Shown: positions 1-64,000 of the stretch, piece by piece | Numbering within the stretch: the stretch's first letter is position 1 | Layout: the number at the start of each line of letters is the position of its first letter | Virus record (IMG/VR): IMGVR_UViG_3300006810_000037 | Location: 1-64,000 of that record | Length of the DNA stretch: 64,000 nucleotides | DNA from: a virus | Reading direction: 5' to 3' (one strand) | The notes under the pieces: model-generated | Seen by the model: the letters and a program-made list of their open reading frames with translations, nothing else | What the model was told of the DNA's origin: nothing | Database searches by the model: none | Made by a program: the position numbers and the translations under genes

Positions 1-1362
1 AATTCCACTAGTTGCTTGAATCGTATCTCCAGTAATTGTCGAGCCTGAAAGGTTTGTAAATACACCGCTCGTTCCTGAGATTAAATCTCCGGTAATGGTG
101 GCTCCAGATAAGTAAGTGTAGACTCCTGAATTTGCTTGAACTAAATTCCCATTGATTGTCGAGCCGGAAATAATTCCTGAACTTACAATATTTTCGATAA
201 ATCCAGTTTGTTCAATAATTAAATTTGATTCGCCTGTTATATTTCCTGCGACCCTTAGATTTCCACTGATTACCTGATTTTCAGTAACCGTGAAATTTCC
301 ACTAATTGTTTGATCTCCTTGGAAAGTCATGTTGACAGCGGTTAAGTCTTGAAAGACTCCCGTCTCAACATCCATACGGTTTGCTTGAATATTAGTGCCG
401 GTGATATTAGTAAATACTCCGGAAGTTCCGGAAATATTTGTAAACACTCCCGACACACCTGTGACTACAGTTGCTGAAACTGCATCTCCCGTGATTGTCG
501 CACCTGAAAGGTGTGCAAATTGTCCACCTGCTCCTGAAATATTATTTCCTGTAATGGTTGCTCCTGAAACGTGAGCATATACTCCACTAGTTACCGAAAT
601 TAAATCGCCAGTAATAGTTGTGCCTGATACATATGTAAAGATACCACTTGTGCCATAAATGGAATTTCCAGTAATAGTGTTGCCAGTTATTGTTCCTGTT
701 ATATAAGCACCTGACGCAGTTAAAAGTCCGCTTACACCAAGAGCACCACTTACTGTAAGTGCATCAGTGACAGTAACTCCACTTAACGTAACACTTTGCG
801 CTGTTAAAGTTCCAAATTCGCCAGAGATTCCTGTAACAGTTCCGCCGCTAATATAAGCTGCTGTAAAATTAGAAGTTGCAAAATTTAAAGCATTAATTGT
901 ATCACCTGTTATAACTGCTCCTGAAAAAAAAGAAGTTACAACACCTGTTGAATAAGTGAAGGTTGTGCCAGTAAGGGTTACAATTGTGCCGATCTGAATT
1001 TCAGATTGGTTAAAAGACGAAGTATTACCTGAAACAATACCTCCACTAATAGTTCCGGAAACAATTGCATCATCCTGTACAGTCAGGCCAGAAACGGCGG
1101 CAGCATGGGTGACTGTAAGTCCAGATGTAGTAGTTAACCCACTTATTGTTGCGTTACCGCCAACAATAATATCTCCTGAAAATGTGTTGCCACTAGTATT
1201 CTGGAAGTACTGATCCAGATAAACGACTAACTCATCAAATTGAAATTTCTTATTACGTAAAGAAGGATCTGCTTCGTTAACAGCTACGACTGTAAGCAGA
1301 TCCTCATCAACAATAGAGCCACCCTCAATACTGGGCATCTCCGTAATTTTTCTATTAGCCAC
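1..1362 (-). CDS. Tail-fibre-like repeat protein (C-terminus beyond window)
   Basis: The minus strand is open from a GTG at 1362 to the window edge, giving 454 codons with no stop. The N-terminus reads MANRKITEMPSIEGG, a start style common in cyanophage tail-fibre-like proteins, and is followed by tandem degenerate repeats of the form SGATITGD-x-I-x-TSGVF-x-N-L with a period of about 20 residues. Such Gly/Thr/Ser repeats build beta-helical fibres, so a role in host adsorption or baseplate decoration is inferred. An ATG at 1338 is an alternative start in the same frame. No Shine-Dalgarno sequence is clear. Confidence 0.75.
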   Translation of the reverse strand, partial: MANRKITEMPSIEGGSIVDEDLLTVVAVNEADPSLRNKKFQFDELVVYLDQYFQNTSGNTFSGDIIVGGNATISGLTTTSGLTVTHAAAVSGLTVQDDAIVSGTISGGIVSGNTSSFNQSEIQIGTIVTLTGTTFTYSTGVVTSFFSGAVITGDTINALNFATSNFTAAYISGGTVTGISGEFGTLTAQSVTLSGVTVTDALTVSGALGVSGLLTASGAYITGTITGNTITGNSIYGTSGIFTYVSGTTITGDLISVTSGVYAHVSGATITGNNISGAGGQFAHLSGATITGDAVSATVVTGVSGVFTNISGTSGVFTNITGTNIQANRMDVETGVFQDLTAVNMTFQGDQTISGNFTVTENQVISGNLRVAGNITGESNLIIEQTGFIENIVSSGIISGSTINGNLVQANSGVYTYLSGATITGDLISGTSGVFTNLSGSTITGDTIQATSGI

Positions 1363-1399
1363 CGAAAATCAAGCAAGTTCTGTTACAATTATAAATCTT

Positions 1400-1825
1400 T
1401 TATTTTTCCCTAATCTCAATACGAGATAAAATATCTGTAGAGAAACCCCAGGCAAATTGGACTCCTGCCAAGATTCCCGTTGACAGTGCCAAGATCAACA
1501 GAACTTCTGCTATGGTTAAATTACGCCGCAGATAAACAACATTAGGTTCTGGCACGGGTTGTTGGTATGTTTGTCTCGGAAGTGGCTGAGGACGAGGTTG
1601 AGCTTGTGGGACCTGGGCAATCTGTGGAAGAGGCGTCGGATTTGATTGTGGCTGCATACTACGAGCTGCAATTGCTTGCTGCATCGCAAGATCTCGTGCG
1701 CGTGCCTTCAATGCTTCAATGTTTTCAGGATTAAACATAGGTTCTTGAAGGCTCTGTTCATATTGTGGCAGCTCTTGTGCTTGAGCAGGAGTGCTGGAAG
1801 GGATTTTTTCTTGCATACTAGACAT
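1400..1825 (-). CDS. Pro/Gln-rich protein with C-terminal membrane segment
   Basis: This 141-residue protein has an N-terminal half rich in Pro, Gln and Ala with no predicted fold, and then one hydrophobic helix at about residues 103-128 (LTIAEVLLILALSTG and following). It lies just upstream of the repeat fibre gene on the same strand. I do not recognise a family. A single-span virion or holin-like protein is possible, but position and composition are the only grounds. An internal ATG at codon 4 could be the real start. Confidence 0.6.
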   Translation of the reverse strand: MSSMQEKIPSSTPAQAQELPQYEQSLQEPMFNPENIEALKARARDLAMQQAIAARSMQPQSNPTPLPQIAQVPQAQPRPQPLPRQTYQQPVPEPNVVYLRRNLTIAEVLLILALSTGILAGVQFAWGFSTDILSRIEIREK

Positions 1826-1868
1826 TTACTTCGTGTATAGATTAGCATTATTAAAAATAAAAAGCGAT

Positions 1869-2306
1869 ATGCCAGATGAAATCTCGCGCTGCCTTAAAAA
1901 AATCGGAACTGAGCTTGAAAATGTAAACAAAGCATTAAATAGTATTTGGCATAGCCGTTATCAAAACGGAGAGACTGATGTACTAGATCCAAGATGCCAC
2001 GCCGATGAGTACATCACACTTGAAATATGTGCTAAGAGATTACACGTAACTCCACAAACTATAAGGAATTGGATAAAAATAGGCATGCACAACGAAAATA
2101 AGGGATGGAAAGCAGGTATTCATTATGTCAACGTTGCCGGAGACGCAAAGCTTAAAGGATATTTGAGAATTCCCTGGAACAACCTTGTGCAAACTTTTGC
2201 AAAAAACCCTGTAGAAAAACAAATTCTCCATAAGGGCATCGGAGGCCGAGAGCTTTATAAAGATATTCCTAAACCTGACGATGATGTTGATCATCCAAAA
2301 TTATGA
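1869..2306 (+). CDS. Helix-turn-helix DNA-binding protein
   Basis: The chosen start is ATG 1869 (MPDEISR); the longer frame from 1791 reads through the region opposite the divergent minus gene and is unlikely. Residues 45-65 (LEICAKRLHVTPQTIRNWI) match the helix-turn-helix of the MerR/excisionase superfamily, and a beta-hairpin-like segment ends in RIPWNNLVQTF. It opens a plus-strand run whose genes overlap by ATGA, so a regulator of that operon or of the divergent fibre genes is inferred. Confidence 0.65.
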   Translation: MPDEISRCLKKIGTELENVNKALNSIWHSRYQNGETDVLDPRCHADEYITLEICAKRLHVTPQTIRNWIKIGMHNENKGWKAGIHYVNVAGDAKLKGYLRIPWNNLVQTFAKNPVEKQILHKGIGGRELYKDIPKPDDDVDHPKL

Positions 2307-2758
2307 GCTATAGATTTTACGGATTCGATATAGACGAGGTTACTGTAGAAAACTATGCAGAGGTGCTGCCTAAATCTTTAGCACGTCAAATAGAAATTTT
2401 CTTACCGCCTGAGGGGTCTTTCGCTACGCCCGAGCTCAAGAGATATCTAGAAATTTTAAAAAATTATGAAGAAGAGGATGAGGGTTCAAGTATGACATTG
2501 GCAAACAGGTTGCGCATAGCATTTAGAGATTTAGAGCCCGATACAATTTGTGGGAAATTCCCAAAAGCAGAGCTGCCTCTTAAGCGAAGACTGAGATGTG
2601 TTGCAGAGTATTTGATTAGATCCTCTGAATTTAAAAAACTTAAAGATGAAAATGGTAAACTCATCAAGAGAAAAGGAGTCTTGGGAAAAATGGTGGTTAT
2701 CTACCAGCCTCAAACTAAACTACTCGATTCATTACGTCGTCAAGGTTTAATCCAATGA
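2303..2758 (+). CDS. Hypothetical protein, ATGA-coupled
   Basis: This 151-residue protein has no recognised domain. Its C-terminal third is basic (LPLKRRLRCVAEYLI and KLIKRKGVLGK). The start codon overlaps the stop of the upstream HTH gene by 4 bp, and its own stop overlaps the next start in the same way, which implies translational coupling within one operon. Confidence 0.6.
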   Translation: MSYRFYGFDIDEVTVENYAEVLPKSLARQIEIFLPPEGSFATPELKRYLEILKNYEEEDEGSSMTLANRLRIAFRDLEPDTICGKFPKAELPLKRRLRCVAEYLIRSSEFKKLKDENGKLIKRKGVLGKMVVIYQPQTKLLDSLRRQGLIQ

Positions 2759-3159
2759 ACAGAAGAGAAAAACTTTTACTTAGTATTTTAGGCAAAGAGC
2801 CTGATCTTACTAAGACGAGGATGTTGGACACAACAGTAAAGATAATTCTTGCTGATTTGGGAAAACAATATGTAAAATTCTGGGAGCTTGAAGGTCCCGG
2901 CGTGATGTGCTTTCAGCCTGACCAAGAGCGTTCGATGTTTTATATGACACTTAAAGAAGTTCATTCAGCAGAAGAAAGCTGTGAACGTGATGACAACGGT
3001 GAACTAGCGGAAACTTTTCGTAAAATTTTAGAGGCAGCACAAAAGATTGATCCTACTGAAAAAGCTGCTTATGTAATTAACGATACAAACGGAATTCGTT
3101 ATTTTGAAATTTGTTATAACACTACTAGTGAAAATTCTCTGGAAGACGTTGTTCAATGA
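2755..3159 (+). CDS. Hypothetical protein, ATGA-coupled
   Basis: This is a 134-residue mixed alpha/beta protein of unknown family. It lies third in the operon, with ATGA overlaps at both ends. Acidic residues cluster between 64 and 84. Nothing in the sequence gives a function; it is kept because it is tightly packed between two coupled neighbours. Confidence 0.6.
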   Translation: MNRREKLLLSILGKEPDLTKTRMLDTTVKIILADLGKQYVKFWELEGPGVMCFQPDQERSMFYMTLKEVHSAEESCERDDNGELAETFRKILEAAQKIDPTEKAAYVINDTNGIRYFEICYNTTSENSLEDVVQ

Positions 3160-3737
3160 GACCTTTTGTAGAGAACGAAGATTTTGAATTGATATCAAAC
3201 TATGATCTAGTGCAAAGTGCCCATGCATTATTGGGTGGTATTGACTTAGATGTAGCCAGCTCAGATAAGGCAAACTGTTATGTTTGTGCTGATTCGTACT
3301 ACACACCATCAATGGATGGTTTAAATGAACAGCCATGGTCAGATAGTATTTATTTATTTCCTCCCGGAGGCACTTACTTTTGGCAGCATAAAATGCAGCG
3401 TTGGAAAAAAACACGCTCTGCATCAGTAACCCTTGCTTCGTCGCAAGCTGTATGGTTTAGACGAATGCATCGTGAATGGATGAAAGGAAATATAAGACAA
3501 GGGCTATTCATGACCAATCATTCTGACATGATTCGTTACGACCAACGTATATTCGATTTTCCAATGTGTGTTTTGAAGCATTGTCCGGTCATGATCAAAA
3601 ACACAAGCCAAGGAGTAGATGAAAGAAAGCAGACTTCAACGACCATAATCGTTTATATGCCTCCTCACGGCGTGAATACAAAAAACATCGAAAAATTTAT
3701 CGACATTTATTCTGAAAAGGGCAGAGTTATTTGCTAG
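3156..3737 (+). CDS. Phage DNA N6-adenine methyltransferase-like protein
   Basis: Residues 26-75 follow the layout of the phage Dam-type family: GGIDLDVASSDKANC, then a YYT motif, then DGL and a Trp, then an FPP motif in the place of the catalytic (D/N)PPY (here YLFPPGG). Family members methylate adenine, usually to protect phage DNA from restriction. The change at the catalytic motif means activity is uncertain. It sits directly before the dCTP deaminase gene, so a nucleotide and DNA modification module is inferred. Confidence 0.6.
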   Translation: MRPFVENEDFELISNYDLVQSAHALLGGIDLDVASSDKANCYVCADSYYTPSMDGLNEQPWSDSIYLFPPGGTYFWQHKMQRWKKTRSASVTLASSQAVWFRRMHREWMKGNIRQGLFMTNHSDMIRYDQRIFDFPMCVLKHCPVMIKNTSQGVDERKQTSTTIIVYMPPHGVNTKNIEKFIDIYSEKGRVIC

Positions 3738-3763
3738 GCTTTTCTTTAAGCAATACACAGAAT

Positions 3764-4351
3764 ATGACGCTGTTAGCAGACTTTCAAATTCGCGATCTGG
3801 CAAACCAAAATAAAATGATCGAACCCTTTGTCGATCATGTGGTGAAAGAGGAAGAAGGTAACAAAATCCTTAGCTATGGACTAGGTTCCTACGGCTATGA
3901 TATTCGTCTCGATAGTAAAGAGTGTTTCTTATTTGGGGGTCTTCAAGCAGGTGTTTGCGACCCGAAAGATTTTGATGAGTCTATTCTAAAACCCTTGGAT
4001 CTTCACGTAGATGAAAAGGGTAAATTTTTTATCTTGCCGCCTTACGGTTATTGCCTTGGTGTTGCAAAAGAAAGGCTTAAGCTTCCAAGAGATGTGACAG
4101 TAGTTGCAGTAGGTAAGTCAACTTACGCCCGTTCAGGAATACTGGTTAACATCACACCAGCTGAGGCTTGCTGGGAAGGTTATCTTACTTTAGAAATAAG
4201 TAATTGCACTGGGCTTTTTAATAGGATTTATGCAGATGAAGGTATTACACAATTGCTATTTATGTCTGGTGAACCTTGTTTTGTAAGTTATCAGGATAGA
4301 AAAGGTAAGTATCAAGCACAACCTCATCAAGTTGTATTCTCTAAAGTTTAG
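3764..4351 (+). CDS. dcd: dCTP deaminase / dUTPase-fold protein
   Basis: The protein has the trimeric dUTPase-fold signature of dCTP deaminase: SYGYDIRL near residue 45, GKSTYARSGILV at about 120-131, and TLEISN with the expected catalytic Glu. The enzyme converts dCTP to dUTP and feeds dTTP synthesis. The start is taken at ATG 3764 (MTLLADFQI), which matches the family N-terminus; the frame also opens at TTG 3731 inside the previous gene. The stop overlaps the convergent gene by 4 bp. Confidence 0.85.
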   Translation: MTLLADFQIRDLANQNKMIEPFVDHVVKEEEGNKILSYGLGSYGYDIRLDSKECFLFGGLQAGVCDPKDFDESILKPLDLHVDEKGKFFILPPYGYCLGVAKERLKLPRDVTVVAVGKSTYARSGILVNITPAEACWEGYLTLEISNCTGLFNRIYADEGITQLLFMSGEPCFVSYQDRKGKYQAQPHQVVFSKV

Positions 4352-4695
4352 AATCCATAAAACCTTCCAAAACGGAATGATGGTTTCTTGCTTACCATCA
4401 TTCCACCTGCGCCTGGTTTTCCATAGTTGCGTCCACGGAGGCTCGGCAGCTCAGTACCATTTACCGTAAATTTACCGATTGGTATGCGTGAATCAAGGTT
4501 TGGTTCGTCGTAGTTACGTAGTTTTCGGTATTCACCAGCAGCTTTCGCACTTGCTACTCTTCTTCTATTTCTATCTTCAACCACCTCAGGATTAGACCTT
4601 TGTTGAAAAGCTCTTCTCGCAGCGTTATTTAGGCGGCGATCATCACCTTCGAGAAAGCGTGCATCTGCTGAATAAATAGATTGTATTCTTGTCAA
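4348..4695 (-). CDS. Arg-rich hypothetical protein
   Basis: This 115-residue basic protein has many Arg residues (ARRAFQQR, EDRNRRR) and a Gly/Met-rich C-terminus ending FGRFYGF. It converges on dcd with a 4-bp overlap and stands alone on the minus strand inside a plus-strand run. Composition resembles the small virion proteins of the 23-36 kb block. The family is unknown. Confidence 0.55.
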   Translation of the reverse strand: MTRIQSIYSADARFLEGDDRRLNNAARRAFQQRSNPEVVEDRNRRRVASAKAAGEYRKLRNYDEPNLDSRIPIGKFTVNGTELPSLRGRNYGKPGAGGMMVSKKPSFRFGRFYGF

Positions 4696-4747
4696 GGTCT
4701 AAATTACTGCCTGTTAATATTATAAAAGGACATAATCAAAGAATAGA

Positions 4748-5242
4748 ATGTACGACGTAGCTACAAGTTTCCTCGAGAACTTTGCGGGAAGTAATCCTTA
4801 CGTAAGAAGGTGCGTTACAGGTTGTGATACTAATGGTCAACTTCTTGATAATTACTATTCAGACGTTCCGATGTATGATCAATACAACAACGGAATTTCA
4901 ACATGCGAACAAGGATACAACAGGGAGAATCTGGGGCTAACGGGGAACAACCAACCTGTCTTGATGTCTCCGGAAGCAATGGCAGATCAACAAGTGGCTC
5001 GGATGCCTGGAAGTCAAGCCTCAGTGGACAGGGGCTTTTACATCGGGAAGGAGATGGCTCCAGTGATACCGGGACAAGCTCCGGGGGCGAGGCCCGGTCT
5101 AACCGGTTACATACCGAGCATGGAGGAAGCTCTGGCGGCGGGAGCGACCAACGGAGTTACAGGCTCATTGATGATGGTGGAGATGGGTCCGGACGAGCAG
5201 ATGATGCAGGAGTCAATGAAACGTCGTGGTTTGATCCGGTAG
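4748..5242 (+). CDS. Hypothetical protein overlapping the DUF3310 gene
   Basis: This 164-residue frame starts at ATG 4748. Its second half is Met-rich (MSPEAMADQQVARMPG, SLMMVEMGPDEQMMQ), in the style of the virion proteins elsewhere in the window. The last 340 bp are shared with the next gene in another frame. Either two proteins are made from this stretch, or this frame is joined to the DUF3310 domain by a -1 frameshift. No classical slippery heptamer was seen near the end. Confidence 0.55.
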   Translation: MYDVATSFLENFAGSNPYVRRCVTGCDTNGQLLDNYYSDVPMYDQYNNGISTCEQGYNRENLGLTGNNQPVLMSPEAMADQQVARMPGSQASVDRGFYIGKEMAPVIPGQAPGARPGLTGYIPSMEEALAAGATNGVTGSLMMVEMGPDEQMMQESMKRRGLIR

Positions 5243-5502
5243 AAACTGACTGTCCTGGAGGAATATGCAGTGTTCCTTGGTCAACTAAAGATTCTATCGA
5301 CAATGTAAACCATCCTCCGCATTATACAAATGCTGCAGATATCGAATGCATTGAAGCAATTGAAGCTCAGCTTACTGAAGAAGAATATAGAGGTTACCTG
5401 AAAGGTAATATTGCGAAATATATATGGAGAGAGAGGCATAAGGGGGGAGTTGAGTCTTTAAAGAAAGCAAACTGGTACTTGCAAAGACTCATTGAAATTT
5501 AA
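4903..5502 (+). CDS. DUF3310 (SaV-like) domain protein with Ser/Gly-rich N-terminus
   Basis: The last 65 residues carry the DUF3310 signature: NHPPHYT, then an acidic helix, then KGNIAKYIWRERHKGG, then a Leu-rich helix. This domain is common next to replication and nucleotide genes in phages, and its function is not established. No ATG, GTG or TTG lies between the end of the overlapping gene (5242) and the domain in this frame, so translation must begin upstream, probably at ATG 4903. That makes a long Ser/Gly-rich N-terminus read out of frame from the neighbour. Confidence 0.65.
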   Translation: MRTRIQQGESGANGEQPTCLDVSGSNGRSTSGSDAWKSSLSGQGLLHREGDGSSDTGTSSGGEARSNRLHTEHGGSSGGGSDQRSYRLIDDGGDGSGRADDAGVNETSWFDPVETDCPGGICSVPWSTKDSIDNVNHPPHYTNAADIECIEAIEAQLTEEEYRGYLKGNIAKYIWRERHKGGVESLKKANWYLQRLIEI

Positions 5503-5508
5503 ATTAAA

Positions 5509-5802
5509 TCATAAAAAACTTTTAGTGTCTTCATCATCCTCGTCTAACTCATCCTGGATGATGTAAGTAGTCAGCTCTGAAAGCTCAATATCAGTAGGAA
5601 TGTCGAATTGAATATCGACCTGCTCTTCTGCCATTAAAGCTTTCAGGGCATTCCACTCCATTAAACGTTGATGGTATAGGTTAAGCAATGCGATGATTAG
5701 CTCCTCTCGGTCTAAGGATTGTGCGTGTACTTCTGCTTTACGCATTGCGAATTGCATCTCCAAAGGAAGATGAAACTCTTTAGTCTCAGAACTATTCTCC
5801 AT
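5509..5802 (-). CDS. NblA-like (Ycf18 family) protein
   Basis: Residues 11-60 resemble NblA: LPLEMQFAMRKAE, then SLDREELIIALLNLYHQ, then NALKALMAEE, against the family pattern LTLEQQF ... LSREQA..LLV.LY.Q ... LFK.L. NblA is a small helical adaptor that targets phycobilisomes for proteolysis in cyanobacteria, and phage copies are known. The acidic C-terminal tail of about 35 residues is longer than in classical NblA. The gene stands at the left end of the minus-strand late block. If the call is right it points to a phycobilisome-containing host. Confidence 0.5.
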   Translation of the reverse strand: MENSSETKEFHLPLEMQFAMRKAEVHAQSLDREELIIALLNLYHQRLMEWNALKALMAEEQVDIQFDIPTDIELSELTTYIIQDELDEDDEDTKSFL

Positions 5803-5826
5803 GTAACTCCTGCACTTTTCTTAATT

Positions 5827-6486
5827 TTACTCTAAAGCATAAAAGACATTCTCAATATCTTGGTGAAAAGGGAAAAAATGTTTAGTTCCTAATTCGAATT
5901 CATTTGCAAATTCGGATAAGACATAAGGATTTACACTTTGTTCAAATTTTCTAATAGCGTTGACTTGCGCAAGAGATGCCTCGTATTCTCTAAAAGCTTT
6001 TAATAAAATGTCAGGAGCTTTACAAAGGTAGCGCTCACAATTACTTAAAAATAAATCAGCTTCTTCACGTCTTCTCTCTAGTAATCCTCCGATTACTTTA
6101 TGCTCTGCATCAAAGATCCAACGGTTAAATTCATGTACAACTTCAGAAAAATCTTCTCTCTCAATGGCGTCAACAATTGAGCTATAAAACGCATCCCATC
6201 CTACTGAATGTATAAAAGAAAGCAACGCATTATGCATACAAGAATCAATATCTAAATTAAGAGATTGAACTTGACCATCAATTACATCTAATTCTGAAAG
6301 CAAATACTCAAGAGCTTTTTTCTTAGAAACAAGATGTCCTTTTAGTACAGGTGATCCGTCTGGATAAAACTCTGAGCCATAACCAATCGTGTAAGGAGCT
6401 GCTCCTGTTAAAGGATCAGGACATGCACGCTCATTAAAACCTTCGTACTTTTTTACAATACAAATAGCGGACGAAAAATCGTGCAT
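5827..6486 (-). CDS. GH24 endolysin (phage lysozyme)
   Basis: From ATG 6486 the N-terminus reads VKKYEGF, then PDPLTG, then YTIGYG, placing the T4-lysozyme-type catalytic triad at Glu15, Asp24 and Thr33. The rest (LLSFIHSVGWDAFYSS; GLLERRREEADLFL) fits GH24 enzymes, which cut the glycan strands of peptidoglycan. A C-terminal extension of about 70 residues follows. No signal peptide is seen, so a holin would be needed. GTG 6495 is an alternative start. The gene lies at the end of the late block. Confidence 0.85.
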   Translation of the reverse strand: MHDFSSAICIVKKYEGFNERACPDPLTGAAPYTIGYGSEFYPDGSPVLKGHLVSKKKALEYLLSELDVIDGQVQSLNLDIDSCMHNALLSFIHSVGWDAFYSSIVDAIEREDFSEVVHEFNRWIFDAEHKVIGGLLERRREEADLFLSNCERYLCKAPDILLKAFREYEASLAQVNAIRKFEQSVNPYVLSEFANEFELGTKHFFPFHQDIENVFYALE

Positions 6487-6519
6487 GATAAACACAAATC
6501 TCAGCCAATTATAAACTAT

Positions 6520-6633
6520 TTATTTACCTTGGCCTCGTAATTTTTTTCGCGTTCCTTTTGGTTTTGAATGTTTACCATTACCTTGTCTAGTTTTCTTAGG
6601 CTTTGCCTCTACGTATGTACCACCTTTTAACAT
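6520..6633 (-). CDS. Small basic protein, 37 aa
   Basis: This short frame runs from ATG 6633 to TAA 6520 and encodes a very basic peptide beginning MLKGGTYVEAKPKKTRQG and ending RKKLRGQGK. I recall similar 35-45-residue peptides in many marine cyanophages. It sits between two late genes of the same strand with matching spacing. A nucleic-acid-contacting virion peptide is inferred from charge only. Confidence 0.65.
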   Translation of the reverse strand: MLKGGTYVEAKPKKTRQGNGKHSKPKGTRKKLRGQGK

Positions 6634-6669
6634 TTAATGAGTGCATCTACAATGAGCATAACACTTATG

Positions 6670-6972
6670 CTACCATTTTTCGCGGTCAGCCCAGTATGCT
6701 GCAGACATTTTTCCTTTGGCAATATTTTTTCCATGCCGTGCTTTAAAAGAGGCACGTTTCTTTTGCATCTTTTCTGACTCACCAGCTTTTGGTTTACCCG
6801 CTGTTTTAGCACCTTGCTCACCAAAACGAATTAGTTTTTCTTTGCCGCCTTCTTTTGCTAGGACCATATGAGATTTGTTGGGATGATTAGGAGTTCTCAC
6901 AGGCTTATTAGGCTTTAGCGAGTCCTTTGCTTTCTTTGCTGCTGATGCTGCTTTTAATCTTTTGTTAGACAT
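6670..6972 (-). CDS. Basic DUF6321-like protein
   Basis: The C-terminal 65 residues (SHMVLAKEGGKEKLIRFG ... SFKARHGKNIAKGKMSA ... WADREKW) match a small basic family that I recall as DUF6321, widespread in marine phages. The first 30 residues are Lys/Ala-rich. The function is unknown. The stop of the large virion gene upstream lies 3 bp from this ATG, so the two are co-transcribed. Confidence 0.65.
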   Translation of the reverse strand: MSNKRLKAASAAKKAKDSLKPNKPVRTPNHPNKSHMVLAKEGGKEKLIRFGEQGAKTAGKPKAGESEKMQKKRASFKARHGKNIAKGKMSAAYWADREKW

Positions 6973-6974
6973 AA

Positions 6975-9833
6975 TTAGAATCCGAAACCTGGTAAACCAC
7001 CAAAGCCACCACCTGCTCCTCCTAATAAATCTCCTCCGAAATCGGAGGTGAAATCATCTAAGAAGCTTTGACCTGAAGTTGATTTCTTAGTTTTAATTGT
7101 AGTATTATTACCAAAATCTGCAAAACTATTAGGTGATTGTATCGAAGGTGTATCAAGAAAACTTCCGATAGAACCCAAGGCCGCTTCTGGACTTGAAGTA
7201 TTTAAACCTCCTAATATGTCGAAATCTCCAAATTCAGCCTTTACTTCTTCTTTGCTTTGCCCTGGGAAAAAAGTATCATAAAACTCATTCTCTGTTCCTT
7301 TAAAACCTGCTTGTTGAAATATACCAAATAGACCTGCTCCTTCTCGTCCGCTTTCTTTATCTATTTCCCTTTCAATATAATCCACTCCAAGTGTTTCTTG
7401 ACTAATTTCTTCACCTGCCTCTGCAAGTGCTTTAATCCTTTCTCTTAAAGTAGCAGCATCTTGACCTTGAATCGTACTGATAAGAATATTTTTAACTTCA
7501 TCTAATTCTCCTTCTCCTTTTACAAGTCCGAGTTGCCTTCCAATTTTAGTGTTAGGGCCAACACCTGCATTATCTAAAACACCTTCAGCAAATTCATCGG
7601 GTGAAATAAAATTACCAAAGACACCGCCGCCTAGTACATCGCGTTCGTCAAGAAGACTAGGTATAAGCTCAAAATTTTTATACCTTTCAATACGATCCTG
7701 ATCAATTGGATTATCAAAAGCAGCAAAGGTAATTGGAGCCCCGTCTAATAAAATTTCATTTCCATCAATATCCCTTCCGCCTCTGGTAATGTCGTATAAA
7801 GTTCTTGCAAAAGGCTCCTTTTGAATATCGTAAATTAAATTACCTTTATTGTCTTCAAAAGGTTGAGGGACAATACCTCGCACAAGAAGAGCATTAAGGT
7901 ATTTAGGATCGCCTGACTGAGCCCGTTCAAATTGTTCTTTAAAAAAGTTTTTTTGAAACTCTAGCTTTCTTTCGTATCTTGAAGAATCTGCTGCTACTTG
8001 CTCTTTAACTGGACGATCAAAAAATGGATTTTCAAAAAATCTTGCATCAAAATTTGCATCTAATCCATCTACTGGCTTTAAGGCATCTAAAAAAGTTTTA
8101 GTCTGATCCAATGCTAAAACCTGCAAAGCATTTTTAGTAGACTGCGTCTGAAACGGAGTTTGCAGTTCTTCATCAACATCGATAAAATTTATAAACTCAT
8201 TGATTGATTTAGACGCGTTAAATCTTGGGCGTAGATAATCATTAATAAAATCACGAGCAAATTGAGAATCAATACCTTTGTAATTAAAATCAGGGTTATT
8301 TGGATTGTCTATAGCCTTAATTTCATTATCTATTTTTTTAATACGGTCAAACGTATCTATTTTTTTTCCACTAGGAACAAATTCTCTACCTGATATAGTA
8401 AATAAAATATCTCTGCCACCAGGTAGTTCTTTTAAATACTCCACTACGTCATCTGTTTTCTCAAAGCCTGTTTCTCTCAAAAACTCTCTGGTAAATTCAC
8501 CAGAATCTTTATCAAAAACTTCGCCTTTTTTTTCTAAGGCTTGTGATCTAAACTCTTTTTTACTTCCATTTTTCGCATAAAAAGCTCTACCGAAATCAGC
8601 TTTTGATACTTGGCGGCCGTTTGCATTTGCTGATGAACCGAAACCTTGGTTGTTTGTTTTACTTACTACTTCTTCATAGGCTTCTAAAACTTTAGGATTA
8701 GTCTCTACATAAGCAATATAATCTTCTGGTTTTGGTTGAGCATTTTCTAAAATATCTTTTTCTAACTCAAGATCTGCGAATTTTTTTTCATAATCTTTTG
8801 CGTATTTTTCAACCAGATCTTTTTCAAAAAAGTTTTGCCAATTAACGATAGTGCTATTACCACCAAATTGTCCTAGAGCCCCTCCTAATGTTTTACTGAT
8901 TTCATCTCTTACACCGGTTGGTAATAATCCTCCGGCATCGCCCAACAAGTCATTTGCTGCGTTACTTCCAAAATTACTAAATTGAGAACCTAATAAATTA
9001 TTTGTTATATCAAATTGCTGTTCTTCTCTTTTTGCACGCTCCAGTCTATTAATAGTAGTTCGTAAAACATCTTCTGAAAGCCGACCAAATTGTCTAGTTT
9101 GTAATAGACCTTCTTCACCTAGTGCCGTAGTTACACTGTCTTCAGCCAATTCGTCTTTTTTATCAGCTCTAAACAGATTAATTGTTTGTTGAGTAACGGC
9201 AGGACCACCTTCAAAACCTAGCGGGTTGTCACCAACAAATTTTCCTTTACTTGCAAAAGCATTTGGCTCTCGATTTTGCGTAGCTCCATTGAATTGATAA
9301 TCTCCGGCAGCAAACGTGTTGATATCTGGGAAAGTACCCAGGATATCTAAATTGCCTTCTTCAACTGCTCGTTCATATTCAGCTTTGACTTCTGGATACT
9401 TTTCTAAATAAAATACAGGGTCAAAAAAATTGTCGGCTGAAACAGGTCCTGATGTAAGAGATACAGGCGAGTATCCAGGAACTTGTCTTGTGTCAAAAGG
9501 CTTGACAACAAAATCTTTATAAAAGTTATCATAAGATTTAAGCAATGCATTTTTCTTTCCGTCAGATATTTGTAGATTATTAAGTAAAAAATTCTTTTTA
9601 GTAAGGTATTGATTTTGGGTATTTAAAGAAGTTCTAGCTTCTTGTACAACAAGATCTATCGCCGCATTAATTCTTCTTGCTACATTTAATTGTTTACCAG
9701 AATAATCGTTTTCATTAAGCCTATTAACAATAAATTTATCTTTTTTTGCATTGTACCTAAAAATCTCATCTGGCAGTTTTGCCTGATTCATTCCTCCCGT
9801 CTGTGTTTCTGGCTGTGTCTGTGTGCTATTCAT
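6975..9833 (-). CDS. Large virion protein, 952 aa
   Basis: This is the longest gene in the window. The sequence is Asn/Asp/Phe-rich, with an FFDPVFYLEKYPEV segment near residue 138 resembling a repeat found in surface-associated proteins, and a Gly/Phe-rich C-terminus. No transmembrane or coiled-coil tape-measure pattern is obvious. Position in the late block and size suggest an internal virion or tail protein. I cannot assign it to a family. Confidence 0.7.
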   Translation of the reverse strand: MNSTQTQPETQTGGMNQAKLPDEIFRYNAKKDKFIVNRLNENDYSGKQLNVARRINAAIDLVVQEARTSLNTQNQYLTKKNFLLNNLQISDGKKNALLKSYDNFYKDFVVKPFDTRQVPGYSPVSLTSGPVSADNFFDPVFYLEKYPEVKAEYERAVEEGNLDILGTFPDINTFAAGDYQFNGATQNREPNAFASKGKFVGDNPLGFEGGPAVTQQTINLFRADKKDELAEDSVTTALGEEGLLQTRQFGRLSEDVLRTTINRLERAKREEQQFDITNNLLGSQFSNFGSNAANDLLGDAGGLLPTGVRDEISKTLGGALGQFGGNSTIVNWQNFFEKDLVEKYAKDYEKKFADLELEKDILENAQPKPEDYIAYVETNPKVLEAYEEVVSKTNNQGFGSSANANGRQVSKADFGRAFYAKNGSKKEFRSQALEKKGEVFDKDSGEFTREFLRETGFEKTDDVVEYLKELPGGRDILFTISGREFVPSGKKIDTFDRIKKIDNEIKAIDNPNNPDFNYKGIDSQFARDFINDYLRPRFNASKSINEFINFIDVDEELQTPFQTQSTKNALQVLALDQTKTFLDALKPVDGLDANFDARFFENPFFDRPVKEQVAADSSRYERKLEFQKNFFKEQFERAQSGDPKYLNALLVRGIVPQPFEDNKGNLIYDIQKEPFARTLYDITRGGRDIDGNEILLDGAPITFAAFDNPIDQDRIERYKNFELIPSLLDERDVLGGGVFGNFISPDEFAEGVLDNAGVGPNTKIGRQLGLVKGEGELDEVKNILISTIQGQDAATLRERIKALAEAGEEISQETLGVDYIEREIDKESGREGAGLFGIFQQAGFKGTENEFYDTFFPGQSKEEVKAEFGDFDILGGLNTSSPEAALGSIGSFLDTPSIQSPNSFADFGNNTTIKTKKSTSGQSFLDDFTSDFGGDLLGGAGGGFGGLPGFGF

Positions 9834-9841
9834 TAAAAAAA

Positions 9842-10207
9842 CTAAGCTATTTTTAATTCTATAGGATGGTTTATAAGGGAATAAATGTCAATAGTCTCTT
9901 GGTTTACCCATCTTTTAATTTCAACCAAACGTTCCTTACAAAAAAATTCTTGCTTTGTATACCACTGTTCCATATCATGACTGGCCTTGTTAGAATTACA
10001 CCTTTGACAAGAAGGAAGTAAATTGCAACGACTGCTGGGACCAGACTTATATCGTGGGATTATGTGGTCAAGAGAAGTTGCGGAGGCACCGCAGTAAGCA
10101 CATTTGTTATCCCACGCATCATATATTGATTCTCTAAAACGTCTCTTCGCTCGTTTAGGTGTTAACTCAATGAGAAGGGCAAGTGGATCCTGTTCATTGT
10201 TAAACAT
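9842..10207 (-). CDS. HNH endonuclease
   Basis: The fold is a classical HNH: CAYCGAS, then LDHIIPRYKSG, then NLLPSCQRCNSNK, with two CxxC knuckles and the catalytic DH pair. It follows the large virion gene by 8 bp. HNH genes in phages act as free-standing homing endonucleases or in packaging; no intron is seen next to this one. Confidence 0.85.
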   Translation of the reverse strand: MFNNEQDPLALLIELTPKRAKRRFRESIYDAWDNKCAYCGASATSLDHIIPRYKSGPSSRCNLLPSCQRCNSNKASHDMEQWYTKQEFFCKERLVEIKRWVNQETIDIYSLINHPIELKIA

Positions 10208-10315
10208 GCCTCTTGAGCAGTTATCTTATTCTAAGTCGACTTAATTCGTAAAATCGAATTTGACAAGCTTTAAAAAAACGATATCGTACTTATGTACAAC
10301 TGCTGCGGTCGCAGT

Positions 10316-10528
10316 ATGAAGAACTCTCAAACTTGGAAGACGGCGCAAAAAACCGTCAGTGAGCTTGGCATCGATAAGAAAACATTGTTTAAGTACAGAG
10401 ACGACGGAACCTTGAAGCTTGGACCGCACTTCTTAGCTTTTTCTAACACTTACTCAAGGGACAGCTATCGCTGGAATGTGAATGCAGTTAAAAGGCAGCT
10501 AACAAGCAAGGGTTTGCTTGCAGCTTAA
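10316..10528 (+). CDS. Excisionase-like HTH protein
   Basis: From ATG 10316 the protein is 70 residues: SQTWKTAQKTVSELGIDKKT, then LFKYRDDGTLKLGPHFLA, then DSYRWNVNAVKRQL. This is a small winged-helix DNA-binding layout frequent beside integrases in cyanobacteria and their phages. ATG 10292 is an alternative start. It converges on, and overlaps by 30 bp, a decayed integrase-like gene, which supports a past integration module. Confidence 0.6.
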   Translation: MKNSQTWKTAQKTVSELGIDKKTLFKYRDDGTLKLGPHFLAFSNTYSRDSYRWNVNAVKRQLTSKGLLAA

Positions 10529-10891
10529 ATAACAGCATTTTTTTCTATTTCTATGAGCCGCTATTAAAGTATCGACATTTAAATCGATCTTTCCGTTCTT
10601 TATAGCTCTTTCAAGTGATCTACAAAGAGTACTTAAACGGCCTTGAATATTTCTAGGCTGTTTTTTAAGTTCAAAAATTATTGCCCAATGAGGATGCATT
10701 GGTTTGATTGGTTTTTTCTTTCCTTGTAAAAGGACTGAGTTATCTGGACCCCAAGAAAAGTTTTTAAGCTGTGAAGGCTTTAAACCATAAGTAGCAATCA
10801 TTCCATACAGCCACGCAAGGCTTTTGCTGCGTTCACCTCTATCTAAAGAAAAGAAATCATCAACTATGCGCTGATCTAGGGGTGCGCCCAT
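10499..10891 (-). CDS. Integrase-like remnant (tyrosine recombinase fragment)
   Basis: The segment LAWLYGMIATYGLKPSQLKNF resembles the start of the catalytic domain of cyanobacterial tyrosine recombinases, where the consensus YGLRPHE supplies the first catalytic Arg; here it is Lys. A beta-strand region and a Pro/Trp motif (PMHPHWAIIF) follow as in that family. The length (130 residues) lacks the C-terminal His-x-x-Arg and Tyr boxes, so it is probably not an active recombinase. ATG 10891 is preferred to GTG 10903. Confidence 0.45.
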   Translation of the reverse strand: MGAPLDQRIVDDFFSLDRGERSKSLAWLYGMIATYGLKPSQLKNFSWGPDNSVLLQGKKKPIKPMHPHWAIIFELKKQPRNIQGRLSTLCRSLERAIKNGKIDLNVDTLIAAHRNRKKCCYLSCKQTLAC

Positions 10892-10951
10892 TGTAAAAAC
10901 CACAGGGGAGTAAGTTTTTAAAAGCTTGCGTCTAGTTTAACCCCTAGTAAT

Positions 10952-11182
10952 TTATGCGGGGCCTCCGCCCGTTATAGTGGCTGCCCAAGCAGCCCCCATT
11001 GCACTGATGGTAGATGTTTCCCCTGAACCAAATGGTAGGTTGACTGTATCTCCAGCGTGGTATCGAGAAGGATTACCTGAAAGTTTTACAGGACTTCTAC
11101 CAAATTCTCTTTTACTTAGTTGAGTTTCTGAAAGATCAACTCTCGTTTGAATTATATCTCCAAATCCAGGTGTATTAGACAT
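10952..11182 (-). CDS. Small virion-block protein
   Basis: From ATG 11182 (MSNTPGFGDIIQTRV) this is a 76-residue protein. Its start lies 8 bp inside the end of the SWIM-motif virion gene upstream, a coupled arrangement. It ends in a Gly/Ala/Thr-rich tail. A structural role is inferred only from position. Confidence 0.6.
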   Translation of the reverse strand: MSNTPGFGDIIQTRVDLSETQLSKREFGRSPVKLSGNPSRYHAGDTVNLPFGSGETSTISAMGAAWAATITGGGPA

Positions 11183-12764
11183 TAGAAGGTCTGCCTCCTG
11201 AAGCAGGTACATAAGCTGAGCCGTCTTTATCATACATAGTAAAACCTTCTATCTTAATAAAATCTGCAGGAATATTAAGCAATTTCTGCATCATGCTCAC
11301 CATGATTGGACTTTGAATGTTTAAAGGAGGAACATCCATATATGACAGGCCATACGTGGTTATATTTTCAAATGCTTTCTGTTGATCTCTGCGTGTATCA
11401 TCAACTAATTTTTGTTCCCATGTTACCTGCTCACTGGTAAAGGCAGGGTAATCAGAAGGCTCAGGAGGAAATAAATCATCTGTATATTTCATAGCATAGA
11501 TATGTTTGCAGTATCTATACTCATCTAACAAATGACTCCAAGTATCTTGAACCTGTATTAGTTGATTAGGTTCTCCTGCAGCTGCAGGAGGAATTGTATC
11601 GTAATCACCATATTTAACCATGCCCTCACTACGAGGTGCAGGGGCATCAGGGTTTTTAGGTAGGTCAGTACCTCTTAAATAAACATTTCCAAAGTCGCTA
11701 AAAACACCAGGGAAATCACGGTTTGTGTTCGATGGCTTGTTATTTATACCCGCAGAATTTACTGACTGATTATAAGGCAACTCATATCCAGAAGGAGCAA
11801 CAATTGTTAGCGCTCTATTCTGTAAAGCTTCTTGCATAATTCTCTCATCAATTTCACCGGCTGTTGTTGTAACTTCATAACGCCCTGGTTTTAATGTTGC
11901 ACATCTAGTTATAGGAAAGGTCGGACTTTTTCTCTTACCTAAAAATGTAGAAACATAATAGTATTGTCTACGTGTAAAATCTTGACAACTACAAGCATAT
12001 TTAGATCCGTTAATAAAAAATCTTCCTACCTGAGGAGATCTCTGCGAAGGTGTGATTAAGACACTGTCAAATGTAGATTCAATAGAACCTTGCTTACGTA
12101 AAATTAATACGCCATTGTACGGTTCGATTGAATCCAATACCGCCGCTGTATACCCATACTTTATTCCTGTATCTGGATCAATTGTTTCTTTTGTAATAGG
12201 AATACCCGCTTGCGTTAGAACTCTATCTTCTAAAACATCTCCGTTTAAAGGAGTTAAGTTAGGTTGATTGCCAGGGGTTTCTATGAAGAGCGGAGGAGGC
12301 AGCGGATTATTCGCATCCCATGTTCCGTTTAATTGCACACGCCAAAAATTTCCTGAATCAGTAACAGATGCGATAGATAATTCTGTATTATTTTGATCAA
12401 CTAAATTGTCAAATCTAAGACTTCCTGCAAGGATAGATCCGCACCAATGCATTCCCAACTCTTTGTTTTTAGTAGGAAATCCCCTAATCAGTCCTGCCAT
12501 AAGTGGCGGATTATCGCCATTCTGTGTAGAACCGGAAGGAAGAGGTATTCGATAAGAGAAGGGATATTCAAATGCTGCATAAGCAAGATTAGAAGTTGCT
12601 AACTCGTAACCTCTTCTCCAGCGATTCCAAGACGCCTCTTTATTGCTTGAATAAAGTGAGTCTGCAACACTACCACCGAATTCGGAAACGATTGGAAAAG
12701 GACCTGCTTTTGCTTTACTTTGAGGTGGCTCCTTGAATCCAAAAGAATTGCCACGCGGTGACAT
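11175..12764 (-). CDS. Virion protein with a split SWIM zinc-finger motif
   Basis: This 529-residue late protein contains YACSCQDF at about residue 255 and YCKHIYA at about 420, which together form the CxC...CxH ligand set of SWIM zinc fingers, separated by about 160 residues instead of the usual short spacer. Aromatic and Pro-rich segments surround the site. The neighbours are virion genes, so a structural protein with a bound metal is inferred. Whether the two halves fold together is not known. Confidence 0.6.
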   Translation of the reverse strand: MSPRGNSFGFKEPPQSKAKAGPFPIVSEFGGSVADSLYSSNKEASWNRWRRGYELATSNLAYAAFEYPFSYRIPLPSGSTQNGDNPPLMAGLIRGFPTKNKELGMHWCGSILAGSLRFDNLVDQNNTELSIASVTDSGNFWRVQLNGTWDANNPLPPPLFIETPGNQPNLTPLNGDVLEDRVLTQAGIPITKETIDPDTGIKYGYTAAVLDSIEPYNGVLILRKQGSIESTFDSVLITPSQRSPQVGRFFINGSKYACSCQDFTRRQYYYVSTFLGKRKSPTFPITRCATLKPGRYEVTTTAGEIDERIMQEALQNRALTIVAPSGYELPYNQSVNSAGINNKPSNTNRDFPGVFSDFGNVYLRGTDLPKNPDAPAPRSEGMVKYGDYDTIPPAAAGEPNQLIQVQDTWSHLLDEYRYCKHIYAMKYTDDLFPPEPSDYPAFTSEQVTWEQKLVDDTRRDQQKAFENITTYGLSYMDVPPLNIQSPIMVSMMQKLLNIPADFIKIEGFTMYDKDGSAYVPASGGRPSNV

Positions 12765-12766
12765 GG

Positions 12767-13552
12767 CTAGAAGAAACCGCCCTGAGCAATGACCGTAACT
12801 CCAGGAGTGTAGCCTGAAGGATACGTGTTAGTTGGTAAAACACCCGCGTACAAGCGATCACCTTTTTCTAAATAAATGCCTCGCGCACGAACAGGCGTAC
12901 CGCCTGACAAACCACTTGTATCGCCTGCTGCGGGAACGGGAGCGCTTAGTTGAGGTAGAACATCCGTGCAGTCAACGTCTTGTGAACCAGAAGGTAAGTA
13001 CTTAGTAAACAGCACAGCATAGTCACCGCTAGCAGGAATAGGATTAGTTGTTCCTCGAGTATGATAAAAGGTTATTGTTACACCGTATTGCGCATAAATA
13101 AATTGTGACTCAAATGAAAATCCAGAAGCGATTAGTCCTGAATAATTTAAAGCTGTATTAACTCCCGTTAAAGTTGTTGAGCCCGTATATGTGTAATAAC
13201 CTTTACCTGAAAACGGTGCTCCTCCTCCTGTTAATACTCCTGTTTCTTGAATAAATACTGTATTACCGCTTTCTAAAATAATTTCCGTTCCTGATGTTGT
13301 CGTATTTACAGTGTAGTCAGGAGGAATTTGATAATCGCTTCTTACAATCTTAACTGAATCCACAACCCCTCCACTGTTATTGTCGTCTGACAAAGCAGCA
13401 TCCATATCGACAATCAATGCAGGCGCTTGGCCTCCTTGGACTTGTAACGTTTTATTAGCTGAGCTACCTGCAATTTGAGTAGTAAGTACTGAATGATCAA
13501 TAAAAGGACGATCAATAAACAGGGGCTGCTTGTTGGTATTAGTTGAAGTCAC
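12767..13552 (-). CDS. Virion structural protein, 261 aa
   Basis: The protein is Thr/Ser/Gly-rich and beta-strand-dominated (LFIDRPFIDHSVL at the N-terminus; GYYTYTGSTTLTG in the middle; GIYLEKGDRLYAGVL near the end). This style is typical of cyanophage tail or fibre-associated proteins. It precedes the SWIM-motif gene by 2 bp, so the two are co-transcribed. The family is unknown. Confidence 0.6.
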   Translation of the reverse strand: MTSTNTNKQPLFIDRPFIDHSVLTTQIAGSSANKTLQVQGGQAPALIVDMDAALSDDNNSGGVVDSVKIVRSDYQIPPDYTVNTTTSGTEIILESGNTVFIQETGVLTGGGAPFSGKGYYTYTGSTTLTGVNTALNYSGLIASGFSFESQFIYAQYGVTITFYHTRGTTNPIPASGDYAVLFTKYLPSGSQDVDCTDVLPQLSAPVPAAGDTSGLSGGTPVRARGIYLEKGDRLYAGVLPTNTYPSGYTPGVTVIAQGGFF

Positions 13553-13586
13553 TTTATTTTACTGAATAATTTTTATTTTACCAGAG

Positions 13587-13889
13587 CTATACGCCCAAAA
13601 AACTATTGGCGCTAAATCCTGGTATGGTTCCGTTTACTAAAGGCTTGGGTAAAGTTTGAGAAATCTTTGCAGCGAATAACGCATTAGGATTACTACGTAA
13701 AGTTGCAAAAGTTTCAAAGGCCGTTGTATCCATTGGACCATCTCTCACTTCAGCAAGATCAAAATCCATGCGCAGTTGGTTTAAGGCATCAACCTTACTC
13801 ATGGCATCCGTTCCATAGCTACTTGCTTGATACCTATAAACTTCTCCTGGAAAAAAATCCTGATCCATGTATTCATAAAAACTATTCAT
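13587..13889 (-). CDS. Small virion-block protein, 100 aa
   Basis: This protein has an acidic aromatic N-terminus (SFYEYMDQDFFPGEVY) and no recognised domain. Its ATG overlaps the stop of the transglycosylase gene by 4 bp (ATGA), indicating translational coupling and a shared assembly context. Confidence 0.6.
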   Translation of the reverse strand: MNSFYEYMDQDFFPGEVYRYQASSYGTDAMSKVDALNQLRMDFDLAEVRDGPMDTTAFETFATLRSNPNALFAAKISQTLPKPLVNGTIPGFSANSFLGV

Positions 13890-14536
13890 TGAAGAAAACC
13901 TCCTAGTGGATTTAATACATTATTAATAAGTTGTTCTTTCAAACTATTTACAAATTGATCTCTTAAAGAGGTAGCTTTATTGTCAGTTTTACGATATTCA
14001 GCTGGATCATATCTTAGTTTAGATAACACTTGCTCTACAGTCTGTCTTTGTGGCGCATTTGTACTCATCAATGAATCTGTGTTAGAGCCATCAAACGGAC
14101 CTAAAACTGTTTGGCTGTATTTATAAAGATCTCCACCTGGTAAAAGACTAGCTGTTGTATTTGCGACAGTAGTATTGTTTGCGTCTGGCGCATTAATATT
14201 CGCATTTGGGTTGCCGCCAAGAATAGTTGCATAAGCTTTTTGTGGTCCCATACCAGTTTCAAAACCGCGCCCTCTCAGCCACCGTTCAACCGCAGGTAAT
14301 TGTTCAGAAATTGTATAACTTTTATTCTTGATTTTTTCAGGGTCTAAGCCAGCCTCTCGTCTCTCCGGTCCACCAAATTGTATTAAGCCGTAGTAATTGC
14401 CTCCAGCTCCGCCCCAGATGTTTGGGTTGAATGATGATTCTTTCGCAATAATAGCGCCAAAAGAATAAGGATCTAAGCCTAATCTATCGGCCGTTGCTTT
14501 AATAGCTGCTTTGTCTGCTGCACTTAAATTCGCCAT
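13886..14536 (-). CDS. Virion-associated lytic transglycosylase/lysozyme
   Basis: Residues 10-60 follow the SLT/lysozyme-like pattern: AAIKATADRLGLDPYSFGAI, then AKESSFNP with the catalytic Glu, then NYYGLIQFG. Such enzymes cleave peptidoglycan locally during DNA entry. The C-terminal 100 residues are Asn/Thr-rich and end in a helix (FVNSLKEQLINNVLNPLG) that also appears in modified form at the end of the M23-like protein (SLMDNLKMQLIQQAINPF), so the two may dock to the same partner. Confidence 0.75.
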   Translation of the reverse strand: MANLSAADKAAIKATADRLGLDPYSFGAIIAKESSFNPNIWGGAGGNYYGLIQFGGPERREAGLDPEKIKNKSYTISEQLPAVERWLRGRGFETGMGPQKAYATILGGNPNANINAPDANNTTVANTTASLLPGGDLYKYSQTVLGPFDGSNTDSLMSTNAPQRQTVEQVLSKLRYDPAEYRKTDNKATSLRDQFVNSLKEQLINNVLNPLGGFLQ

Positions 14537-15759
14537 TACCCCGGTCCACCTGGCCTAAAGTTGTTTAATTGTTGAAGAAACATTTCACTATCTTCTGGAC
14601 TCAGCACTGGCTCAAGGCCAGGCTCAGAACCCATGCCTTGTGTCTGCTGCTCCATCCTCCCATTACGATAATAGTCAGCAAGGGATTGAGCAGAACTCTG
14701 CTGGACTCCAACAGGGTTTTCCATATTGTAATTTCTGCCTTCCATCATGGGATTAGTCTCGTCATAAACAAGACCAGCCATCAGAGGATTAGGGGTCTTA
14801 GGAGTCAGCTGGTCACCATACAAAGCACGGCTAATTGCCATTCCCTGTTCTGCGGTATAGTTCACCATACGAGGACCACCTTCTCTGAAGAATGGATCTG
14901 CCTGCTGGGCTACCCTGGAAACTTCATTTTGATATGCGCGTCTCTCTAGTTCTTCTCGTGTAGGCAAGGGAGCTTCATATCTTGGTGGCGGAGGGGCAAA
15001 TCCACCACCACCACCTGGCTGAAAGTTACGTCTAGGTACGTTGGTTTCAACTCTTGGCGGTTTAGGCAACGGAGCAAATCCACCGCCACCACCTGGCTGA
15101 AAGTTACGTCCAGGTACGTTGGTTTCACCTAGATTTGGCTTGGCAGTTGCATCAGTTGCCCTATCAAGAGTTTGACCAATTGTAGGTAAACCAGTAAGAC
15201 CAGCTAGTGTATTATAATACATAGGCAAACCTCCTGTAGAAAAATCTAGAAGTCCACCAAGGCCTCTTTGTTCTTGTCCTCTTCCAAATTCTTCTACGGC
15301 TCTTTGTCCAGGAAAATTTAAATTACTTACGAAAGAGTCAATTGCAGGTCCAACATTATTTAATGCTCCTTCAATTTGACCGGTAATTCCACGTCCGCCA
15401 CCCATTTCACTGGCCGCGAGTCCAACACCAGTCAATGCTCCAGCTCCTAGTGCAGCCCCTGTAGGAGACACAGAAAAGCCTCGTCCCCCCTGTGAACGTA
15501 CATAGGAGGGTGCAGTATTTGGTTGAATAGTTCCCGTGTAAGGTGTATTATTCGGCCTTACATTAACACTAGAAGGTCGAGTAATAGGTCTTGCAACAAC
15601 ACCGGTCTCTAAGCTTCCGCCTCCAGGACCCATGCGGCCTCCAATTCCTGGATTCCTTGGCGGAACTCTTACCCTTCCAGTAGCTTTAGTAGCTTTAGCA
15701 GCCTTGGGGGCTCGACTAAAAGCTCCGCCTAGTGCTCTCATCAGAAGTTTAGTTATCAT
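14536..15759 (-). CDS. Pro/Gly-rich virion protein with internal duplication
   Basis: This 407-residue protein has a basic N-terminus, a Gly/Ala-rich hydrophobic stretch (TGAALGAGALTGVGLAA) and a perfect-looking duplication, ETNVPxRNFQPGGGGGFAP, at about residues 213 and 238. The duplication is visible in the DNA at 14998-15043 and 15076-15121. It overlaps the transglycosylase start by one base. The role is presumably structural. Confidence 0.6.
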   Translation of the reverse strand: MITKLLMRALGGAFSRAPKAAKATKATGRVRVPPRNPGIGGRMGPGGGSLETGVVARPITRPSSVNVRPNNTPYTGTIQPNTAPSYVRSQGGRGFSVSPTGAALGAGALTGVGLAASEMGGGRGITGQIEGALNNVGPAIDSFVSNLNFPGQRAVEEFGRGQEQRGLGGLLDFSTGGLPMYYNTLAGLTGLPTIGQTLDRATDATAKPNLGETNVPGRNFQPGGGGGFAPLPKPPRVETNVPRRNFQPGGGGGFAPPPPRYEAPLPTREELERRAYQNEVSRVAQQADPFFREGGPRMVNYTAEQGMAISRALYGDQLTPKTPNPLMAGLVYDETNPMMEGRNYNMENPVGVQQSSAQSLADYYRNGRMEQQTQGMGSEPGLEPVLSPEDSEMFLQQLNNFRPGGPG

Positions 15760-15761
15760 GG

Positions 15762-16223
15762 CTAGCGGTAGTTAGCATTTAGGTAAACATTTGAACCTAC
15801 AGCGTTATCTGCAGGACCTGGCAGGGCTTGGATGAACTCAGCACCTGAACGCTCATAGCGATAACGTGCTTGGAAGGGATCCTTGTAATTGGGAACGTAT
15901 AAGATTGCGGCTAAGGCATTGGTCTCATACAGATAAATCTCATCCCATACTTTCAAGGATTCACGAGCATTGCTGGATGCAATTGTCCGGTCTACATCAC
16001 CCTCGATCTTTTCGATACGAGTTGAAGGAGAGGTTGCAACTTCAGTCTTTCGCTCAGCTGTATCGCAACGACCTAAGTGATAAATGATCTTGCGATAAAA
16101 GAAAGAGTCAGGAATGGTGTTCATGGCCTCTTCAAGCCGTGCGTAATCACCCGCTGGTACAGACACCGTGAAGTAACCTAAATGATAACGTACACGGCTT
16201 TTATCAAAAGTAGATAACTGCAC
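15762..16223 (-). CDS. Virion-block protein, 153 aa
   Basis: This is a soluble alpha/beta protein (RVRYHLGYFTVSVP at the N-terminus; SLKVWDEIYLYETNAL in the middle) without low-complexity segments, unlike its neighbours. Size and position would suit a head completion or neck protein, but I do not recognise a family. It lies 2 bp upstream of the Pro/Gly-rich gene. Confidence 0.6.
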   Translation of the reverse strand: MQLSTFDKSRVRYHLGYFTVSVPAGDYARLEEAMNTIPDSFFYRKIIYHLGRCDTAERKTEVATSPSTRIEKIEGDVDRTIASSNARESLKVWDEIYLYETNALAAILYVPNYKDPFQARYRYERSGAEFIQALPGPADNAVGSNVYLNANYR

Positions 16224-16268
16224 TGGTCGACCTCTTATATTCTTATTATATTAGGTTAAACCTTGAAC

Positions 16269-17018
16269 TTAATAGAATATATCAGGAGACTGCTGATACA
16301 TTGCAGGTGAAGAATTTACGTAGGAGCTAAGAAAATCATCTCCAGCAAATGGATTAATTGCTTGTTGTATTAGCTGCATCTTGAGATTATCCATGAGTGA
16401 CTCTCGAGTCGTTTTTTCTATTTTTCTTTTTCCTCCTCTGCTATCTAGAAATCCCTGTGCGTAAGCTTGATAAATGTCTCTCTCGCGTTCTACTTCTGAA
16501 TAAGGGCCTGGTGACAAGGGCGCGTTCGGATCCATGATCGGCGAAGTCGTCATGGTGTCATTCATGGAACTGTTCATCTTTTTCGATGGATCTAAATGTA
16601 AAACTTGAATGTTATACGGTCTGCCTTGAGCATCTGTAACGGATAAAGTTCCCATACCATCACCGGGAACAAATGAACCTTTACCTTTGTAGCCAATTTT
16701 AGTTCCCGTACCCAGTCCTATATCAATTCCTGAATGGAATGTAGAAGCGCCTGCAGTAGGTGCGGATCTAGGTCCAAACCCAGATGTTATTGGATAGTTC
16801 CAGCTCCATTGCCCTTTCTCATTTTGCTGTACTAGAGGTGTATTAGTATCGCCTATGACAACATTCTGCAAAATAGACCTTGCAGTTTTCGGGTCAATCT
16901 TTTGACCCTGATTTTTACCAAACTGAGGTATTACTCTGATATCAGCATGAGGACCTGTTGTGGCAAATCTATCCTTAGAAGGATCAATGACTGCTCCTAT
17001 AGGTATAAAATTAGCCAC
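16269..17018 (-). CDS. M23-like peptidase domain virion protein
   Basis: Residues 75-150 carry the LytM/M23 layout: YPITSGFGPRS, then FHSGIDIGLGTGT (the first His and Asp zinc ligands), then VLHLDPS. The canonical third ligand motif is HxH; here only one His is present (LHL), so hydrolase activity is doubtful. A helical C-terminus resembles that of the transglycosylase gene. The protein is probably a virion-carried peptidoglycan-binding or -cutting factor. Confidence 0.65.
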   Translation of the reverse strand: MANFIPIGAVIDPSKDRFATTGPHADIRVIPQFGKNQGQKIDPKTARSILQNVVIGDTNTPLVQQNEKGQWSWNYPITSGFGPRSAPTAGASTFHSGIDIGLGTGTKIGYKGKGSFVPGDGMGTLSVTDAQGRPYNIQVLHLDPSKKMNSSMNDTMTTSPIMDPNAPLSPGPYSEVERERDIYQAYAQGFLDSRGGKRKIEKTTRESLMDNLKMQLIQQAINPFAGDDFLSSYVNSSPAMYQQSPDIFY

Positions 17019-17076
17019 AACATCTACGTTTTTATTTATTATAAAATAAATAAGCTCTTAATTAGTGAGACTAACA

Positions 17077-17487
17077 TTAGATACGAATCAAGTCAGCTGC
17101 CATCACAGCATCCCAATCCACTGTCTTAACTGTCTTTAACTGATCAAGGGTAGAGAATCTTTCACCCGAAAGAGACATCTGAAGATCCTTGATCTTTTTT
17201 GCTGTTTTAATTCCAACTCCTTTAATATGATCTGCGATCATTTGAGCAGAAGCATTATTAATATTCAACCGTGTATCAGGAGGAAAGTCTCTAGGCGTTT
17301 CCTTATTGGCACGATCTTTAATTTGTAAAGATTTTACTTTTTTAGTGGCTTGTGTATCCTCTTCAATCTCTTCACGCCAAACAGTAAAAAGGCGACCTTC
17401 AGAGTCTTGGACCATCCTCCAATCGCCATTATCCCACTCTGTAATTACTTTTAGAGTGGCTCCCGTTTTTTTGTGACGGTATAACAT
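17077..17487 (-). CDS. ComEA-like helix-hairpin-helix protein
   Basis: The C-terminal 60 residues (RLNINNASAQMIADHIKGVG, then KTAKKIKDL, then FSTLDQLKTVKTVDW) form the double helix-hairpin-helix of ComEA-type non-specific DNA-binding proteins. The N-terminal 55 residues look like an SH3-type beta barrel (GATLKVITEWDNGDWRMV). It lies downstream of the capsid gene pair and is separated from it by a terminator hairpin, so it probably has its own promoter or relies on read-through. Confidence 0.75.
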   Translation of the reverse strand: MLYRHKKTGATLKVITEWDNGDWRMVQDSEGRLFTVWREEIEEDTQATKKVKSLQIKDRANKETPRDFPPDTRLNINNASAQMIADHIKGVGIKTAKKIKDLQMSLSGERFSTLDQLKTVKTVDWDAVMAADLIRI

Positions 17488-17514
17488 AAGACCAGTAAAA
17501 TTTACTGGTCTTAT
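17486..17514 (-). terminator. Terminator hairpin after the capsid gene pair
   Basis: A 14-bp perfect stem (ATAAGACCAGTAAA with TTTACTGGTCTTAT) fills the gap between the stop of the decoration-like gene and the start of the HhH gene. The stem is flanked by A/T runs on both sides, so it can act in either direction. It would isolate the highly expressed capsid transcript from the downstream genes. Confidence 0.75.
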
Positions 17515-17524
17515 TTTAACCTAT

Positions 17525-18337
17525 TCAGCTGCCGCTGCTAACAATTTTGTTAGGCAGATAAGCTTCAATGTCGTTATAGTCAGAAGCAACATCAGGTTGG
17601 ATGTAGCAAAGCTCAACAACAATGTAGCCATAGGTTCCAGCAGTTGCATCTCCGGAAGAGATGTAGAAACCACCGGAAGTAGCAGTAGCATTACCGGATG
17701 CCTTTGCGTAGACCTTAAAGGTCGTAGCGGCAGTGTTTTCGCGGTATACCTTACCTGCGGTGACACCAGGAGCGCCGGTAGCGGTCAGGAAAGGCGTTGC
17801 GCTAGTGGCAGAAGAACCACCGGCAAAGTAAATCTCACCAGCTTGGCCTCCGGAAGTAGTGGAGGAAAGGTTGGCTTGAATCATTCCTTCGCCAACGCCT
17901 GAAGCGGCGACAGGTGAACCAGCGTTATCGCGACCGAAAGAGATCACATTTCCAGTGGCTGCATACACACCAGAAGCAACGCGGCGGTCTCCCCAGCCCG
18001 AAGCGATGGCGACAGTAGCGCGATAGCCGTAGGCAGGCAGGTCAGTAGAACCGGAGATCACCATTCCGGTGATGTCGGTACGGGTGTCGTCTTGCCGATA
18101 GGGGGAAGGAACGATCACATCAGCAGAGGCAACTGCGCCATCACCAGAAGTTGCGGTGACTTTGACATAACCACGCTGTTGGAAGTAGCGGTAACCAGGG
18201 ACAGCCAACACAGAGGTGGGGCCTGCCTTGGAAGAATTGTTAGTACCGTCTTGATTGGAATCAATGTTCTTGTACCAACCGTTTAAGGCCTCTGTCCAGT
18301 TACCTGGATAGATTTTCTTAGCGGACAAGTAGGTCAT
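17525..18337 (-). CDS. Probable capsid decoration or head-fibre protein
   Basis: This 270-residue Ala/Gly/Thr/Ser-rich, beta-strand-dominated protein directly follows the major capsid gene, with 39 bp between them, and is followed by a strong terminator. Its GC content is higher than most late genes, as is that of the capsid gene, which suggests selection for expression. Position and composition suit a decoration or second head protein. I recognise no conserved motif. Confidence 0.6.
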   Translation of the reverse strand: MTYLSAKKIYPGNWTEALNGWYKNIDSNQDGTNNSSKAGPTSVLAVPGYRYFQQRGYVKVTATSGDGAVASADVIVPSPYRQDDTRTDITGMVISGSTDLPAYGYRATVAIASGWGDRRVASGVYAATGNVISFGRDNAGSPVAASGVGEGMIQANLSSTTSGGQAGEIYFAGGSSATSATPFLTATGAPGVTAGKVYRENTAATTFKVYAKASGNATATSGGFYISSGDATAGTYGYIVVELCYIQPDVASDYNDIEAYLPNKIVSSGS

Positions 18338-18376
18338 TTATCTCTCCTATTGAGGTTTTGTTTTAATTAGTCAGGC

Positions 18377-19538
18377 TCAAATAGTGCCGTCGTCTTGAAC
18401 GAAGCTAAATGCGGTGGTGATGAAGTCCTTATTAAGAATTTCGAAACCAGCATACAGTTGCCAAATCAGAATAATGAAGCGGCTGAAGTCATCATTATTG
18501 TTGATGAGCACCTGGGCGTTAGGGCCACCGATGCCAACACCGATTGACTGAGGACCGAAGAAGTAGCCCTGAGCGACTTCCTTGGAAGCATAGCTGCTGC
18601 CGCCGTCAAAAGACGTATTGACATTCTTGTTGGGGAAGTTGGTGGACTCGTAGAACTTCACACCTTCAAACTGAACGCCAGTAGGCATAACAGGCTCACC
18701 AGCCAAGAAGTAGGCTTGGCCTGCCTGAGGACCCATGTAGAAGCTGGCGTTGTTAGGCATCATGGGGTTGCCCATGTACATGCCTTGACCAGGATTACCG
18801 GCGTAACGAGCGATCTCACGGAAGTCCTCGTCACGACGCAGGTGCATCATGAAGGTGGGATCGCAAATACAACGATACAGACCGTCAGCAAAGGTAGGTA
18901 CGTTGCGCTTACGCATCTGCTTAACAACGTTCAGCAGGTCAGTACGCACGGAGAATTGCTGAACCTGAGCTTCATACTCAGCAGTGGTGTAAGAGATACG
19001 GTTTTGACTGTCTTTCTCTTTAGCGCCTGCAAAATAGTAACCGCCGATGTCATCGGATGCAGCTCCATTAGCCTCAGCTTTGGCCATTTCGTCAATGAAG
19101 ACGCGGTCGCGCCAACGACGATAGTCGTCCAGCAGAGTCAGAGAACCGATGCTCTGGTGGAACATGTTCAAGTTGCCGGTGTCGAGCAGCAGACGCTGAG
19201 CGGTAACCAGAGTCTCACGGGCAATTTTAAAGGTTGAAGGCTGGGTGGGATCGCCTGGATCAGCAGGACCGGTGTACTCTTTCAGCACAACAAGCACCTT
19301 CTCCTTGGTGATGTTGCGGCTGTTAGCAGTACCGATGGTCTGATCGGAGACGCGCTCACGGCTCTCCTTGGTTCCAGGGGTTCCCCAGAACTTGTAGCGA
19401 TCAAGTTGCACCGTCTGGCCGGGCTGGCGAGTGAAGTCATGGACGACCACAGGCTCAGCAGCCATCTCGCAAATGTAAGCGGGGTGAGGGCGATAAAGCT
19501 CCGCACCTAGCAGTTTTGGAAAATCGTTCTCCTGGTCT
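18377..19538 (-). CDS. Major capsid protein (exon 2 of an intron-split gene)
   Basis: The protein body (VVVHDFTRQPGQTVQLDRYK, then RVSDQTIGT, LLDDYRRWRDRVFIDEMAKA, CDPTFMMHLRRDEDF, then a conserved C-terminus) matches the N4-gp56/P22-like HK97-fold major capsid family. An ATG at 19465 exists, but the frame stays open upstream and reads DFPKLLGAELYRPHPAYICE, which looks like genuine capsid N-terminus. The reading continues to 19538, where a group I intron begins. Joined to exon 1 (20432-20439, encoding Met-Leu and part of Val) the product is 389 residues. The splice point was read by hand and is a prediction. Confidence 0.85.
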
Positions 19539-20431
19539 CCAATTTCTTGAAGGGGTGGACCATCTCTTCATCCCAGAGGGATGCCGGACGCTGTATCTGG
19601 TATTACGTTACAAGATCGTGTAACACCCAGTGGCCTCTGCACGTTCCAATCACGGGCTTGATTGGCTTCGCTCAGGATTACCCTCGTCTTTACGTTAGGG
19701 CTTCCCTGAATTCATCCGGTTTTCACTTAACGATTGCTCGCTAAGGTGACAACGCTTGAGAAGTTCAGGTGAGGTAAAATTTGGAAACTTGTTCATAAAC
19801 ATCATGAATCCAAAATTAGTCTCAGGATTTGGTAATCTCTACTTAACTGAATCCGGAAGAGCTTTTGAAAAACACTTGGACGATAATGACCAGGAGTATT
19901 TTGAAGAACTTCCTATACAACACACTAGTAAGTATGATCGTGTCTCAATCCTTGTTGACAGTAAAAGAAAAAGATTTAATTTACACGTCTTAATGGCTGT
20001 TGCTTTCTTGGATTTAGATTTGCGTTCACATGGAACACACAACTTTTCTTTGCAAGTTAATCATATAGATAACAACAAAAGAAATAACAATCTAAATAAT
20101 TTAGAGATTGCTACTAAACAAGAAAACCTTATAAGAAGCTGGACTGAAAACAATCAAATTAACAATGGTTTTGCAAGTAAAGGAAAGGCGAAAACATCAC
20201 TCAGGAAATTTTCTAAAGAAGATGTGAAACAAATTAAATCTTTAAAAGAAGCAGGTCTTTCATACAGAAAGATTGCTGAAAAATTTAATTGTAATCACGG
20301 TGCTATTTACCAAATGCTGAAAGGTAATACCTACCAGGATCTGAACTAGCTATCAATGAACACTTTGGTTTATCCTCCAGTGTCAGGTTTATCGGGTGAA
20401 AGATAAAGCCAAACGGCTTATCTAACAAAAT
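19539..20431 (-). mobile_element. Group I intron in the major capsid gene
   Basis: On the minus strand, 19575-19735 holds a group I core: AATTCAGGGAAGCCC (P4-like), GGGTAATCCTGAGCGAAGCC (the td/trnL-like P5-P6 segment), and GGCCA paired with TGGTC after AAGAGA (P7). Near 20431 a P1-like helix forms between CTAGT, ending in the splice-site U, and GTTAG, with the diagnostic U.G pair and a five-base loop. The intron ends in G at 19539. Splicing joins ATGCTAGT to AGACCAGG in frame. The intron is 893 nt and its insert is a homing endonuclease gene on the other strand. Exact ends are inferred. Confidence 0.7.
19804..20349 (+). CDS. HNH homing endonuclease inside the capsid intron
   Basis: From ATG 19804 the protein is 181 residues. 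It has an HNH_3-type motif (NLHVLMAVAFLDLD, then QVNHIDNNKRNNNLNNLEI, then TKQENLIRS) and a C-terminal HTH of the NUMOD/IENR type (KEDVKQIKSLKEAGLSYRKI, then GAIYQMLKGN). Such enzymes cut intron-less alleles and spread the intron. It is encoded antisense to the intron and the capsid gene, so it cannot be translated from the capsid transcript. It is more AT-rich than the flanking capsid exon, in keeping with separate origin. ATG 19756 is less likely. Confidence 0.85.
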   Translation: MNPKLVSGFGNLYLTESGRAFEKHLDDNDQEYFEELPIQHTSKYDRVSILVDSKRKRFNLHVLMAVAFLDLDLRSHGTHNFSLQVNHIDNNKRNNNLNNLEIATKQENLIRSWTENNQINNGFASKGKAKTSLRKFSKEDVKQIKSLKEAGLSYRKIAEKFNCNHGAIYQMLKGNTYQDLN

Positions 20432-20458
20432 ACTAGCATCAAGTAATTTTAAATACTA

Positions 20459-20483
20459 AGAGGGGGTAATAATTACCCCCTCT
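20459..20483 (-). terminator. GC-rich hairpin between scaffold-like and capsid genes
   Basis: A 12-bp perfect stem, AGAGGGGGTAAT with ATTACCCCCTCT, and a one-base loop lies 8 bp after the stop of the scaffold-like gene and 20 bp before capsid exon 1. The flanks are AT-rich but have no long T run. It may terminate the portal/scaffold transcript or stabilise the 5' end of the capsid mRNA. Confidence 0.6.
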
Positions 20484-20490
20484 GTATTTA

Positions 20491-21537
20491 TCATTCCATT
20501 ACAAACAGCTTGTTAGCCATTGTTGATGGATTTGCCTGGTTCAGGATACGCCAAGCGTTCTGCGGATCATTAATCATCTGCTGGTCAAAAACATTCCAGA
20601 ACTCACGGGTATTCTGTGGACTGGACTGCACGGGAGGAGCAGGCATAGCTGCGCCACGAGTAGGTTGGACGGCAGTCGGATAACCGCGAGTTTCTAGCTG
20701 TTGCGCGGACTCATAGACAGGGTAAGGTCCCTGGGGTCCGAAGAACTGCAAGGTGTAATCTGACAAAACATCGGGATTAGTTAAAATCTCGTTGTATGCC
20801 TTGTTTTCGACGTGCTCGTTGACTGCAAAAGCTGCATAATCGCAAAGCGTATCATGTGCCCAAATAGCATAGTCGGCATAGTCAGCCAGACACTGACGCT
20901 CATCTTGAGCCCAAATTACTGCGTCATCGAGAAGCTTTTCTAGATTTACCGCGTAATTGTTTAGAATCCCTGGTGCCTCTGGACCGAACGCGTTCAGAAC
21001 CGCCCTGCTTTCCGGACTCAGATTGTAATAATCCGCTATCGCTCCGTCCACTTCCGCGTGGGCTTCCGCCGCCGCCCGACCGTATAGAGTCGAGGAGGTT
21101 GGGGAATAGCTGGGCGAGGATACCTGGTTGGGCGACCAAGTCAGGCGATCCGATTGTGAAATACCCGGGCTGATCGCTTCCGCCTGTGCCCAGTTTCCCG
21201 GGATAGCTTGTGGGTATGTCTGGGCCGGAGCTGACGGTGCTGCCTGGAACGGGGATGGGGCTGGCTGACTCAGTGCGCCTACCACCTTGTTGAACGCCGC
21301 CTCCCATGGGTTGGACGGAGGAACCGCCGCCGGTTGGGATTGGGGGACGTATTGAGACGGGCTTGATGGGTAATTGATAAGACCCGCCGGAGCCTGTTGG
21401 GGGTAATTCATACCCACCGGAATTTGAGCCTGAGGCAGCGCCACCGGAACCGGTGCTGCCGCCACGTAGCTGCTGGGGGCGACGGCCACTGGTGTTGGGC
21501 TCGTCGGTTGGATCGATTGGACGGTAGCGTCCTGCAT
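20491..21537 (-). CDS. Scaffold-like protein between portal and capsid
   Basis: The gene order portal - this gene - major capsid is that of scaffolding proteins. The first 150 residues are Pro/Ala/Gln-rich and presumably disordered; the rest is helical and acidic (DDAVIWAQDERQCLADYADY, then FAVNEHVENKAYNEILTNP), with a basic Lys close to the C-terminus. That pattern agrees with a scaffold. The first 614 bp overlap the portal gene in a different frame, which is exceptionally long. Confidence 0.55.
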   Translation of the reverse strand: MQDATVQSIQPTSPTPVAVAPSSYVAAAPVPVALPQAQIPVGMNYPQQAPAGLINYPSSPSQYVPQSQPAAVPPSNPWEAAFNKVVGALSQPAPSPFQAAPSAPAQTYPQAIPGNWAQAEAISPGISQSDRLTWSPNQVSSPSYSPTSSTLYGRAAAEAHAEVDGAIADYYNLSPESRAVLNAFGPEAPGILNNYAVNLEKLLDDAVIWAQDERQCLADYADYAIWAHDTLCDYAAFAVNEHVENKAYNEILTNPDVLSDYTLQFFGPQGPYPVYESAQQLETRGYPTAVQPTRGAAMPAPPVQSSPQNTREFWNVFDQQMINDPQNAWRILNQANPSTMANKLFVME

Positions 21538-23305
21538 AACTCATCTCCTGTTGTAATGCTTCTAAAGTTCGATACAGATAAGGTGTTAAATCCAAACGTG
21601 GATCTGCAGCCATAGGTAAATCTGGTGACTGCGGGTGAGGGGTCTGCATCATTCCCGACACCAGGCGACTGAATGCTTGGAAAGCTCCTTGCAATTCATT
21701 TACCATCCTGAATGGGAACCCCGATAACATCGCGGCTCGTTCCTCATCCGTTTTTTGTGGGAAAAGAAACTTCAGTGCTTCTATACTATCAACACCCAAT
21801 TCTTGCAAGTTTCTAACAACAATTGAATTGTTAATTAGATCCTGAGAGGTGTCTTCGTAGACCGGTCCAAGCCAGCGCCATTGCACAGTTAAATCCCCAT
21901 CTGGAATTAAACCAATGACAGATGGTGGAAGCATTTCAGTCTTAAGTGCGGCCATCATGATCCGCTTAATTTGCTGATCATAAGCAGCCATTGCATCTGC
22001 ATATAGCTCCTCTTCTTGTGCCGTAGCTTCCTCAGACAAGTCAATCGGTTTTTCTAAACCAACAGCTGCGGCTAAGCTATCTCTGAAAAGCCTCTCTTCC
22101 TGATAAATAATTAATTCCATGCAACGTGCAATGCCATGCGTATAAATAGCGCGACATTTTTTCTTTGCAGTTGCAGCAACTCGACCGTAAATAGATTTAA
22201 GTTCAGTCGCAGTTACACTTGCCGAAATACTGATTTCATCCTGACCACCCAAGGCGGTACGGATTTCCTCACGTAAAGTACGGCTAAAAGATACCTGATC
22301 ACCTGTAACAGCGTCGGGTATGATATAACCAACACGGTCGTTTGGCTCTAAATTAGCGATGACACGAGGAACACGAATGTCTCCACCCATGCCACGCGAA
22401 ATTGGATCTGCTTTAAACATTGATTTGCTTAAAGCGTTTGCACTCATGAAACCAGAATTAGCAGCAATTGATGGTCTTTGGACCGTCATGTCCCCTGATT
22501 CCATTAGATCAGTTTTTGGTCGCGAAGATAACAAGGTAGGATTGCCAAAGAACTGAATGTTCTTTCGCATGTTTTTAACCATGTCGTCGTGAAGACAAAT
22601 TTGATCAGCTAAGGAATCAAAGTCACCTACACCTTCTGTCGCAAACCCTTTGGGATTGTTAAAAATCTCTACGCAAGGAATAAAACCTAATGTGTTTTTA
22701 AGCTTCTTAGTTTTACCAGGTGCTGCTTGATCTGGCATATCAAAAGAGATATGTCCATCTGAATGTGTTTCAGTAATTAAACGTTTTTTAATTGAAAGCT
22801 TAATATATTTTTTAGTGCCTGTTGCATTACCCATACCCAGATGACCTGTATGGCCTGTCATGGGAGAGTCGTCAATAGTCACTGGCTGCATAGTGCCCCT
22901 ACCTTGGCGCACTTTATAGCTATAGATGATTACAACTTCATCTAATTCGCCATCAACATTGTAATAAGTTCTGTACTCGTGCTTCCTAAAAAAGTAAAGT
23001 CTGTAGTTGTTGTTAGTAGGTCGAATGTAAAATAAACCTTGACCGTCACAAAGAAAATAATCCCAAATAGAATCTAAACGTGTGTCTAATTGATTGTATT
23101 TAGCAACACGATCTAAAAAGTCTTTACGTTGGTTGCCAAAATTATCTTGACCGGGGAAGAATTCTACCCCTTGGCGAATGCCAAATAATCGCATCTGTGC
23201 TAGATGTCCAGCAACGATTCCGGTGTCGACTCCTGCACCACCATCTTTATCTAGATAAGCATTAACAATGTCCTTTAATCTTGCCTTGGAATCTACTGTC
23301 GCCAT
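20924..23305 (-). CDS. Portal protein
   Basis: Residues 1-580 are a portal body: an N-terminal helical part, a strand-rich wing (LFYIRPTNNNYRLYFFRKH, then ELDEVVIIYSYKV), a stem (LADQICLHDDMVKNMRKNIQ) and a crown-like helical end (FSRLVSGMMQ). It lies upstream of the capsid genes, as is usual. Residues 590-793 form a Gly/Ser-rich, later Arg-rich tail that coincides exactly with the overlapping scaffold-like frame. The portal core is therefore ordinary and the tail may be an overprinted addition. ATG 23305 is the only plausible start. Confidence 0.75.
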   Translation of the reverse strand: MATVDSKARLKDIVNAYLDKDGGAGVDTGIVAGHLAQMRLFGIRQGVEFFPGQDNFGNQRKDFLDRVAKYNQLDTRLDSIWDYFLCDGQGLFYIRPTNNNYRLYFFRKHEYRTYYNVDGELDEVVIIYSYKVRQGRGTMQPVTIDDSPMTGHTGHLGMGNATGTKKYIKLSIKKRLITETHSDGHISFDMPDQAAPGKTKKLKNTLGFIPCVEIFNNPKGFATEGVGDFDSLADQICLHDDMVKNMRKNIQFFGNPTLLSSRPKTDLMESGDMTVQRPSIAANSGFMSANALSKSMFKADPISRGMGGDIRVPRVIANLEPNDRVGYIIPDAVTGDQVSFSRTLREEIRTALGGQDEISISASVTATELKSIYGRVAATAKKKCRAIYTHGIARCMELIIYQEERLFRDSLAAAVGLEKPIDLSEEATAQEEELYADAMAAYDQQIKRIMMAALKTEMLPPSVIGLIPDGDLTVQWRWLGPVYEDTSQDLINNSIVVRNLQELGVDSIEALKFLFPQKTDEERAAMLSGFPFRMVNELQGAFQAFSRLVSGMMQTPHPQSPDLPMAADPRLDLTPYLYRTLEALQQEMSYAGRYRPIDPTDEPNTSGRRPQQLRGGSTGSGGAASGSNSGGYELPPTGSGGSYQLPIKPVSIRPPIPTGGGSSVQPMGGGVQQGGRRTESASPIPVPGSTVSSGPDIPTSYPGKLGTGGSDQPGYFTIGSPDLVAQPGILAQLFPNLLDSIRSGGGGSPRGSGRSDSGLLQSESGKQGGSERVRSRGTRDSKQLRGKSRKASR

Positions 23306-23338
23306 TTACTGGGTCATCTAGATCATTTTATTTTATCA

Positions 23339-23545
23339 CTATTTTCCCTTATATCTCTTGGCTGCACGTGCGGCTTTACTTGCTTTCTTTGCAGTCTCTG
23401 TGTTTGGTACAAACTGCTTACCTTTTCTACTAGCTGCTTTTTTCTTTTCGTCAGTTTCTCTACGTTCTTCCTCTGACATCTTTGCCCAGGCAGCTTTGGG
23501 TAGATATCTTTCTGTTCTTCCTTTTTCTATAGCTTTATCTGCCAT
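23339..23545 (-). CDS. Small basic protein, 68 aa
   Basis: The peptide is Lys/Ala-rich with a Trp motif (RYLPKAAWAKMSEEERRETD, then KGKQFVPNTETAKKA). I recall similar small proteins in cyanobacterial phages. It lies directly upstream of the portal gene on the same strand. Charge suggests contact with packaged DNA, but that is inference. Confidence 0.6.
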   Translation of the reverse strand: MADKAIEKGRTERYLPKAAWAKMSEEERRETDEKKKAASRKGKQFVPNTETAKKASKAARAAKRYKGK

Positions 23546-23565
23546 TATATTCTGCTTATGTTCAC

Positions 23566-24111
23566 TTAAAGTCCAGGAGGAAATAACTGCACTGGTACTG
23601 TTCTTCTCGGAGGTACACGTCTTGGAGTGCCCTCAAGACCTACTCCAAAACTATATTTTTCTGCGCCGGGAGCTTCATACGTTCTTGGATCAATTCGATT
23701 ATTTTTACTAAATCTAATCATGCCACTATAGCCAGGTGGTGGCGTTACTCCATCAAAATCCATGACTCCCGGCTGGTAACTGCCTTCAACTCCAAGCCGG
23801 AGTCCCTCTTCTGCAGCACCAATGGGAATTGTCGCTCCTCCTTGTAAAGCTCCCGTCGTAGGATTGTATGTTGCATTAACGTTTGTTCCGTAAATATTTC
23901 TATATTCTGCTTTAATAGGAATATCTGTTGTATAAGCAGGTTGCATTCCTCCTGTCTGTATTGGTCCACCTATTGGTCCACCAAGGACTGGTCCAGGTCC
24001 TCCAAATGCTGACGGAGGAACTTGCTCAATTCCTCCCTGTCTCAATGCTTCAGGAGAAGATGTTCCTTCTAAAGCCTCTAAAGGAATACCTTGCTCTGGA
24101 ATTAATCCCAT
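23566..24111 (-). CDS. Gly/Pro-rich virion protein
   Basis: This 181-residue protein has a Pro/Gly-rich N-terminal part and a beta-rich C-terminal half (IYGTNVNATYNPTTGALQGG, then RLGVEGSYQPGV). The frame remains open upstream of ATG 24111 to a TAA at 24145-24147 that separates it from a 16-codon in-frame segment. The family is unknown. Confidence 0.6.
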   Translation of the reverse strand: MGLIPEQGIPLEALEGTSSPEALRQGGIEQVPPSAFGGPGPVLGGPIGGPIQTGGMQPAYTTDIPIKAEYRNIYGTNVNATYNPTTGALQGGATIPIGAAEEGLRLGVEGSYQPGVMDFDGVTPPPGYSGMIRFSKNNRIDPRTYEAPGAEKYSFGVGLEGTPRRVPPRRTVPVQLFPPGL

Positions 24112-24144
24112 TCCAGGTCCAATGGCTTCTGATGCAAGAAGTGT

Positions 24145-24195
24145 TTAAAAGCCAGCCATTGGCTTAAATTTTGAATACTTACCGGCGAGTCTCAT
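24145..24195 (-). other. In-frame 16-codon mini-ORF before the Gly/Pro-rich gene
   Basis: ATG 24195 opens MRLAGKYSKFKPMAGF and stops at TAA 24145. The downstream gene continues in the same frame without another stop. The pair could be one gene split by a nonsense mutation, a read-through pair, or a short leader peptide. Spacing to the upstream gene (stop at 24198) supports ATG 24195 being a real translation start. Confidence 0.4.
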
Positions 24196-24197
24196 GA

Positions 24198-24485
24198 TTA
24201 ACTTTTTTTTGCTTTTTTTGCAGCGGTTGCCGCTTTCTTGGCCTTATTCTTATCATACTCTTCCTTAGTCTGCCAATCTTCTTTTCCCCACTTCTTCAGA
24301 CTTTTTTGACTCTTACCTTCTCCTCCCTTATAACCTCCGCCTGCTTTTTTATATTCAGATGCAGTGAGTTGAGCTTTTCGCGCAGACCACTGGCCAGGCT
24401 TACCGCCTTTACTGCCAGCCATTACGCGATTCTTAATAGATTCGCGCAATCCCGGCTTTGTATATTTGGAATCGTCCTGTGGCAT
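24198..24485 (-). CDS. Basic DUF5872-like protein
   Basis: The segment TKPGLRESIKNRVMAGSKGG, then KPGQWSARKAQLTASEYKKA, then QKSLKKWGKEDWQTK matches a small basic family that I recall as DUF5872, present in phages and some bacteria. The tail is a Lys/Ala run. The function is unknown. It abuts the next gene upstream (24486) with no gap. Confidence 0.7.
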   Translation of the reverse strand: MPQDDSKYTKPGLRESIKNRVMAGSKGGKPGQWSARKAQLTASEYKKAGGGYKGGEGKSQKSLKKWGKEDWQTKEEYDKNKAKKAATAAKKAKKS

Positions 24486-25094
24486 TTAGCTAACAAATTT
24501 GTTGACAAAACCTACAGGAACTGAAGCAAGATTCGGATCGCTGCTATATCTCTTATTCTCCTCATCTTCTAGTCGAATTTGTTCTAATGCTTCTCTACGC
24601 AGTTGATCAATAGATCGTGGTCCGATGAAACCATCTCCCATTGGGATTTGATCTTGGTAGCCCGGCATGTTGTAGAAACCAGGACCTGAGGGTGCTTGGG
24701 GAAGAGTATCAACAAAGGTGGGCTGTTGAGCACCACCAGGTAATCTACCGCCAAAATATTCCGCATCTGTGCGGCCATAAAGGGAACCAAAATTTTGAAG
24801 GCCCGTCTCAAAGGCCCTCTTTAAAGGGTCCGTTAGCATATTCATGCTTGGAACCATGGTGTTCCGTTGAGGCTGCGGTCTGCCGTAAGGATCTCCGGCG
24901 ACGACACCAAAGTTTCTCCGGCCCTCCAAAATATCAAGGACTGATCCATTTTGATCGAAGGCTAGTTGAGGGCCACTGCCTTTATCCTGACCCCCAGTAT
25001 TAAAGTTAAGGCCAACCATGTCCGCACCAAGGGTTGCCCTTTGCATACCCTCAAAATTACCAGGTGCACCTGGTCCCATACTGCTGTAATACAT
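24486..25094 (-). CDS. Virion-block protein, 202 aa
   Basis: This protein is Gly/Pro/Met/Asn-rich with a helical acidic C-terminus (RREALEQIRLEDEENKRY). It belongs to the run of low-complexity late proteins between portal and terminase. The family is unknown and a structural role is inferred from context. Confidence 0.6.
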   Translation of the reverse strand: MYYSSMGPGAPGNFEGMQRATLGADMVGLNFNTGGQDKGSGPQLAFDQNGSVLDILEGRRNFGVVAGDPYGRPQPQRNTMVPSMNMLTDPLKRAFETGLQNFGSLYGRTDAEYFGGRLPGGAQQPTFVDTLPQAPSGPGFYNMPGYQDQIPMGDGFIGPRSIDQLRREALEQIRLEDEENKRYSSDPNLASVPVGFVNKFVS

Positions 25095-25130
25095 TTAATA
25101 ACCCTCTACATTTTGAAAGAAAAAGCGCTA

Positions 25131-25424
25131 TTACGCCTCTTCTTCAGCCCCCATAGAACCCATAGGACCCATAGGACCCATAGGACCCATAGGACCCATA
25201 GGACCCATAAGACCGCCTCCAGTGAGTTGCGCACCTGCGCTATACATACGCTTAACGTCCATTGGAGTTAAAGGTCCATACATGGCCATGCCGTTGATTG
25301 GCATTGAACGTTGTAGATAGCCCATCGCTCCGCTAGGACCCATTCCCATCATTCCTGCTTGCATGAGGGCTCCTGTGTTGCCAGGTGCGCCGGGCATGTT
25401 GGCATCGCCACCGCTCATCATCAT
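25131..25424 (-). CDS. Met/Gly-rich protein with GPM triplet repeat
   Basis: This is a 97-residue protein starting MMMSGGDANMPGAPG and ending with GPM triplets and an acidic EEE tail. The triplets are collagen-like in period but lack the usual Pro at the Y position. The repeat is encoded by perfect 9-bp units. The gene lies in the late block; the function is unknown. Confidence 0.6.
   Translation of the reverse strand: MMMSGGDANMPGAPGNTGALMQAGMMGMGPSGAMGYLQRSMPINGMAMYGPLTPMDVKRMYSAGAQLTGGGLMGPMGPMGPMGPMGPMGSMGAEEEA
25151..25213 (-). repeat. Tandem 9-bp repeat encoding GPM triplets
   Basis: Seven consecutive 9-mers, the middle five identical (CCATAGGAC on the plus strand) and the outer two with one change each, encode the GPM run near the end of the Met/Gly-rich protein. 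Near-identity at the DNA level points to recent expansion by slippage, so length variation between strains is expected. Confidence 0.85.
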
Positions 25425-25443
25425 GGTTCTAAAAGCTTTTTTA

Positions 25444-25623
25444 CTATTCTATTGGTATAAACTTTTCAGGATCATTTACTTTTGTAAAAATAATGCCATT
25501 TCCTTTTAAGCGAGAATTGAGGACATCACCCTCGCTCCAATCAAGAATATCAAGCAGTTCATCTGATAAGATCACATAGCAGCTGCCATCTGACAATTCA
25601 TTGATCTCAGTAATTTCAATCAT
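25444..25623 (-). CDS. AbrB/MazE-like small protein, 59 aa
   Basis: This frame runs from ATG 25623 to TAG 25444. The protein (DGSCYVILSDELLDILDWSE, then GDVLNSRLKGNGIIFTKV) has the swapped-hairpin layout of AbrB/SpoVT domains, including the LPxxLL..L.W..GD pattern. Its ATG overlaps the stop of the upstream membrane protein by 4 bp. A small transcription factor or antitoxin-like fold is likely; no toxin partner is seen. Confidence 0.6.
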   Translation of the reverse strand: MIEITEINELSDGSCYVILSDELLDILDWSEGDVLNSRLKGNGIIFTKVNDPEKFIPIE

Positions 25624-25844
25624 CTTTCAATTGTTCTTTCAACAAGCTTATCAAGCTTAATATTAATTTCTGAAAATGTATCGTTCATTCTCTGCATTTC
25701 TCTTATGTAATCTGCTTTTAATACATAATCAATTGGCATTCTATCTACTTTGTTTTCTATCTCTCGCATACGATTGCCAAATTTCGAGAGAGTCCATCCA
25801 CCCCCCGTTATTGCTGCTATGCCAACAGCTATTAAATGTTCCAT
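25620..25844 (-). CDS. Small membrane protein with coiled coil (holin candidate)
   Basis: This 74-residue protein has one hydrophobic helix (HLIAVGIAAITGGGWTL) followed by an amphipathic helix with heptad spacing (REIENKVDRM ... IREMQRMNDTFSEINIKLDK). The topology fits small phage holin or holin-like proteins that are often close to terminase or lysis genes. There is no direct proof, and the endolysin gene is 19 kb away. Confidence 0.5.
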   Translation of the reverse strand: MEHLIAVGIAAITGGGWTLSKFGNRMREIENKVDRMPIDYVLKADYIREMQRMNDTFSEINIKLDKLVERTIER

Positions 25845-25873
25845 GGGGGTGCCCTCTTTCCTTTATTATAATT

Positions 25874-27400
25874 TTAAAAATCCACTTGTAGATTACCTTT
25901 TCTAGACAAACCATTCAAGAGCCAAACCAAAGCATCAACGCAGTCATCATGACTAGCTACTCCAAAATTTGTAAGCTCTTCAAACATTGCCGTGAAGTTT
26001 CTATAGCGATTAAAGATTACTTTTCTTTCCTCAAATAATCCGATTGTACCTCTAAATCTAGCTAACTTATCAGAACGAAAACCTTTAACTGGATGCCATA
26101 CTAAGTTCCACAGACTTTCTTGATTTAAACAAACTCTTTTAAAATCAGCCTCAAGACTAGCTTGGTAAGCGACCGCTTCACTATAAATGTCACATGTAGA
26201 CATGGTGGGATAGTAAAGACCTTTCTCATCCTGTCCAAGAATATTCCAATCAACTAACATCTCTTTTAACGCATCTAATTTTTCTAAATTACCCATTACT
26301 CTTAGTCGACGGTAATCAATAATGTGTATTCGATCCTCAATTCTTCCTCCTAAGACCATGACTGTAAAATCATTTTTTTCTTTAACGCCTGAAGACAAAT
26401 CAATTCCGACAGCGAGTGAATCGAATTCAGTAGCAATTTCAGCCTTGACTACTAACTCTGGGGCAAGGGAAAGCTCATGCTGCCTCACAATTTGATTCAT
26501 ATACTGAAAACTAAATGAAACGGGTGCCTGTCTTTTCTTCTCTAATAAATAATCAATTGACCAAAATTCAGGCCAATAACTAAGCTGCTCTCCTGTTTCT
26601 TCATCAGTGTTTATAGCAGCAAGCACAACTTGATTCCAATTATTATTCTCATTGAATGTGGTTGCATGAATATCATCATGCCGAAAACGAGTGCCTAAAC
26701 AAATAGCTCTACCTCCTTCAAACATCGTTGGTGCAATAACTGCATTCCAGTTATCTTCCATTTGTTTTCTAACATCTGGATTGGCAATATCAGATGCTGA
26801 TTTAATGGGGTCATCAATCATGACCAAATGTGAACGTTTTGATGTAACGGATCCTTTCAGGCCAGCTGCGCATAAAGTAAATTGCTCTTCGCCTGTAGTA
26901 TCAATTCCTGCAAATCTATGATCAATTGACCAGTACTCATTGGAAGTTACGTTTTTAAGTAACTTAACTTTCGGAAAAACTTCTTGATATTTCTTACTTT
27001 CAATTATTCTTTTAATTGTCGCAGATTTAGAGCGTGCAATATCTACTGTGTAAGAAAGATAGAGTATCTGTAAAGGCTTACCTGCAGTCGTGTGAATACC
27101 AATAGCCCACGCAGTTAGTAAACCTAAGACAGTAGATTTAGCAGAGCCTCTTGGTGCAAGAAGATCAATGTTTGGTCCGCCTATTTTTAATAAGCATTGT
27201 GTATCCAGTCGAGTAATAAACTGTTTATTCCATTCTTTATGATGTGATGCTGGCGGTTTATCTGCTACATACTCACAAAAGTAACCAAAATCATCACGCG
27301 CTTTTTCAAGTTGTTCGATATTTTTGTTGGGTTTAATTTGTTGCCTTGCTGCAGCTGCACGCGCATTTCTACGATATGCTTGATAACTATAAGAAGGCAT
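25874..27400 (-). CDS. terL: Terminase large subunit
   Basis: The N-terminal ATPase has a Walker A motif APRGSAKST at residues 82-90 and a Walker B segment HLVMIDDPIK near 190, followed by a coupling motif (AICLGTRFRHDD). The C-terminal RNase H-like nuclease begins VGIDLSSGVKEKNDFTVMV and ends with SHDDCVDALVW, giving the three acidic sites. The protein packages phage DNA through the portal. Its 508 residues are a normal length. The small subunit is not certain: candidates are the genes at 27858 and 43130. Confidence 0.9.
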   Translation of the reverse strand: MPSYSYQAYRRNARAAAARQQIKPNKNIEQLEKARDDFGYFCEYVADKPPASHHKEWNKQFITRLDTQCLLKIGGPNIDLLAPRGSAKSTVLGLLTAWAIGIHTTAGKPLQILYLSYTVDIARSKSATIKRIIESKKYQEVFPKVKLLKNVTSNEYWSIDHRFAGIDTTGEEQFTLCAAGLKGSVTSKRSHLVMIDDPIKSASDIANPDVRKQMEDNWNAVIAPTMFEGGRAICLGTRFRHDDIHATTFNENNNWNQVVLAAINTDEETGEQLSYWPEFWSIDYLLEKKRQAPVSFSFQYMNQIVRQHELSLAPELVVKAEIATEFDSLAVGIDLSSGVKEKNDFTVMVLGGRIEDRIHIIDYRRLRVMGNLEKLDALKEMLVDWNILGQDEKGLYYPTMSTCDIYSEAVAYQASLEADFKRVCLNQESLWNLVWHPVKGFRSDKLARFRGTIGLFEERKVIFNRYRNFTAMFEELTNFGVASHDDCVDALVWLLNGLSRKGNLQVDF

Positions 27401-27456
27401 AAAAAATTCCCTATTCTTCTACACTAACAAAGAATAAGGAAATTTTAACAATAAAA

Positions 27457-27825
27457 TTAATTATCGCATTCTGCGGCGTGCTTCACGATTTGCCTTCCAG
27501 GTCCCATGTCCATACCTTCAACTTCTTCTTCTTCTTCTTCCATTCCCGGTGCCATTCCCGGTGCCTTTCCTTGCTCTGGGCCTCCCATATCACCAAGGGC
27601 AGCATTTAGCTGATTAGCAAAATCAGTTCGCTTCATGCTTGTTCCTTGCATGCCTCCGGTGTTATTTCCTTCTCCCACAACTGTATTCATGGGGTTTTCA
27701 GCACTATCCCCGGGAGTGTTGTACATGCCAAAATTTTCAGTTGATGCAGCGTCTTGACGCTCTAGCATCAGGTTTTGTAAATTCTCGTAAGTGTTATCAC
27801 GAGCACGTTGATTTGACTGGCCCAT
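27457..27825 (-). CDS. Acidic protein with poly-Glu run
   Basis: This 122-residue protein is Asn/Gly/Met-rich and contains six or seven consecutive Glu residues encoded by repeated TTC triplets on the plus strand. It lies directly upstream of the terminase gene. Low complexity precludes a family call; a virion or packaging accessory is inferred from position. Confidence 0.55.
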   Translation of the reverse strand: MGQSNQRARDNTYENLQNLMLERQDAASTENFGMYNTPGDSAENPMNTVVGEGNNTGGMQGTSMKRTDFANQLNAALGDMGGPEQGKAPGMAPGMEEEEEEVEGMDMGPGRQIVKHAAECDN

Positions 27826-27857
27826 CTTAAATACTGTATTTATTTATATTATAACAA

Positions 27858-28481
27858 CTATTCTTCAAGTTGCATTCTCGCCCATACTGCCATTGAAGCT
27901 TCTTCTAACGGAATAGAGATAGGGTCATCTTTAAAAATTGCAAGCAATTCACGGATGGCCCTATCTGCTCCGGCAAGCAATAACCCCTTTCTATCTTTCA
28001 TTGTGGTAAATTCTTCAACCTGGGCGATGTTGCCTCGAATCTCACGCTGCATTTGAGCATTCCTGGCAACACCTACATCCCTTTTAATTAAACCGCTTTC
28101 AACATCTTCACGTAATTTACGTACATCCTCTGTCATTTCATTGATCTGAAATAAAAGAGTATGTATATGATCAGGCTTATCGAAAAGTGAAGTTACCCAA
28201 ACATCACAATCCGCAACGGTTCCTTTGTAGCCAAGGAACCGTGCGTATATGTAAATTTCTACAACCGAATACTTGTCACAAGCAAAAGACATGAAAGTCT
28301 CTCTTGTAGAAGAATCCAAGTTCTCTACAAAGTGAGAAAAGACCTCAGAACTTATAAGCTCGTCGTGCTTGAGCGTTGTCTCGAGCTTCTTGTGTTCGCT
28401 CGGTTTTACGCTGTTCTGAGGCACCTTTTTCGATTGTTTGTCTTTCTTGAGCACCTTCTTCTCTGAGTTTACGTTCGCCAA
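27858..28481 (-). CDS. Terminase-proximal helical protein (small subunit candidate)
   Basis: The first 45 residues are Lys-rich; then comes a helical region resembling an HTH (YSVVEIYIYARFLGYKGTVA) and a coiled coil (FQINEMTEDVRKLREDVESG). A DNA-binding N-terminus plus an oligomerising coiled coil is the usual plan of small terminases, and it lies two genes before terL. The first 137 bp overlap the upstream gene in another frame. I give this as the better candidate but not a firm call. Confidence 0.5.
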   Translation of the reverse strand: MANVNSEKKVLKKDKQSKKVPQNSVKPSEHKKLETTLKHDELISSEVFSHFVENLDSSTRETFMSFACDKYSVVEIYIYARFLGYKGTVADCDVWVTSLFDKPDHIHTLLFQINEMTEDVRKLREDVESGLIKRDVGVARNAQMQREIRGNIAQVEEFTTMKDRKGLLLAGADRAIRELLAIFKDDPISIPLEEASMAVWARMQLEE

Positions 28482-28608
28482 ATCGGTAGGCTAAGTCATA
28501 AGCTTGTTGATATCTATCAAGCTGCTCAGGACTAAAGAGTTCTTCACTCTTTCCTCCAAATTTGTTTTCCTCTTCCGAAAATGCGTCGACAACATTACTG
28601 GATGCCAT
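28345..28608 (-). CDS. Charged helical protein, 87 aa
   Basis: The protein is helical with a charged C-terminus (RKLREEGAQERQTIEKGASE, then RKTERTQEARD). Its last 137 bp overlap the next gene. Both frames look protein-like, so both are kept. A virion-related role is inferred from the neighbourhood. Confidence 0.5.
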   Translation of the reverse strand: MASSNVVDAFSEEENKFGGKSEELFSPEQLDRYQQAYDLAYRFGERKLREEGAQERQTIEKGASEQRKTERTQEARDNAQARRAYKF

Positions 28609-28628
28609 GACTCATTTATCGATCGGAA

Positions 28629-28892
28629 TTAGAAGTTACCGAACATACTGGAAAGGCCTCGTGAGTAGATGTTCTGACGCTCTTGAGCCTGTGCGTCACG
28701 GTTCTGGCGAATCTTGGATCCGGTCAGGCGGTTCAGAAGGAAGTTGAACTGCCCACGGTCAAAACTAGGGCCATACTCGTCTTGAACGATGCTAAATCGA
28801 AGGTCATTTTGCTGCTGCCTACTGAGCCTTTGAAAGCCTGGATCATTTTCAAGCGCTGACAATCTCTCATCGGTGCTGTATTGTCTGGACAT
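28629..28892 (-). CDS. Small virion-block protein, 87 aa
   Basis: This is a hydrophilic helical protein (DERLSALENDPGFQRLSRQQ, then FNFLLNRLTGSKIRQNRD). It ends LSSMFGNF, similar to the terminal motifs of other late proteins here (the 427-residue gene ends GLAAGLFS). The family is unknown. Confidence 0.55.
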   Translation of the reverse strand: MSRQYSTDERLSALENDPGFQRLSRQQQNDLRFSIVQDEYGPSFDRGQFNFLLNRLTGSKIRQNRDAQAQERQNIYSRGLSSMFGNF

Positions 28893-28941
28893 GATTGTGT
28901 TTCTAGAAACTACAAACTAATTATACAATAAGTTTATTTTT

Positions 28942-30225
28942 CTAACTAAACAAACCTGCAGCTAATCCCTGGACCATTCCGTACTGTCCCTGGATAACAG
29001 CAAGCCGTTCTCTTCCTAGATCTTTAATATTTTGAAGACTCTTATCAATATCGCCCTGTAGACTTGTTAACCCAGAGTTATATAAATACTTGCGTTCATC
29101 GCGACGTTGCTGTTGAAAATCTTCAATTTCAGCAATCGTACCAGTGAACGTAAAGTCTTCTATTGGTTTTAATCCTGCTCTACGACGTGCTCTCTTTGTA
29201 AAGTTGTCAGGAGCAAATCTATATTCACGATCGTCAGTGATAACTTCACGTGTAGGGCCTATAGCTTCTTGGTATTTAAAGCCTGGTGTTTCACCTCTGT
29301 CAATAGGTACTAGACCTTTACCTGTGTATGTGTCTACTAACTTAAGAGAACCTCTCTCAAGTTCACGAATCATATCCTTTGAGCCGCCGACTACATTATC
29401 ACCTGCAAGGTAATTTGGATTTTGTTTTAAATAATCAAGTAGCTCATCATCTGAATATCCTGCTTGCCTTGCTTTTAAAACGTCATAACCACCAAAATCA
29501 TCACCGAGTCCATAACGCTTACGAATTGCGTCTAAAGAAGGACGCTGATACTCTTGTTGCTCTCCTTCTGGAACAGCAACAGTTTCTGTAAGTCGTTTAC
29601 CATAATATGAATCATAATACGCATCAAGAGCTCCGCCTGTTCCGAATTTGTCTTTATATTCCTGAGTTTGTGAAAGGTCTCCTAACAGTGATTGATAATC
29701 GTATCCAGGAATTCCCCCTTCAAATCTTGCCGTGTACTTAAGTATTTCATTACCCGTGGCTTCTCGGCCTAAAACATTTTCAACCGCTCTTTTTACTTGC
29801 TCTTCATTTTGTTTAGGTACAACAGATTTACTGTATAGTCTGTTTATTGCATTTAAATCATCACCAAATCTTTCATCTAAATCGAATAAATCGTTGCTCT
29901 GAATAAAGTTCTGTAATTGTAATCCAGCTGTAGTGGGTCCAACTCTTCCTGTTTGAACACCAAAGAGTAAATTATTCCTGTAATCTTCGTAATTAGCAAG
30001 AGCGTTTTGTTGTCGTTGTGGTGAAGTGGTAAACGCAGAATTGCCAAAATTTCTTGCTGCATCTAGTCCCCCAAATGCTGAATCTACAATTTCCTCTAAT
30101 TTCTCATTCGGCTCTGGCTCGAAAACATCAGAGACTGATCCTCCGCTGCTCTTCGATCCTCCAAATATACTACTCACCGCACCTCCGATTAAAGGAGCAG
30201 CAACAGCGCCAAGTAAAGCAGTCAT
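28942..30225 (-). CDS. Virion protein with DUF4214-like segment
   Basis: The N-terminus is Gly/Ala/Ser-rich and hydrophobic (TALLGAVAAPLIGGAV). At about residues 145-195 the sequence VENVLGREATGNEILKYTA ... LLGDLSQTQEYKDKFG resembles DUF4214, a helical module of surface and phage proteins. The 427-residue length and late position suggest a structural or ejected protein. The match is by eye. Confidence 0.55.
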   Translation of the reverse strand: MTALLGAVAAPLIGGAVSSIFGGSKSSGGSVSDVFEPEPNEKLEEIVDSAFGGLDAARNFGNSAFTTSPQRQQNALANYEDYRNNLLFGVQTGRVGPTTAGLQLQNFIQSNDLFDLDERFGDDLNAINRLYSKSVVPKQNEEQVKRAVENVLGREATGNEILKYTARFEGGIPGYDYQSLLGDLSQTQEYKDKFGTGGALDAYYDSYYGKRLTETVAVPEGEQQEYQRPSLDAIRKRYGLGDDFGGYDVLKARQAGYSDDELLDYLKQNPNYLAGDNVVGGSKDMIRELERGSLKLVDTYTGKGLVPIDRGETPGFKYQEAIGPTREVITDDREYRFAPDNFTKRARRRAGLKPIEDFTFTGTIAEIEDFQQQRRDERKYLYNSGLTSLQGDIDKSLQNIKDLGRERLAVIQGQYGMVQGLAAGLFS

Positions 30226-30236
30226 TTTTTAACTCC

Positions 30237-30863
30237 TTAAGAAAATAAGATTGCGTTGTCGAGGGGGGACGACGACCCGAACATCGCTCGGCTTTGTGCT
30301 ATTCTACCTGCAACGTCTCTTTGAATCGCTAACCGGTTTTGGAAACGCTGCGCTTCTCTCGCTTCGGGAGTGTTAGCGAACTCAGCCGCTTGTGCCGCAG
30401 CTATACGATCTCTATCCCTTCTTACCCGATCAGCTTCACTAGCACGCAAAAAGTTTGCATTAGCGCCAAAACCAAATTGAGCATCTATATTAAGAGCATT
30501 ATTAGCTAACTGAGCAAGAGTTGCTTCCCTTTGTGCATTTTGTGCAAATGCTAGCTGCCCTTTAGCAGTTTCTAAAGCAGCTTCTGTGGTGCGATTGGCT
30601 GTATTAAAAGCCAATCCTGTATTAAGACCTCCTAAGACACCTGTAGTAAGATTCCTCCCTGAACTACCACCAAGACCGTCAAGGAAGCTACTAAAAAAGT
30701 CTCCGCCGCTGTTATTACTTGTATTCCCAAAACCTGAAAATCCGCCTGTGCCAAATAAGTTTTGACCTGCACTAATTGAGTTTGCGAAGGAAGGAGTGTT
30801 GCTAGCAGCGCCGGGAGTAAACGCACCGAAAGTAGGATTAAAACCGCTGCCTGAAAAAGTCAT
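30237..30863 (-). CDS. Gly/Asn/Ala-rich virion protein with long helix
   Basis: The first 80 residues are Gly/Phe/Asn/Ser-rich. Residues 85-190 form an uninterrupted Ala-rich, charged helix (EAALETAKGQLAFAQNAQRE, then AAAQAAEFANTPEAREAQRF). Such a design occurs in ejected inner proteins. The function is inferred from composition only. Confidence 0.55.
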   Translation of the reverse strand: MTFSGSGFNPTFGAFTPGAASNTPSFANSISAGQNLFGTGGFSGFGNTSNNSGGDFFSSFLDGLGGSSGRNLTTGVLGGLNTGLAFNTANRTTEAALETAKGQLAFAQNAQREATLAQLANNALNIDAQFGFGANANFLRASEADRVRRDRDRIAAAQAAEFANTPEAREAQRFQNRLAIQRDVAGRIAQSRAMFGSSSPLDNAILFS

Positions 30864-30879
30864 GATAACACCTCTTTAA

Positions 30880-31377
30880 TTAACTAAAGTTGTAAGAGCC
30901 TGCTGGGTTAGTGCCGAAGCCTCCAATGGGAACATTGCCCATTCTCGCAAGCGCATCTGTGGCTCTTTGGGCACCACCTAAAGCTACTGTTGCAGGCAAT
31001 ACAGCGCCCTGCATAATTGTTTTAGGAATCTGATACAGCAAGTTATAAGGAGCAGCCTGAGCCATTCTTTCTGCTTCAAACTCATTCTTTAATGCTAATT
31101 TTTTTCTAAAATTTTCAATGCTATTTGCATCTATGATATAATCCCAGACCTTATCGTCGCCGCTAACTGTATCGCTTTGTGCTAATTTAAGTGCGTCATC
31201 CACGGAATAGCCTTCATTTATCAGCTCCATTGCTTTTTGCTGTATCGGTCCAACTCCGGACATGTCACTTGGCTTATCATTAGACATGTCTTGCATTGCT
31301 GGAAAATATTTTCCACCTAACTCAATATCTGGTAATTGTGTGCCTAAAGAAAAGCCTGTTCTAAAACGATTAGTCAT
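30880..31377 (-). CDS. Virion-block protein, 165 aa
   Basis: A helical segment (GPIQQKAMELINEGYSVDDA) is followed by a hydrophobic stretch (TIMQGAVLPATVALGGAQRA). It is one of a series of proteins with moderately hydrophobic Gly/Ala helices in this block. The family is unknown. Confidence 0.55.
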   Translation of the reverse strand: MTNRFRTGFSLGTQLPDIELGGKYFPAMQDMSNDKPSDMSGVGPIQQKAMELINEGYSVDDALKLAQSDTVSGDDKVWDYIIDANSIENFRKKLALKNEFEAERMAQAAPYNLLYQIPKTIMQGAVLPATVALGGAQRATDALARMGNVPIGGFGTNPAGSYNFS

Positions 31378-31387
31378 TTAAATCACC

Positions 31388-31903
31388 TCAAAGGCTAAGG
31401 CTGCTTACGCCGCTTAAACCTGTTTGTGCGTAGGGATTTGGATTGGACATTAAAGTTTGCAGTGTGCCGAGACCAAGCTGTTGGGCACCTCCAGCTAACT
31501 GGTAGCCATACTTTTGACGTGCAAGGTCACCTTGGATCTGTCCGACCTGTCGGGTTGCTTCCATACCACGACGCAGATTTTCATTTTGAAGCTGATTAAT
31601 AAGTGGCAGCATTTCTTTTGTCTGCTGCACGTTAAGACCCAGAACCTTGCTAAGTAACTCAATGTTATCTTCAGTACTCATGCCGGGACCTTGTCCGCTA
31701 AGAGGAGCGCTACCCGTTGCTCTTCTATCACCTTGAATTACGTCCACACCTGCTTGGCCCAGCTTAGTGAGTCCTCCTAGCGCTAATGCTCCCCCTCCAA
31801 TAATTGCTGCAGGCATGGCTACATTTTTTACAACAGGAGCAGCCGCTTTTCCTGCCTGAGACAGATAATCCATTAACTGCCCAAACCATTGTCCCTTAGC
31901 CAT
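31388..31903 (-). CDS. Virion-block protein with hydrophobic helix, 171 aa
   Basis: Residues 25-45 (VAMPAAIIGGGALALGGLTK) are a probable membrane-active helix; the C-terminal half is a Gln/Leu-rich helix. Together with the genes at 30880 and 31944 it forms a set that could be ejected with the DNA to build a channel, which is a hypothesis based on composition. Confidence 0.55.
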   Translation of the reverse strand: MAKGQWFGQLMDYLSQAGKAAAPVVKNVAMPAAIIGGGALALGGLTKLGQAGVDVIQGDRRATGSAPLSGQGPGMSTEDNIELLSKVLGLNVQQTKEMLPLINQLQNENLRRGMEATRQVGQIQGDLARQKYGYQLAGGAQQLGLGTLQTLMSNPNPYAQTGLSGVSSLSL

Positions 31904-31943
31904 AATAAAAACTCCTTAATATGTTTTATTTTACAACAACTAA

Positions 31944-32558
31944 TTATGCATCAAAAGTTTGAACTTGATAGGGGCCAACGTTTAATATTGACCCTGCATT
32001 ACCTGTTAAGGCGGTAGCTGCGTTTAAAGCAGTGAGAAGATCTTGGGAGTTAGCACTAAGTTGATTGCCTTGCATCTGTGCTTGTGCTTGTAACTGCGCT
32101 AATTCGAGTTGTTGCTCAGGGCTAATTGTTTGCGAAGGAAGTGACCGTGTTCTTGGTGTTAATAAATTTGCTACCGCACCTCCAGCAAGCTGTCCTGCAG
32201 CCCCACGCAAATTTGGGTTATTCGCTATGTCACGCACTCCTTTTGGTACTCCAGATACACTTCCTAAACCGGCAAGAATTCCTTGTGTGCCTACATTTGA
32301 TACAAGAGATCCGGCTCCAGCCCCAAGGCCTTGGGTCAATGTGGAAATAATTGCTTCAGGTGCTGCAGCCACTACTGCACTGTCAAGCGCACTCGACATA
32401 GCGGGAGACTTTAAATTACGTGCTCCGACTACTGTGCCTTTTCTGACTAGATTGCTAGCGCCGCCAGGGCCTAAAATACTGCTTATACCTTTACCACTCT
32501 TTAGCAATACCTTGGATAAAAGAGGGGCGAGCTTGCCTGCTAGTTGAAACCCAGCCAT
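31944..32558 (-). CDS. Gly/Ala/Leu-rich virion-block protein, 204 aa
   Basis: The protein is dominated by small and hydrophobic residues (AAAPEAIISTLTQGLGAGAG) with a Gln-rich helix near the C-terminus (EQQLELAQLQAQAQMQG). It fits the same class as the two genes beside it. There is no recognised domain. Confidence 0.55.
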   Translation of the reverse strand: MAGFQLAGKLAPLLSKVLLKSGKGISSILGPGGASNLVRKGTVVGARNLKSPAMSSALDSAVVAAAPEAIISTLTQGLGAGAGSLVSNVGTQGILAGLGSVSGVPKGVRDIANNPNLRGAAGQLAGGAVANLLTPRTRSLPSQTISPEQQLELAQLQAQAQMQGNQLSANSQDLLTALNAATALTGNAGSILNVGPYQVQTFDA

Positions 32559-32601
32559 TTTATTTTATTATCTAATATATTTCAATTATACTTTAAAAAT
32601 T

Positions 32602-33204
32602 CTATTCACTTTGTTCCGTGCTTTCTTCCTCACTTATTTCTTCTTCTTTGCCTCCTTTGTTTGCAAGTAATTCTGAAATAGATGGGTCATCTGAATTATT
32701 ACTCTCGACACTACTCATTGCCATCATTTGAATAAAACCGTTAGGATCAGGCCTAGCGTAACTTGGGTTGGGATTTTTGGGTTTATCATCGGGATTCATC
32801 GTAGGGCTTATCTCAAAAGCCTTCATCCAAGTAGGATTAAAATCAGGTTGATCTTCAGGACGTTGTGCTGTTAATGGTCTACCTGCTGTGAAATCATATT
32901 GCTCCTGACGATTAAACCTTCCAATCCCTTCAAATAACTCATGGCCTTCAGCTAATTTCGAACCATCTTTGAAGTAAGGCGAATTACCTACATTTTTTAA
33001 ATCCGGATTTAATGTCACCTTACGGGTTTTCATCCGGCGCAATAAATCTTCAGATGTAAACCTTGTAGGGTTCCAGGGATATTGTCCACCTTCTGGTTTT
33101 GAACTAAAGAGATCATTAAAGTTTAACTTTTTTAATTGCTTACCTCTTTTATCAAAAGGATTACTTACGTAGCGTCCTAGATCTAAACGATGATCTCTTC
33201 CCAT
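32602..33204 (-). CDS. Hydrophilic virion-block protein, 200 aa
   Basis: The first half is basic and aromatic (RFTSEDLLRRMKTRKVTLNP); the end is highly acidic (KEEEISEEESTEQSE). The stop codon of the small upstream gene overlaps its ATG by one base. Function unknown. Confidence 0.55.
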   Translation of the reverse strand: MGRDHRLDLGRYVSNPFDKRGKQLKKLNFNDLFSSKPEGGQYPWNPTRFTSEDLLRRMKTRKVTLNPDLKNVGNSPYFKDGSKLAEGHELFEGIGRFNRQEQYDFTAGRPLTAQRPEDQPDFNPTWMKAFEISPTMNPDDKPKNPNPSYARPDPNGFIQMMAMSSVESNNSDDPSISELLANKGGKEEEISEEESTEQSE

Positions 33205-33434
33205 TACCTTTTACTCTTATTACGTTTATTTAATCTAACAAGAGTTTCCCTTAGCTTTGCTTCTTCTTTTGTTTTTTCATCATATTCATCAGGGTTTTTT
33301 TCTACATTTGCCTGGAGCTGAGCAGTGGTAATACCCTTCTTTTTTGCTTTTGTGACAAAGCTATAGTTTTTATTTGTTGTATTTTTAGCTTTATCTTCAC
33401 CCTTGAAAGACTTATTGGTTTTTTGATTAGCCAT
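33204..33434 (-). CDS. Small basic protein, 76 aa
   Basis: This Lys/Asn-rich peptide (SFVTKAKKKGITTAQLQANV) overlaps its neighbours by one base and by 8 bp, so it is embedded in the late operon. It adds to the set of small basic proteins in the virion block. Confidence 0.55.
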   Translation of the reverse strand: MANQKTNKSFKGEDKAKNTTNKNYSFVTKAKKKGITTAQLQANVEKNPDEYDEKTKEEAKLRETLVRLNKRNKSKR

Positions 33435-35121
33435 TGATCATTTGCCCTCTAATTGACTGTAGGAAATCTTGAGCTTCTTGACGTGCAGTAGGGCGACCAC
33501 TTGTTTGAATACGACGCAGCCTTTCGGAAGCTTCAAGAGGTGACATGCGTTGTTGAGCAGCAGGAACCGTTTCTTCAATGATAGTCGTTTTCTTTACAGT
33601 AGGTTCTTCAGAAAGTGTCATTGAAGGAGCAACACGAGCAGGAGGTTGTTCTGAGACTGCCCTGAATTCTGGCCTAACATAATTAGGCACCATTTCAGGT
33701 GAAGGGGCGAAACGTGGAGTTTCTCTGGCGGCAACTTGCTCTTGAATTCTTTTATTTGATGCCTCATTATCATCCAGCATTTGTGCCATGAAGTTTTGCA
33801 TCTGCTCTTGCGCTGCACCTTGAGCTGATGTGTTTTGAAGCGCTTGAGTGTACTTTTGCTCTGGCACTTCTTCCGCCCCACTTAAAATTCGCTTCATGTT
33901 GCTAATTCTCTCTCCTACATTTCGATAAAACCTTGCATCACTTTGTGCAAGGGCTTGCGCTTGTTGTAGGAACATGTCTGCAAGTGAGCCTGAAGTAAAG
34001 CCTGGACCTTGCTCATCCCCTGAATAGATTGCATCCATCTGTTGATCTTGTACGAACGGCTCTCTATTTTTTTGTTGATTATATAATGTTTCACCGCGTA
34101 ATTGACCCTGGAGAAGACCGCCGGAAGTACGAGGCTGATCTACTTCTGGATCTACTACCATCACAGTATCTGGATCAATAGATCCTTTAGAAACTAAATA
34201 CTTAGAAGCAAAGTTACCAAGATCACGTTCGCCTGTCTCAGGATTGGTTGGTAAATTTGCGTAGAAGTTAGCTAAGCTTTCTGCGTCCTCTTCTTTGCGG
34301 GCATCTCGTGCCATGGGTACACCGCCCTTGACTCCATAGGTTTCATTGAAACCCATAGGCTCTCTTGAGAGCAAAGGATTTGAACTACGTTTTGGAGCCA
34401 CGTAAGCAGTCGATCTGCGCTCTGGCTCTGTAAAGGTAACGTCAATTGTTTGACTGGGAGCCTGACTTTGCAGATTACGCATGGCCATTGCTTCCATACC
34501 TGCAGCAACGCCTTTTTCGTAATCACTAGGTTCTTCTGTTCTCTTTGGATAAGAAGCCGCTTCTCTCTCCAGTCCTTTGAGTCGATTCATCATGTCGTCA
34601 TCGACCATTGCACTTAGGTCAGTGACAACCAAACCGGGCATCCGTTCGGCACGCGCTGCTTTGACTAACTCTTCACCTTGACGGGTGCGTTCAGTCATTG
34701 TGGGTTCACTGCCCTTTAATAAACCGTAAGGGGCGTAGCCCTCGATTTGACTCGGTGCTTGCTCTGCTGCACCGGGCCTGGGTGGCGGACTTTCCGGAGG
34801 TTGTTCATTGAAGTTTTGATTCTCTCCCTGTACAGCACCTTTAGGTTGCTTATCAAAGAGTCCATAACCTCTGGCCATTTGATAAGCGTAATTAGCTCCT
34901 GTGCCAATGTTTAATGCTTTCCTTGTAAAATCTCTGAACCGATCGCCTAAATCTTTTTCTTCATCTCTTTTTCTTTGTTCAGGCTCAAAAGCATCGAGCA
35001 GCATGTTGCCTACACTGTTAGCTGCTTGTCCAATGAGAATATTTCTAACCATCCCTCGGTCACCTTCCGCATTGCGCATTGCGAATAAGGTGCCTTCCAT
35101 GCTTGGCTGCTGGTAACGCAT
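33427..35121 (-). CDS. Large Gln/Arg/Pro-rich virion-block protein, 564 aa
   Basis: The N-terminus contains a helical region (VRNILIGQAANSVGNMLLDA) and then long disordered Pro/Glu/Gln/Arg stretches, including a heptad-like helix (AAQEQMQNFMAQMLDDNEAS). It is the second large late protein. No family was recognised; a scaffold-like or ejected protein is possible. Confidence 0.6.
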   Translation of the reverse strand: MRYQQPSMEGTLFAMRNAEGDRGMVRNILIGQAANSVGNMLLDAFEPEQRKRDEEKDLGDRFRDFTRKALNIGTGANYAYQMARGYGLFDKQPKGAVQGENQNFNEQPPESPPPRPGAAEQAPSQIEGYAPYGLLKGSEPTMTERTRQGEELVKAARAERMPGLVVTDLSAMVDDDMMNRLKGLEREAASYPKRTEEPSDYEKGVAAGMEAMAMRNLQSQAPSQTIDVTFTEPERRSTAYVAPKRSSNPLLSREPMGFNETYGVKGGVPMARDARKEEDAESLANFYANLPTNPETGERDLGNFASKYLVSKGSIDPDTVMVVDPEVDQPRTSGGLLQGQLRGETLYNQQKNREPFVQDQQMDAIYSGDEQGPGFTSGSLADMFLQQAQALAQSDARFYRNVGERISNMKRILSGAEEVPEQKYTQALQNTSAQGAAQEQMQNFMAQMLDDNEASNKRIQEQVAARETPRFAPSPEMVPNYVRPEFRAVSEQPPARVAPSMTLSEEPTVKKTTIIEETVPAAQQRMSPLEASERLRRIQTSGRPTARQEAQDFLQSIRGQMING

Positions 35122-35188
35122 TTCTATATCTCTAATATATTTAATATTTTACCGCTGCTAAACTTGTCATGTAAATTACATGCTTATT

Positions 35189-35413
35189 ATGGACGAAAGT
35201 AAACTTTCTGATCGAGTCGCAGGTCTTGAAGATATTAAACAAAAAGCTTTAGATATGGCTGCTGCTGGTGCCGATGACCTTACGGTTCGTGATTTTATTA
35301 CCGATAGTAAAAAAGTACTTGCCTTCGCTGTTCCAGATGAGGATGCGATGCTTAGAGCTGCCGATGCAGCAAAAAGATTTAAGACTATGACTTTTAATGA
35401 CAGCGCTGTTTAG
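35189..35413 (+). CDS. Small acidic protein on the opposite strand, 74 aa
   Basis: From ATG 35189 the protein reads MDESKLSDRVAGLEDIKQKA and continues as two acidic helices, with codon use like the rest of the phage. It is isolated on the plus strand and followed by a strong terminator, which supports independent transcription. ATG 35180 is an alternative. It might be a regulator or inhibitor; the function is unknown. Confidence 0.6.
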   Translation: MDESKLSDRVAGLEDIKQKALDMAAAGADDLTVRDFITDSKKVLAFAVPDEDAMLRAADAAKRFKTMTFNDSAV

Positions 35414-35433
35414 CTTCGCTTAACTCCTTTAAA

Positions 35434-35467
35434 AAAGGTCAGCGCTTTTTAGACTGACCTTTTTTTG
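35434..35467 (+). terminator. Rho-independent terminator after the small acidic gene
   Basis: A 9-bp stem AAAGGTCAG with CTGACCTTT, separated by an 11-base loop, is followed by a T run. It lies 20 bp after the plus-strand stop codon. The hairpin also contains the end of the convergent minus-strand gene (35439), so terminator and coding sequence share bases. Confidence 0.85.
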
Positions 35468-35573
35468 TTTGTTTATTAAATAAAGCTGTATTCGGATTAG
35501 CCTTTGGTTTGCCTTTAGGTTTTTGAACCAAAGACCTTAGTTTGCGCAGATCGTAATAATCCGGATTAGCCAT
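35439..35573 (-). CDS. Small basic protein, 44 aa
   Basis: This frame runs from ATG 35573 to TGA 35439. The peptide begins MANPDYYDLRKLRSL and is Lys/Pro/Asn-rich afterwards, ending GQSKKR. It has the same spacing and style as the other small basic late genes. Its last codons overlap the plus-strand terminator. Confidence 0.6.
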   Translation of the reverse strand: MANPDYYDLRKLRSLVQKPKGKPKANPNTALFNKQTKKGQSKKR

Positions 35574-35601
35574 TGTTAATTTCCGCTAATACTATCTTTT
35601 C

Positions 35602-35997
35602 TTATTTTTTTTTGCCATAATCTCTAATACTTTTTTCTTCATTTTTCCGTATTTCTGCTCTTCTTTTTGGAGTTATCCTCCCACTTTCCTTAGCAGAGTC
35701 ACGAGCTTCTCTTAACGCCTTAACAAGGCGTGTGTTTTCAGCAAGTACTTTATTGAATTCTTTCTGATTAGTATCACTTTTAGCCTTTCGTGCTTGTCTT
35801 TCTTCTCTACGCTTTTTCCAATCGGGTCTTCCGGGAGCATTTAACTGTTCTGCAATACTTTTTCCTTTAACGGACTCTCTTCTTTTAGCAGCAGTCTCTT
35901 TAGAAACCTTCACAGGCTTTAATGCATTCTTTACTCTATTATTTTGCTCACGAAGTTTTTTCAAAGCCTCTCTTTTAGTTACTTTTCCGGGTGCCAT
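35602..35997 (-). CDS. Lys/Arg-rich protein, 131 aa, first gene of the late block
   Basis: The protein is strongly basic throughout (KKLREQNNRVKNALKPVKVS, then WKKRREERQARKAKSD). It is the most upstream gene of the minus-strand late block and directly faces the AT-rich strand-switch region, so its 5' flank should contain the late promoter. A DNA-binding virion protein is plausible. Confidence 0.6.
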   Translation of the reverse strand: MAPGKVTKREALKKLREQNNRVKNALKPVKVSKETAAKRRESVKGKSIAEQLNAPGRPDWKKRREERQARKAKSDTNQKEFNKVLAENTRLVKALREARDSAKESGRITPKRRAEIRKNEEKSIRDYGKKK

Positions 35998-36044
35998 GCT
36001 ACTTCTTTTGCTTTTATCTGTATTAATTCTAAAATAATTAACTT

Positions 36045-36345
36045 ATCAGGGCCTTAATAGGGCCTATTTTTTTAAAAAAAATAATTTTTTTTGTTTTTTA
36101 AGGTTAAAATTTGGTTAAAAAAGCTATATATATAGGCCGATTTGGGAAAATATTCTGCTGATCATTCTAGCGCGGGTCTCATTTTTCCCAAACCGAGAGG
36201 AAAAAAAATAAACAGGGGATGTGCCTGTGGATAACCCTGGGGATAACGGGGCCAGGCCTGGGAAATGTGGGGATATCCTGACAATTCCTGGGGAGAAAGA
36301 TGGGGAAATATTAAGATTTCCTGTAGATATCCTGTGGAAAACCAC
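36045..36345. other. Strand-switch region with origin-like repeats
   Basis: Genes point away from this region on both sides. From 36060 to 36130 it is nearly pure A/T with two GGTTAAAA direct repeats. From 36224 to 36341 the plus strand has six copies of CCTG(T/G)GGA(T/A)AA-like repeats starting at 36224, 36236, 36257, 36287, 36320 and 36331, mostly spaced by near multiples of a helical turn. TGTGGATAA at 36226 is an exact DnaA box and TGTGGAAAA at 36333 is the box reported for cyanobacteria. An AT-rich unwinding element beside DnaA boxes is the classic origin design. Confidence 0.55.
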
Positions 36346-36844
36346 CGTTCTAGCTGTGAAAAACGCTGAGATCCATTGCGGCGCAAGGAGTTTCCTCAAT
36401 TCCACAGGTGAGCCGGGCATGTATGTGGATGGTGTATGATCGCGCACGCATTCCTATGTGTTCGACGGAATGGTTGCAGCACTGCCGCTGATGGCCTATA
36501 GTGGATTCATCGGGGACGCCACGGGCTCTCCGGTCAATCGGTTGACAGGTCCGCCGGATCTGCTACGATTGAACCAAGCGAGGCGGGTGACAGCCGCAGC
36601 GCTACAGTTATCCGAGCAGGTCACCACCCTGCGCACCTAGACAATTGAAGAAGAGTACCGGCACCGATTGGTTGCAGGTGGGCGAACTAGAGCCAGCCCC
36701 AGTCCGGCCCGGATGCGCGTGACACCGATGGTGTGTGTCACAGCCAGGGGGAGACATCCTCTGTAGCTGAAACGTAGGCTTTTTGTAAGCTGATGGTAGG
36801 CAAATTGTGCGGAGTGGCAGCCGCAGCGGACTCATAGATTCACC
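36346..36844. other. GC-rich non-coding region
   Basis: These 500 bp are much richer in G+C than the rest of the window and contain no convincing gene; the only longer frame (36458-36640, GTG start) has no SD, no recognisable product and no coupling to neighbours. A hairpin, GTGACAC with GTGTCAC, lies at 36719-36741. The stretch leads into the tRNA-like element. It may be the upstream half of a control region, or imported DNA. Confidence 0.5.
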
Positions 36845-36893
36845 GTTCCCGGTCCCAAGGGGGGACTGTGCAGGTTCGAGTCCTGCCGGGATC
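36845..36893 (+). ncRNA. tRNA-like three-way junction
   Basis: GTTCCCG (36845-36851) pairs with CGGGATC (36887-36893) at six of seven positions and encloses two hairpins: GTCCC/GGGAC and a perfect T-arm, GCAGG-TTCGAGT-CCTGC, whose loop fits the T-psi-C consensus. Upstream bases resemble parts of a class II tRNA (AGCGGACT), but no complete anticodon or D arm folds. It is either a decayed tRNA-Leu-like gene or a tRNA mimic at the 5' end of the early operon. Confidence 0.5.
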
Positions 36894-36894
36894 C

Positions 36895-36941
36895 TTGGCA
36901 GCAGTAATGTTGTCAATTGTCCTATCACCACTAAGACAATG
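36895..36941 (+). promoter_or_regulatory. Leader A: hairpin plus constant linker
   Basis: The hairpin TTGGCAGC-AGTAAT-GTTGTCAA is followed by the linker TATCACCACTAAGACA and the ATG of the next gene. The same hairpin with compensating base changes and the same linker recur before the genes at 37200 and 37642. There is no Shine-Dalgarno sequence, so the linker is the likely ribosome-recognition feature. Confidence 0.6.
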
Positions 36942-37112
36942 ATTTCTTTTTCTAAAGTTGAAGCTGATTTTCTTTCTCATTGCATGGAAATTTTCGCTGA
37001 TACTTTCAAGGAAGGTGAAGAGATGAACTTCACTGATTATGATCGTGAGAATATTCTTATGAATCATCTTCAGATTGAAGAACTTTATCGGAAACTTCAA
37101 ACATTAAGCTGA
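36939..37112 (+). CDS. Small acidic protein, first gene of the early operon
   Basis: ATG 36939 lies directly after the constant linker, which decides the start; a longer frame from 36807 would translate the tRNA-like element and is rejected. The 57-residue protein is helical and acidic (EIFADTFKEGEEMNFTDYD). The stop overlaps the next structured leader. Function unknown. Confidence 0.65.
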   Translation: MISFSKVEADFLSHCMEIFADTFKEGEEMNFTDYDRENILMNHLQIEELYRKLQTLS

Positions 37113-37202
37113 TCCGTTCAAGCGGGTCCGGAGTGTGCAATCCCTCCGGCAGTTATTGTCAGCAGCAATGCTGACATTCGTTCTATCACCACTAAGAACA
37201 TG
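37106..37202 (+). promoter_or_regulatory. Leader B: structured intercistronic element
   Basis: This 97-nt element contains three consecutive hairpins: CCG-TTCAAG-CGG (T-loop-like), CCGGAG/CTCCGG with a 10-base loop, and TGTCAGC/GCTGACA. It then has the linker TATCACCACTAAGAAC joined to ATG 37200. It matches leader C at 93 of 97 positions, with the differences concentrated in or near the third hairpin and keeping it paired. It starts inside the stop codon context of the preceding gene. Confidence 0.75.
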
Positions 37203-37535
37203 CCTGTTAACAATCCAGACTTACTCTGTGCTTACGGAAGTATGACTGAGCGTCAACAGAAACGCTATGACAACTTGAAAGTTGAGCATAGATATGCACG
37301 TTTCTGTGCAGACAATGATCGTAACGGAAACCCTCGGAGAATCTGGGTGGTTTCTAACGACAAAGGTGAGGCATTATTTGCCTGGGATGAAGGTTACCAT
37401 GGCCGCAATTGTGTGCCGGGTAGTTTACGTCGATCCTTCGATGATCATTCTGTAAGGGTAGATTGTAACGTCGCGACTTATCAAATGTTGAAGAAGTTAC
37501 CCTCCCCTGAATTCGTACCTAATTTCAATTGGTAA
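37200..37535 (+). CDS. Hypothetical early protein, 111 aa
   Basis: The protein has an alpha/beta composition (RRIWVVSNDKGEALFAWDEG, then YHGRNCVPGSLRRSFDDHSV). The N-terminus DLLCAYGSMTERQQKRYDNL is helical. It has no recognised domain. It is the second gene of the ribozyme-spaced operon, with its start fixed by leader B. Confidence 0.65.
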   Translation: MPVNNPDLLCAYGSMTERQQKRYDNLKVEHRYARFCADNDRNGNPRRIWVVSNDKGEALFAWDEGYHGRNCVPGSLRRSFDDHSVRVDCNVATYQMLKKLPSPEFVPNFNW

Positions 37536-37547
37536 TTACCATATTGA

Positions 37548-37644
37548 AAGCTGTTCCGTTCAAGCGGGTCCGGAGTGTGCAATCCCTCCGGCAGTTATTG
37601 TCAGCAGCAATGCTGGCAATTGTTCTATCACCACTAAGAACATG
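37548..37644 (+). promoter_or_regulatory. Leader C: structured intercistronic element
   Basis: This is a near-identical second copy of leader B with four substitutions in 97 nt. The third hairpin extends to TTGTCAGC/GCTGGCAA, with a U.G pair where leader A has G.U and leader B has U-A. This covariation supports a functional RNA fold. The element ends at ATG 37642. Confidence 0.75.
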
Positions 37645-37863
37645 GAGAAACCACTGATCACATCTGAGAGAATCCCTCACGATTGTGGACACTATCACGA
37701 GAGAATTTATAACCACGATACAATCGTGGCCTATATCTTGAGTGAACCTGGAAAGGGTACATATTGCTTCGTTAACAACGAAGATCAAATGTGCTGGAAA
37801 GGTTATGCAACCGTGGCTGATGCCAAGGAAGCATTCTTCAAACTCCGTCCTGATCTTAATTAA
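37642..37863 (+). CDS. Hypothetical early protein, 73 aa
   Basis: This small alpha/beta protein contains His/Cys residues (HDCGHYHERIYNHDTIVAYI) and a helical end (ATVADAKEAFFKLRPDL). It is third in the operon, between leader C and hammerhead ribozyme 1. Function unknown. Confidence 0.65.
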   Translation: MEKPLITSERIPHDCGHYHERIYNHDTIVAYILSEPGKGTYCFVNNEDQMCWKGYATVADAKEAFFKLRPDLN

Positions 37864-37864
37864 T

Positions 37865-37926
37865 GACGAAACTATCCCTCCGGGGATAGTCTCCGGACTT
37901 GGCATGTCCGGACTGATGAGTCTGCC
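37865..37926 (+). ncRNA. Type II hammerhead ribozyme 1
   Basis: All core elements are present in type II order: GAC (stem II), GAAA (37868-37871), stem III CTATCCC-TCCG-GGGATAG, the cleavage triplet GTC ending at 37891, stem I TCCGGAC/GTCCGGA with loop TTGGCAT, CTGATGA (37913-37919), and GTC closing stem II. The loop I bases GGCA can pair with TGCC after stem II, the expected tertiary contact. It starts two bases after the upstream stop, so cleavage would separate the two cistrons. Confidence 0.9.
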
Positions 37927-37950
37927 ACTTGTTCAATCACCACTAAGAAC

Positions 37951-38712
37951 ATGTCAAGTAACGGTTACGTTCTACAGCGCGGACTTTCACCTATCAATGG
38001 TGAACCTTTCGTTGTAATCATGACAATGAAGTCTTCAAATAAGAAGACCAGTAATATGATCCAGGTCTGGATATTGCATGAGGATGTTAATCCTGTTGAT
38101 GCAATTAAATCAGGCTTAGATGAAACTATATGTGGATATTGTTCACATCGTTTTCGTCTACATCCTGATGGCAAGTTACATAGGACTTGTTATGTGAATC
38201 CAGGTCAAGCACCATTATCTATCTGGCGTGCATACAAGAGGGGTTTATACCCAGGCATTAACAGCTGCTTTAATGTTGTCCGGTTATTATCGGGCCGTCA
38301 TATTAGATGGGGTGCTTATGGGGATCCTTCTGTGATCGACCCTTCTATTGTGAAATCTTTCAATGAGAAAGCTGAGGGCCACACTGGATACACTCATCAA
38401 TGGAAGCATTCATTTGCTGATGCTTTCATAGGTGTGTTCCAGGCATCATGTGATTCTTTCGGTGATTATCTTGAGGCCTCTTCTAAGGGGTGGAAATGTT
38501 TCTCAGTTGTTAACAAGGGCGATACCAATGTGGCTAACATCGGCAAGCTATGTCCGACTGAGGTTCCAAACTCACAAGCTAAGTGTCAATCATGCACTCT
38601 ATGTGATGGTTCAAAGACTGATATTTTCATCCCTGCTCATGGCACGGGTGGCAAATTAGTCTCCTATGTAAGCCAAGATGTGCACGAGCTTTCTGAGCTG
38701 CTGTTCAATTGA
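37951..38712 (+). CDS. Phage protein with Cys/His cluster (DUF7227-like)
   Basis: The pattern NGYVLQRGLSPINGEPFVVI, then SSNKKTSNMIQVWIL, CGYCSHR, RTCYVNPGQAPLSIWRAYKR and later KCQSCTLCDG matches a protein widespread in phages of actinobacteria and cyanobacteria that I recall as DUF7227. The Cys/His sets suggest zinc binding. Its function is not known. It is the largest product of the ribozyme-spaced operon, and its start follows the constant linker at 37936-37950. Confidence 0.7.
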   Translation: MSSNGYVLQRGLSPINGEPFVVIMTMKSSNKKTSNMIQVWILHEDVNPVDAIKSGLDETICGYCSHRFRLHPDGKLHRTCYVNPGQAPLSIWRAYKRGLYPGINSCFNVVRLLSGRHIRWGAYGDPSVIDPSIVKSFNEKAEGHTGYTHQWKHSFADAFIGVFQASCDSFGDYLEASSKGWKCFSVVNKGDTNVANIGKLCPTEVPNSQAKCQSCTLCDGSKTDIFIPAHGTGGKLVSYVSQDVHELSELLFN

Positions 38713-38716
38713 TCTC

Positions 38717-38778
38717 GACGAAACTATCCCTCCGGGGATAGTCCTAGGGTTTAGCATCCCCTAGCTGATGAGTCTGCC
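38717..38778 (+). ncRNA. Type II hammerhead ribozyme 2
   Basis: The core is identical to ribozyme 1: GAC, GAAA (38720-38723), stem III CTATCCC-TCCG-GGGATAG, GTC ending at 38743, CTGATGA (38765-38771) and GTC. Stem I has a different sequence, CTAGGG/CCCTAG, which keeps the pairing by compensatory change. Loop I GCA can pair with TGC at 38775-38777. It begins 4 bp after the upstream stop. Confidence 0.9.
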
Positions 38779-38799
38779 ACTATTCTTTTCAACAATCCA

Positions 38800-39171
38800 A
38801 TGCACAATCACAACATCCTTCGGGCACTTAATGTGCTGTCAATTCTGATCCAAACTAGTTACGAACTAGGCTATGAAACCGGTAAGTTTTACCGGCAACA
38901 CTTACATCATCACGTTGTTTCTGGCATCGCTTTATTAATCACAGTTTGTGTACACTTATATGCAAACCGTAAACGATACAGAAATAAGATAGAGGCTTTG
39001 TTTGTATATCGATACGAAACAACCATTAACCTTGCGCCAGCTGTTCATCCTCTGTATGCTTCGATGGAATCATTAATGATTCAAACGAGCAGAGACCTTC
39101 GTGCGATCACTGGCATCAAACGTAAGGTCTCTAAGGTAAGGATGACAGATCAGTACCTTTCCATGGTCTGA
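38800..39171 (+). CDS. Small membrane protein, 123 aa
   Basis: There is one clear hydrophobic helix (VVSGIALLITVCVHLYAN) at about residues 46-63, preceded by a His-rich segment (RQHLHHH) and followed by a basic cytoplasmic-type tail. It is fifth in the operon. The sequence after hammerhead 2 lacks the constant linker. An early membrane-targeted host-takeover protein is possible; the family is unknown. Confidence 0.6.
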   Translation: MHNHNILRALNVLSILIQTSYELGYETGKFYRQHLHHHVVSGIALLITVCVHLYANRKRYRNKIEALFVYRYETTINLAPAVHPLYASMESLMIQTSRDLRAITGIKRKVSKVRMTDQYLSMV

Positions 39172-39181
39172 GCACTGTGAT

Positions 39182-39276
39182 CTGGGCTGCATCTTGGCGT
39201 GACTGTGTGGTGCTTTCGCGCCATGATTCTCTACAGCGTAAGACCCAGGTTTGGGGGGTTGCGCCTACAACTCCCC
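39182..39276 (+). ncRNA. Structured spacer RNA (element R3)
   Basis: CTGGG (39182) pairs with CCCAG (39244-39248) around an inner fold, followed by a strong hairpin GGGGGGTTG/CAACTCCCC (39253-39276). The junction bases GCATC and GTAAG recur inside two other elements at 44349 and 45037. No protein frame fits. The spacer continues with ATCACCACTGAAG, a variant of the linker found before the other genes of this operon. Confidence 0.5.
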
Positions 39277-39337
39277 TAGCATTCAATCAACAAGGCTTCA
39301 TCACCACTGAAGTCTCACACATACATCAACTAAACCC

Positions 39338-39610
39338 ATGATCAATTCATTTCGCCTCGGTAAGAACAAATTTCTCACGCTTGACACGTATTGTCGCCAA
39401 GACTATCCCACAAACACAATGCACTTTTTCCAATCTTTCTTGTCAATTATTGCTGGTATTGGTATTGGAACATTATTAACAGTCGCAGCCCAAAAAGAGA
39501 TTAATAAACATGTTGAAACTACCTGTTATGGACCAGCGGATCAGATTGCATCTGTCCGTTCTTTCATGGGTACAGTCAAGTATTGCGTTAAGGGGGGTAT
39601 CAAGCAATGA
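39338..39610 (+). CDS. Small membrane protein, 90 aa
   Basis: A hydrophobic helix (FFQSFLSIIAGIGIGTLLTV) lies at about residues 30-50, followed by a Cys-containing polar end. ATG 39419 (MHFFQSF) is an alternative start that would put the helix at the N-terminus. The stop overlaps the next ATG by 4 bp. Confidence 0.55.
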   Translation: MINSFRLGKNKFLTLDTYCRQDYPTNTMHFFQSFLSIIAGIGIGTLLTVAAQKEINKHVETTCYGPADQIASVRSFMGTVKYCVKGGIKQ

Positions 39611-39876
39611 AAAGAATCGAACGTATCAAAGCTTTGATCGATGAAGCTGGCTCTAGCTATGTTTCTGTCACCTTTATCAAAAAGGATGGCAGCGAACGTC
39701 AGATGACATTCAATCCAAAGGATGTGAATGACATCAAGGGTACTGGAGACACCAGTAATGTTGACGCGAACATCTTTCGTGTTCGTGATAACAAGATACA
39801 ACAATGGCGTTCATTTGATGCACGTCGTGTGATCAAAATTAAATCCAAAGGAACAATCACTGAATTCAATGACTAA
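39607..39876 (+). CDS. Conserved small phage protein, 89 aa
   Basis: The pattern SYVSVTFIKKDGSERQMTFN, then NIFRVRDNKIQQWRSFDARR, then VIKI is a beta-rich small domain that I recall from many phages. It resembles WYL-type or SH3-type folds in its strand order, but no function is established. ATGA coupling links it to the membrane protein before it. Confidence 0.6.
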   Translation: MKRIERIKALIDEAGSSYVSVTFIKKDGSERQMTFNPKDVNDIKGTGDTSNVDANIFRVRDNKIQQWRSFDARRVIKIKSKGTITEFND

Positions 39877-40114
39877 ATCTAAAGGGTTTGACTGGATGCC
39901 CACCATAATTATGGTGGGCTGTTTCATCCTCGTTCCAGGAGGTGGGTTTCTCTTAGGTGTCTTATGCTCCACCCTTTATTATCTCGGCAGGTTTGTCCTC
40001 GACCTCGCAGCTGACGCGGAAGAGGAAGATAAGAAGCAGACCAAAAGTAAACACACCCATACTGGGCCGTTGCTTCCTAAGCCTCGTCCAAATGTTACCA
40101 GGAATGACTCATGA
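39869..40114 (+). CDS. Small membrane protein with two helices, 81 aa
   Basis: Two hydrophobic stretches (TIIMVGCFILVPGGGFLLGV and TLYYLGRFVLDLA) are followed by an acidic and basic polar tail. The start overlaps the previous gene by 8 bp. It is one of three small membrane proteins in this early segment. A role at the host membrane is inferred. Confidence 0.6.
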   Translation: MTKSKGFDWMPTIIMVGCFILVPGGGFLLGVLCSTLYYLGRFVLDLAADAEEEDKKQTKSKHTHTGPLLPKPRPNVTRNDS

Positions 40115-40176
40115 TTAATTACTATGCGCTGCTCACTTCAAAGGATACATCATGGATGGCGGGCGAGGGTGTCTGA
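40111..40176 (+). CDS. Possible 21-aa peptide
   Basis: An ATGA overlap with the stop of the membrane protein opens MINYYALLTSKDTSWMAGEG and ends at TGA 40176. The coupling is like that of the neighbouring genes, but the peptide is too short to judge. The following 126 bp (to 40302) hold a CCTTG/CAAGG hairpin at about 40232-40248 and no gene. Confidence 0.25.
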   Translation: MINYYALLTSKDTSWMAGEGV

Positions 40177-40302
40177 CTACGATAATCTACGATTCAGCAG
40201 AGGGGACCCTTCGTTTAATACAACTTTCCTTGTTGTACCCAAGGAGTATCTTACTAGAACGCAATAGGCTCAAGAGCTCACTTCCAAAACCACAGAAAAG
40301 AC

Positions 40303-40458
40303 ATGACTGAACAGGAGATCAAGATCTATCTTCGGGACACAACGTCATTAACTGAAGACCAATTGGAATTACTTGCTTATCAAGTAAAGAGCCGACTCGA
40401 TTACACAAACATCTATGATCAAATTGATCAAATCAAAGACAGATTAGTTGACTCATGA
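40303..40458 (+). CDS. Small helical protein, 51 aa
   Basis: This frame from ATG 40303 to TGA 40458 encodes a helical peptide (MTEQEIKIYLRDTTSLTEDQ, then KSRLDYTNIYDQIDQIKDRL). Its stop overlaps the next gene's ATG by 4 bp, which supports it as a real cistron. Function unknown. Confidence 0.6.
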   Translation: MTEQEIKIYLRDTTSLTEDQLELLAYQVKSRLDYTNIYDQIDQIKDRLVDS

Positions 40459-40880
40459 ACATGATCAGCAAACATCTTCAGAAAGATCTCGAACGACAAA
40501 TGATTAGGGTGAGAGCCTTAAACTCTCACAGGATCAAACGTGTGAAAGCTTCAAGACCAAAGAGCAACTTTCGAATCATCAAACAAATGAACAACAACGC
40601 CATGCACATTTCAGCCAACACCAAAGGTCACCTCTTACTTTTGATCGAGCAAAGTAAACATGATTACAGAAAGAAGCTAGGTAGTAAGGGAGCATGTCGT
40701 CATGCTGATCCAGAGAATCTTTCGATTGCCTTTGGTATGAATACGATCAGCATTGAGCTTACCTATACAGAGGTGATTAGTCCCACTGGCTTCCCTTTTA
40801 ACAGGCTGGTTTGCAAGCTGCGACTCGACGGTGCTGCTATTAGTCTCAAGCAACTTAAGGAGGAACTCAACAATGATTGA
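40455..40880 (+). CDS. Hypothetical early protein, 141 aa
   Basis: The N-terminal half is basic and helical (RALNSHRIKRVKASRPKS). The C-terminal half is beta-rich (IAFGMNTISIELTYTEVI). It has no recognised family. Coupled starts on both sides place it inside a four-gene run ending at 41199. Confidence 0.55.
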   Translation: MNMISKHLQKDLERQMIRVRALNSHRIKRVKASRPKSNFRIIKQMNNNAMHISANTKGHLLLLIEQSKHDYRKKLGSKGACRHADPENLSIAFGMNTISIELTYTEVISPTGFPFNRLVCKLRLDGAAISLKQLKEELNND

Positions 40881-41199
40881 CATCGATTACGAGCGCTCCC
40901 TAGAAGAGCAACTGCCCCTTAACAAGACCGTGTTCCGATCTAAGGACGGTGTCAGGTGCACCAGGACAGTCAACGGCAAAGAACGGACAAAGATCAACGG
41001 CAAACTTCAGCGTATGAATGGAGACGTTGCGGGCTTCAAGGGTGTCCTGAAGCTCTGGTGGAACGGCAAGTGGCATGAGGTGCCATCAATGGCTGCCTTT
41101 CATGAGTGGACGATGGACAGCGTCTGCCCCACGCCTGATGGAGATGTCGTTGAACCAGACCATGAGGATTCATGGTTGCGTCTGGCTGGGCTGGTGTGA
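40873..41199 (+). CDS. HNH-adjacent-like beta protein, 108 aa
   Basis: ATG 40873 overlaps the preceding stop by 8 bp and is preferred to the upstream frame start. The product is basic in the middle (RTVNGKERTKINGKLQRM) with a Trp-rich end (WWNGKWHEVPSMAAFHEW). The strand pattern resembles DNA-binding segments found beside HNH cores, but no HNH is present. The family is unknown. Confidence 0.55.
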   Translation: MIDIDYERSLEEQLPLNKTVFRSKDGVRCTRTVNGKERTKINGKLQRMNGDVAGFKGVLKLWWNGKWHEVPSMAAFHEWTMDSVCPTPDGDVVEPDHEDSWLRLAGLV

Positions 41200-41328
41200 T
41201 GCGCACGAGCTGAGTGGAGCTACTGAAAGGTAGCAAGTAACAGGGGAGATGCAATAAGGAATCAAGAGGGGCGAGATGATACCACGCGAGCAAGGCGAAG
41301 CTGTATTTGAACTTAATGCACTTGAGTG

Positions 41329-41365
41329 AATCCCTGTGGTGCCAATGCATCTCAGGGATTTTTGC
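41329..41365 (+). terminator. Rho-independent terminator
   Basis: AATCCCTG (41329-41336) pairs with CAGGGATT (41353-41360) and is followed by TTTT. It lies 130 bp after the last stop of the 40.3-41.2 kb run. The 130 bp before it hold only a small hairpin, GCTAC/GTAGC at 41218-41233. Confidence 0.8.
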
Positions 41366-41396
41366 TGTAACAATCGAGAAAATCAGTGCACAAATA

Positions 41397-41440
41397 CCGA
41401 TTACACCCTTGTTTTATTTAGCTATAGAGAAAACGTACAC
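41397..41440 (-). promoter_or_regulatory. Bipartite element, copy 1 (inverted)
   Basis: On the minus strand GTGTACGTTTTC starts at 41440 and GTGTAATCGG starts at 41406, a separation of 34 bp. It faces the terminator at 41329 and no gene, which argues against a simple promoter. It forms an inverted pair with copy 2. Confidence 0.8.
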
Positions 41441-41539
41441 AAGAGGGTCTTATGTACAGAAGCTGAGTCTCATCTGATCCAATCAAGACAATCTCATTAA
41501 TCTTTTTTGAGACTAATGATCTGTACATTAACTCCCCTA

Positions 41540-41583
41540 GTGTACGTTTTTCTATAGGGGGATTTGCGAAGGGGTGTAATCGG
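41540..41583 (+). promoter_or_regulatory. Bipartite element, copy 2
   Basis: GTGTACGTTT starts at 41540 and GTGTAATCGG at 41574, again 34 bp apart. Between copies 1 and 2 the flanks mirror each other (TCTGTACATWA and TGAGACT on each arm). Immediately downstream is a 10-bp inverted repeat, TTTCCGATTA (41602) and TAATCGGAAA (41643), which includes the half-site core. The next gene starts at 41708. Confidence 0.8.
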
Positions 41584-41707
41584 TTTTTTTGTGTCATTTA
41601 ATTTCCGATTATGAGTGACCGCAAGGGATCTCAGCTAAGCTGTAATCGGAAAACATGCACACCCAACACTATTGAGAACCCATCTCAGTAACAACACCAC
41701 AAGACCT

Positions 41708-42007
41708 ATGAAAACCACGAACAAGATCATTGAGGTCATCTCAGTTGACGTTGATCTCATCGACAAAGAAGGGACCACGCATTACATCGCCACTGCGATC
41801 CTTGAGGATGTCTACAAGGTGCGTACGAGCCTGCTTGATCCAGCGGAGTGGCGGCCAGGGCAATGCTCAGGTGGCTTCGAGGTGCCACTAGATGGCGAGC
41901 AACCACCGCTCAAGAGCGAGCACGCAGAGCTGTTGACCTATCTCTGTGAGCAAGAGATCGACTGGCGATGCGACGACGAAGGTGATGATATGTACATGAC
42001 TACATGA
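41708..42007 (+). CDS. Hypothetical protein, 99 aa
   Basis: From ATG 41708 the protein is beta-rich at the start (NKIIEVISVDVDLIDKEG) and acidic at the end (CEQEIDWRCDDEGDDMYM). It follows bipartite element copy 2 by 124 bp. No family recognised. Confidence 0.6.
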   Translation: MKTTNKIIEVISVDVDLIDKEGTTHYIATAILEDVYKVRTSLLDPAEWRPGQCSGGFEVPLDGEQPPLKSEHAELLTYLCEQEIDWRCDDEGDDMYMTT

Positions 42008-42041
42008 ACTAACCCTTAGCTAACCCACTGGACTAACCACC

Positions 42042-42248
42042 ATGACACTTGAAGAAATTAAATGCGCCGTGATGAACGGTCACACCGTTCACTGGGAGAA
42101 CGAGGCTTATGTCGTTGAGTATGCGCCAGCCATTGATGATTTCTTGATTCGCTGTGTGTTAAATGACACCAGCATCGGTCTGACTTGGCAAGACAACGTA
42201 ACCATGAACGGCAGAGAGGATCAATTCTTCATTGCATCAAAACAATGA
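42042..42248 (+). CDS. Small beta-rich protein, 68 aa
   Basis: The pattern MTLEEIKCAVMNGHTVHWEN, then YVVEYAPAIDDFLIRCVLND, then IGLTWQD is a compact fold that I recall as common among small marine phage proteins. Function unknown. It ends before the second bipartite-element region. Confidence 0.6.
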   Translation: MTLEEIKCAVMNGHTVHWENEAYVVEYAPAIDDFLIRCVLNDTSIGLTWQDNVTMNGREDQFFIASKQ

Positions 42249-42312
42249 TCATTTACATATGACAAAAGCAACCACTGATCGCACCACAACAACACAAAGC
42301 ATGCACAAAACT

Positions 42313-42414
42313 CGATTACACCTACCCCGATCACACTTATCCACAACCAAAACATACACTTCTACCCCTTGTGTACGTTTCTTTAGTACCAAGATAATTT
42401 ATAGGTGTAATCGG
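42313..42414 (+). promoter_or_regulatory. Bipartite element, copy 3, with DnaA box
   Basis: GTGTACGTTT starts at 42371 and GTGTAATCGG at 42405, again 34 bp apart. Upstream, on the other strand, are a degenerate divergent GTGTATGTTTTG (42349-42359) and GTGTAATCGAG (about 42310-42320) with altered spacing, and between them an exact DnaA box TTATCCACA (42337-42345). The layout repeats the inverted pair of copies 1 and 2 in weaker form. Confidence 0.7.
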
Positions 42415-42429
42415 TTTTTATACACACAA

Positions 42430-42500
42430 ACTTGTACAATCCCCCTGTACATTCAACCCACCCCGACTTGTACAATTACCCGTACATTCAACCCACCCCG
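42430..42500 (+). repeat. Tandem 36-bp repeat before the start codon
   Basis: Two units, 42430-42465 and 42466-42500, share ACTTGTACAAT and GTACATTCAACCCACCCCG with small differences between them. The second ends directly at ATG 42501. Each unit holds two GTAC tetramers, which also occur in the bipartite element. Confidence 0.75.
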
Positions 42501-42656
42501 ATGAACATGGACCCAAACGAATTGTTAAGAGAACCTGAAGATTGCATGGATGAATTCATCTACGTGCTAGGTGAGGACGGTTACTTAGAGCCGGTGTCCA
42601 TTGCAAGCAAAGAACAAACTGAAGATCAATCAGACGACATCTACATTGACTTATGA
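42501..42656 (+). CDS. Small acidic protein, 51 aa
   Basis: ATG 42501 follows the tandem repeat directly and is preferred to the longer frame from 42432, which would translate it. The product is acidic (MNMDPNELLREPEDCMDEFI). The stop overlaps the next ATG by 4 bp. Acidic early proteins of this size often act as inhibitors; no evidence here. Confidence 0.55.
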   Translation: MNMDPNELLREPEDCMDEFIYVLGEDGYLEPVSIASKEQTEDQSDDIYIDL

Positions 42657-42934
42657 CTGACAACTACACGGCCAGATGGAACCTCCAGATGCAGGAGCTC
42701 CACCCGAACTGGTATGACCACCTCGACAAAGTAGAAGCTGCCATCCTTGGACAGGATCGGATCTTCAAACTTAGAGAGGAATCAGGGTGGGAGCTTGATG
42801 AAGAAGGCTGGATGGCCCCAGATCCTAACAACCCAGACAACCTCATCCCCGAAGGCGAATGGATAGACCACGGACTCCTGCCACCAGAGCAGATCTCCGA
42901 TTCAGCGGAGAGGGATGCACCCTCAACTACATAA
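42653..42934 (+). CDS. Acidic Trp-rich protein, 93 aa
   Basis: This protein is rich in Trp, Asp and Glu (SGWELDEEGWMAPDPNNPDN). It is coupled to the previous gene through ATGA. No domain recognised. Its last 76 bp overlap the next gene in another frame. Confidence 0.55.
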   Translation: MTDNYTARWNLQMQELHPNWYDHLDKVEAAILGQDRIFKLREESGWELDEEGWMAPDPNNPDNLIPEGEWIDHGLLPPEQISDSAERDAPSTT

Positions 42935-43179
42935 TCGAACTGTCGCCCCACCTCTCAAAGCCAGTGACAGTAGCCTTCAGCTCAGTTCAGGCTTTGTATG
43001 ACTGGCTGAATGACGACTGGATTCTCCTACGAGCTACCCATACAGCATGGATAACTCGCATTGAAATAGGAATCACAGTAGTCTATCCAGGCCCCTGCTT
43101 TAAATTCGAATCCACTTCAACCTCTGATCATGACCAACAAAAACGAGACAAAGACCAACACAAAAAACCGCCGTACTAA
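42859..43179 (+). CDS. Hypothetical protein, 106 aa
   Basis: The central part (LNYIIELSPHLSKPVTVAFS, then VQALYDWLNDDW) looks like a real folded domain, while both ends overlap neighbours (76 bp before, 50 bp after). There is no ATG between the end of the upstream gene and the domain, so the overlapping ATG 42859 is the likely start. Confidence 0.5.
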   Translation: MDRPRTPATRADLRFSGEGCTLNYIIELSPHLSKPVTVAFSSVQALYDWLNDDWILLRATHTAWITRIEIGITVVYPGPCFKFESTSTSDHDQQKRDKDQHKKPPY

Positions 43180-43639
43180 TGCGGAGCGGGATGAGCACAT
43201 CGCTTTCGCCAAGCGCATGCTTGATCTCAACGTGCCTTCTTATGCAATCGCACTGCAGATGCAGAAGCGTTTCTCACTTTGCCGGAGCAGTGCCTTTAGA
43301 GACATCGCTATCGCCAACAATGAGAGGGCAAGCAAAGACGAAGGTGGTCTTAAGGCAACACCACCAGCTATGGAGATGCGTGATGTACTCATCAACATCC
43401 TGTTCCAATCAGTCCTTGATGCTTCAACCGAAAGCGATGCCAAAGCACTACCTCGTCTCACAAAAGAGATCAGGGAGCTCATGAAGCTCGGCGGTCCCGG
43501 CGTCGGTCGTCACCCACAGGCTGGGCCGGACAATGAAGAGCAACTGCTTTCTCAAATCCAATACATGTATAACCGTCGCATGGAGCAAGAGAAAGCAGCG
43601 CAGGAGACACAAGCCACCCAAGCACAGGGTCACGCATAA
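43130..43639 (+). CDS. HTH protein resembling small terminase or regulator
   Basis: Residues 18-60 (AERDEHIAFAKRMLDLNVPS, then YAIALQMQKRFSLCRSSAFR) form an HTH of the homeodomain-like type. A second helical part (RDVLINILFQSVLDASTESD) and a Gln-rich helix follow. The organisation is like that of some small terminase subunits or replication regulators. Distance from terL (16 kb) makes the terminase role uncertain. Confidence 0.5.
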   Translation: MTNKNETKTNTKNRRTNAERDEHIAFAKRMLDLNVPSYAIALQMQKRFSLCRSSAFRDIAIANNERASKDEGGLKATPPAMEMRDVLINILFQSVLDASTESDAKALPRLTKEIRELMKLGGPGVGRHPQAGPDNEEQLLSQIQYMYNRRMEQEKAAQETQATQAQGHA

Positions 43640-43672
43640 CCCTGTGCCATAGTCCCACAATTTTATGGGACT
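43623..43672 (+). terminator. Two tandem hairpins
   Basis: CACAGGGT/ACCCTGTG (43623-43646), which includes the stop codon of the HTH gene, and AGTCCCA/TGGGACT (43651-43672) lie in series. No T run follows, so termination would be weak; they may instead protect the mRNA 3' end. Confidence 0.45.
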
Positions 43673-43707
43673 AGCCCACGTTTCTATCCCACTAAACCAT
43701 CTGCACC

Positions 43708-44178
43708 ATGCAAACAACTCACGGCACAATGTTCAAAGCTCTGCACTCTAAAGATAGACCTTTATCTCTTTACGATTTCAAAGAATTAATCAGTGACGAA
43801 ATTGCAATCAACAACCACTTCATCGATGTACTGACTGATGGATTTAGTAAAGCTCAAAGGATTGAGCACATAAGAGAAACATCAAAAAACATTTCTATAT
43901 ATAGGCAAAGAATTGATGGACTTAAATCTCTACGCAACCGAATCGAAGATGCCATTGACAGGAGCAACGCGATTGAGACTAACGCCTATGCAGAGAAATC
44001 TATTGAGGTATGTCCGCCACCATTACAAAAAATACCCACAGGCCCCTTGTTTCCTTCCAAGGCATGCGTCAAGTCAGAAGAGATATCTGGAACAGCTCCA
44101 GAGAATGGAGGAGAGAAACTTGATCAAGGTAAAAAGAGAAGGGGTAAACTACATGCAATGGCAGGTAACCTTATGTAA
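43708..44178 (+). CDS. Hypothetical protein overlapping a winged-helix gene
   Basis: The first 95 residues look protein-like and helical (LYDFKELISDEIAINNHFID, then RIDGLKSLRNRIEDAIDRSN). The last 60 residues are read through the start of the next gene and are Pro/Lys/Gly-rich. A frameshift fusing the first part to the next frame is an alternative. Confidence 0.5.
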   Translation: MQTTHGTMFKALHSKDRPLSLYDFKELISDEIAINNHFIDVLTDGFSKAQRIEHIRETSKNISIYRQRIDGLKSLRNRIEDAIDRSNAIETNAYAEKSIEVCPPPLQKIPTGPLFPSKACVKSEEISGTAPENGGEKLDQGKKRRGKLHAMAGNLM

Positions 44179-44197
44179 AAAGCTAGGGGAAGTGTGA
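43949..44197 (+). CDS. Winged-helix-like protein, 82 aa
   Basis: The sequence RLTPMQRNLLRYVRHHYKKY, then SSQKRYLEQLQRMEERNLIK, then VKREGVNYMQWQVTL has the helix-helix-strand order of winged-helix DNA-binding domains (LexA N-terminal style, PTxxQ..LL..I). It overlaps the previous gene by 230 bp in another frame. ATG 43913 is an alternative start. Probably a small regulator. Confidence 0.6.
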   Translation: MPLTGATRLRLTPMQRNLLRYVRHHYKKYPQAPCFLPRHASSQKRYLEQLQRMEERNLIKVKREGVNYMQWQVTLCKKLGEV

Positions 44198-44201
44198 AAT
44201 G

Positions 44202-44228
44202 ATCCCTGCTTCGGCAGGGATTTTTTTT
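44202..44228 (+). terminator. Rho-independent terminator
   Basis: ATCCCTGC-TTCG-GCAGGGAT followed by seven T is a textbook terminator, four bp after the winged-helix gene. The following 221 bp (to 44449) hold only element R1. Confidence 0.95.
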
Positions 44229-44348
44229 GTGTAGCTTGATGTGTGCAAATGTTAAATGAATATAAAGAATCAGTTTGGATGTCATGATCTCCTGAACATT
44301 GCGAGACACTTAATCGAATGCAGACTACGTTTGCTTTGTCCGAATCAG

Positions 44349-44404
44349 CTAGGCATCCGGTAGGTAACGCCGCCTCCAGGAGACACCGAAAGTGTAAGTC
44401 CTAG
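44349..44404 (+). ncRNA. Structured element R1
   Basis: CTAGG-CATCC at the 5' end and GTGTAAGT-CCTAG at the 3' end close a 56-nt element with a GGTAGGTAACGCC and GGAGAC interior. The same closing stem and junction bases recur in element R2 at 45037, and a variant occurs in R3 at 39182. Identity unknown. Confidence 0.5.
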
Positions 44405-44449
44405 TTACTACTATCAATTTATTTTATTAAATACATTATTAAAACAACC

Positions 44450-44638
44450 ATGTCTACTATCATTTCAATCCATGCAAACCACCAATACACAGGAAAACAA
44501 CCGATGACTGAAGAACAACAAGAACTGTATGACATTGTATCTGACTGGTGGGATAAAATTTTTATTGAAACCACCAAAGGTCGGTCTGCCTGTATTATTG
44601 ATTTAGTTAATTCTATTATTGAGCGGAAAAACAAATGA
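44450..44638 (+). CDS. Small helical protein, 62 aa
   Basis: The peptide (TEEQQELYDIVSDWWDKIFI, then ACIIDLVNSIIERKNK) is helical and amphipathic. Its stop overlaps the next ATG by 4 bp. No family recognised. Confidence 0.6.
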   Translation: MSTIISIHANHQYTGKQPMTEEQQELYDIVSDWWDKIFIETTKGRSACIIDLVNSIIERKNK

Positions 44639-45006
44639 GCATCCCCAATTTCAAAAACCAAAACGACTACCAAGAGTTTCACAACATCTTTGATGATCAA
44701 TGGCAATGTAAGCTAGCACTGCTGAATCGTGTGAAGGATGATTTGTTTCCTGACCCTGAATATTCTTGGGATTATCTTCAACCGAAGACTTTGGAAGTGA
44801 TCAATGACATGGTGCAATATATTTTGTATGATGTAAATCGTCAGTTCAAAGAGACACACCAGGACTACAAGACTGAAGAGGATGACATCTTCATTCCTTA
44901 TCGTTCTTTCAAAGAGAATGTAACAGAAGAATTGAAAGAAGCATTGGAGAGTCAGAACGATGTTCTCTTATGCTCAGAGGACGCACAAAAATATTATGAT
45001 GAATAA
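44635..45006 (+). CDS. Acidic helical protein, 123 aa
   Basis: The protein is Asp/Glu/Gln-rich (NDYQEFHNIFDDQWQCKLAL, then ENVTEELKEALESQNDVLLC). It is coupled to the previous gene and followed by a terminator. Function unknown. Confidence 0.6.
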   Translation: MSIPNFKNQNDYQEFHNIFDDQWQCKLALLNRVKDDLFPDPEYSWDYLQPKTLEVINDMVQYILYDVNRQFKETHQDYKTEEDDIFIPYRSFKENVTEELKEALESQNDVLLCSEDAQKYYDE

Positions 45007-45017
45007 TAAATAACTTT

Positions 45018-45037
45018 GGGGTCTTCGGACCCCCTTC
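45018..45037 (+). terminator. Terminator hairpin before tRNA-Leu
   Basis: GGGGTC-TTCG-GACCCC (45018-45033) followed by a short T/C tract ends the two-gene unit 12 bp after the stop codon. Confidence 0.75.
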
Positions 45038-45072
45038 TAGGCATCCACTCTCCGACGTGATGTAAGTCCTAG
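45037..45072 (+). ncRNA. Structured element R2
   Basis: CTAGGCATCC and GTAAGTCCTAG close a 36-nt element, four bases upstream of tRNA-Leu. It shares its ends with R1 but has a shorter, different interior. Placement before the tRNA suggests a processing or promoter-proximal role, which is inference. Confidence 0.5.
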
Positions 45073-45075
45073 CCA

Positions 45076-45164
45076 GGGAGCGTGCTGAAATTGGTAGACA
45101 GAACGGACTTAAAATCCGCCGAGCTGTAAAGCTCATGTGGGTTCAAGTCCCGCCGCTCCTACCA
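45076..45164 (+). tRNA. tRNA-Leu (UAA)
   Basis: GGGAGCG (45076-45082) pairs with CGCTCCT (45154-45160, one G.U pair). The D arm (GAAATTGGTAGAC), anticodon loop CTTAAAA with anticodon TAA at 45110-45112, a class II variable arm (GAGCTGTAAAGCTC) and T-arm GTGGG-TTCAAGT-CCCGC are present. Discriminator A and an encoded CCA follow. It reads UUA codons, frequent in these AT-rich genes. The first anticodon-stem pair is mismatched. Confidence 0.95.
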
Positions 45165-45182
45165 AACAAACCAAACCAAACA

Positions 45183-45395
45183 ATGATGGAACTCACTGAA
45201 TCAAAACGGGTAACGAAGTCAGTCACTCTAGATGGTCTTTGCCATCTTGCATCACGACCTGACTATATCGAAGCTACTGAATGGACAAACGGAGAAGGTC
45301 TTGACTTCCATGTAGAAAGTCGAGGCGGGAAAGAAAAATTCTCTCTTACTTATGGAGAGGTAAAAGCAATCACTCTCCTTGGAACTCTTTTCTGA
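45183..45395 (+). CDS. Small beta-rich protein, 70 aa
   Basis: The start is ATG 45183, after the tRNA; the longer frame from 45135 would translate the tRNA. The product (TKSVTLDGLCHLASRPDYIE, then GLDFHVESRGGKEKFSLTYG) is a small alpha/beta protein of unknown family. Confidence 0.6.
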   Translation: MMELTESKRVTKSVTLDGLCHLASRPDYIEATEWTNGEGLDFHVESRGGKEKFSLTYGEVKAITLLGTLF

Positions 45396-45417
45396 TCCCT
45401 TACATCAATTCAATCCA

Positions 45418-45717
45418 ATGCCAAGAAAGAAACAGCCTTACAGTCGTTTGCAACCTGGTCAAAGAGTTGTGAAAAAATCAAACATGACTTTGATAGGCAA
45501 TCAAATTAGCATGCAGCAAAGAAAGCTACCCAATATATTGCACGGAGAAATTATAGAAATAATTACTATTAAAAATAAGAGAGGTTCATACCATCCTTAT
45601 TGTAAAGTTAGATGGGATGAGAACGGAAGAGTAGACTTGGTGTTAGCCAGTCGCTTACATCTAGAAAAAGATAAAGATTTAATGATCGCATCTCAGGTTG
45701 AATCTATCGGTGCATGA
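45418..45717 (+). CDS. SH3-like basic protein, 99 aa
   Basis: From ATG 45418 the sequence LQPGQRVVKKSNMTLIGNQI, then ILHGEIIEIITIKNKRGSYH, then CKVRWDENGRVDLVLASRL has the strand layout of KOW/SH3-like barrels. The basic N-terminus suggests nucleic acid contact. Overlaps the next start by 4 bp. Confidence 0.6.
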   Translation: MPRKKQPYSRLQPGQRVVKKSNMTLIGNQISMQQRKLPNILHGEIIEIITIKNKRGSYHPYCKVRWDENGRVDLVLASRLHLEKDKDLMIASQVESIGA

Positions 45718-45953
45718 AAGATACTATCAAGCTTAAGCTTGCCCAATGCCCTAACTGTAAACAAAAGTCTTACCGAATTACATGCACTGATAAAACTTCC
45801 ACTGCTACTCGCAGACGTTATGTTTGTGACCTTTGTAAGTTTAAAGAATCCAAGTATGAATTGGATGAAGAAACTTATGAGAAGTGGAAACGCTATGAGT
45901 ATGTACTAGGAAAGATTAAAGAACTAGTAACCTACCTTAAATTCAAATACTGA
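45714..45953 (+). CDS. Zinc-ribbon protein, 79 aa
   Basis: CPNC at residues 12-15 and CDLC at 38-41 form a zinc ribbon with an Arg-rich linker (ATRRRYVCDLCKF), followed by a charged helix. It is the first of three consecutive zinc-ribbon genes with coupled starts. Transcription-related binding is a common use of such ribbons; the target is unknown. Confidence 0.65.
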   Translation: MKDTIKLKLAQCPNCKQKSYRITCTDKTSTATRRRYVCDLCKFKESKYELDEETYEKWKRYEYVLGKIKELVTYLKFKY

Positions 45954-46234
45954 TGCCCCAAAGAAAATTCTATCCCGCTCCAGCTTGCCCCGATTGTAAA
46001 AGAGAAGGTCCGGGATCTTCTTACGTTAAGGACACAGTTTATACAGGGGATGGTTTCATTCTCCGCTTCAGAAACTGTGCTTGGTGTGAAGGAAAATGGT
46101 GGACTAAACAAAGTCCAGAGATGAATATTGATCCTTCAAAGGAACGTGTTGTTCATCCCCCTAAGTATAAAAACATGCCACGCGATATGAAACGCACCTT
46201 TTATTTAAAGCCATTATCTATTTCTAACAAATGA
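45953..46234 (+). CDS. Zinc-ribbon protein, 93 aa
   Basis: CPDC and CAWC knuckles about 30 residues apart (PAPACPDCKREG; RFRNCAWCEGKWW) again form a ribbon. The tail is basic and Pro-rich. The ATG shares a base with the previous stop, and its own stop overlaps the next gene by 4 bp. Confidence 0.65.
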   Translation: MPQRKFYPAPACPDCKREGPGSSYVKDTVYTGDGFILRFRNCAWCEGKWWTKQSPEMNIDPSKERVVHPPKYKNMPRDMKRTFYLKPLSISNK

Positions 46235-46551
46235 AATGTCCTGTTTGCAATGCTAAAAAAACAAAAGTCACCTGCACACAACATAAAGATTCTTTCACTG
46301 CGCGTTACTGCAGGTGCTTAACCTGTGATGTTAAATTTAAAACAGTTGAGAGGTATGCATTACGTGAAGAGTGCAGAACAAACAGCTACGGTTTCATGCG
46401 TGGCTCTTCTCATATAGATGAAGACGCTATAAAAAATATTCGTAGGCTAAAAAGAAATGGATATAGCATCAAACGTATATCAGAAAAAGTTTCGATTAAA
46501 CCTGAAGTTGTAGATAAGATTGTAAGGTATCAATCATTTACAAATGTCTAA
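46231..46551 (+). CDS. NrdR-like zinc ribbon fused to HTH
   Basis: The N-terminus MKCPVCNAKKTKVT, then RYCRCLTCDVKFKTVER resembles the zinc ribbon of NrdR (MKCPxC ... RR.C..C..RFTTYE). The C-terminal 45 residues (DEDAIKNIRRLKRNGYSIKR, then ISEKVSIKPEVVDKIV) are an HTH, not the NrdR ATP-cone. The protein is therefore a DNA-binding regulator unlike true NrdR. It is third in the zinc-ribbon run. Confidence 0.65.
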   Translation: MKCPVCNAKKTKVTCTQHKDSFTARYCRCLTCDVKFKTVERYALREECRTNSYGFMRGSSHIDEDAIKNIRRLKRNGYSIKRISEKVSIKPEVVDKIVRYQSFTNV

Positions 46552-46738
46552 AAAGAAAAGGCTTCAGAAATTAATTCAGAAGCCTCTTCGGTTTCATCAT
46601 CAAGACATTCATGAAGAGCTTGATGCAATCAAGCAGCAGCTCGCTCTTCAGAATGAGCTGTTGGCTTGTATCGGTCTAGATCTCGCTCAGACTTATCCAG
46701 TTGTGAGCGAAAGTTTAGAAGATAGCGAAGCTCAATAG
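46544..46738 (+). CDS. Small coiled-coil protein, 64 aa
   Basis: The peptide starts basic (SKKKRLQKLIQKPLRFHHQD) and continues as a helix with Leu/Ile heptads (HEELDAIKQQLALQNELLA). It overlaps the zinc-ribbon/HTH gene by 8 bp and ends directly at a structured spacer. Confidence 0.55.
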   Translation: MSKKKRLQKLIQKPLRFHHQDIHEELDAIKQQLALQNELLACIGLDLAQTYPVVSESLEDSEAQ

Positions 46739-46858
46739 GAGAACGCTTGTAGCTGATTCCCCTGTAGCAAAGTGTTTCCATGGTCAGTTCATCGTCAAAT
46801 CTCAGGCCCCGTTCCCTGCCTGAAGAAGTGCGCCGGTGTAAACCGGTGAACGTTCTCC
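46739..46858 (+). ncRNA. Folded 120-nt intergenic RNA
   Basis: GGAGAACG (46739-46746) and CGTTCTCC (46851-46858) form an 8-bp perfect closing stem directly after a stop codon. Inside are CCGGT-GTAA-ACCGG and TCAGG/CCTGA hairpins. No protein frame fits the region. The 81 bp after it to ATG 46940 are AT-rich. This may be a cis-regulatory RNA or a small RNA; no known class was recognised. Confidence 0.5.
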
Positions 46859-46939
46859 AATTATATCGGTGCTAAATCCAACAAACCTATTGCTTTATTT
46901 TTCATCAGGGCTAAATTTATTTCGTTGATCACCAACACA

Positions 46940-47608
46940 ATGTCAGTTCTCAAGATCCAACCCAACTCAAATCGCTCCCCCGATGTGCGTACACCTGAAC
47001 CATTGCAAGGAGACCACACAACTTGGGATGAATTCTTTGCACTCGTAAAGCCTAGGCTTCGTGCCAGGGCTGATGGCTTTGAGAAAATATTTGAATACAT
47101 CAAAGAACATTTGCTAGATGATCTCGTTATCGTGGAGACAGGTACATATCGTGAGGTGAATAACTATGAAGGCGACGGTTGCTCTACTCTTCTCTTTGAT
47201 GCTTTTATTAAGTATCACGCAGGGTTATTAGTGTCTATTGATATCGATCCCGCTGCTTGTGAGCTGGCTCGTAGAAGCACAGAGCGTGCTTATGTGACTC
47301 AAAGTGATAGCGTTGTTTATCTGAGTTCTTTTATTCATCCAATATCAGTTCTTTATTTAGATTCTTTTAATATTGATGATTGGAATCATGACCATGATTC
47401 TGCTGCTCATCATCTCAAAGAACTGTTCGTTGCAAAAGAACTATTGGAAGATGGCTCCTTAGTAATCGTAGACGATAATATTAAAAGCCCTTATGATCAA
47501 AAGCTTATCGGCAAAGGTCGTTTGATTAGAGAGGTTCTTCATGACACTCTTGGTATGAAACTTCTTGTCGATGATTATCAGCAGGCATTTATCTGGAGTA
47601 ACTCATGA
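46940..47608 (+). CDS. Class I SAM-dependent methyltransferase-like protein
   Basis: From ATG 46940 the pattern LVIVETGTYR, then GCSTLLFDAFIKYHAGLLVS, IDIDPAACELARR, VTQSDSVVYLS, LYLDSF and LLEDGSLVIVDDN matches the Rossmann methyltransferases of the Methyltransf_24 type, with the glycine-poor motif I ETGT and acidic D-x-D. The substrate is unknown; related phage enzymes act on sugars or host molecules. ATG 46925 is an alternative. Confidence 0.65.
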   Translation: MSVLKIQPNSNRSPDVRTPEPLQGDHTTWDEFFALVKPRLRARADGFEKIFEYIKEHLLDDLVIVETGTYREVNNYEGDGCSTLLFDAFIKYHAGLLVSIDIDPAACELARRSTERAYVTQSDSVVYLSSFIHPISVLYLDSFNIDDWNHDHDSAAHHLKELFVAKELLEDGSLVIVDDNIKSPYDQKLIGKGRLIREVLHDTLGMKLLVDDYQQAFIWSNS

Positions 47609-47835
47609 GCTACGTAATAGCTACAAACATAAGCGGCATCACTCATTGCATAAAGCCTGATCAAGATGCAGGAAAGTTTGTTCTCATTCCTATCAACAGT
47701 GCATCAGATGTAGCTCGTGCTTTTAATGCCCCACAACAAACCATTGCCCTTCAAATTTTAAACTGGCTAAAAGAAAATGATTCCATCCTTTCTTCGCACG
47801 ACTTCGAAGTTTCCTCTGCCTCCAAGTTCGGATAA
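47605..47835 (+). CDS. Hypothetical protein, 76 aa
   Basis: A short alpha/beta protein (GKFVLIPINSASDVARAFNA, then TIALQILNWLKEN) with ATGA coupling to the methyltransferase-like gene. Its end overlaps the DNA polymerase start by 59 bp. Family unknown. Confidence 0.55.
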   Translation: MSYVIATNISGITHCIKPDQDAGKFVLIPINSASDVARAFNAPQQTIALQILNWLKENDSILSSHDFEVSSASKFG

Positions 47836-49642
47836 AGTAGTTCTTCTTTTTGACATAGAAACGAACGGATTTTACAATGATGTTAACAAGATACATTGTA
47901 TCGTTATTAAAGATGTCAACTCAGGACAGACTTTTAGTTACAGGCCTGACCGCATTAGCAACGCTCTTGTTCATCTGGATTCAGCTGATGTTGTCATTGG
48001 TCACAATATAATTTTCTATGACATTCCTGTAATAGAAAAGCTGCATCCGGGTGCAATAGATTTCTCTACTAAAGAAGTAATTGACACCTTGGTCTGTGTG
48101 AGATTGCTGTGGCCTAAAGAAAAACTTTACGAAATAGATCAAGTTGATTTCAATCATGTTCCCTCCCGTCTTATGGGCTCTGCTTCTCTGGAAGCCTGGG
48201 GCCACCGCTTCAAAGACTACAAAGGTGATTTCAAAAACTTTGGTACATTCACACAGGAAATGCTTGATTATTGTTTACAAGATGTCAGTGTCTCGTTCAA
48301 GTTATACAAACTGTTGTGTGATCAGCCCCGTAAATACGAACGAGCGCTGCGTCTGGAACATGACTTGGCTCGATGTATTGAAAGACAGATTAGATCTGGC
48401 TTTGGATTTGATGTTGATGCGGCTAATGATTTGGTGGCTGAACTTGAAAAGCGAAAGGATGAATTAGAGGGCCAGCTTAGAGAGGCTTTCCCTTCAAAGG
48501 ATGAGGGTGATTGGTTTACACCAAAGGTAAACAACAAGAACAAAGGTTACGTAACGGGAGTGATGGTATGGAGGCCAAACGTTATTGAGTTTAATCCTGG
48601 TAGCCGTCAGCAGATTTGCGAAAGGCTTAAAGAAAAATATGGGTGGGAACCTACTGCAAGAACAGAGAAAGGTAACCCAATTCTTGATGACGAAGTATTA
48701 GAAAAACTTATATATCCTGAGGCAAAACTTCTCTCAGAATATATGCTCATCAAGAAAAGGCTGGGACAAATTAAGGAGGGTTCTAATGCATGGCTAAAGC
48801 TAGTTACAGATGATAATTTTATACATGGTGATCTCATTACCAATGGCTGCATCACTGGTAGAGCTAGCCATAAGTCTCCCAACATGGCACAAGTTCCGGC
48901 TGGGTACTCGCCCTTTGGAAAAGAATGTCGCTCCTTGTTCTTACCCCCTGATGGTTTTGATCTTATCGGCGTAGATGCTAAGGCACTTGAACTGAGATGC
49001 TTGGCTGGTTACTTAGCTATCTATGATCAAGGTGAGTATGGAAGATTAGTTTGTGATGATGATATAGATATACATAGTTTCAATCAAGAAAAGTTTGGTG
49101 TGGCGACAAGAGATATAAGTAAAAGACTTCTTTACGCAGTGTTGTATGGAGCTGGTTACTACAAAGCAGGTACAATCGTTGACCCAAATGAAACAGACTC
49201 TGAAAAGATTAAGCAGCTTGGAAGAGAGGCAATCAATTCTTTCATGGCTGGTGTGCCAGCACTAGCTCTTTTAAAAAAATCTCTCAGCTCAAATTTAGAA
49301 CGGCGTGGGTTTCTTCTTGGTCTTGACAAACGTCCTTTGTTCTGTAGATCTGAATTTAAATCTTTAAATGTTTTACTGCAAGCAGCTGGTGCTGTTCTGA
49401 TGAAGCAAGTTGTGATTAATATTCATCGTAATTTAAATTCGCAAGGATTGATTTATGGTATTGATTGGCAACAACATGCCTTTGTTCATGATGAAGTACA
49501 GCTTTCATGTCGTCCTGGCGTGGCTGACAAGGTAAAAGAATTATCTTTAAAGTCTTTTATAGAATCAGGAAATGATTTTAAATTTAGAGTTCCTATTGAA
49601 GGTGATGCGAAACTAGGATCATGTTGGTATGAGACTCACTAA
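47777..49642 (+). CDS. DNA polymerase, family A with 3'-5' exonuclease
   Basis: The exonuclease domain has Exo I DIETNG (residues 26-31) and GHNIIFYDIP. The polymerase has motif A GVDAKALELR at about 397, motif B KRLLYAVLYGAG at about 448 and motif C VHDEVQLS at about 568. Replicates phage DNA. The residue aligned with E. coli Phe762 is Tyr, as in T7. Length 621 is slightly below T7 gp5. No thioredoxin-binding loop was checked. The neighbours are replication genes. Confidence 0.95.
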   Translation: MIPSFLRTTSKFPLPPSSDKVVLLFDIETNGFYNDVNKIHCIVIKDVNSGQTFSYRPDRISNALVHLDSADVVIGHNIIFYDIPVIEKLHPGAIDFSTKEVIDTLVCVRLLWPKEKLYEIDQVDFNHVPSRLMGSASLEAWGHRFKDYKGDFKNFGTFTQEMLDYCLQDVSVSFKLYKLLCDQPRKYERALRLEHDLARCIERQIRSGFGFDVDAANDLVAELEKRKDELEGQLREAFPSKDEGDWFTPKVNNKNKGYVTGVMVWRPNVIEFNPGSRQQICERLKEKYGWEPTARTEKGNPILDDEVLEKLIYPEAKLLSEYMLIKKRLGQIKEGSNAWLKLVTDDNFIHGDLITNGCITGRASHKSPNMAQVPAGYSPFGKECRSLFLPPDGFDLIGVDAKALELRCLAGYLAIYDQGEYGRLVCDDDIDIHSFNQEKFGVATRDISKRLLYAVLYGAGYYKAGTIVDPNETDSEKIKQLGREAINSFMAGVPALALLKKSLSSNLERRGFLLGLDKRPLFCRSEFKSLNVLLQAAGAVLMKQVVINIHRNLNSQGLIYGIDWQQHAFVHDEVQLSCRPGVADKVKELSLKSFIESGNDFKFRVPIEGDAKLGSCWYETH

Positions 49643-49962
49643 TGTTTTCATTTATTCGCGAACCTTCTGAGGAACCTGTTTTGGATCCAAACCACGACTT
49701 GATCTGTGACCTCATCTACTTGATGAAGCCCAGTCAATATAAAACTGCAATTGAATATTTAGTTGAACTTCTGGTGTCAGATATGGGTACAGAAATACTA
49801 GAAGGGTTAACTGGAAATAAAACTGGTGATGATGAAGCTCAACAAATGCTGTTAATCTTTTATGATGCAGAGGGTATTTACACCTGTCTGTCTGACTCTC
49901 TTAAACTATTGAGCAACGACAAAGTCTGCTCAGCTCTCAACAAACTTTTTTCACCGCAATGA
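49642..49962 (+). CDS. Hypothetical replication-cluster protein, 106 aa
   Basis: An acidic helical protein (DLICDLIYLMKPSQYKTAIE, then LSDSLKLLSNDKVCSALNKL). It shares one base with the polymerase gene and overlaps the SSB-like start by 4 bp, so it is translated with the replication proteins. Role unknown. Confidence 0.6.
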   Translation: MFSFIREPSEEPVLDPNHDLICDLIYLMKPSQYKTAIEYLVELLVSDMGTEILEGLTGNKTGDDEAQQMLLIFYDAEGIYTCLSDSLKLLSNDKVCSALNKLFSPQ

Positions 49963-50795
49963 ACTTCTCCTCTCTCACTGTCACTCTTATTGGTGATCCT
50001 CTCCCTGACAACAGTAATCCTAATTGGTTTGTATCTAAATGCTTGGCCAACGTTACGCAAGCAGGGAAAAACAGAATAGACACTCCGCTCGAACTAGTAG
50101 TTGTGGGTGAACGAGCAAAGATGTTTCAAGAATGTGCGCATGCTGGCATGAAAATCTTTGTTAATCGCGGTACTCTACGTCACGACTTAGAAACAAAAAA
50201 GTTTTCTGTCATCTCAGGTTCAGTTGAACCTGTTGGTGATGGCTTCACACGTTTCAACGATGTCCTTTTGGCTGGACGTTGTATTAAAGACATCGATGAA
50301 TCAGATCCTAAAAATGTAAAGAGAACAAGCGATGGACTCTTGATAGTTAACCAAACACTTCAAGTTCGTACCGGTGATGGGCAGAGTGATCTGTTTAATT
50401 TGGTGGCAATCAATGGAGCTAATGACAAGTTGCCTATCGCAAGACTCATGGCTGACTTCACCCGTAAAGGATCAGGTCTCACAATCCTAGGCAGACTATC
50501 TACAAGAGGTTGGGTTGACCAAACTACAGGTGAACCTCGTCAGATAACTCAGATCTCTGTGACCAAAATGACTCTTCCTCCTAGGCCACAACCGGGAGCA
50601 ACTCCTGAGATCAAACCTAAAGTAAACATCTCTGATGGAAGCGTTGCGAAATCTCTGTGGCCAGAAAGCTCTGAGAATGGTTGGACTATACAAGAGACAC
50701 CGCCAGCTCAGGTGAATGCATTCGATGACAACGAGCATTTTAAGGCTAACATTTCAGAGTTGGGAGCATCGCCTAGGTGCTTCCAACTGTTTTAA
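49959..50795 (+). CDS. OB-fold single-stranded DNA-binding-like protein
   Basis: Two OB-fold-like halves are visible: residues 5-95 (FSSLTVTLIGDPLPDN, then IFVNRGTLRHD) and 100-210 (FNDVLLAGRCIKDID, then LTILGRLSTRGWVDQ). The acidic C-terminal region with aromatic residues recalls SSB tails. It follows the polymerase in a coupled run, the usual place of phage SSBs. Evidence is structural pattern rather than a clear motif. Confidence 0.6.
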   Translation: MNFSSLTVTLIGDPLPDNSNPNWFVSKCLANVTQAGKNRIDTPLELVVVGERAKMFQECAHAGMKIFVNRGTLRHDLETKKFSVISGSVEPVGDGFTRFNDVLLAGRCIKDIDESDPKNVKRTSDGLLIVNQTLQVRTGDGQSDLFNLVAINGANDKLPIARLMADFTRKGSGLTILGRLSTRGWVDQTTGEPRQITQISVTKMTLPPRPQPGATPEIKPKVNISDGSVAKSLWPESSENGWTIQETPPAQVNAFDDNEHFKANISELGASPRCFQLF

Positions 50796-50819
50796 TCACG
50801 TACCATCACGAACAATCCC

Positions 50820-51803
50820 ATGCCATCAAGTATCAAAAAGCGTTCAGCCAGCGACTTCCAAATTTTCTCAAGTGCTAAATACAAATCAGGTTATCAGACA
50901 CTTGCTACTCTCCAGCCCCTAAATAAATCAAAGAGGATGGGCTGGTTTCTGAAAGAGCAAGACCTTCAGCATTGCGAATGGACAGCTTCTGAGAAAGACA
51001 TGGAATACCCTGAGCATCCTAAAGGTGCTGTCATTTTTAATTACGAGCAAAGCTTTGGCGGCCATGGCTCAGCCAAAAAAGTAGAGAAGGGTATCAACTT
51101 TACATCCATCCGCTTTCAAAGATTGCATGTTAGTCCTCTGATTATTCAAGAGACAGTTGGCAATAAAGAAATGATTGGTACTTTCGATCATCCCATCGCC
51201 AAGCAATTGTTTGACGAGGACAAAGAGAATGCAGCAAAGGAAAGTGATTACAAACGTAAGTACACTGTACGTACAATGTATTGTGTGTATATACTGACAA
51301 AAGATAACAAGCGTGCACATAACAAGCCTCTTGTCCTATCAATCAAAGGTCTCAATGGTGTAGATCTTTCTAACAAGACAAAAGAATTTGACAGGGCTGT
51401 GGAGTCCTGTCTTAATCGAGTGAATGAAGAAGAGGTAAGCGCAACCTTCTCCCAACAAGTTCATGCTCTTTCTGTGTTCAGCTGCTCTTTTGAGCGTGCA
51501 ATGGAAGGAGAGCGTGGCGTTGAGATCTGTGGCATCGAAAGCTACGAGATGCCTCTTGCTGGAAGCGTTGATGAAGCAGCTGAAGCTCTTGATAAGTTCA
51601 TGATTAGAGAGGAGGACTACGAAAAGACCTGGTCTGATCAAGAGAAATACAAGGGCTACATCCAGTCCTACTGCGAGATGATCGCAGCAAAGCTCAATGG
51701 TCAATATGGAATCAAGGAAGGAGTAGAAATCCTTCCCGCTGCTCCGCGTGAAACCAAAGCCCTTCCTGCCTCAAACCCTACAGGAGAGGACGCGTCACTT
51801 TGA
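50820..51803 (+). CDS. DUF5895-like protein, 327 aa
   Basis: The segments MGWFLKEQDLQHCEWT, then EHPKGAVIFNYEQSFGG, TVRTMYCVYILTKDNKRAHN and KPLVLSIKGLNGVD match a cyanobacterial and cyanophage family that I recall as DUF5895. It may be ssDNA- or recombination-related because of position after the SSB-like gene, but no activity is known. Lys-rich N-terminus. Confidence 0.65.
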   Translation: MPSSIKKRSASDFQIFSSAKYKSGYQTLATLQPLNKSKRMGWFLKEQDLQHCEWTASEKDMEYPEHPKGAVIFNYEQSFGGHGSAKKVEKGINFTSIRFQRLHVSPLIIQETVGNKEMIGTFDHPIAKQLFDEDKENAAKESDYKRKYTVRTMYCVYILTKDNKRAHNKPLVLSIKGLNGVDLSNKTKEFDRAVESCLNRVNEEEVSATFSQQVHALSVFSCSFERAMEGERGVEICGIESYEMPLAGSVDEAAEALDKFMIREEDYEKTWSDQEKYKGYIQSYCEMIAAKLNGQYGIKEGVEILPAAPRETKALPASNPTGEDASL

Positions 51804-51995
51804 ACCAAGCTCAGCGTCCATTAGTGCTTTTGTAAGTCCGTTAATCACTCCCGCTCTTTGTGTCGCGATTCTAGCGAGCAGGATCGCGAGTTCTTTTAAC
51901 TCGCTTGTTGTTTCCATTGACTCTATTGCTCTCTTTATTTTTTCTTCCCAAAATAAATCCTTAGTGGCTGGCTCAAACTTCAGTTCACTGAACAT
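51795..51995 (-). CDS. Small helical protein on the minus strand, 66 aa
   Basis: The C-terminal half (TSELKELAILLARIATQRAG, then VINGLTKALMDAEL) matches a small helical motif that I recall from cyanobacterial and phage proteins. It converges on the DUF5895-like gene with a 9-bp overlap. Isolated on the minus strand inside plus-strand genes. Confidence 0.6.
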   Translation of the reverse strand: MFSELKFEPATKDLFWEEKIKRAIESMETTSELKELAILLARIATQRAGVINGLTKALMDAELGSK

Positions 51996-52037
51996 GATCT
52001 TTATATGTTTTAAATTATTTTAATCACTTTCTTTTCA

Positions 52038-52181
52038 ATGAATCTTTTTATTTTCAAAAGCTCTATGAGACTTATCGGTCTTGTCACGACTGCTACACTT
52101 TTTGCTCTTGTGCTCTGCAGTGGGCTCAAGGCACATGCTAAGGTTTGTGAAGAAGTGGATGATCCAATTCTTTTCATCTGA
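52038..52181 (+). CDS. Small exported peptide with signal sequence, 47 aa
   Basis: From ATG 52038 the peptide has a basic start, a hydrophobic core (LIGLVTTATLFALVLC) and a signal-peptidase-like AHA-K site, leaving a short acidic mature part with a Cys (KVCEEVDDPILF). The lipobox position -1 is Leu, so lipidation is doubtful. It could be a periplasmic lysis or exclusion factor; this is inference. Confidence 0.5.
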   Translation: MNLFIFKSSMRLIGLVTTATLFALVLCSGLKAHAKVCEEVDDPILFI

Positions 52182-52185
52182 TTAA

Positions 52186-52575
52186 ATGACACTCTCAACT
52201 TTTCATTCAGCACTCACTCCAAAATACAAGACACATGTTGACACAGTTCCATCAGGTAGATGGTCTCATCTGCACCCACACTTGAACGCAACATTTTATG
52301 AAAAGCTAAAGGCTCCTAGTTCTCAAAAGGAAGCTAAGTTTCTTTCACGCACTCATAAAGATGCTGCTGAAGATTTTCAAATGCAAATAGAAGTTGTCGA
52401 TCAGGAAATACTTATTTTAAAGGATCCGATTGACTCTTCTGTTCCTGAGTACAATTGTAATTTGTATGAAGATTTTCTAGAAAAAAAGAAACGTTTAATG
52501 ATGAGCAAAAGATTTCACGTGAATGCAATGAATGCTTATGACTATTTCTGTTATTGTAAAAGTAATGTTCTTTAA
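52186..52575 (+). CDS. Hypothetical protein, 129 aa
   Basis: Soluble helical protein (FLSRTHKDAAEDFQMQIEVV, then FLEKKKRLMMSKRFHVNAMN). Starts 4 bp after the exported peptide gene. No family recognised. Confidence 0.6.
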   Translation: MTLSTFHSALTPKYKTHVDTVPSGRWSHLHPHLNATFYEKLKAPSSQKEAKFLSRTHKDAAEDFQMQIEVVDQEILILKDPIDSSVPEYNCNLYEDFLEKKKRLMMSKRFHVNAMNAYDYFCYCKSNVL

Positions 52576-52590
52576 GTTAATTTAACTGTA

Positions 52591-52854
52591 ATGAATCACG
52601 AACAAGCTACGCAACTTTGCGATCTACTTACAAGATTCACGCAAGATGGTACTCCTTTGCAGGCAGTGCTTGGAGATAAATTTGAATTGGGCGTGACCTT
52701 ACTTACTTGTGCAATGGTTTCTAATGAAAATCTAGCGGCTTGCATGGAGCCTGACGAGCAGGTCAGAGCAGCTATCAATTACTACAACATTATTCAAGAA
52801 CAAATAGCGAAGTATAAGGGGAATCAAGCACACAGTTTGGAGAAGCTTTTATGA
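52591..52854 (+). CDS. Helical protein, 87 aa
   Basis: Compact helical protein (QATQLCDLLTRFTQDGTPLQ, then GVTLLTCAMVSNENLAACME). Part of the plus-strand run from 52186 to 53367. Function unknown. Confidence 0.6.
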   Translation: MNHEQATQLCDLLTRFTQDGTPLQAVLGDKFELGVTLLTCAMVSNENLAACMEPDEQVRAAINYYNIIQEQIAKYKGNQAHSLEKLL

Positions 52855-52882
52855 TAAAGTTAAAAGACTTTCACAAACAAAC

Positions 52883-53077
52883 GTGTCCAGCGCAGTTGCT
52901 TGCATCTCTTTCAATGTTGAAGTAGAGATTGAGTATGATTCCTTTAAAGGAAAAACTTTAGAACAGTTCACAGAAAGTGTCGAAGATGAATTGCATTCAT
53001 TGATTGCAGAGTTGCGTCCAGATGATGTTACTTGTTTCATCACCAGTACTAAAGATTTTCGTCTGCTTGACCAATGA
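52883..53077 (+). CDS. Small protein with GTG start, 64 aa
   Basis: A beta-rich start (AVACISFNVEVEIEYDSFKG) and an acidic helix (ESVEDELHSLIAELRPDD) suggest a folded domain. The GTG at 52883 is the only start codon available in the frame. The stop overlaps the next ATG by 4 bp. Confidence 0.55.
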   Translation: MSSAVACISFNVEVEIEYDSFKGKTLEQFTESVEDELHSLIAELRPDDVTCFITSTKDFRLLDQ

Positions 53078-53367
53078 ATAAACCACGTGCGGTCGGCAAT
53101 TCCCTAATTGATTGGGACGTTAATGAAGAAAACAAACGTATTGTTTTTCTAGAACACATGTATCGCTGTGATGGTAGAGAGGATACCGCCCATCCCAGGC
53201 ATGCAACCTACACAGGTTTGTGGCAAAACTTCTGTCTCAACGAAGCTGGAAAGGCAATGCGTGACCAGTGGTTCGAGCGGATGGAAGCGGCTGACAAATA
53301 CATACGGGAGAATCAGGAACTAAACGACGCAACGCAACGTCCTTTTATTTCTGGCTTTGATGATTAA
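53074..53367 (+). CDS. Hypothetical protein, 97 aa
   Basis: Soluble protein rich in Arg, Glu and aromatic residues (FLEHMYRCDGREDTAHPRHA, then WFERMEAADKYIRENQEL). Last gene of this plus-strand run; it converges on a minus-strand gene with a 23-bp overlap. Confidence 0.6.
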   Translation: MNKPRAVGNSLIDWDVNEENKRIVFLEHMYRCDGREDTAHPRHATYTGLWQNFCLNEAGKAMRDQWFERMEAADKYIRENQELNDATQRPFISGFDD

Positions 53368-53509
53368 TCAGTTCAGTGTCGAGGCCAGGTATGTCTGCAC
53401 CATTTTTTGAAATGTGTGCGGCCCTTTTATAAAAGAAACAATCGGTTTTACCTGCTTCTTCAAGAGCTACTTTGATCTTCTTCCAGTTCTCTACTTGGTA
53501 CTTTTCCAT
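53345..53509 (-). CDS. Small protein, 54 aa
   Basis: This frame runs from ATG 53509 to TAA 53345: MEKYQVENWKKIKVALEEAG, then KTDCFFYKRAAHISKNG. The W..I...LE..GKTDCFFY.RA pattern is one I recall from small cyanophage proteins. It overlaps the gene upstream by 19 bp. Confidence 0.6.
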   Translation of the reverse strand: MEKYQVENWKKIKVALEEAGKTDCFFYKRAAHISKNGADIPGLDTELINHQSQK

Positions 53510-53640
53510 CGGTCGAATCCTACTTTGTGGTTTACTTTTTTAGCTTTCTTTAGAATCTTTTTAGCTTCCTCCCTGGTCGTACATTGCTCTGCTTTAACAT
53601 TAAGGGTTGCTAATTTTTTATATTGTTTTAATAAATTCAT
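53491..53640 (-). CDS. Small basic helical protein, 49 aa
   Basis: The frame from ATG 53640 to TAG 53491 encodes MNLLKQYKKLATLNVKAEQC, then TTREEAKKILKKAKKVNHK. It is Lys-rich and helical. It forms a two-gene pair with the 54-residue protein, on the same strand as the virion gene at 53697. Confidence 0.55.
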   Translation of the reverse strand: MNLLKQYKKLATLNVKAEQCTTREEAKKILKKAKKVNHKVGFDRWKSTK

Positions 53641-53696
53641 TACTACCTCCTTAAGATCAGCATAACTTTTTATTATCTTAGCGTATCCATTTGACT

Positions 53697-54980
53697 TTAC
53701 CTATTTGTTTCTTGCCATCCTACTGAAGCTAGTACATCTGCACCTGCAGTATCACTAGATGCAACGAGGATAAGTTCGATAGGAGTGCTGGTGAAGCTGT
53801 TGCGTTCAAGCTGGAATTCAAATAAATTATCACGGTGCAGTTCTGAAGCAGTGGAGCCTTGGTTTGAACCAACTGCGTAGCCTGCTGTTAACACTTCGCC
53901 TGCACCAAGGCTGTAACTTGTTGCTGTGATGTTGTACTCAACTAATGAAGAACTACTATTTGTAACCCAAGTGCCTCCAGAAGTCGTGCCTCCTTGTACA
54001 ATTTCCCAACAATAGTTTGCATTGTTAGTAATACCTAATACATTTAATGAATCCAAGATTGCTATGCCGTCAATGCGTGTGCTCTTTAGACGTAATGAAA
54101 TAAGAGGATACACTGTTGAAGCAACTGTAAGATCTCTTGGAGAACCGATTGGTAACTTTGCTTCTGCTGCGTTACCCCTTATTTCATAGCCACCCTCTGA
54201 AATGACTGTCATACAAATTTGTTTCAAAGTACTACTGCTAGCCGTAGTGTCAGTGTTTGTAAGTTCAACACGCAAGGGTAAGCAAGCTGTAGTTATGTAC
54301 GTTCCTGAAGTAACATTTGCGTGCTGGAATGAGTGGCAATGAATGAAGACACCATCTATTACAAATCCGCATCGGACTGTACCGGAACCGAGCCACTCAA
54401 AATCAAACCAAACAATTTGAACCTTTGATAGATCTAAAGTAATCCCTGAAGGTCCGTTGCCATCTAAGGTGTCAATATTCCACTCCGTTTTCGATACTTC
54501 TGTATTGACTAGGGATCCTGTAACAGAACTTCTCTCAACAAATGAAGGTTCATTAGTACTGTTTAGTTCCAAGTAGAGGCCATTCTCTGTACCAAAGTAT
54601 CCGATTCGCTGCCTAAGATTATTTTTAGCTTCTTCAAAATTAAAAGATAAAATAGCAAGCAGAGATTTTCCAGGTTGATAATTAAATACTTTTTTAGTTT
54701 CTCTTAATACTTGTGAGCCTGATGCAGTTGTGACTGTCATGTCAAGTAAGCCTGCATCTGCATTAAAGGCAGAAGAACCTCCTGCTGCTGTTGACTCAAC
54801 CCATTCGCCATTGTCTACATAGCGATGAGAAGACTCAAACAAAGTATAAGGATTCGAAACCCTTAGCCTGCCAAAAGCATCATTGCTTGTAGTTCCAGAT
54901 GTGCTTATAGCTGTCGTTAAAGGATTAACTACATACACATCTTTAACTAATTCAGAATTATAATAACGACCTTGTGGCAT
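53697..54980 (-). CDS. Cyanophage virion structural protein, 427 aa
   Basis: The N-terminus (GTTSNDAFGRLRVSNPYTLF, then ESSHRYVDNG) is a pattern I recall from structural proteins of many cyanophages. The rest is beta-rich with Ser/Thr loops. The gene lies on the minus strand between early plus-strand blocks, so it needs its own late promoter near 55000-55080, an AT-rich gap. Probably a fibre, collar or capsid-surface protein. Confidence 0.65.
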   Translation of the reverse strand: MPQGRYYNSELVKDVYVVNPLTTAISTSGTTSNDAFGRLRVSNPYTLFESSHRYVDNGEWVESTAAGGSSAFNADAGLLDMTVTTASGSQVLRETKKVFNYQPGKSLLAILSFNFEEAKNNLRQRIGYFGTENGLYLELNSTNEPSFVERSSVTGSLVNTEVSKTEWNIDTLDGNGPSGITLDLSKVQIVWFDFEWLGSGTVRCGFVIDGVFIHCHSFQHANVTSGTYITTACLPLRVELTNTDTTASSSTLKQICMTVISEGGYEIRGNAAEAKLPIGSPRDLTVASTVYPLISLRLKSTRIDGIAILDSLNVLGITNNANYCWEIVQGGTTSGGTWVTNSSSSLVEYNITATSYSLGAGEVLTAGYAVGSNQGSTASELHRDNLFEFQLERNSFTSTPIELILVASSDTAGADVLASVGWQETNR

Positions 54981-55087
54981 AACTTTAATCCATATACTTT
55001 ATCTCTAACATTCTAATGCCCTTCAGGTAAACAAGGGCAACATGCCTTAAAATAAAGAATATAGAATTATAATCCTGATTAAAACAA

Positions 55088-55525
55088 ATGTTATATGACC
55101 TGTTCGGGGACTTCAGCGGTGGAATAAAAGCGAGTGAAAACAGTGCGTCATTCGATGGTAAGACGCTGGGTGAATTTTTAAGGAGTGATTACGATTACTT
55201 CAGAGGAAATAACAGAAGGGGCGGAGGTTTTAGCGGCAGAGATCCTGAAGATTTATTTGTAGCTTCTTTGATTGGTGCTGGTCCAAGGTCGAGATTCTTT
55301 GCTCCGCTAAGAAATGCAGGTATTGATACACAAGACTATCAATACTATGCAGACAAAGCTGGGATTAAAAATGTGAATAGTCAAAACGATCTTGATCAAA
55401 TCATTACAGCGTTTAATGAAGACAGGAGACAAGCTATGGAAATGCCTCAAGAAATGAAAAGTGAAATGGTACCACAACCAAGTGCGCCAGTGCCTATGGC
55501 TGGTAAATACTTAGGGTTCTTCTAA
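55088..55525 (+). CDS. Virion-style hypothetical protein, 145 aa
   Basis: Composition (FRGNNRRGGGFSGRDPEDLF, then Met/Pro-rich C-terminus ending MAGKYLGFF) resembles the late proteins of the 23-35 kb block; the terminal AGKY-type motif also appears in the mini-ORF at 24145. It is divergent from the virion gene at 53697. Unknown family. Confidence 0.55.
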   Translation: MLYDLFGDFSGGIKASENSASFDGKTLGEFLRSDYDYFRGNNRRGGGFSGRDPEDLFVASLIGAGPRSRFFAPLRNAGIDTQDYQYYADKAGIKNVNSQNDLDQIITAFNEDRRQAMEMPQEMKSEMVPQPSAPVPMAGKYLGFF

Positions 55526-55590
55526 ATTATTAGATACATATTAAATGAAAATATATTCTAGAATATGGCACGTAGCTTCAACACTTACTG

Positions 55591-56121
55591 ATGGCCCACT
55601 TCCCAGATCCCTTCGCAGACAATAATAAAGAAGCTGTTGCACAAGAGGTGCAGCCAACAGTTAAGTATAAGAAAGATGATAAGACAGCAAAGTTTGTATC
55701 AGAGTTGACTCGTGTTTGTGCTACGCTTGACCACCTGCGTATTCAGTCACACCTCATTCATCTAAACTATGAGGCTTCAAATTTTTTGGGTGTGCATAAG
55801 TTTCTGAAAAAGCAGTACGAAGCGCATGCAGAACAATTTGATCGGGTGGGTGAGTACATCCGTTCGATGGATTACCTTCTTCCAATGTGCGAGAAAGGTT
55901 TGAAATCCGCATCAAAAGGTGTGAAGCATGTGGAATCATATGAACCCAGCAATATGCTGCTCACTTATTATACAAACCTAGAGAACTTTGCGGTCAACCT
56001 TAAAGGCATTAGGAAACAAGCAGAGCGCATTGATGCTCCTGACATTGAAAACTATATTGCCGAGCTGGTTGGTGAAATGTTCCTGGCAGCTTGGAAGATT
56101 AAATCGATGCTAAGAAATTAA
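55591..56121 (+). CDS. Dps-like ferritin family protein
   Basis: The helical protein has His57, His69, Asp84 and Glu88 at spacings 12, 15 and 4, exactly those of the Dps ferroxidase ligands (His51, His63, Asp78, Glu82 in E. coli). The surroundings (IQSHLIHLNYEASNFLGVHK, then FDRVGEYI) fit the family except that Trp52 is Leu. Dps oligomers bind DNA and oxidise iron, protecting DNA. In a phage this may limit oxidative damage in a photosynthetic host or during packaging. Start ATG 55591. Confidence 0.75.
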   Translation: MAHFPDPFADNNKEAVAQEVQPTVKYKKDDKTAKFVSELTRVCATLDHLRIQSHLIHLNYEASNFLGVHKFLKKQYEAHAEQFDRVGEYIRSMDYLLPMCEKGLKSASKGVKHVESYEPSNMLLTYYTNLENFAVNLKGIRKQAERIDAPDIENYIAELVGEMFLAAWKIKSMLRN

Positions 56122-56282
56122 GACTCTTCTGCCTTAATCCTTGCTTCATACATTGCATCATACTTAGAAGGCAGAGCCTTTTCCCTCCAATCGGAGGGGG
56201 GCTCTGGCATCCAGCGAGCAAGTTCTCTGAAATACTTAGCGAAGCGTTCTGCATCAGCTTCCGCTTTCTTATCCTCATCCAA
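56118..56282 (-). CDS. Small charged protein with TTG start, 54 aa
   Basis: The frame from TTG 56282 to TAA 56118 encodes a protein-like sequence (MDEDKKAEADAERFAKYFRE, then WMPEPPSDWREKALPSKYDA). No ATG is available, and the TTG overlaps the end of the upstream gene by 8 bp, consistent with coupling. It converges on the Dps-like gene with a 4-bp overlap. Confidence 0.55.
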   Translation of the reverse strand: MDEDKKAEADAERFAKYFRELARWMPEPPSDWREKALPSKYDAMYEARIKAEES

Positions 56283-56478
56283 ATTTATTCACCTTTAAGT
56301 GACGGTCTAAGTCATCACACAATGCATCCATGAACTTAAGCGACTCAATCTTTGCAACGATGTCAGTAATTGCGCTGATCAATACAGGATTTTCAGCGCG
56401 TGCGGCAAATGCAAGTGCTTCTCTCATCGCCTGATTTGCTGTGTCTACAGGAATTTGAACTTGAGTTGCCAAAGCCAT
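56275..56478 (-). CDS. Small helical protein, 67 aa
   Basis: Ala-rich helices (VDTANQAMREALAFAARAEN, then ISAITDIVAKIESLKF) and an acidic end. First gene of a two-gene minus-strand pair. The 125 bp upstream are AT-rich and would hold divergent promoters for this pair and the exonuclease gene. Confidence 0.6.
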   Translation of the reverse strand: MALATQVQIPVDTANQAMREALAFAARAENPVLISAITDIVAKIESLKFMDALCDDLDRHLKVNKFG

Positions 56479-56603
56479 GAAAATTTTATAACTATTAAAA
56501 GTATAGCCTTAATGAATTAAAGCTGCATGATGCCAATTACAAATTCGAATTAGTAATAATCTAAAAATAGAATTATATTATTTTCTTAATACATAAAGAA
56601 TTG

Positions 56604-57425
56604 ATGACTTGCAAAAAGGTATGGAAAAAGGATCAAATGGAGGCGCTAAACAATAAGGAGTGTCGCATAACTATCAATGGCAAAAGACACTACACTACTC
56701 CCTTTGGTCCGGCACCTTCGGTTACTACCATACTCTCAGAGATTGCGAGCGAAGCTGATAAAAAGAAATTAGAGATGTGGAGTAAGGCAAACCCTGGAGT
56801 AAAAGAAGCAGCAGCAGAAAGAGGAACAGCAATTCATGCTGCCATGGAACACTACCTAGCTGATGGAATAAAACAACCAGAAATAAAAGAAGACTATGCA
56901 GATTTTTGGACGGGTATGCCAGCAGTGCTAGATCAATTTGATAGTTGCATATGGGCAGAAAGGCCTCTTTTAAAAGAACATCAATTCACTGTTGGCGGTG
57001 ATGGTGTGGCTAGAGTGTTTGGAATTAATGAGGAAGGTCACTGCTTTGCTGGGGCACCAGATGTAATCGGTTACGTTAAAGGAAAGCTTGTACTTGCTGA
57101 TTTAAAAACTTCAGTTAAACCTTACTCAAGACGTTGGCCTGACACTTTGAAAAAGGGTTCGCAAGAGTGGAGAGATCTACTAGGTGGCTACATGAAATTT
57201 AAAAAAACTATTAAACAGTTAGCTGCGTATGATATTGGTATTGAAAATACGCTGGGACTTAAAGTGGATCAGGCAGCTATCCTTGTTTCAACACCGCTGC
57301 GTACACAGGTTTTTAAAATTAGTAGAAAATTCTTAGACTCTTTAAGGGACGATTGGTGGAAGTGTTGCGCAGAATACTTTGAACAACTGGATAAGTTCGG
57401 CCCTGTTGACAAAGATCTTATCTAA
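56604..57425 (+). CDS. PD-(D/E)XK exonuclease (RecB/Cas4-like)
   Basis: The protein has the RecB-type nuclease motifs: ERGTAIHAAMEHYL (motif I), GAPDVIGYVKGKLVLADLKT (motifs II and III, with Asp and DLK) and TIKQLAAYDI (motif IV-like Gln/Tyr). Phage enzymes of this group resect DNA ends for recombination or degrade host DNA. ATG 56604 is chosen. The next gene, an endonuclease VII, shares a base with its stop, so the two form a recombination pair. Confidence 0.8.
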   Translation: MTCKKVWKKDQMEALNNKECRITINGKRHYTTPFGPAPSVTTILSEIASEADKKKLEMWSKANPGVKEAAAERGTAIHAAMEHYLADGIKQPEIKEDYADFWTGMPAVLDQFDSCIWAERPLLKEHQFTVGGDGVARVFGINEEGHCFAGAPDVIGYVKGKLVLADLKTSVKPYSRRWPDTLKKGSQEWRDLLGGYMKFKKTIKQLAAYDIGIENTLGLKVDQAAILVSTPLRTQVFKISRKFLDSLRDDWWKCCAEYFEQLDKFGPVDKDLI

Positions 57426-57718
57426 TGACAAAAAATATGTGCGAAAAAAAGAAATCAATGAGGGCTAAAGATTTAAAAAAAAGATACGGGATAAGCGTTG
57501 AACAGTATGAACAAATGCTTATAAACCAAAACAATCGGTGCAAGATTTGCGGTTCTAAAGATCCCGGACATAAGAAAAAACATTTTTCCGTTGACCATTG
57601 CCATGAGACTAAAAAGGTAAGAGGCTTGCTATGCACGAGCTGTAACTTAGCCCTAGGTTACTTGAAAGATGATGTAATTTTGTTAAAGTCTTGTATAGAT
57701 TATTTTCAATCACTTTGA
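57425..57718 (+). CDS. Recombination endonuclease VII-like protein
   Basis: CKICGSK, then FSVDHCHETKKVRGLLCTSC, then NLALGYLKDD is the His-Me finger and zinc site of the endonuclease VII family (T4 gp49). Such enzymes resolve Holliday junctions and branched DNA before packaging. The N-terminal helical part (KDLKKRYGISVEQYEQML) is also typical. 97 residues is short but complete for phage versions. Confidence 0.9.
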   Translation: MTKNMCEKKKSMRAKDLKKRYGISVEQYEQMLINQNNRCKICGSKDPGHKKKHFSVDHCHETKKVRGLLCTSCNLALGYLKDDVILLKSCIDYFQSL

Positions 57719-58024
57719 CATGCTTGAGTGCGCTCGCTTTATTACCGTAAGTTTTTTTACTTATTTATATTTGAAAATAATTGACACTTATCTTAACGTT
57801 GAGAATAGGCTTACAAAAAGGCGGAGCAATAATTAAATTAAAGGCGAGGGCGTTGATGCCCTTAGTAGTACTGGTTACTTTAAAGGGCACCGCACAAATC
57901 CCCTTGCAGCCACTGCCTTTTCTTATCTTGTTTTTTTATTTTCTTGATTGTCTTCTATTCAATTTACTTATAATTGATTATTGAATTACCGGATCTAAAA
58001 TAAAAACAGCTGCAAATTCAATCA
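57719..58024 (+). promoter_or_regulatory. Intergenic region with possible promoter
   Basis: This 306-bp gap has no convincing gene. TTGACA at 57781-57786 is an exact -35 box; 17 bp later the sequence is GAATAGG/AATAGG, a weak -10. A GGGC/GCCC hairpin lies at about 57849-57862 and the end is AT-rich. It may provide a promoter for the primase-helicase unit. Confidence 0.4.
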
Positions 58025-58207
58025 ATGAAATACGTCGTTCAACCGGCGGAGTTTTCTCGTGCCATAAAATCCATCATCGCTAACGCTGTAGATGGTGACG
58101 TTCTGATTGTGCCTTTTGCGATGCAGTTACATGCTTTCAATTTGTTGAAATCGAATATATGTCCTGACAAAAATATCACCGTACAATTACTAGACGCAAG
58201 GAACTAA
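58025..58207 (+). CDS. Small protein, 60 aa
   Basis: The peptide MKYVVQPAEFSRAIKSIIAN, then GDVLIVPFAMQLHAFNLLKS is alpha/beta and compact. It ends one base before the primase-helicase start. It might be a small partner of that protein, judged only from position. Confidence 0.6.
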   Translation: MKYVVQPAEFSRAIKSIIANAVDGDVLIVPFAMQLHAFNLLKSNICPDKNITVQLLDARN

Positions 58208-58208
58208 T

Positions 58209-60812
58209 ATGTCTATTGATTTTCAACTCAAGCCAGGTGAAATTCGCCTAGATCTGATTCCTAGTTCATGGCCCCTCACTCCACTTGGACAAGATAAAGC
58301 CCCCTACATTTTAGGGTGGCAAAAAAATCCACTGTCAGTTTCTGAAATTGCAGAGGAAGTTTATTCGAACAAAGCAAAAGCAGTTGGATTACTTTCTGGG
58401 CCGGTAGGTAACGAGCCCTACGGTTTGTTATGGGTTGATGTTGATGGTAAAAGTGCTTTCGACATTGTCGAAAAGCTATCGACAGAAACCTTTGACAAAG
58501 CTCTACCGCCTACACTAGCAATTGCAAGTGGGAAGGAAGGACGTTTACGAAAGCTTTATAAAGTATCAAAGAATGACTTTGATGTATTCGCGAGGTCAAA
58601 GTATCGCTGGCTTGGAGAAACAAATGAGCAACTAGAAGTTCTCTGGACAAAGCGCCAGGGTGTACTCATGGGTAAACACCCTGATACAAAAGGGTTTTAC
58701 ACAATGCCAGGGCAAGGGTTTGAGCATTGTAAAGATCTTCCCTTTGTTCCAGAGTGGATCATCGCAAATGTTCATGCGCAAAATAAAAAGAAAGGGACTC
58801 CTTCAATCGAGAGGCAGCGTTATGTAGGAATTAATTTTGCAATCAATAGTGAAATTACAGTTGAAAGAGATATTCGTATTGCTAGAAATGCAATCTTTAG
58901 TTTACCGATTGAGCATTGCGACACCTATGACAGCTGGATTTCTGCCGGTCAAGCTCTGCATTCTATTGATGACAGCTGCTTAGAAATTTGGGATGAATGG
59001 AGTCAGCAATCTAAAAAGTATAAGCCTGGAATATGTGCGTCCAAATGGAAAACATTTGACCGGGAAGGAGGTGCGGGGATTGGATCCCTTATTGAGGAGG
59101 CTAAAAAGTATGGCTTCAGTATCAGCCAAGACTTTAAAGCCCATTCTGTTTCAGACACAGAGGTTGCTGCTGCGGAACAATTCTTAAAAAACTTTGAGCA
59201 CGAGGAGAAACAAGATCCGATTGAACTGCTTGAGCAGGAAATGATTGCTTTTCTACAGGAAGATAAAAAACAACTTGTGGGTTTTTATGGAGGAGGCAGC
59301 CAATTGAAACAAACAAGGAAGCAAAAAGGCTCATTGAATCAAAGTCAAATTTTTCATTTACTCGTACAAGCATACGATGACAACTTGAGATACTGCGAAA
59401 CGCTTAGGCAGTTTCGTTTATTCGATGCAAGCACTGGGCAATGGTTGCTTCTCTCTGATAATAAAATGGGTGCAGACTTAATGGAACGTTTGGATATCTT
59501 AACTGAGTCTGGTCTTATCAGTGGTTATGATAATAAATTAATTAATGACATTAAAAATCTTTTAAGTAATAAATTTAACTTTAATAATTGGTATGAAGAT
59601 CGAGAATATCTTTTATTTACAAATGGAATACTCCATGTGCCTAGTAAAAAACTTATTCCTTTTAACAAAAACGTTAAATTTGTACACGATCTTTTTCTGA
59701 TTAATCGTCAGCCATATGCCTACGACGAAACGCAAGTGCCTAGCAGCATCATTGAATGGCTGCACTGGACTCAAGATGAGCGTGAAGACCGTGTCCAACT
59801 CTTACGTGCGTTCATGAGGGCTGTACTCTTGCAGCATCATGAGATCCAGCGCTTCCTCGAGATCGTAGGTTACGGAAAGACTGGCAAGTCGACCTTCGCA
59901 AACTTGTGTGTTGCTCTTGTTGGGCGCGACAACATTGCTACAACTAGCTTCAAGGAAATGGAAAGCAATAAGTTTGAGCTGACTAACTTTGCAGGAAAGA
60001 AGTTAATTGTCTTGCCAGACCAAGATAAGTATGGGGGAAGTGTTGGCGTTCTGAAAAACTTAAGTGGGGGAGATATGGTCCGCAATGAAGTCAAGAATAA
60101 AGCAAATGTTACTTCGTTTCAATACAAAGGAATGATTATCATTACAGCTAATGCAGAAATTCAATCCACTGATAAAAGTACTGGGCTTCAAAGAAGACGC
60201 ATTACTTTATATTTTAACCGTGTGTTTAAAGGTAAACCGTCCGAACAGCGAAATCTCATTTCATTTAGCAAGACTGGAGAACCAGGTGGAGAATTTTCTA
60301 AGGAACTACCGGGCTTGATCAACTGGTTACTTTCAATGTCGGAAGAGACGATGAAAGAATATTTAATGGCCACTTCGTCTTGTGTTGAGGGTTACCACAA
60401 GGAAGAGAGTGAGCGCGATCGTCGCGTTTCAACACTCCATGATTGGTTAGGAGAATACATAATCTATGATCCTGATTATTGGACTGCAATTGGTGTGAGC
60501 AGAGAGAAGCCTTTCAACCAAGAGGGCAATCATAAGTATGCAAACTTTAACACTGAGCTCTACCCAAGTTACTTAGAGCATTGTTCCAATATCGGACAGA
60601 AGTCTTCTACGCGAGGAAATTTTATTTCAAATTTAATCGAATACTGTCGCACAAATAATTTGGCTGTTACTAAAGAAAAATATAAACGTGCAAATGGTTT
60701 GAGGGGACTTCGCATTAGAAATGAGAGCTCTGTTGTGAAGCAGAATGAGTGGCCGTCTGTTCTTGAATACGTAAATGACAAAGAGAACTATAAGAATATC
60801 TATGAAAAATAA
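58209..60812 (+). CDS. Primase-helicase (Prim-Pol / PriCT-2 / D5-SF3 type)
   Basis: The N-terminal 200 residues have the Prim-Pol layout (PYILGWQKNP, then PYGLLWVDVDGKSAFD with the D-x-D). Residues 220-300 form a PriCT-type linker (YDSWISAGQALHSIDDSC, then GGAGIGSLIEEAKKYG). The C-terminal SF3 helicase has Walker A GYGKTGKST at about 553, Walker B KLIVLPDQD and motif C GMIIITANA. It primes and unwinds phage DNA at the fork. 867 residues is normal for this fusion. Confidence 0.9.
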   Translation: MSIDFQLKPGEIRLDLIPSSWPLTPLGQDKAPYILGWQKNPLSVSEIAEEVYSNKAKAVGLLSGPVGNEPYGLLWVDVDGKSAFDIVEKLSTETFDKALPPTLAIASGKEGRLRKLYKVSKNDFDVFARSKYRWLGETNEQLEVLWTKRQGVLMGKHPDTKGFYTMPGQGFEHCKDLPFVPEWIIANVHAQNKKKGTPSIERQRYVGINFAINSEITVERDIRIARNAIFSLPIEHCDTYDSWISAGQALHSIDDSCLEIWDEWSQQSKKYKPGICASKWKTFDREGGAGIGSLIEEAKKYGFSISQDFKAHSVSDTEVAAAEQFLKNFEHEEKQDPIELLEQEMIAFLQEDKKQLVGFYGGGSQLKQTRKQKGSLNQSQIFHLLVQAYDDNLRYCETLRQFRLFDASTGQWLLLSDNKMGADLMERLDILTESGLISGYDNKLINDIKNLLSNKFNFNNWYEDREYLLFTNGILHVPSKKLIPFNKNVKFVHDLFLINRQPYAYDETQVPSSIIEWLHWTQDEREDRVQLLRAFMRAVLLQHHEIQRFLEIVGYGKTGKSTFANLCVALVGRDNIATTSFKEMESNKFELTNFAGKKLIVLPDQDKYGGSVGVLKNLSGGDMVRNEVKNKANVTSFQYKGMIIITANAEIQSTDKSTGLQRRRITLYFNRVFKGKPSEQRNLISFSKTGEPGGEFSKELPGLINWLLSMSEETMKEYLMATSSCVEGYHKEESERDRRVSTLHDWLGEYIIYDPDYWTAIGVSREKPFNQEGNHKYANFNTELYPSYLEHCSNIGQKSSTRGNFISNLIEYCRTNNLAVTKEKYKRANGLRGLRIRNESSVVKQNEWPSVLEYVNDKENYKNIYEK

Positions 60813-60843
60813 GTTACACTTACTCAGGAAGTAGCAGTTTTTT

Positions 60844-62052
60844 ATGACTAAGAAAAAGATTTTATGGAGTGGTGACGTTGTTGCCATGACCGGCTTCGCT
60901 CGCGTAACAGAAAATTTAATTACCCGACTCGATGATAAATATGAAATCATTGTTCTCGGAAACAATTGGTGGGGTGATCCCGCACCTGAATTGCAAAACA
61001 GATTCAGGATGTATCCATCTTCCAATCGACACCAAACAGAACCATTTGGTGTGCAGCGTATCCGCGAAGTTGTGGAACGTGAAAAACCTGACATTGTCTT
61101 TGTAAACAATGATGTTTGGATTGTTAACCAAATCTATTCACAGATTGAAAATCTACATAAGAAAGGGGACTTCAAGTTTGTCGCTTACTGTCCCATGGAT
61201 TCTTATGAGTGGGCAGGCGGCTTACTTGATAAGAGTCCTGCTTGGGATAAACTTATTATCTACACCCAGTTTGGCGCTCGCGAATTTATGAACGCGGGAT
61301 TCCCTAAAGAAATTGTAGTTATTCCGCATGGCGTTACAACTTCTCAGTTCACAACTTTAGATAAAGCTGAATGTCGTAGAGAGCTTGGTCTCAAAGAAGA
61401 AAGCTTTATCGTGTTTAATGGAAATAGAAACCAAGCACGTAAGCGTCAAGACGTGACCATTGAAGCCTTCGCTAAATTTGCGGAAGACAAGCCTGATGCA
61501 ATGCTTTATATGCACATGGGGCTTAAAGATCAAGGCTGGGACATCATGTCATTATTTGCACAAGAAATGAATAAGCGTGGCATTGATGCAAATGGGCGCA
61601 TCATCATGACATCAAATAGTCCGCACCCTCCTAATGTTCCAGTAAGACTTTTAAATGTTATTTATAACGCAGTAGACGTGGGTGTAAATACCTGTAAAGG
61701 CGAGGGGCATGGTCTTGTCAACCATGAACATGCTGCCTGTGGTGTGGCGCAAGTTGTACCAGATCACACTTCTTTAAAAGAAATTTTCCATGGCGCTGGA
61801 CTTCTTATTGATACTGCATTCGTTGATGTAGACATGAATTTTAATCGAAGAATGCCAGTCCCTTCCGCTGATCATCTTGCTGAGATTCTTAATGACCTGT
61901 ATCATGATCGAGAAAAATTAAAGGCAATCGGAATGGCATGTAAGGAACGAGCTCTGGATCCTATGTACCAATGGGAAACAATTGCCGCGAACTTCGAAGA
62001 GGTATTCGATGAGGTGCTGGAAGAGAAGGTGGACACAGAGCAGGCCGCCTAA
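60844..62052 (+). CDS. GT4-family glycosyltransferase
   Basis: N-terminal DNA shows MTKKKILWSGDVVAMTGFAR (a GT-B Rossmann start), the middle has VVIPHGVTTSQF and FIVFNGNRNQARKRQDVTIE, and the C-terminal donor domain has GEGHGLVNHEHAAC near residue 285, the E-x7-E motif of GT4. It transfers a nucleotide sugar to an unknown acceptor, possibly DNA, virion proteins or host surface sugars. It lies 31 bp after the primase-helicase and before a terminator. Confidence 0.85.
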   Translation: MTKKKILWSGDVVAMTGFARVTENLITRLDDKYEIIVLGNNWWGDPAPELQNRFRMYPSSNRHQTEPFGVQRIREVVEREKPDIVFVNNDVWIVNQIYSQIENLHKKGDFKFVAYCPMDSYEWAGGLLDKSPAWDKLIIYTQFGAREFMNAGFPKEIVVIPHGVTTSQFTTLDKAECRRELGLKEESFIVFNGNRNQARKRQDVTIEAFAKFAEDKPDAMLYMHMGLKDQGWDIMSLFAQEMNKRGIDANGRIIMTSNSPHPPNVPVRLLNVIYNAVDVGVNTCKGEGHGLVNHEHAACGVAQVVPDHTSLKEIFHGAGLLIDTAFVDVDMNFNRRMPVPSADHLAEILNDLYHDREKLKAIGMACKERALDPMYQWETIAANFEEVFDEVLEEKVDTEQAA

Positions 62053-62072
62053 GCTCAAAGGCCAAGAAGCAG

Positions 62073-62097
62073 CCCCTTGAATAAGGGGGTTTTTTTA
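62073..62097 (+). terminator. Rho-independent terminator
   Basis: CCCCTT-GAAT-AAGGGG followed by a run of seven T is placed 20 bp after the glycosyltransferase stop. Confidence 0.9.
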
Positions 62098-62106
62098 ATA
62101 TTCTTA

Positions 62107-62150
62107 GTGTACGTTTTCTTTTGTCTTAGTTAAAATAAAGGTGTAATCGG
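62107..62150 (+). promoter_or_regulatory. Bipartite element, copy 4
   Basis: GTGTACGTTTTC starts at 62107 and GTGTAATCGG at 62141, exactly 34 bp apart as in the other copies, 20 kb away. The second half-site and its T run end 5-8 bp before the start codon of the HNH-like gene, so the element covers the whole leader. Located directly after a terminator. Confidence 0.85.
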
Positions 62151-62158
62151 TTTTTGTG

Positions 62159-62554
62159 ATGTCTTCATTGACTCGCCGTCGCTACAAAGCACTTCCATTT
62201 AACTCGCTCGAACAGGCCCAGGAATACTTGAAACTTTCTGATAAATATCCAAGCGGACTAGAGTGGGTTTACGAGGACGGCTGGCGCACTAAGGGTGAAA
62301 TGTGCGGTAAGTGGAACGCAACTGGTGAGTACTATGTCGTCCGCTTGTTTGGAGAGCAATACCATGCACACCGAATTGTTTACTACTTAAGGACAGGAGA
62401 AGACCCTTCGGGTAAAGACATTATCCACGGAGAAACAAATAAATCTAAAGACAACAGAAAGGATCTTATGGCATGGGAAGGGCTTAGGGTCAACAATGTG
62501 TCTCACAGGGGCGCACTCCGTTTTCGTACTATCAAAGAAAAGAAAAGTGCCTGA
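62159..62554 (+). CDS. HNH-like nuclease, degenerate
   Basis: The motif YHAHRIVYYLRTGEDPSGKD, then IIHGETNKSKDNRKDL follows the HNH_3-type homing family (HR.vy....G..p....idH.n....DNR..NL), but the catalytic His-Asp-His order is altered (IIHGE). The start is ATG 62159 (GTG 62156 is in frame). No SD; the bipartite element abuts it. Confidence 0.6.
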   Translation: MSSLTRRRYKALPFNSLEQAQEYLKLSDKYPSGLEWVYEDGWRTKGEMCGKWNATGEYYVVRLFGEQYHAHRIVYYLRTGEDPSGKDIIHGETNKSKDNRKDLMAWEGLRVNNVSHRGALRFRTIKEKKSA

Positions 62555-63188
62555 GAAAAAGCAACGTATCGTTCTTCCATTTCACAAGGACATTGATATC
62601 CTCGATGCTGAAGGCCTGGAAAACCTAGGGCTCTATCGAGGAATGGATTGCATTCACGGGCACAGCATACGTAACATCAAAGACAAATGGTGTTACCACT
62701 GTGCTCACAGAATCTCAGTGAACTCCTGCGGGTTTGACATTAACTATATAGATAGCGAATATAAAATTCGCTTTCTAGAATTTTTAAAACATGTAGATGT
62801 AAAAGGCACTAATGATTGCTGGCCCTGTGACATAAAGAGTAAGAGGATGACATTTCCTTCTTATAGATCAGAGTCTTCAAAAGCATTCTCTGAGAATTTG
62901 ATGGTTGCGAAGATTATGTACACTGCAGCATGGGGGGATATAGGTTCACTAAGACTAACCAGGAAAAAAGATGTTTGTACAGTTGACAACTGTGTAAACC
63001 CCCTTCACTGGGAGTGTGTTTTAAATATTGACGTAGCTCCGAAAACAATTCATCCTCTGGTGTATGAATTAGATTTTGCAAAAATAAAACACTATGGAAT
63101 TTTGAAGCAGCAAAAAAAGGTAGAGGATTATCGCCTTTCTCAATTCAAAAAGCACATCATTCACCCATCTTTATTAATACAAGGCTAA
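62496..63188 (+). CDS. HNH/zinc-finger protein, 230 aa
   Basis: Cys/His sets CIHGHSIRN with KWCYHCAHR and a later VCTVDNCVNPLHWE resemble phage HNH proteins (C.N..C.NP.H). The middle (SENLMVAKIMYTAAWGDIGS) fits the helix that precedes the motif in homing enzymes. It overlaps the preceding gene by 59 bp. A sequence-specific nuclease is likely but activity is uncertain. Confidence 0.6.
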   Translation: MCLTGAHSVFVLSKKRKVPEKKQRIVLPFHKDIDILDAEGLENLGLYRGMDCIHGHSIRNIKDKWCYHCAHRISVNSCGFDINYIDSEYKIRFLEFLKHVDVKGTNDCWPCDIKSKRMTFPSYRSESSKAFSENLMVAKIMYTAAWGDIGSLRLTRKKDVCTVDNCVNPLHWECVLNIDVAPKTIHPLVYELDFAKIKHYGILKQQKKVEDYRLSQFKKHIIHPSLLIQG

Positions 63189-63231
63189 AGAACATCTTCG
63201 ACTAAAATTAAGTTAATACAGTTAACTTATA

Positions 63232-64000
63232 ATGTCACGCATATCGCAAACTACTCCTCAAAGAGGGAGAAATGCAAACACTCCGTTCCCTTTAGGTACC
63301 TTTAACCAGCTTACCCTCCGCGTTATAACAGGTGAATTAGGGCCTGTCTATAAGCCAGTGGGTTTTTCTGATACCCTTAGAAACTCTAATGGCGGAATGG
63401 GAGGAGGTACATACAACGCTTGGTACCAAGTAGAGTTGGCTGTTCCAGCTTGGATAATCCTAACGAAAGGTTCTTTTAAGCCTAGAGATTTAAATATATC
63501 TGTCTATGATACAAATCAAATAGAAAAATTTGGCAGAAACATATTCGAGAAAACTGGAATAAGTACTGAAGTTGCTGTCCAAGATTTTAGTATTGATCCG
63601 GCTTCTGTAACTATTTCCATGCCTGCTCTTGCGCGTAAAGCTTTCACTGATTGGGCAAAAATTTTCTCGGGAGAGACCTTTAATTACTATCCCTACTACA
63701 ATACTGTTGCTGCCACTGGTTCAGATTTATACAATACTTATGAAGCTTACAGTCTAGATAAAGGGGATGACATGTATTACCCATTGCCTGTGGGTAAATA
63801 TCTAATCTGCATTTCTATGACAAAAAATGAACCACGTGCTTATGAAGTTGGTTTAGTTGTTGAGCCAAAGGATGATATTGTTTACGTTCTTTGTGAAGAT
63901 GTTTCTGTTGTAAATCTAGGGCTCGAGGATACTACAAGTTCGAGCAATTTATTGGGCGATGCTACACCTGGTTTCTTTGACACAACCCATGATCATTCCT
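63232..64000 (+). CDS. Virion structural protein (partial)
   Basis: From ATG 63232 the frame is open to the window end (256 codons): SQTTPQRGRNANTPFPLGTF, then VELAVPAWIILTKGSFKPRD and a Tyr/Asp-rich beta region. The style is that of cyanophage tail or baseplate proteins. The C-terminus is outside the window. Confidence 0.6.
   Translation, partial: MSRISQTTPQRGRNANTPFPLGTFNQLTLRVITGELGPVYKPVGFSDTLRNSNGGMGGGTYNAWYQVELAVPAWIILTKGSFKPRDLNISVYDTNQIEKFGRNIFEKTGISTEVAVQDFSIDPASVTISMPALARKAFTDWAKIFSGETFNYYPYYNTVAATGSDLYNTYEAYSLDKGDDMYYPLPVGKYLICISMTKNEPRAYEVGLVVEPKDDIVYVLCEDVSVVNLGLEDTTSSSNLLGDATPGFFDTTHDHS

Follow-up and report, generated by a model that had tools for sequence, protein, structure and literature searches.

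Within the 64,000-nucleotide stretch of viral DNA that was analysed (the window), six gene junctions between positions 36845 and 39338 each carry a structured RNA (Table 1), and comparative analysis of relatives supports the folds by covariation. The most probable reading, to which we assign a probability of roughly 60%, is that alternative cutters of three interchangeable kinds (a hammerhead, a tRNA mimic or element R3) would cut an early polycistronic mRNA into pieces that each begin with a structured 5′ end.

The original prediction of a folded RNA at all six junctions was borne out at approximately the predicted positions, with covariation in relatives as the decisive evidence. The claim that every spacer is folded holds within 36845–39338, but the genes further downstream overlap and the relative L057 has junctions without a module. 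Similarly, a common linker follows A, B, C and hammerhead 1 (HHR1) as claimed, but the copy after R3 lies ~30 nt 5′ of the ATG and hammerhead 2 (HHR2) has none, while leaders B and C, previously described as different modules, are two copies of one element (96% identical over 97 nt). Folding z-scores were moderately beyond chance (A −2.2, B −3.4, C −2.8, HHR1 −2.3, HHR2 −1.7, R3 −1.5); as minimum free energy folding alone is weak evidence, the conclusions rest on the comparative data instead. The promoter upstream of the operon was called by consensus only, as the scan returned fewer sites than in shuffled sequences; a similar TGCTACGATTGAAC block was seen by eye upstream of the L057 operon, and the consensus scan showed no strong promoter-like site inside the operon. 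Intrinsic terminators were rejected as an explanation of the modules, as strong U tracts are absent on their 3′ sides, though a simple scan does flag hairpins B and C.

Table 1. Features of the operon and its upstream region (window coordinates)
Positions	Strand	Feature	Evidence or remark
36542..36569	+	sigma70-like promoter, extended −10 (TTGACA-16-TACGAT), 5′ of operon	consensus scan
36616..36632	+	hairpin GCAGG-UCACCAC-CCUGC	just 3′ of promoter-like site
36845..36893	+	tRNA-like element A: 7-bp acceptor, D-like hairpin, 5-bp T-arm, UUCGAGU loop; without anticodon	three homologues
36895..36916	+	hairpin A, 9 bp, GUAA tetraloop	starts at first base 3′ of discriminator; also found behind B and C, with altered stems
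36916..36940	+	UCACCAC-loop hairpin	overlaps gene 1 start codon
36939..37112	+	gene 1, 57 aa	no known family (scanned from residue 2)
37107..37155	+	leader B (TLS-B): P1 AGCUG/CAGUU, P2 hairpin, 7-bp T-arm, UGCAAUC loop, discriminator A	model R1 58.6 bits, E 3.8e-16; family covariation
37156..37176	+	GCAA-tetraloop hairpin	adjoins leader B on 3′ side
37180..37199	+	UCACCAC-loop hairpin	ends at gene 2 start codon
37200..37535	+	gene 2, 111 aa	no known family
37549..37597	+	leader C, second TLS-B copy	model R1 49.8 bits, E 3.2e-13
37598..37619	+	GCAA-tetraloop hairpin	adjoins leader C on 3′ side
37621..37642	+	UCACCAC-loop hairpin	at gene 3 start codon
37642..37863	+	gene 3, 73 aa	no known family
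37864..37930	+	HHR1, type II; predicted cut after C37891	RF02276 35.4 bits, E 0.00015; covariation including loop I–tail pseudoknot
37930..37951	+	UCACCAC-loop hairpin	at gene 4 start codon
37951..38712	+	gene 4, 253 aa	phrog_2554 (unknown function), E 6.3e-60
38716..38782	+	HHR2, type II; predicted cut after C38743	RF02276 31.0 bits, E 4.9e-5 (121-base search); covariation
38800..39171	+	gene 5, 123 aa	phrog_3587 (unknown function), E 5e-15
39182..39248	+	element R3: outer stem CUGGG/CCCAG, inner stem, conserved GUAAG(U/A) strand, loop CUGUGUGGUGCUUU	homologues in L178, L057
39253..39278	+	hairpin	directly 3′ of R3
39293..39315	+	UCACCAC-loop hairpin, 8-bp stem	~22 nt 5′ of gene 6 start codon
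39338..39610	+	gene 6, 90 aa	followed by overlapping WYL_2-like gene (39607-39876)

Judged by sequence, HHR1 and HHR2 are type II hammerheads with predicted self-cleavage, having the same architecture, core and loop I–tail pseudoknot as the known members of the class (RF02276). Their stems I and III are closed by loops and stem II is open; 96.9% of the alignment cells are paired, two-sided changes affect 10 of the 23 pairs, and none of 500 shuffles did as well. The core (CUGAUGA, GAAAC, plus GUC or GUA) is present in all seven copies, and in the pseudoknot that joins loop I to the tail behind stem II, 97.1% of cells are paired and one pair shows a two-sided change; the exceptions noted were an A–C mismatch in the HHR2 pseudoknot and a U–U mismatch at the base of stem II in L057_H1. 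Scores of 35.4, 31.0, 36.0 and 35.9 bits miss the RF02276 gathering threshold of 37 bits, which is a curation cut-off and no structural feature, and the E-values are still significant. Among 183 type II hammerheads in 108 viral loci, 85% have a stop codon upstream and a start codon downstream, each no more than 60 nt away (random positions, 21%).

Leaders B and C belong to a family (TLS-B) of three-way junctions with a tRNA-type T-loop, present in at least 119 viral contigs and in the cultured cyanophage S-EIV1. While a first pattern with the TTCAAG loop fixed recovered only a near-identical phage and unrelated matches lacking the fold, the covariance model returned 128 + 100 matches, often several per locus, and in the leader B family pairing reaches 97.1%, with two-sided changes at 11 of 17 pairs. 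The acceptor/T stack keeps a constant length of 12 bp while its split varies (5+7, 6+6 or 7+5), and it is followed by one discriminator base and then UURCC. This spacing was found in 142 of 144 viral matches of a pattern search, and the 34 matches in prokaryote genomes had mixed spacing and were about as many as expected by chance. The scan geometry was partly designed after leader B had been seen, a bias that is mostly avoided when only the T-arm is required; in that test the distance from T-loop to UURCC was 13 nt in 158 and 14 nt in 12 of 172 distinct elements. The canonical T-loops UUCGAUU and UUCAACU substitute for UGCAAAC in the same frame, and T-loop, 12-bp stack and discriminator are together features of a tRNA-like 3′-processing substrate. 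The 3′ CCA, usually read by bacterial RNase P, is absent from the mimics, as is the GG of a real D-loop from most D-arm analogues of TLS-B. On the 3′ side, a hairpin follows in 100 cases, an H-type pseudoknot in 98 and neither in 4.

Element A, with its discriminator at 36894, has homologues whose comparison (window, L057 and L040; only three sequences) gave seven pairs changed on both sides and two exceptions. An origin as attP or a tRNA-gene fragment was ruled out, as the acceptor, D-like and T stems covary across the three phages. Neither ARAGORN nor Rfam RF00005 called a tRNA at A, B or C, which were not classed as decoding tRNAs. Leaders A, B and C have the look of tRNA mimics, and this argues for host tRNA-processing enzymes over self-cleavage.

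The structures, the ruler, the positions and the module swaps are established; beyond them, we infer that transcription from the promoter region upstream probably yields a single early polycistronic RNA for the operon, and that each junction would act as a cassette in which the cutter is followed by a structured 5′ end piece, a short Shine-Dalgarno-poor leader and the AUG. A type II hammerhead would cleave itself between the stem III hairpin (the upstream 3′ end) and the stem I hairpin (the downstream 5′ end), while mimics A, B and C, by displaying T-loop, 12-bp stack and discriminator, would be cleaved 3′ of the discriminator by a host nuclease of tRNA 3′ processing (RNase Z, for example), optionally joined by RNase P on the 5′ side. 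R3 would be the third kind, with a putative cutting or regulatory mode, and the hairpin or H-type pseudoknot at the 5′ end of each downstream mRNA could shield it against 5′-end-dependent decay. In 103 of 124 cases the upstream stop codon falls at the same fixed place within TLS-B (for gene 1, the UGA at 37110-37112 in P1 of leader B), which favours cutting on the 3′ side of the mimic. Together with the start codon shortly downstream (median 37 nt) and the UCACCAC hairpins that overlap or touch several start codons, the embedded stop also speaks for translational coupling without cutting, in which mimics and the structures after them would hold or recapture terminating ribosomes for a restart at the next AUG, the hammerheads being a minority add-on. 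We regard this as unlikely, as hammerheads, whose known activity is cutting, fill the same junctions with the same linker after them, and the ruler from T-loop to discriminator is the geometry of tRNA 3′-end processing, although the fixed distance from T-loop to UURCC could also reflect protein- or ribosome-binding geometry with no cutting.

The shared linker folds into a hairpin of its own, whose UCACCAC loop is conserved, and ATCACCACT occurs five times against 0.43 expected. All six TCACCAC copies on the + strand of the window fall within the operon, in hairpins of 5–8 bp with differing stems; the one just past the promoter region, with counterparts of different stem sequence in L040 (10300, 10378) and L057 (117, 154), suggests an additional regulatory role. 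R3 is likewise a recurrent family (48 copies on 32 contigs) with a short-form family in S-EIV1-like phages and comparative evidence for 5 of 11 predicted pairs, and its loop holds a GUGGUG complementary to CACCAC. These observations would suit modules acting as protein- or metabolite-responsive switches, with the UCACCAC hairpins (and the R3 GUGGUG) as a regulon recognised by a phage protein or through RNA–RNA pairing. Such leaders seem to us still less likely, given that the cutter-like modules are shared but the UCACCAC hairpin is limited to the subgroup of the window, with none found in the operon of S-EIV1, and that TLS and R3, lacking any Rfam match, correspond to no known riboswitch class.

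Rfam likewise placed B, C and R3 in no known ribozyme class, and none of its 4227 models matched leaders B and C credibly. The twister, pistol, hatchet and twister-sister models gave no match for B, C or R3, either in the window (up to E 5) or around three TLS-B copies (up to E 10). That B and C are a new class of self-cleaving ribozyme instead of tRNA mimics appears improbable: the P2 hairpin and loop nucleotides are highly conserved (in part enforced by the search pattern) and the elements occur beside hammerheads, but P2 differs among subtypes (TCCGTnnAAGCGGCAT, CCGTAAGCGGACA, TGAGTCATAGCTCCC) while the 12-bp ruler stays constant, and canonical tRNA T-loops can substitute.

Among the window, L178, L057 and S-EIV1, modules are swapped while the operon is kept, as the original prediction had anticipated. 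The near-identity of B and C on either side of gene 2, and relatives whose cargo genes differ at the same kind of joint, would also fit homology for gene-cassette swaps with incidental RNA structure, a very improbable explanation as extensive compensatory changes maintain RNA pairing while DNA identity decays and the hammerhead core is conserved in sequence. Returning to cutting, a wider and more tentative reading, which we put somewhat below even odds, is that S-EIV1-like cyanophages use combinatorial RNA punctuation, in which interchangeable ribozyme, tRNA-mimic and R3 cutters with a 5′ hairpin or pseudoknot would split one early transcript into many capped-like single-gene mRNAs made of swappable gene cassettes. 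Swapping would be possible because the mimic supplies the upstream stop and the next joint the start.

In mitochondrial tRNA punctuation, tRNAs between genes mark the cuts in polycistronic transcripts, and RNases P and Z also cut tRNA-like structures in mRNAs. The phage elements resemble this in placing a tRNA-shaped element with 12-bp acceptor/T stack, T-loop and discriminator between genes (the cut being predicted here), but they have no anticodon arm or decoding role, embed the upstream stop codon, carry a UGCRANN T-loop in most copies and are followed by a fixed hairpin or pseudoknot. The tRNA-like structures of plant RNA viruses sit at the 3′ ends of RNA genomes, unlike the phage mimics, which separate genes within the operon of a DNA phage, where up to several can be present. 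What the two have in common is that a virus imitates the acceptor/T half of a tRNA (review, PMC5723415). The earlier view that no described phage operon is built this way does not hold for the hammerheads, as prophage arrays flanking phage genes, and the proposal that they process long phage transcripts into gene-length mRNAs, were published in 2011 (Perreault et al. 2011, PMC3088659). Its modular-processing interpretation gains partial support, from the swapped modules in relatives and the best fit to the anatomy. Unlike in those arrays, the hammerheads here are interchangeable with tRNA mimics and R3 at the junctions of a cyanophage operon whose genes are small, and several of these junctions close with the same UCACCAC hairpin (compare PMC3088659); the TLS-B family and its interchange with ribozymes appear to be new. 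The analysis thereby adds a structured RNA family that is abundant and lacks annotation even in the sequenced isolate S-EIV1, and finds tRNA mimics and ribozymes in equivalent positions within one operon. Should cutting be confirmed, the phage would tune each protein's level and lifetime with one promoter region and no nuclease of its own, phage hammerhead arrays would gain a testable biological role, and compact parts for polycistronic expression in cyanobacteria would become available.

The marine relatives S-CRES1/2 and B23 have only the WYL_2 gene in common with the window, with no hammerhead or A-type tRNA-like element seen; the WYL_2 protein search returned only three contigs and no further relatives, and a search of plasmids gave no match. 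Model R1 found no credible TLS-B in 100 hammerhead-bearing loci of other phages, so the mixing of TLS-B and hammerheads is a feature of this lineage, in which L229 combines three TLS with two hammerheads and L297 carries both. Other tRNA-like shapes were observed in the hammerhead-bearing phages L063, L114, L150, L068 and L091, as leads only.

All six junctions of the operon carry structured RNAs, as the original prediction had held: an opening tRNA-like element (A), two leaders (B and C), two hammerheads (HHR1 and HHR2) and a sixth-junction element (R3). The small plus-strand genes run from ~36.9 kb and are preceded by a region with a promoter-like site. The IMG/VR record measures 69.8 kb, of which the window covers 64 kb, and its terminase shares ~78% identity with the enzyme of S-EIV1, a freshwater cyanophage in culture.

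Coordinates of the operon modules and of further features (L-numbers denote other loci or contigs compared with the window)
Feature	Location	Strand	Remark
Module order	window 36845-39338	+	A + hairpin, gene 1, leader B + hairpin, gene 2, leader C + hairpin, gene 3
Module order, continued	window 36845-39338	+	HHR1, gene 4, HHR2, gene 5, R3 + hairpin, gene 6
Predicted cut sites, read from sequence	window, after C37891 (HHR1) and C38743 (HHR2)
GC-rich untranslated stretch	window 36640-36840		long; between promoter-like site and A
phrog_2554 gene	window 37951-38712		relatives in phages of Mycobacterium, Klebsiella and Gordonia; one annotated as antirestriction protein
TLS-B match	L332 1172-1219	-	53.6 bits; Prochlorococcus single-cell contig AG-436-M02
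GTCCTGAGTATGAC...TTAAA motif	L207 11270-11297, 11989-12016		ahead of two S-EIV1 genes
Glutamine-II riboswitch aptamer	window 46801-46855; L178 8330-8384	-	above Rfam threshold; in a cyanophage and conserved in a relative (L178)
Group I intron	window 19536-19768	-	87 bits
Repeat cluster	window 41386-42500		short inverted and direct repeats (CGATTACACC/GGTGTAATCG, GTGTACG); partly non-coding
Terminase large subunit insertion	S-EIV1 KJ410740.1 ~54679-55673		in-frame, roughly 1 kb; also in records of L243, L240, L209

Leaders B and C form a new RNA family, TLS-B, an anticodon-less tRNA mimic with stems P1, P2 and P3 (T-arm), which matched no Rfam family and of which no description was found in the open-licence literature searched. 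The search pattern was built from two divergent copies in the corresponding operon of S-EIV1 and had matches in at least 119 viral contigs; among the matches listed, spacing was identical in 142/144, with 5-9 nt permitted. The 34 matches in prokaryote genomes had mixed spacing and were about as many as we would expect by chance, one of them (L332) likely being a true case. P1 and P3 were free in the pattern and both covary strongly, while the P2 sequence was set by it, so that P2 conservation is partly imposed. With a covariance model, 73 loci gave 128 matches and 57 additional loci another 100, commonly several per locus and including subtypes with other P2 hairpins. Most of 20 tested TLS-B-bearing IMG/VR records encode terminases homologous to that of the window (63-82%); three had no match, which contig incompleteness may explain.

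The likeness to tRNA lies in the geometry. The P1/P3 split varies (5+7, 6+6 or 7+5), yet the distance from the T-loop to the downstream UURCC was 13 nt in 158 and 14 nt in 12 of 172 distinct elements, of which only a T-arm was required; this constancy, equal to the 12 pairs plus discriminator of tRNA, argues for mimicry. Canonical T-loops occur in the same frame (UUCGAUU in three loci, L255, L293 and L308; UUCAACU in L314), in contigs that include related phages, so the swaps may represent few events. Element A likewise lacks an anticodon arm. Its 7-bp acceptor contains a single U-U mismatch, its D-like hairpin is small, and its 5-bp T-arm, closed by the loop UUCGAGU, is accompanied by one discriminator base, directly after which hairpin A begins. 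Its homologues in L057 and L040 carry compensatory changes in all three stems, and that of L057 has the D-loop AGUUGGU, as real tRNAs do. Other hammerhead-bearing phages (L063, L114, L150, L068, L091, L104/L065) also showed tRNA-like shapes that lack an anticodon; most of these have UGCRANY T-loops, and a hairpin often comes next.

Downstream of TLS-B, scored from one base past the 12-bp stack, a hairpin of at least 6 bp followed in 100 copies, an H-type pseudoknot in 98 and neither in four; the second pseudoknot stem differs in sequence between copies but stays paired (GCGG/CCGC, UGUGG/CCACA, GCAGG/CCUGC), and the window's copies precede a GNRA-type hairpin.

Self-cleavage is established for the hammerhead family, and on this basis HHR1 and HHR2 are predicted to cleave themselves. 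They scored 35.4 and 31.0 bits against Rfam type II (gathering 37). The seven copies compared (window, L178 and L057) all retain the core; 96.9% of cells are paired, 10/23 pairs changed on both sides (shuffled mean 4.5), and the loop I-tail pseudoknot described for type II hammerheads by Perreault et al. (PMC3088659) was found. A pattern picked out 119 further viral contigs, which contain 183 type II copies in 108 loci, 38 with two or more, these being counts rather than independent events as the set includes near-duplicates; 85% have a stop codon upstream and a start codon downstream, each within 60 nt (random positions, 21%). Hammerhead arrays were already known (PMC3088659).

The mimics would be cut after the discriminator, judging from their geometry. 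The upstream stop codon occupies one fixed P1 position in 103/124 TLS-B copies, and a 3'-side cut is favoured because a 5'-side cut would remove it. RNase Z would be the natural candidate enzyme, since the mimics encode no CCA, and the new 5' ends would presumably be protected. Cutting at A would set free the GC-rich stretch before it as a small RNA.

R3 has an outer stem that differs in sequence among the window, L178 and L057 yet still pairs, and all three have the conserved loop and GUAAG. In 32 S-EIV1-like contigs there are 48 copies of a short form, CCUGGGC-NUC-stem-GUAAGU-CCCAGG, at a median 30 nt upstream of a start codon, against a single copy in 1.8 Mb of other loci; 5/11 predicted pairs covary, and its shared ends suggest that it and the long form are likely one family. 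The linker before several of the start codons is a hairpin with loop UCACCAC: all six plus-strand TCACCAC of the window lie within the operon on 5-8 bp stems, where ~21% of operon positions would reach 5 bp, and one, 3' of the promoter-like site, has counterparts in L040 and L057. The R3 loop holds the operon's sole plus-strand GTGGTG, which might pair with these loops.

Module swapping among relatives, anticipated by the original prediction, was borne out. Leader B precedes a gene in L178 whose L057 homologue lacks it, L057 has three hammerheads ahead of other genes, the corresponding S-EIV1 region contains TLS-B and short R3 with no hammerheads, L229 combines three TLS-B and two hammerheads in one stretch, and L297 has both kinds. 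The GTCCTGAGTATGAC...TTAAA motif, with 16 regex matches among the loci scanned, is possibly a fourth module.

Elsewhere, the repeat cluster is perhaps a replication origin, and the terminase insertions, which sit either near residue 198 or near residue 80-95, look like inteins.
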